Shown: positions 1 to 11,563 of the stretch, one piece after another | Layout of the letters: every line of letters begins with the position of its first letter | Numbering within the stretch: position 1 is the stretch's first letter | Source of the DNA: Cyclostephanos tholiformis | Lineage: Eukaryota > Bacillariophyta > Thalassiosirophyceae > Thalassiosirales > Thalassiosiraceae | Assembly: GCA_036939975.1 (NCBI GenBank) | Contig: JALLPB010001037.1 | Location: forward strand, 1-11,563 | Length of the DNA: 11,563 nucleotides | Direction of reading: 5' to 3' | Program-made: the position numbers and the translations under genes | Notes under the pieces: model-generated | Databases searched by the model: none | Told to the model about the DNA's origin: nothing | Seen by the model: the letters and a program-made list of their open reading frames with translations, nothing else

Positions 1-585
<585 letters not shown>

Positions 586-1360
586 TCATATCCACTCGCA
601 CTTTTGTTCCAATGGCATTGTGAGGAGTGAGTGAGGGTCAATGTCATCTGCTAGGTGTACACCTTGGTGGGCAAATACTGTGTAGCGGTCGGTGCAGTAC
701 CAGGTAATAGTGGACATTAGTTTGTCACCATTGTCTTGGGTACACATATTGACTGTGCGATGGAGTAATGTGTTCATGTTGGCCCAAAGTGGCTCAAAAC
801 ATTCCATCCAGATCAGGTGTTGGAGCTTGTTCATGACCCTTGGGGGTGTTGGCTAGGGTGTATTGTGTACTTCCACTGTTTTGTGAGGAGACCACGTGCC
901 ATCATGTTTATCCCAATCCTTTGCTGGTGCTTAATTGCTTTGCTTATCTGGAATTACATTTTTGATCTATTCCTTGTCCTAGTCCCATATGGTTGGTGAG
1001 TTTTTGTGTTATTACGTTTAGTACGTCCTTTGGTATCCATAGTGTGATGCCTTTAATCTTCATTTGTGCTAGCACTCTCTGCCGCTGGTCTATTATTGTT
1101 GGGTGGGGGCACTGGAGAAAATGGTCAATTGTCTCATCTGTACAGTTGCATCCAGGGCATTGATTAACTCCTGTGATATGGTGCCTCATGTGTGTAACTG
1201 GGAGCCATCTGTGGATTATTTTGCATGTTTGCATTCGTTTTGTGTGTGAAAGTTGTTGTCTTATGGTTTTGATTGATGGCCAGTAGATGTCTCTCCTGAA
1301 TACTCTAGTGTCCCAGTCGTATTTTGATTTAGGTATTCCTCCATTGGTTTGGTACTCCAT
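586..1360 (-). pseudogene. LINE ORF2 C-terminal region with Cys/His cluster (pseudogene part)
   Basis: Frame 1360-944 gives 138 codons downstream of RNase H. It contains the block WLP...H followed by a cluster of form C-x2-C...H-x3-C (CPGC at residues about 68-71, then HFLQC). This Cys/His block follows the RNase H domain in related algal LINEs and probably binds zinc. After a break, 834-586 gives a second 82-codon piece containing CFEPLW and a final EQKCEW block, which resembles the end of the polyprotein in that family. The stretch between (943-835) keeps family-like residues in another frame, so at least one frameshift separates the two pieces. The function of this C-terminal part is not known to me. 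Confidence 0.7.
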
Positions 1361-2061
1361 GCTTTGTAGAGCTCGACTTTATAATGTGAAGTGATCCAAG
1401 TGTTGTCTATTTTGAGCATTGCTTGTGATCCCTCATATGTTGGAGTCAGTATTGGTGAGAGTGGAGGGAGGGCTCCTTTATTGTTAAGGACAAGTTGTAA
1501 TGTGGTTGTGGCAATTTCATTACAGGCTATATTTATCAGTACATCATCTAGTGTTGTGTTCTGGGGTGGTTGGTGATTGGTGTCGGTTTTGCATTTCATT
1601 GTGTCCTGGTGCCCGTATACATGTTGTATTCTTGATTTGTATGGGTGTCTGTTTTTGAGGTGTTGGATTGCAAGTATTATATCTGCTACCGCCTTTAGCA
1701 TCCCACTGGGGTCCCGTATTGGATCATTTGAGTCTTTGACTGCTTGCATGTTGTTGCAACACTGGTCGACCATTTTGGGGGTCATGTTGTGGTAGTCTAG
1801 GTGGTGTAGTGCATGGAATATCTCCTCAAGATCAATCTGGTGTGATGTGTGCAAGTTGATGTTTTCCATCAAGAAAGTTGCGCACAGGAATGATTGGTTG
1901 TTTGTTGATATGATCCATGCTGCTGTTGCTACTTGGTCATGGAGGTGGAGTGATCCATCACTTCCCAGTATGAGGTTTTCCATGTATGGATTGGTAAGAG
2001 TGTTGTTGATGAGGTGGCCTGGTGGTGGGATATCATTGCTTATAGTGAGGGATAGGTTCAT
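1261..2061 (-). pseudogene. LINE ORF2 RNase H domain (inactivated)
   Basis: A 266-codon open stretch carries an RNase H fold, which would remove RNA from the RNA-DNA hybrid during reverse transcription. Visible landmarks are SDGS with the first catalytic Asp at residue 35; a DLEEIFHAL helix with the second acidic residue at about 79-80; CCNNMQAV at 101-108, where the family normally has an Asp; HVYGHQD at 147-153 with the conserved His; and INIACNEIA at 176-184, where the final Asp is expected. At both the third and fourth acidic positions Asn stands where Asp would be, so the enzyme is probably catalytically dead even where its frame is open. The frame overlaps the next C-terminal segment by 100 bases in another frame, which indicates a frameshift near 1300-1360. 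Confidence 0.8.
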
Positions 2062-2154
2062 GGGTCGTTGTGTCCAAATGTTGTACCCAACTTGCTGGCG
2101 CGCAGTTGGGTGGCTGTCTATTTGGATCTCATGGGCTGTTTGGGTAGTGTTGTA

Positions 2155-2835
2155 CTATCCTTTTATTTTTGATGGGGAGAGTATTGACACAACACTTTCT
2201 TCTTGTTGCCTGATATAAAGGTTGGTCTTCAATTTGTAGCATGGGTACCAGATGTTTTGTTTGACCTTGTACCATGGTCCTAGGGGCTTGTCAAGGCTAG
2301 CAATGTAATGGGAGGGTTGGTATTGTGGCGCTAGTGTACAAAAAGTTGATTTAATGCATTTTTGGAAAGCTGCCCAGTAAGGTTTTGGTGGGCGGGGGCT
2401 TAGTGGCGAGAGCAGATTGCTTCCCACCTGCTAGTCTCCATTCATCATTCTGTCTGGGATTATAATGCCTTCTGGGTTTGTAAGATCTGCTATAGTGATG
2501 ACCCTGAGATATATTTGGATGGTGTTGGCTTTCTTGAGGGTGCTTGTGGTGATCCCAGGGATCCAGGTGAATTTTTCCATTAGTGATGTGCCCTCTCTTT
2601 GTAAAGGGGGACTCCATCCTTTTTCTATCCACATGGAGCCGTTTATTTCTAAGAGGCATCCCCATACCAATAGTAAAAAACTATTGTCGATGTATCAGAT
2701 CGGAGTGTTTGTACATTGTAAGATGGGTGAGGTAAGTCCAGAGATCAGTTGTATGTGGTTGAGGGTGACTAGCATGTCATTTGCTACTGTCTTATCCCAT
2801 TTGAATTGTTTGAGTATGTATGGTATTTGGGGAAA
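2155..2835 (-). pseudogene. LINE ORF2 connection region between RT and RNase H
   Basis: Three pieces in shifting frames make up this part: about 2670-2431 (includes WIEKGWSPPL and IQIYLRVITIADLTNPEG), 2427-2155 (includes SPRPPKPYWAAFQKCI and LGPWYKV) and a poorer stretch at 2835-2671. The order of blocks, YL.V..IADLTN..G, then P....W..F....., then L..PLG.W, then LY, resembles the spacer between thumb and RNase H in diatom-type LINEs. The overlapping frames at 2351-2665 show at least one indel. No catalytic residues are expected here, and it is identified only by position and general resemblance. Confidence 0.6.
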
Positions 2836-3480
2836 TTACATCCCTCCCATCAATGCTGGCCTGTATAGTACTGCACTGGGGAGGTGTTGGTTGAATTGCA
2901 TTGGTGGGAGGAACATCATTCTGACTAGTGTGTTGATTTGATCAGCTTGTTTTTGCATGAAACTTGTGAGGTGGAGTGGGTAGTGGAGTTTGGGCACTAA
3001 CCGCTGGTACATGGTCTTGGAGGCTTCTTGCTCCAATAGGTTTGCTATGGTAATGTTGTTGCATATTGTTCTGGTCAAGTTGTACGTATGTTTGTGTTGG
3101 TGTTGCTGGTCCCCACTTGAGCATAAGTTGAAACCAAGGCCTATGTTTGGTTCATTGGTTGGGCCAAATCTTATTTCTGTAGGCGCACCTGTCCAGTCTT
3201 GGATGCAAAGTTTATGTGTCGTGTATGTTTGTTGTAGTTTCCTTATGGATCCTTTTTCATCCCAAGATATCATCTGCCATTTTGTTTTATGGTATGCCAG
3301 TGATCCCCCTGTGAGGTTGTTGACATCATTCCAACCCTGTGCACTTTTGTTCATCTTCTCCGTGGCCTCTTGTGTTGGGTCCTTTGATTCATGGTTGGCT
3401 GAGACATGTCCATTGGCAAAATTGACATCATCAACATATGTAATGTTGTGGTGGGTGATTTGTTGCTGTGCTTTCCAGGG
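2836..3480 (-). pseudogene. LINE reverse transcriptase: palm motif C (YVDD) and thumb region
   Basis: One open frame begins just after a TAA near 3480 and runs to 2836. It carries the reverse transcriptase active-site box TYVDDVNFANG, with YVDD encoded at 3427-3438. Downstream, GGSLAYHKTKWQMISW matches the motif D/E area. The block IGLGFNLCSSGDQ and the late segment FNQHLPSAVLYRPALMGG correspond to post-palm blocks conserved in this LINE family, where LG....P.G.Q and P..V...P...GG are typical. The two catalytic aspartates of motif C are intact. The part upstream of YVDD continues in a different frame (3634-3431), so a frameshift separates motif B from motif C. Confidence 0.85.
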
Positions 3481-4275
3481 TTAGTCCTGGTGTGTATGAC
3501 TTGTGGGCCTGGATTGCATCATTGCTCAACATCAAGTATAGTACATGTGTATCTGCGATCCCCTGTATTTCCCAATCTAGTGTAGGTTCACTGTCAATCT
3601 GGCGGTATGTACCTTTGGTGATTCCCAGGTCCATTTTAATGGCATGTTGTCTTTAACCAGTGTTCTCATTGTGAGTATGCCCTTTGATATTCCTGCTTTT
3701 TGTGCATATATGTTTGAGTTTTGTCAGTATATCCAGTCAAAACAGTTTTCTTGTCATATTGAGTCATGGCTATGGTTCTCATGCCTGCTTGTGCTGTTTC
3801 CATAGTAAGTAATTTGAGGATGGCTGCATCTATTGACTGTTTAGTGCATTGTGATCCATGTTGTTTGTCTGTTGGGTGTGTCTTCTCAAAATTCTTTTGT
3901 CCTAGGTGGCCAATAAAGTAACTGAGTGCCGTGCTAAACTCAGGACACACCAGTCCTATTATTCTTAGCATGTGTATGTTCCTCATGCCAGGTTTTTCTC
4001 TAGCATGACATCAATCACATTCATCCATCTGGTATTTGCAAAGCTGTAGATGAATGGGAGGCTGACCAGAGAACATAAGAAACTGAGAGGTGGTCATTTT
4101 TTGCCACTGCCTTCCATACCATGTAGTTTGTACTGTGGGGGTTGCTTGAGACTCCTTCTTTCTTATGTCGGAACATTTGTTGGAATTCCTCCTTAGATAA
4201 GGAGCCTAACACCACTGGTAGTGATTTTTCTGTGTCATTTTTTGTGACTGCTTTAATCCAGGCTGCTATTGGTGG
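3431..4275 (-). pseudogene. LINE reverse transcriptase: fingers and palm motifs A-B (frameshifted)
   Basis: Read right to left, 4275-4021 gives LGSLSKEEFQQMFRHKKEGV and NYMVWKAVA, the finger block seen in diatom-type LINEs. 4020-3970 reads NVIDVMLEK, then after a shift NIHMLRIIGL. 3986-3666 gives IDAAILKLLTMETAQAGM followed by motif A. In the current frame motif A is disrupted, but the neighbouring frame reads CFDWIY (CFDW at 3733-3744), the family's CFDR-type box with the first catalytic Asp. 3634-3431 gives QGIADTHVLYLMLSNDAIQAH, the motif B region (QG....). At least four frameshifts are needed to join these pieces, so no functional enzyme can be made. The identification rests on motif order and spacing and is strong when taken with YVDD downstream. 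Confidence 0.8.
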
Positions 4276-5143
4276 GGGGCCTTGTATTCTGTCGTAAACT
4301 TGCCTTTGAGGAGTGCATCTGTGTGTGCATTTGTTTCCATCATTTGCCTGAATAAGGGCATTGGGTATGAGTTGCTGGTACCACCTTCAATTGTTGTCTG
4401 TTTTAGGTGCCGCCAGTTTTGCTCCAGTAGTAATCTCTCCATTTCTGAGGGTTTAGTGATGTTTTTCCATGTGTGTTGTACAAGACGGGTCTTGCCTTGC
4501 ATACTGTTATTTGTATGCAATCCTTGTTCACTGTTATTGTTACTTGTACTGCATCCTGGGGGAGTACCTTGAGGGTGTGGAGTTTCTTGAACTTGTTGGA
4601 TGTCTCTCCATGGATGGGGGGGTGGGCCTTGAAATTGCCTTGTTCGTTCTGGTATAGTTCATTTTGTTGTCTAGAATAGAACCATTCATATGTAGGTACT
4701 TGGATTGAGTTGAGTGGGCAGTGTATTCTTTTTGTTGCTGTTGTAAGTTTCTTGTTGGTAACTCTCTCGTGAGCTTCCCTGATCATTTGTTTGACTTTGG
4801 TCTCCCAGTCTGGGATGTTCTCCGCCCATGCATGGTCCTGGGCTATTTTGTTCAGCCATTCAATCCTGTTTTCTTTACATGTTTTTTGGGTTTCTCACAT
4901 TTCTTGTCGGAGTTTCGTTACTTCTTTTCTTATCTGTATACTTGGCTTTGACAGCGTGATTTCTGGGTCTATTCCCAATAGCATTGCACGGCATTTTATT
5001 GATGGCATTAGTGGGCTATTTTGGTGTTTACAGTCTAGAATGTGTTTGTGTAGGAGGAGCATTGCTCCTTTTTGGGTGAGTGCTGGGGATTGTTTGTATC
5101 CAAATTTGCATCTTGCCACTTTGAGAGCATGTGAACCTGCCAA
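4266..5143 (-). pseudogene. LINE ORF2 linker between endonuclease and RT
   Basis: From 5143 to 4403 a single frame of about 247 codons is interrupted only by one TGA at 4895-4897. It includes CKFGYKQSPALTQKGAMLLL, IEWLNKIAQ, VPTYEWFYSRQQNELY and LHTLKVLPQDAVQV. A second, overlapping frame at 4520-4266 carries PSEMERLLLEQNWRHLKQT and DALLKGKFTTEY. These blocks and their order resemble the long, basic, partly helical linker before the RT fingers in diatom-type LINEs, for example the E.ERLIL.RN..HL.Q pattern. A frameshift near 4480 joins the two frames. The linker probably helps hold template and enzyme, but no specific activity can be assigned. Confidence 0.75.
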
Positions 5144-5300
5144 TTCGATGAATGTATTGTATATTTGCTGGTATCCTTATATTATCAGGGGTTGGTCCAT
5201 GTTGTTGGAAGGATCGGATGAGTTTATTGACCCGGTCTTTGAAATTGCCCTCTCATGAGGCTTTCACTAAATTGTCTAGAAAGGTCTTAACTTTGTCTGA
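5144..5300 (-). other. LINE ORF2 segment with no open frame
   Basis: This short stretch joins the endonuclease to the linker. I see no frame longer than a few dozen codons and no recognisable motif. It is presumably a decayed part of the same ORF2. Confidence 0.4.
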
Positions 5301-6157
5301 TTAAGTTAGAGTAAATTCCCTGGATTGTGTTGTAATTGGGTGATGTACTATCTCCTGGTGTGCTATTCTGTCAATTAGGTCCATGAATGCATAGACGTGG
5401 TCGGTGTCCAAACCTTTGTGAGTACCTAGGTACCCGATGCTTTTGACTGCTGGGACAAGTGTTGGGTCTATCCATATGTAATCTAGACGCTTTGTTCCCC
5501 ACATGAAAGTCCTGGTTGACTCCTTGAATTTTTGTAGTACATGTTCACTAGGTTTGTTGTGTCTATGAACTCCCGAAGCCCTAAGTCCGGCGTGTTGGGG
5601 TGGTGAGTGTCTCTGTTTGCATCCATCATCAGCATGGGGTGGAAACCTTCATTGTGTTTTGTTGTGATTAAGTGTGCTAAGTTGGTTAGAACTTGCTGTC
5701 TGGGATTTGGCTTTTTCAGTCCTTGTGCATGTAATGCAGTGCATTGCTGTTGATAGGCTGTGAATGCCCCTGCTTTGCTATTTTGGTCTTGGCATACCCG
5801 GTACGCTACTATAATTAGGATTCCCTCATCGTGCTTTCCTCTCATCATTGACCAGGCAAATTGACCCATTGGATCCTGTCCTGTTTTGTTTATTCTGCCA
5901 ACATTATATCCTGTAATTGATAGTAAGCTTCCTCCTGGCTGGTATTTGGTTAGTTGGTCCATTGGGGAAGACACATATATTGTGCGGGCTTGTTGGAATA
6001 TCAACTCCATCATAAAGTCATATTTCCATTTGTTTGTGTGGGTCCAAGGTCTGTTCATTTCGGAAAGTCCCTGGATGTCAGTGCCTATGTTTATCATATT
6101 ATTTATCTCGCTTGCTATCTCTAGTCCACTATCTATACTGGATCCTCTAATGTTTTG
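5301..6157 (-). pseudogene. LINE ORF2 apurinic-type (EEP) endonuclease domain, frameshifted
   Basis: The domain would nick target DNA to prime reverse transcription. It starts at FQNIRG (FQN at about 6151-6159), the equivalent of the N-x-x-G start motif of exonuclease-endonuclease-phosphatase folds. It continues as DIQGLSEMNRPW with the metal-binding Glu, GG at the substrate loop, LMMDANRD (MDANRD at 5609-5626) with the catalytic D-x-N pair, then after a frameshift RLDYIWIDP and finally GLDTDHVYAFMDL, with the D-H pair at 5397-5402. All expected catalytic positions are still recognisable. The main frameshift lies near a short A-run around 5540, between the two open pieces 6097-5483 and 5504-5301. 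The upstream edge was separated from the rest of the LINE by the nested transposon. Confidence 0.85.
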
Positions 6158-6169
6158 GAAACCAAATCA

Positions 6170-6173
6170 TATA
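6170..6173. repeat. Target-site duplication, left copy (TATA)
   Basis: TATA directly precedes the left terminal inverted repeat and is matched by TATA directly after the right one. Because the sequence is a self-complementary AT run, the exact length (2 or 4 bp) is not fully certain. Confidence 0.6.
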
Positions 6174-6286
6174 TGTTAATCCCCGATTTGGCACAATAAC
6201 CATCTCTAAATGGGGACTCCCCATTTTGGAATTTTCAAGTATCCCTACCCATAACCATATGGAGATTCCCATTTTGAAGTGGGGAC
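6174..6286 (+). repeat. Left terminal inverted repeat
   Basis: It begins TGTTAATCCCCGATTTGG and ends near ATTTTGAAGTGGGGAC. It pairs with the reverse complement of 7975-8088, including the 18-base perfect block CTACCCATAACCATATG. Most differences between the two copies are transitions, which indicates an old insertion. Confidence 0.85.
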
Positions 6287-6446
6287 CCCCAATTAGAATG
6301 ATTCCAAATTGTGGAGTCATTGCCCAAAGTCCCAAATTGGAATGGCCCCCATTTCAGAATGGGTTAGTGACTGAGCTGGCCCAATTCCAAAATGAGGATC
6401 CATTTTGATATGGTGATCCCCTTGAATCAGGGATCCTTTTCTTAGC
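6287..6446. repeat. Subterminal degenerate palindromic repeats
   Basis: Several imperfect copies of a CCCATTTTGAAATGGG-like motif occur in both orientations between the left inverted repeat and the regular 82-bp array, with GATCC centres. They look like diverged units of the same array. No coding sequence is seen. Confidence 0.55.
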
Positions 6447-6692
6447 AATCCCCATTTTTAAATGGGGATCCCCATTTTGGTTTTCGAATTGGGGATTCCC
6501 ATTTCAAAATGGGTACATGGCCATTTGCAATCCCTGTTTTGGGATGGGGATAACCATTTTGGTTTTCAATTCGGGGATCCCCATTTCAAAATGGGTACCT
6601 GATCATATTAGATCCCTGATTCGAAACAGGAATTCCTATTTTGGTTTCCAATCTGGGTATGCCCATTTTGATTTGGGGATCTCCATTTTAAT
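6447..6692. repeat. 82-bp tandem array (three units) of palindromic motifs
   Basis: Units start at 6447, 6529 and 6611, with a spacing of exactly 82 bp. Each reads in outline AATCCC..TTT..GGGGAT, then CCATTTTGGTTT, then CCCATTTCAAAATGGGTA. The first unit contains the perfect 18-bp palindrome AAATGGGGATCCCCATTT at 6460-6477. The third unit is the most diverged. The motif ATGGGGA/TCCCCAT is also present in the terminal inverted repeats, so the array probably grew from terminal sequence. Confidence 0.8.
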
Positions 6693-7233
6693 ATAGGGAT
6701 GCATTTGATTGGGACCCATCAGTGATGATATTATTCACACCTGCATGTGGCTTTCTATGATTTAAGATGCCAATGCATTGGGGGTGCACATCGGTAAACA
6801 TCTTGCAGACATCTCTCATCACATATTCATGCATGTCTCTCACATGGAAGAAAAACATAATGCCCTTGCAATGATCCTCTTTATGAATCCTCCAGAGGTC
6901 AATAAACAGTCTCTCTGCATAGCTTGGCTGCTGGAGACTGGACAACGCCATTGCAGTTACATCTATTGCCCCATACTTTGTTGGACAAAGTACTAAAACA
7001 GCACTTTTGACACCAACAGGAAATACATGATACTTCCTCGCCCACATGTAAGCATTTGTGTTGCCCGCTAAGAAGGCCTGCCTGCAGTCTCCGCCTTCTT
7101 TAAGGGAGCAGAGAAATTTGACCCACTCTTCATAATTAGTCTTTGTCATGAATATGGATGTGTACTCCTTCTTGGCACACCACTTCTTAAGTAGAAGACA
7201 TTCACATGGCAGATCTAACTGCCATCCAACTCG
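6688..7233 (-). pseudogene. Truncated KRBA2/Ginger-like integrase: zinc-binding domain without catalytic core
   Basis: The open frame starts after a TGA at 7234 and includes PCECLLLKKWCAKKEYTSIF before the Met at 7149, so it is longer than its first ATG suggests. Counting from that Met (153 residues), residues about 35-50 (MWARKYHVFPVG) and 80-130 form the region I recognise. The blocks are LFIDLWRIHKEDHCKG, a VRDMH helix, VCKMFTD and HPQCIG. This is the H-x3-H...C-x2-C integrase zinc-binding domain, with H89 and H93 present and the first Cys of the CPxC pair replaced by His (H122, C125). RKPHAGVNNIITDG follows, which in KRBA2-like proteins leads straight into the RNase H-like DDE core. Here it ends in an unrelated tail and a stop at 6688, where the repeat array begins. 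The catalytic core is therefore deleted. The domain normally helps an integrase dimerise and bind DNA. Confidence 0.7.
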
Positions 7234-7239
7234 TCAAGC

Positions 7240-7585
7240 CCCTCAATACTACAATCAATGAATGGGTCAGGATCCTTGCTCTCACTATCTCCGGTCAATG
7301 CTTCCTCATCATTGGGCCATGACTCATTATTGGCATTTCCTTTGTTTGACAACAGGCTTCACTAGGTGGCTCCTCACCAATGAATAACAACTCCTCCTGG
7401 TCACTGATCTGAGGACTCGCCAACAAATCTTTGCTAAAAGTGTCATCTACACATGCAAGGTGAGGCATCAAACCTGCACCTGGGGAGACACTGATGTCAC
7501 CACTGACACAACTCAAAGGGTGGTCTGTTTCCTTTCCCGTTGATTGTTCAGGTGAGTACCCTCTCTTGCGACCACTCTTAGTCAT
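7240..7585 (-). pseudogene. Upstream part of the integrase gene or separate ORF, frameshifted
   Basis: The frame 7585-7295 starts MTKSGRKRGYSPEQ, a basic stretch that could act as a nuclear signal, and continues as an acidic and serine-rich segment without a domain I know. Near 7340 the adjacent frame takes over with SWPNDEEALTGDSESKDPDP and IEGLDELDG before a stop, after which the integrase frame begins at 7233. The pieces most simply form one gene broken by two small indels, with a disordered acidic N-terminal region before the integrase domain. Introns or a separate small gene cannot be excluded. It lies on the same strand directly upstream of the integrase fragment. Confidence 0.45.
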
Positions 7586-7642
7586 GTCAAATTGGCAAAA
7601 TTGATATAGGGACCCTATTTTGAATCGGGGAGTGAATGAATA

Positions 7643-7909
7643 CTATGCCAGGCAGTGAAAAAAGAATTCATTGTTGTGAGGATGGTGACTTGCAACATCA
7701 AGACACACTCCCAAATTGCGATGCATTGGAAAGGGAGGCCAACTTGTTGGATAAGGGATAGGAGGTGAGAGAGCAGGCATAAATTTTTGTGACAGGGGCT
7801 TCTCCTCAGCCTGAATTTTTGGTGATAGGGGTGAGTGGCTCAGCATCAGATGGGGGGTGGAAGGTGAGTGGCTCAGCGTTGGGTGGGGGGGTGGGAGAGA
7901 ATTGGCCAA
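7643..7909 (-). CDS. Proline/serine-rich open frame inside the nested transposon, unknown
   Basis: An 88-codon frame beginning MANSLPPPHPTLSHSP is rich in Pro, Ser and His and contains a repeated LSHSP block, which comes from a 33-bp DNA repeat. I do not recognise a domain. It lies on the same strand as the integrase fragment and upstream of it, so it could be the 5' exon or leader peptide of that gene. It could equally be a chance frame over low-complexity DNA. Low confidence that it is a real gene. Confidence 0.2.
   Translation of the reverse strand: MANSLPPPHPTLSHSPSTPHLMLSHSPLSPKIQAEEKPLSQKFMPALSPPIPYPTSWPPFPMHRNLGVCLDVASHHPHNNEFFFHCLA
7831..7877. repeat. Short direct repeat GTGAGTGGCTCAGC, 33 bp apart
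   Basis: Two identical 14-mers at 7831-7844 and 7864-7877 lie in a G-rich tract of the nested element. Related AATTTTTGGTGA-like strings recur around 7811 and 7920. This appears to be a decayed minisatellite. Confidence 0.7.
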
Positions 7910-7917
7910 ATTTGGCC
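7904..7917. other. Perfect 14-bp palindrome GGCCAAATTTGGCC
   Basis: The 14 bases equal their own reverse complement, and symmetry ends at the next base on each side. It lies about 60 bp inside the right terminal inverted repeat, a position where subterminal transposase-binding sites can occur. A binding role is only a possibility. Confidence 0.6.
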
Positions 7918-7974
7918 TAAATTTTTGGTGAGAGGGAGCTTTTGTGTATGACTCAAGGGCTGGTCAAAAACACA

Positions 7975-8088
7975 GTCCCCATTTCAAAATAGGTAGCCCT
8001 CATATGGTTATGGGTAGAGACACTCAAAAATTCCAAAAAAGGGAGTCCCCGTTTAGAAACGGTCATTGTTCCAAATCAGGGATTAACA
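7975..8088 (-). repeat. Right terminal inverted repeat
   Basis: The reverse complement begins TGTTAATCCCTGATTTGG and follows the left repeat for about 113 bases, with mostly transition differences. The inner end is taken at GTCCCC, where similarity stops. Confidence 0.85.
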
Positions 8089-8092
8089 TATA
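8089..8092. repeat. Target-site duplication, right copy (TATA)
   Basis: TATA follows the right inverted repeat directly. Removing the element and one TATA copy joins LINE sequence in which ORF1 runs into the first codons of the endonuclease domain. Confidence 0.6.
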
Positions 8093-8099
8093 TCCATTG

Positions 8100-8560
8100 T
8101 TATGGTGCCATTTCTGGAGTTGGTCTCCTGCTGGTGGTATGTTTGTTCTGTCATTCTGTGTTGGTTGATCATAGTGGTATAATTGTGCTTGGTGCCATGT
8201 GTCTTTTGTCGTCCTTTTCCATGCTTTTGTGCATAGTAATCTGTTGTTATATTTAGTCTAGTGCTTTTACTTCAGCCATTTAGGCTCAGTCTCTTGGCAA
8301 GGGAGGTTGGTGACTGTAGCTGCTGGCTCTTTAGTCAGTTTGGGGGCTGTTCACTTTGAGGTTGCCTTTGTCCACCCCTCTTTATGGGTGTCTAACTCTG
8401 TGATGCTCATCTTGTTATCCATGAGCTTCCCATCTTGGTCCATTGCGGTTTCAGATATTTCTGTCATGTCACGGTTGATGACTCCATTGGGTCTCATAAT
8501 CCAGTGTAGCTTATCATTGTCATCATAGTCGTCATCTTCATCAGTAATGCTTTCTTAGTA
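8100..8560 (-). pseudogene. LINE ORF1 C-terminal acidic tail
   Basis: In the frame of the second cysteine cluster, this part reads SITDEDDDYDDNDKLHWIM and then a mixed charged segment to a TGA at 8351-8353. It continues to PPAGDQLQKW at the nested insertion, broken only by further stops. After conceptual removal of the insert, the frame would end at a TAG at 6148-6150. An ATG for ORF2 would overlap it in the +1 frame a few codons before the endonuclease start motif. I do not recognise a domain; the acidic run suggests a disordered tail. Confidence 0.45.
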
Positions 8561-8587
8561 CGTGCTGCTGTTTTTGCTATTGTTGCT

Positions 8588-8689
8588 GCAATTTTGCATG
8601 AGGGACTTGCATCTGCATTTGATGCATATTATTTGTTTGCCTTATGTTCTTGCACATCTGGGGCAAATGTACTGGTTGCATTCAAAGCA
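8588..8689 (-). pseudogene. LINE ORF1 second cysteine cluster (RING/B-box-like)
   Basis: The frame reads TCFECNQYICPRCART, a stop (TAA at 8642-8644), then GKQIICIKCRCKSLMQNC. The spacing is C-x2-C-x4-C-x2-C, then about nine residues, then C-x2-C-x1-C-x6-C, compatible with one or two bound zinc ions. It follows the PHD-like finger after a frameshift. It may bind nucleic acid or partner proteins in the retrotransposon particle, but I cannot name the exact family. Confidence 0.55.
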
Positions 8690-8856
8690 TGTCTCGAATT
8701 CAGCATCGTGTGGTAGTGACATTTTTCATGTGTTACATATTGCTTCATCTAATCAGTCTCAGTGTATTCCTTCAAGGCCAGTTCCTTTGGTGAGAGTGTA
8801 TTGCATTTGGTGTGGTGTATCATCATGTGGTTGCTGGATTGTTGGATTTGTAGCGT

Positions 8857-8940
8857 GCATCTGCATCATGAACATATTGTGTTGTTGTTGAATATTACTG
8901 TGCATTTTTCATGGATGTTGTAGAAGCACTCTGTGCAGTG
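8857..8940 (-). pseudogene. LINE ORF1 PHD-like zinc finger
   Basis: The frame reads HCTECFYNIHEKCTVIF, then ICS, a stop (TGA at 8866-8868), and CRC. The ligand order C-x2-C...H-x2-C...C-x2-C is the second half of a PHD or related cross-brace finger. PHD-type fingers are known in ORF1 of some CR1-like LINEs, so the location makes sense. The ligand codons survive although the frame is broken on both sides. Confidence 0.55.
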
Positions 8941-9655
8941 TGTGTATTTGCTTGTCCTGGTGATTCTCCTTGTAATGGTGTTGTTCTTGATCACATTTTA
9001 GTTTTTGGCTTTTAGGTGAGAGTGTCGCCTCTCGACGGATGTATTCATCATATATGCCCACTTCTACCTCCGCCCATTTTTCTTGGTTATCCTGGAACTC
9101 TTCATATAGGGAGGCACTGTCAATATAGTCAGGTTTTGAGGCAATGTGGTTTATGATGAATTCAATTTGGTTTGTCATTCGTGCTGCCATTGCCTTGTGG
9201 AGGAGGAGCTCATTACCTACTCCATGAATGCATTTCCCTTAGCTTGTGCAGACTCCGTTGTAGCAGTTTCCGATTTTGGCCATGTTTGCAAATAGAGTGT
9301 TGTATTTTTGTGTGTATTCTAGGTTTGTTTTGTTGATTTGATGTTGGTTTTCATGTTGGGTATTGTGCATGTGCAACTGAAGTCTTGCATCAATATCATC
9401 TACATATGCTTTGCATAACTCACTTGCAGTTGTTATTGATGAGTCTACTCTTGATATGACTGATTCAATTTGTGATGGTAGAGAGCTTGCCATCGCTGAT
9501 GTAGCTCTGCTGTCTTGTAGGAGTTGTGCAATTACTCTTGATTGTAAATTGACCATTGCCTGTAGTGCTTCGATCCAGTCTGTCAGTTGTAATATGGCCA
9601 GAAGGAGCTTGTAAATGCTGTGTTCTGCCTCATTTGGTGTATTCTGTTGGGTCAT
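8909..9655 (-). pseudogene. LINE ORF1 central region, coiled-coil-like
   Basis: A single frame of about 249 codons from 9655 to 8909 is interrupted only by one TAA at 9239-9241. The first part (LLLAILQLTDWIEALQAMV, VIAQLLQDSR, IESVISRVDSSITTASELC) has regularly spaced hydrophobic residues typical of a helical, coiled-coil-forming segment, as in LINE ORF1 proteins that trimerise. The second part (MTNQIEFIINHI, WAEVEVGIYDEYIRREATL) is also helical and ends in a basic, His-rich stretch before the PHD-like finger. The Met at 9655 may not be the true start, since homologous-looking sequence continues upstream in another frame. The role as RNA-binding Gag-like protein is inferred from position. Confidence 0.6.
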
Positions 9656-10308
9656 TGATGCTGTATTTACTGGGTGGGTATATTGCGAGGGTCACAGTAT
9701 CTCTGTTGTATGTGGGGGGAAAGGGGAAAGTTGGGTTCCTTGTAGGGGGTTCCCATGCATATTGCTTTGCAGCAGATATGTCTGCAAGTATTTTCCCTCC
9801 TGAGTAATTCTAGTGTCCGTGTAGCAATTGTGGCATTAGTTTTAGCACTTGGGTCATGTAGTCTAGTAGTGCTTGTTCCCTGTGTTTGGCCGTGAAGAGG
9901 TTGTACATTCCTCTGCTTTCTGACATGCTGATTTTTATTAGTGGTGATGTTGCTTGTGTTCCTTCTGGTGTGGTGTAGCTCCCATTTAGTATTTATTGGA
10001 CTATCATGCTAGGGCTGTTGTTTGTTTTGTCCCCATTAACTATTGCTGTGTATATATCAATTTCGCTGAGTCCTTTGAGGGATATTGATGTGAGGGATCA
10101 CGTGAATAGTGCTTGGTCCTCAATTGCTTGGTCAGTTGTGCTGGTTGGTGGTGTAATTGCAATGGCTCTGTAATTATAGGTATTAGGGAAATCTGTTTTA
10201 CCCTGCTGGTTGTTGATCGTGTGGATTACTTGTGGTATGATTGAGTTGCTCTCGAGTGGTATGGTGATGCACTTTGCAGCATTTTTTTGTGGTGTTTGGT
10301 GAATAGAC
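9656..10308 (-). pseudogene. LINE ORF1 N-terminal region (broken by three stops)
   Basis: One frame can be followed from about 10308 to 9630, starting near IHQTPQKNAAKCITIPLESN and ending near YSINDPTEYTK. It is interrupted only by a TGA near 10099, a TAA near 10000 and a TAG near 9810. The content is rich in Thr, Pro, Asn and Gln, with the segment SMIVQ and MYNLFTAKHREQALLDYMTQ in the middle. I recognise no domain. There is no clear ATG at the upstream end, so the start and the element's 5' end remain uncertain. A frameshift near 9640 joins it to the coiled-coil-like part. Confidence 0.5.
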
Positions 10309-10728
10309 TGTCACCTGAGAAAATATGCCCATGGGGAGGGAGTAACTCTCCTGCCCTTGGAGTGAGAAACATGAATAAACTGGATAGAGAAAACTATGAG
10401 ACTCCGTGGAAGCAATTCTGTCTCTCGTATGTAGAAGATACGATGATGTTCTGCGGAGGGCACGTGCCCAGCATGGGCCTGACACTCAACCGTGGATTTA
10501 GAGGTGAACATCAAAGAGAACCATGGATAATGGCTCGGTGAACCTCCCACAATTACTTTTGACCCTAATATTTACTTAATCTTGACTGAATAGCTGCGGG
10601 CTCACATGAGTCACTTTGGTGGCCATGGCCATTGAATCTACCCCTTAACGTAGGCGTATTGATTTAGTTTATCAGACCCAGAAGCCTCTTCCCGGCTGGC
10701 CTGCTGCAGTGACCTTAGCCGGCTTTTG
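10309..10728. other. Non-coding stretch, possible LTR/leader of the downstream gag element
   Basis: Short frames occur on both strands (for example 10287-10541 plus and 10485-10198 minus), but none has recognisable motifs and they cross the LINE boundary. Base composition changes from TG-rich to balanced around 10310. The position upstream of a gag-like frame suggests an LTR and leader, but with no second LTR in the window the ends cannot be fixed. A 12-bp palindrome TGGCCATGGCCA lies at 10620-10631. Confidence 0.35.
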
Positions 10729-10778
10729 ATGACCAGTGCAAACAACCAGTGCTATGACCAGTGCAAGCAACCAGTGCA
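10729..10778 (+). repeat. 25-bp tandem duplication upstream of gag
   Basis: Two units, 10729-10753 and 10754-10778, read ATGACCAGTGCAA(A/G)CAACCAGTGC plus one base. Each contains two copies of CCAGTGC, giving four in total. The repeat lies in the presumed leader about 60 bases before the gag start. Confidence 0.8.
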
Positions 10779-10835
10779 AAGACCTCAACCATGATTCAAC
10801 CAATTACTCGACCACCTTCCTTTCTCATCATCCCA

Positions 10836-11563
10836 ATGGCACGGACAAGAGAGATCAGGGCCAGACGCTCCAGCCATGTTGCCGCATTGGATGCCCAAGA
10901 AGCCCCACCGCCTCCAGCGGATGACGATGATGATGATGACCTCGATCTCTTCAGTGACGAGGAGAACTAAAGTGATGACGAGGACCCGGCCCTTGACCAC
11001 AGCAACAATCTTGACGCGAACATTTGCAACAACACCATCGCGATGTTCCAGCGAGTCTTTACCTTCAGGGAGGGGGCAGCGACCGCCCTCTTTGATGACC
11101 GACAAATCACGGACTTTGACTCCCTCCATGGAGTGGATGAACTGACTGACATCAACTTCAAGGAGGATATCAAGCCTCTACAAGACCAGAAGGCCTCGGA
11201 AGACAGCCTTGACAAATCCAAGGAGCCTGAGCCCCCCACGATGACATTGACCCCGACCACGGCGGCGGCCTGTTTCACCCAAATGAAGATGTACCTCGCC
11301 AAGTGCAGGGGCAGACTCGGGGTTCCACTTGACTATGTGATCCGCGCACAGCTCAAGGGACCTCACTACGCGCCTGAGGATTGTCCGGAGGACCCGCCAG
11401 CCTTCGGCAAACCTGAGAGCCCATACATGACTATCAATGCTGAGTTGACTGCTTGCGCCGCAATCTTAAGAATCGACCTGACCCATGACCAGCTGTCCCA
11501 AGCGTTGGATGTCCTTGAAGAAAAGGGATCATTTACCCAGACCTTTATTCAAGACTCGGCCAA
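10836..11563 (+). pseudogene. Gag-like protein of an LTR (Ty1/copia-type) retrotransposon, partial, one in-frame stop
   Basis: The frame from ATG 10836 (context CCCAATGGC) gives 242 codons to the window edge, with a single TAA at codon 45 (10968-10970) and no other break. It starts MARTREIRARRSS, then a proline run, an acidic run (residues about 29-37, seven Asp in a row), an Asp/Glu-rich tail around the stop, and a helical region (IAMFQRVFTFREGAATALF, residues 68-86). A second region follows with FTQMKMYLAKCRGRLGVPL, DYVIRAQL and SPYMTINAELTACAAILR. The Y.T.(D/N).EL.A.A.I block and the overall layout resemble Gag of diatom copia-like elements. Gag would form the particle that packages element RNA. 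An upstream in-frame ATG exists at 10761. Codon use is GC-richer and CpG-richer than the LINE, consistent with a different, younger element. Confidence 0.65.

Follow-up and report, generated by a model that had tools for sequence, protein, structure and literature searches.

A non-autonomous transposon copy of probable Ginger2/Tdd type and its integrase-bearing relatives in a likely diatom genome

Introduction

Two kinds of Ginger DNA transposon are distinguished in the defining passages of Bao, Kapitonov and Jurka (2010, PMC2836005). Ginger1 is characterised there by a CCGG target, the GPY/F and YPYY motifs and an OTU or Ulp1 domain, and Ginger2 by an RTATAY target and the lack of both GPY/F and YPYY. 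Ginger2 is listed in the same passages for Dictyostelium and as a fungal vestige. The same authors consider that Ginger elements may descend from the DNA transposons that gave rise to the integrases of LTR retrotransposons, and few non-animal members were known to them. Among diatoms, Ginger is one of 12 superfamilies listed for Cyclotella cryptica in a passage of PMC7466962. Searches of the open-licence literature, to which most subscription papers and Repbase reports do not belong, turned up no diatom Ginger2 element described with its ends and its transposase.

The element described here lies in a window of 11,563 bp, the whole stretch of DNA that was analysed, which is one contig (C1009) of a 25-Mb assembly of 1,566 contigs. 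A preliminary description had read it as a DNA transposon with Ginger-like termini, of a kind best known from animals, so that a stramenopile member could be new. The claim of novelty does not stand in that form, as Ginger2 is known from protists and fungi as well as animals, and one diatom genome already has a Ginger entry. The stretch 6174-8088 is very probably a copy of a Ginger2/Tdd-type transposon that carries an internal deletion and is non-autonomous, and any novelty may lie instead in the lineage to which its relatives belong, which forms a branch apart from the animal proteins and has a long spacer separating the E of the active site from the second D; Ginger2 itself is known.

Results

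Structure of the element and its surroundings

The silicon transporter family is typical of diatoms. A Pfam profile search found a member of this family in the genome at E 4e-206; one of 14 control genomes also gave a match, below the cut-off. The earlier suggestion of an algal genome is thereby supported as likely.

The left terminus reads TGTTAATCCCC from position 6174 and the right terminus reads AGGGATTAACA, with 8088 as its last base. The ends TGTTA...TAACA, the inverted repeats of about 113 bp and the TATA flanks that had been reported were confirmed to the base (Table 1). The two arms of 113 and 114 bp are 84% identical (96/114 columns), and a repeat search recovered the same pair as 6169-6261 and 8001-8093. 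With up to two mismatches allowed, the 14-mer TATATGTTAATCCC occurs at exactly two sites in the window, namely the two ends of the element, where shuffled sequence leads one to expect 0.10. The full target context of this copy is A-TATA-T.

The nesting of the transposon in another element, also part of the preliminary description, is supported, the host being a decayed LINE-like element read from its open reading frames; Pfam gave no significant match on these frames, only zf-RVT at E 0.07. When the transposon and one TATA are removed in silico, the minus-strand frame of the host stays in phase across the joint, where it meets one stop. The phase is also kept by duplications of 1 or 7 bp and by a TTAA reading, which leaves two stops, and phase restoration lends weak support to a TATA duplication. 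A search for an empty site with the joined flanks matched only the window itself in the genome, and a short pattern across the joined site gave 36 genome matches at one or two mismatches, one of them being the window's own right end. Elsewhere in the window, two open frames at 10758-11561 (+) have an acidic, gag-like look; the second runs past the contig end, and neither has a Pfam match.

Table 1. Features of the transposon copy and its host element in the window
Feature	Position	Strand	Evidence
Whole element, non-autonomous copy, 1,915 bp	6174..8088		TGTTA...TAACA ends, terminal inverted repeats, TATA flanks, match to C828
Left terminal inverted repeat, 113 bp	6174..6286	+	Against right arm, 96/114 columns identical, E 4e-33
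Right terminal inverted repeat, 114 bp	7975..8088	-	Alignment with left arm
Left target-site copy TATA; A at 6169	6170..6173		Read in sequence; TATA flanks also at the C246 and C873 end pairs
Right target-site copy TATA; T at 8093	8089..8092		Read in sequence
Transposase remnant, residues 143-303 of P0001; H2C2-type zinc site, first C replaced by H	6715..7194	-	tblastn, 66% identity, E 1.4e-64; translation
N-terminal transposase remnant, other frame	7295..7642	-	By eye, resembles ORF 3386-3646 (-) of L009
Internal-deletion junction, 2-bp CC overlap	6715..6717		C828 matches end at 622 and restart at 2758
Subterminal field of repeated near-palindromic CCCCATTT...AAATGGGG-type motifs	6190..6700		Repeat families D1-D3
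LINE-like retrotransposon, decayed, into which the transposon is inserted; approximate limits	586..10310	-	Inferred from ORFs

Transposase remnant and internal deletion

The integrase zinc-binding domain claimed for this copy is present, but as a remnant in which the first of the two cysteines is a histidine; it aligns with P0001, an 897-residue database protein. No part of a DDE core was matched in the copy by tblastn with P0001, and Pfam searches with single decayed ORFs and with a joined query of 373 residues returned no significant family. Relative to a longer copy on another contig (C828), the window copy lacks about 2.1 kb at the deletion junction; identity between the two copies is 84% along the longest matching stretch and 74% in the left portion. 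The missing segment encodes the DDE core and tail in C828. With core and tail lost and the zinc site damaged, no working enzyme would be expected from the window copy, which makes it a non-autonomous derivative. In itself, it is ordinary debris.

Relatives in the same genome

The query of 373 residues, joined from the broken copy on C101, found 28 transposase matches on 16 contigs, the window included, and three of these matches fall in long frames that stay open for 616, 634 and 898 residues. The copy on C1514 is the only one with all parts, tail included, in a single open frame (898 residues). It also lies above the Pfam cut-off for the integrase core (rve), whereas the match on C631 falls below it and those on C609, C1470 and P0001 far below. 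The product of the 616-residue frame on C609 is 94% identical to P0001.

Several of these copies have readable ends. On C609, TATA followed by TGTTAATCCCC stands 410 bp ahead of the frame, and on C1514 a left end, TATA followed by TGTTGG, stands about 40 bp ahead; neither a right end nor an inverted repeat was found around the complete C1514 frame. The copy on C828 holds residues 94-886 in decayed pieces. On C246, 2,940 bp separate two ends with inverted repeats of 107 and 123 bp (72% identical), and the interior carries remnants of a transposase that align with residues 123-391 and 598-880, the part with the E being absent.

These copies bear on the reading of the locus as a Gypsy integrase gene that lies between two inverted LTRs or in some other chance arrangement. 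Gypsy elements do have TG...CA ends and a homologous integrase, but ends of the same type bound transposase remnants on C246, other end pairs lie 411, 733 and 961 bp apart in the genome, and no reverse transcriptase was noticed among the ORFs and Pfam results of the window copy. Such an arrangement is accordingly highly improbable, and a transposon is the preferred reading. A transposase of another superfamily between such ends, which the preliminary description had named as evidence against its view, was not seen in the copies that were read.

Two further frames were observed in the same genome. One, of 589 residues (L020 2583-4349, contig C1470), encodes a piggyBac-type transposase (DDE_Tnp_1_7, E 7e-33) and lies a short way beyond a Ginger2-type end near 2226, on its outer side. 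The other, of 1,174 residues (L030, contig C1039, 10408-13623), has a different KRBA2-like integrase core, in which the D-E spacing is 37 residues, and may represent a second Ginger2-like lineage.

Ends and target site across copies

In all, 32 ends were compared, taken from flank-blind matches and chosen by eye from longer lists of 55 and 42. They comprise 17 pattern matches, less an internal match in L041 at 1485, plus 16 others. The ends of C246 and C50 were first seen in a search that contained TATA and are counted because the flank-blind search gave both, while the left ends of C101, C859, C1470 and C1514, not given by flank-blind matches, stand outside the 32. TATA adjoins the terminus in 14 of the 32 and RTATA in 12, against a background TATA frequency of 0.0023 in the surrounding sequence. 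At the other 18 ends TATA is absent, and CAAA, TTGG, CATG, TACA and others occur. Since the flank varies, TATA is the target and not part of the element. TGTNR fits 13 of the 17 pattern matches, a count to be read with the search pattern in mind, which itself began TGTTAR.

Six copies have two ends. TATA/TATA flanks the window copy, C246 and C873, the last with its ends 411 bp apart and also open to a 6-bp flank match; the flanks are imperfect in C979 (CATG/CATA) and C1516 (AGTA/TGTA), with three of four positions matching, and in C101 (TATA/TTAC), with two of four. For C873 and C979 the ends alone were read. The comparison with other copies proposed in the preliminary description thus returns the same kind of ends, but a full flank match in only three of the six pairs. 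A 4-bp target duplication is likely; the three imperfect pairs, and the fact that the favoured target TATA is a palindrome, leave it short of proof.

The same ends speak to a TTAA-type element (piggyBac or Kolobok, with TTAA read inside TG-TTAA-TCCCC) or a TA-type element (Tc1/mariner). The window copy does have TTAA at each end, the host frame stays in phase under this reading, and the genome holds the piggyBac transposase noted above. However, TTAG replaces TTAA at both C873 ends and at C48 and C544, and TTGG does so at C101 (right) and C1403. TA is not required either, as bases -1 and -2 vary, and the coding remnant is of integrase type. Both types are therefore very unlikely, and an RTATA-like target outside TG...CA ends is preferred.

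Other repeated patterns came up in these searches. A TTGTTAATTCCTG family, taken up on a pattern match, was dropped; CTAGG precedes all six fetched copies and the end seems to lie further out. Identical 20-mers TGTTAATTCCTGTTTTAGGA occur at seven places (C171, C666, C685, C1067, C1401, C1488 and C1514:29-48), with CTAGGT ahead in the six whose flank was fetched, and may represent some other kind of family that was active in recent times. Inverted pairs of pattern matches spanning 49 bp (TGTTAATCCCCATATGCAT-like) were seen, as matches only, in C184, C320, C651, C1226 and C1429.

Transposase architecture and relationships

In complete relatives, such as C1514 and P0001, an N-terminal part precedes an H2C2 zinc site and an integrase-type DDE core, which are followed by one more C-terminal domain and then by a cysteine-rich tail. 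In an alignment of 22 rows (one protein of this genome, 16 database proteins and five animal ones), H247, H251, C280, C283, D311, D370 and E425 in P0001 numbering are invariant. An integrase core in relatives, which had been proposed as a check, is thus present. The assignment to the KRBA2 type also holds, the relatives being homologous to animal KRBA2-like proteins over the H2C2 site, the DDE core and, in C1514, the tail. The five animal rows are 28-31% identical to P0001.

Structural comparison is consistent with this. The AlphaFold model of P0001 (mean pLDDT 64, pTM 0.36) has predicted strands and helices that follow one another as in an RNase-H-like core. Its Foldseek matches among PDB structures include foamy-virus intasomes at E 1e-11 and, at E 2e-7, Ty3 integrase, with large rmsd, and the alignment profile, animal rows included, matches foamy-virus integrase at E 1.8e-8. 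A scan of IMG/VR gave eight loci at 24-27% identity to the integrase core, with no close relatives found.

Two protein sets were compared. The diatom-type set holds 117 of at least 118 database matches, drawn from 7,997 candidates, its label marking similarity and not source organisms; the comparison set holds 172 KRBA2-like matches, part of them from the 120 matches listed out of 1,175 in one search. The protein set aside from the former, P0114, is KRBA2-like and 33% identical, and carries the 2A-like motif GDVESNPGP near its N-terminus, at residues 29-37. From the second D to the E, all 67 measurable diatom-type proteins have 49-73 residues, whereas all 150 measurable comparison proteins have 35-37 (22 of the 172 were not measurable). 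The copies of this genome agree with the former, with 54 residues in C609, 61 in C1514 and 54 in C1470. The cysteine-rich tail is common to P0001-type proteins and the KRBA2-like proteins of Littorina and Mytilus; by pattern, it appears in 47 of 117 diatom-type and 81 of 172 comparison proteins, many of which are partial.

These sets also bear on a Ginger1 identity. TGTNR ends and the length of the inverted repeats fit Ginger1 and Ginger2 alike. However, GPY/F is found in none of the 67 measurable diatom-type proteins (and in 2 of 150 comparison proteins), while a control detected GPF in two of three Gypsy integrases of this genome. YPYY occurs in none of the 117 diatom-type proteins, many of them partial, and Pfam at E 0.1 found no OTU, Ulp1 or PHD domain in ten proteins, nine of them from the diatom-type set. 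Nor are the flanks CCGG or CCGT/ACGG; they are of TATA type. With an RTATA-type target and without these motifs and domains, the element is assigned to Ginger2/Tdd, and a Ginger1 element has next to no probability. Of the Ginger-like termini first proposed, the cut-and-paste type of element, with inverted repeats and a gypsy-integrase-related transposase, stands; the type narrows to Ginger2/Tdd, given an RTATAY and not a CCGG target.

In a careful tree of 79 rows, 34 diatom-type rows, four from this genome, lie on one side of a branch with support 89/86 and length 0.79, which is present in 90% of 200 bootstrap trees. The tree leaves out own_rve_L030, own_rve_L031 and P0163, which have long branches, and eight near-identical rows of 90; KRBA2-like proteins stand in for TDD-4 and the named Ginger2 transposases, and the root is unsure because the Gypsy outgroup is very distant. 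This branch and the D-E spacing could be taken to indicate a separate superfamily beside Ginger2, sharing target and ends through deeper descent or convergence. Set against this, the architecture, down to the cysteine-rich tail and a GGQG motif, is common to animal KRBA2-like proteins, and the inverted-repeat length and RTATAY target fit Ginger2. A separate superfamily is unlikely; placement within Ginger2/Tdd is preferred.

Subterminal repeats

The left subterminal field is rich in palindromes. Eight of the nine 20-nt copies of repeat family D1 lie inside it, and 6174-6716 contains six imperfect 16-bp palindromes, whereas 60 shuffles of this stretch average 0.52 and never exceed 3. The ends of other families also have a palindrome excess, with other motifs, although several regions are weak or within the shuffle range, such as the window's right end (1 against 0.22) and C1514 (1 and 2 against 0.07 and 0.25). 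The palindromic repeats may be binding sites for the transposase.

Discussion

Most likely, a retroviral-integrase-like enzyme acts on a DNA transposon. The enzyme would bind sites in the long inverted repeats, TG...CA ends would be freed by a presumed excision, and these ends would be joined across a putative 4-bp stagger at RTATAY, which would give rise to the TATA duplication. The window copy would have been mobilised in trans by a relative.

It is an evenly balanced proposal that the diatom elements, together with their relatives in the databases, make up a diverse lineage of their own next to the animal KRBA2-like/Ginger2 elements, marked by an insertion of about 13-37 residues between D and E and by family-specific palindromic subterminal repeats as putative binding sites. 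A diverse Ginger2-type lineage whose host is likely a diatom, and which offers long open frames as well as ends that can be read, provides a wider sample from outside the animals. Its inclusion would test whether the relations among Ginger2, Polinton and Gypsy integrases change, and its D-E insertion raises the question of how so long a spacer is accommodated in an active site of the integrase type. If most of the database relatives are also microalgal, they would constitute a major undescribed branch of Gypsy-integrase-related transposons in the plankton.

Comparison with known systems

Ginger1, as defined in the relevant passages of PMC2836005, shares TG..CA ends and an integrase-type transposase with the element described here, but none of its CCGG target, GPY/F, YPYY, OTU or Ulp1 was seen. 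The Ginger2-like transposase of endogenous nimaviruses in sesarmid crabs, in the passages of PMC10871703 that treat it, is alike in enzyme type and in its (AT/TA)n insertion; unlike the present element, its carrier is a large endogenous virus genome, with an inverted repeat of 46 bp. The Ginger of Cyclotella cryptica has the same superfamily name in a diatom genome, in a passage of PMC7466962 that gives no ends, duplication or transposase.

Ginger2/Tdd, as described in PMC2836005, has TGTNR ends, inverted repeats of about 50-180 bp, an RTATAY target, H2C2 and DDE (found here in the relatives) and neither GPY/F nor YPYY, all in agreement with the present family, where a 4-bp duplication is likely; the differences are the 49-73 residues from the second D to the E and the likely diatom host. 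Animal KRBA2-like proteins (KRAB-A domain-containing protein 2-like; Littorina, Mytilus, crustaceans and insects) share H2C2, DDE, VPxxDR...GVVV, GGQG and the CxC...CH tail with the transposase, yet they lie on a separate branch (89/86) and keep their D-E spacing at 35-37 residues.
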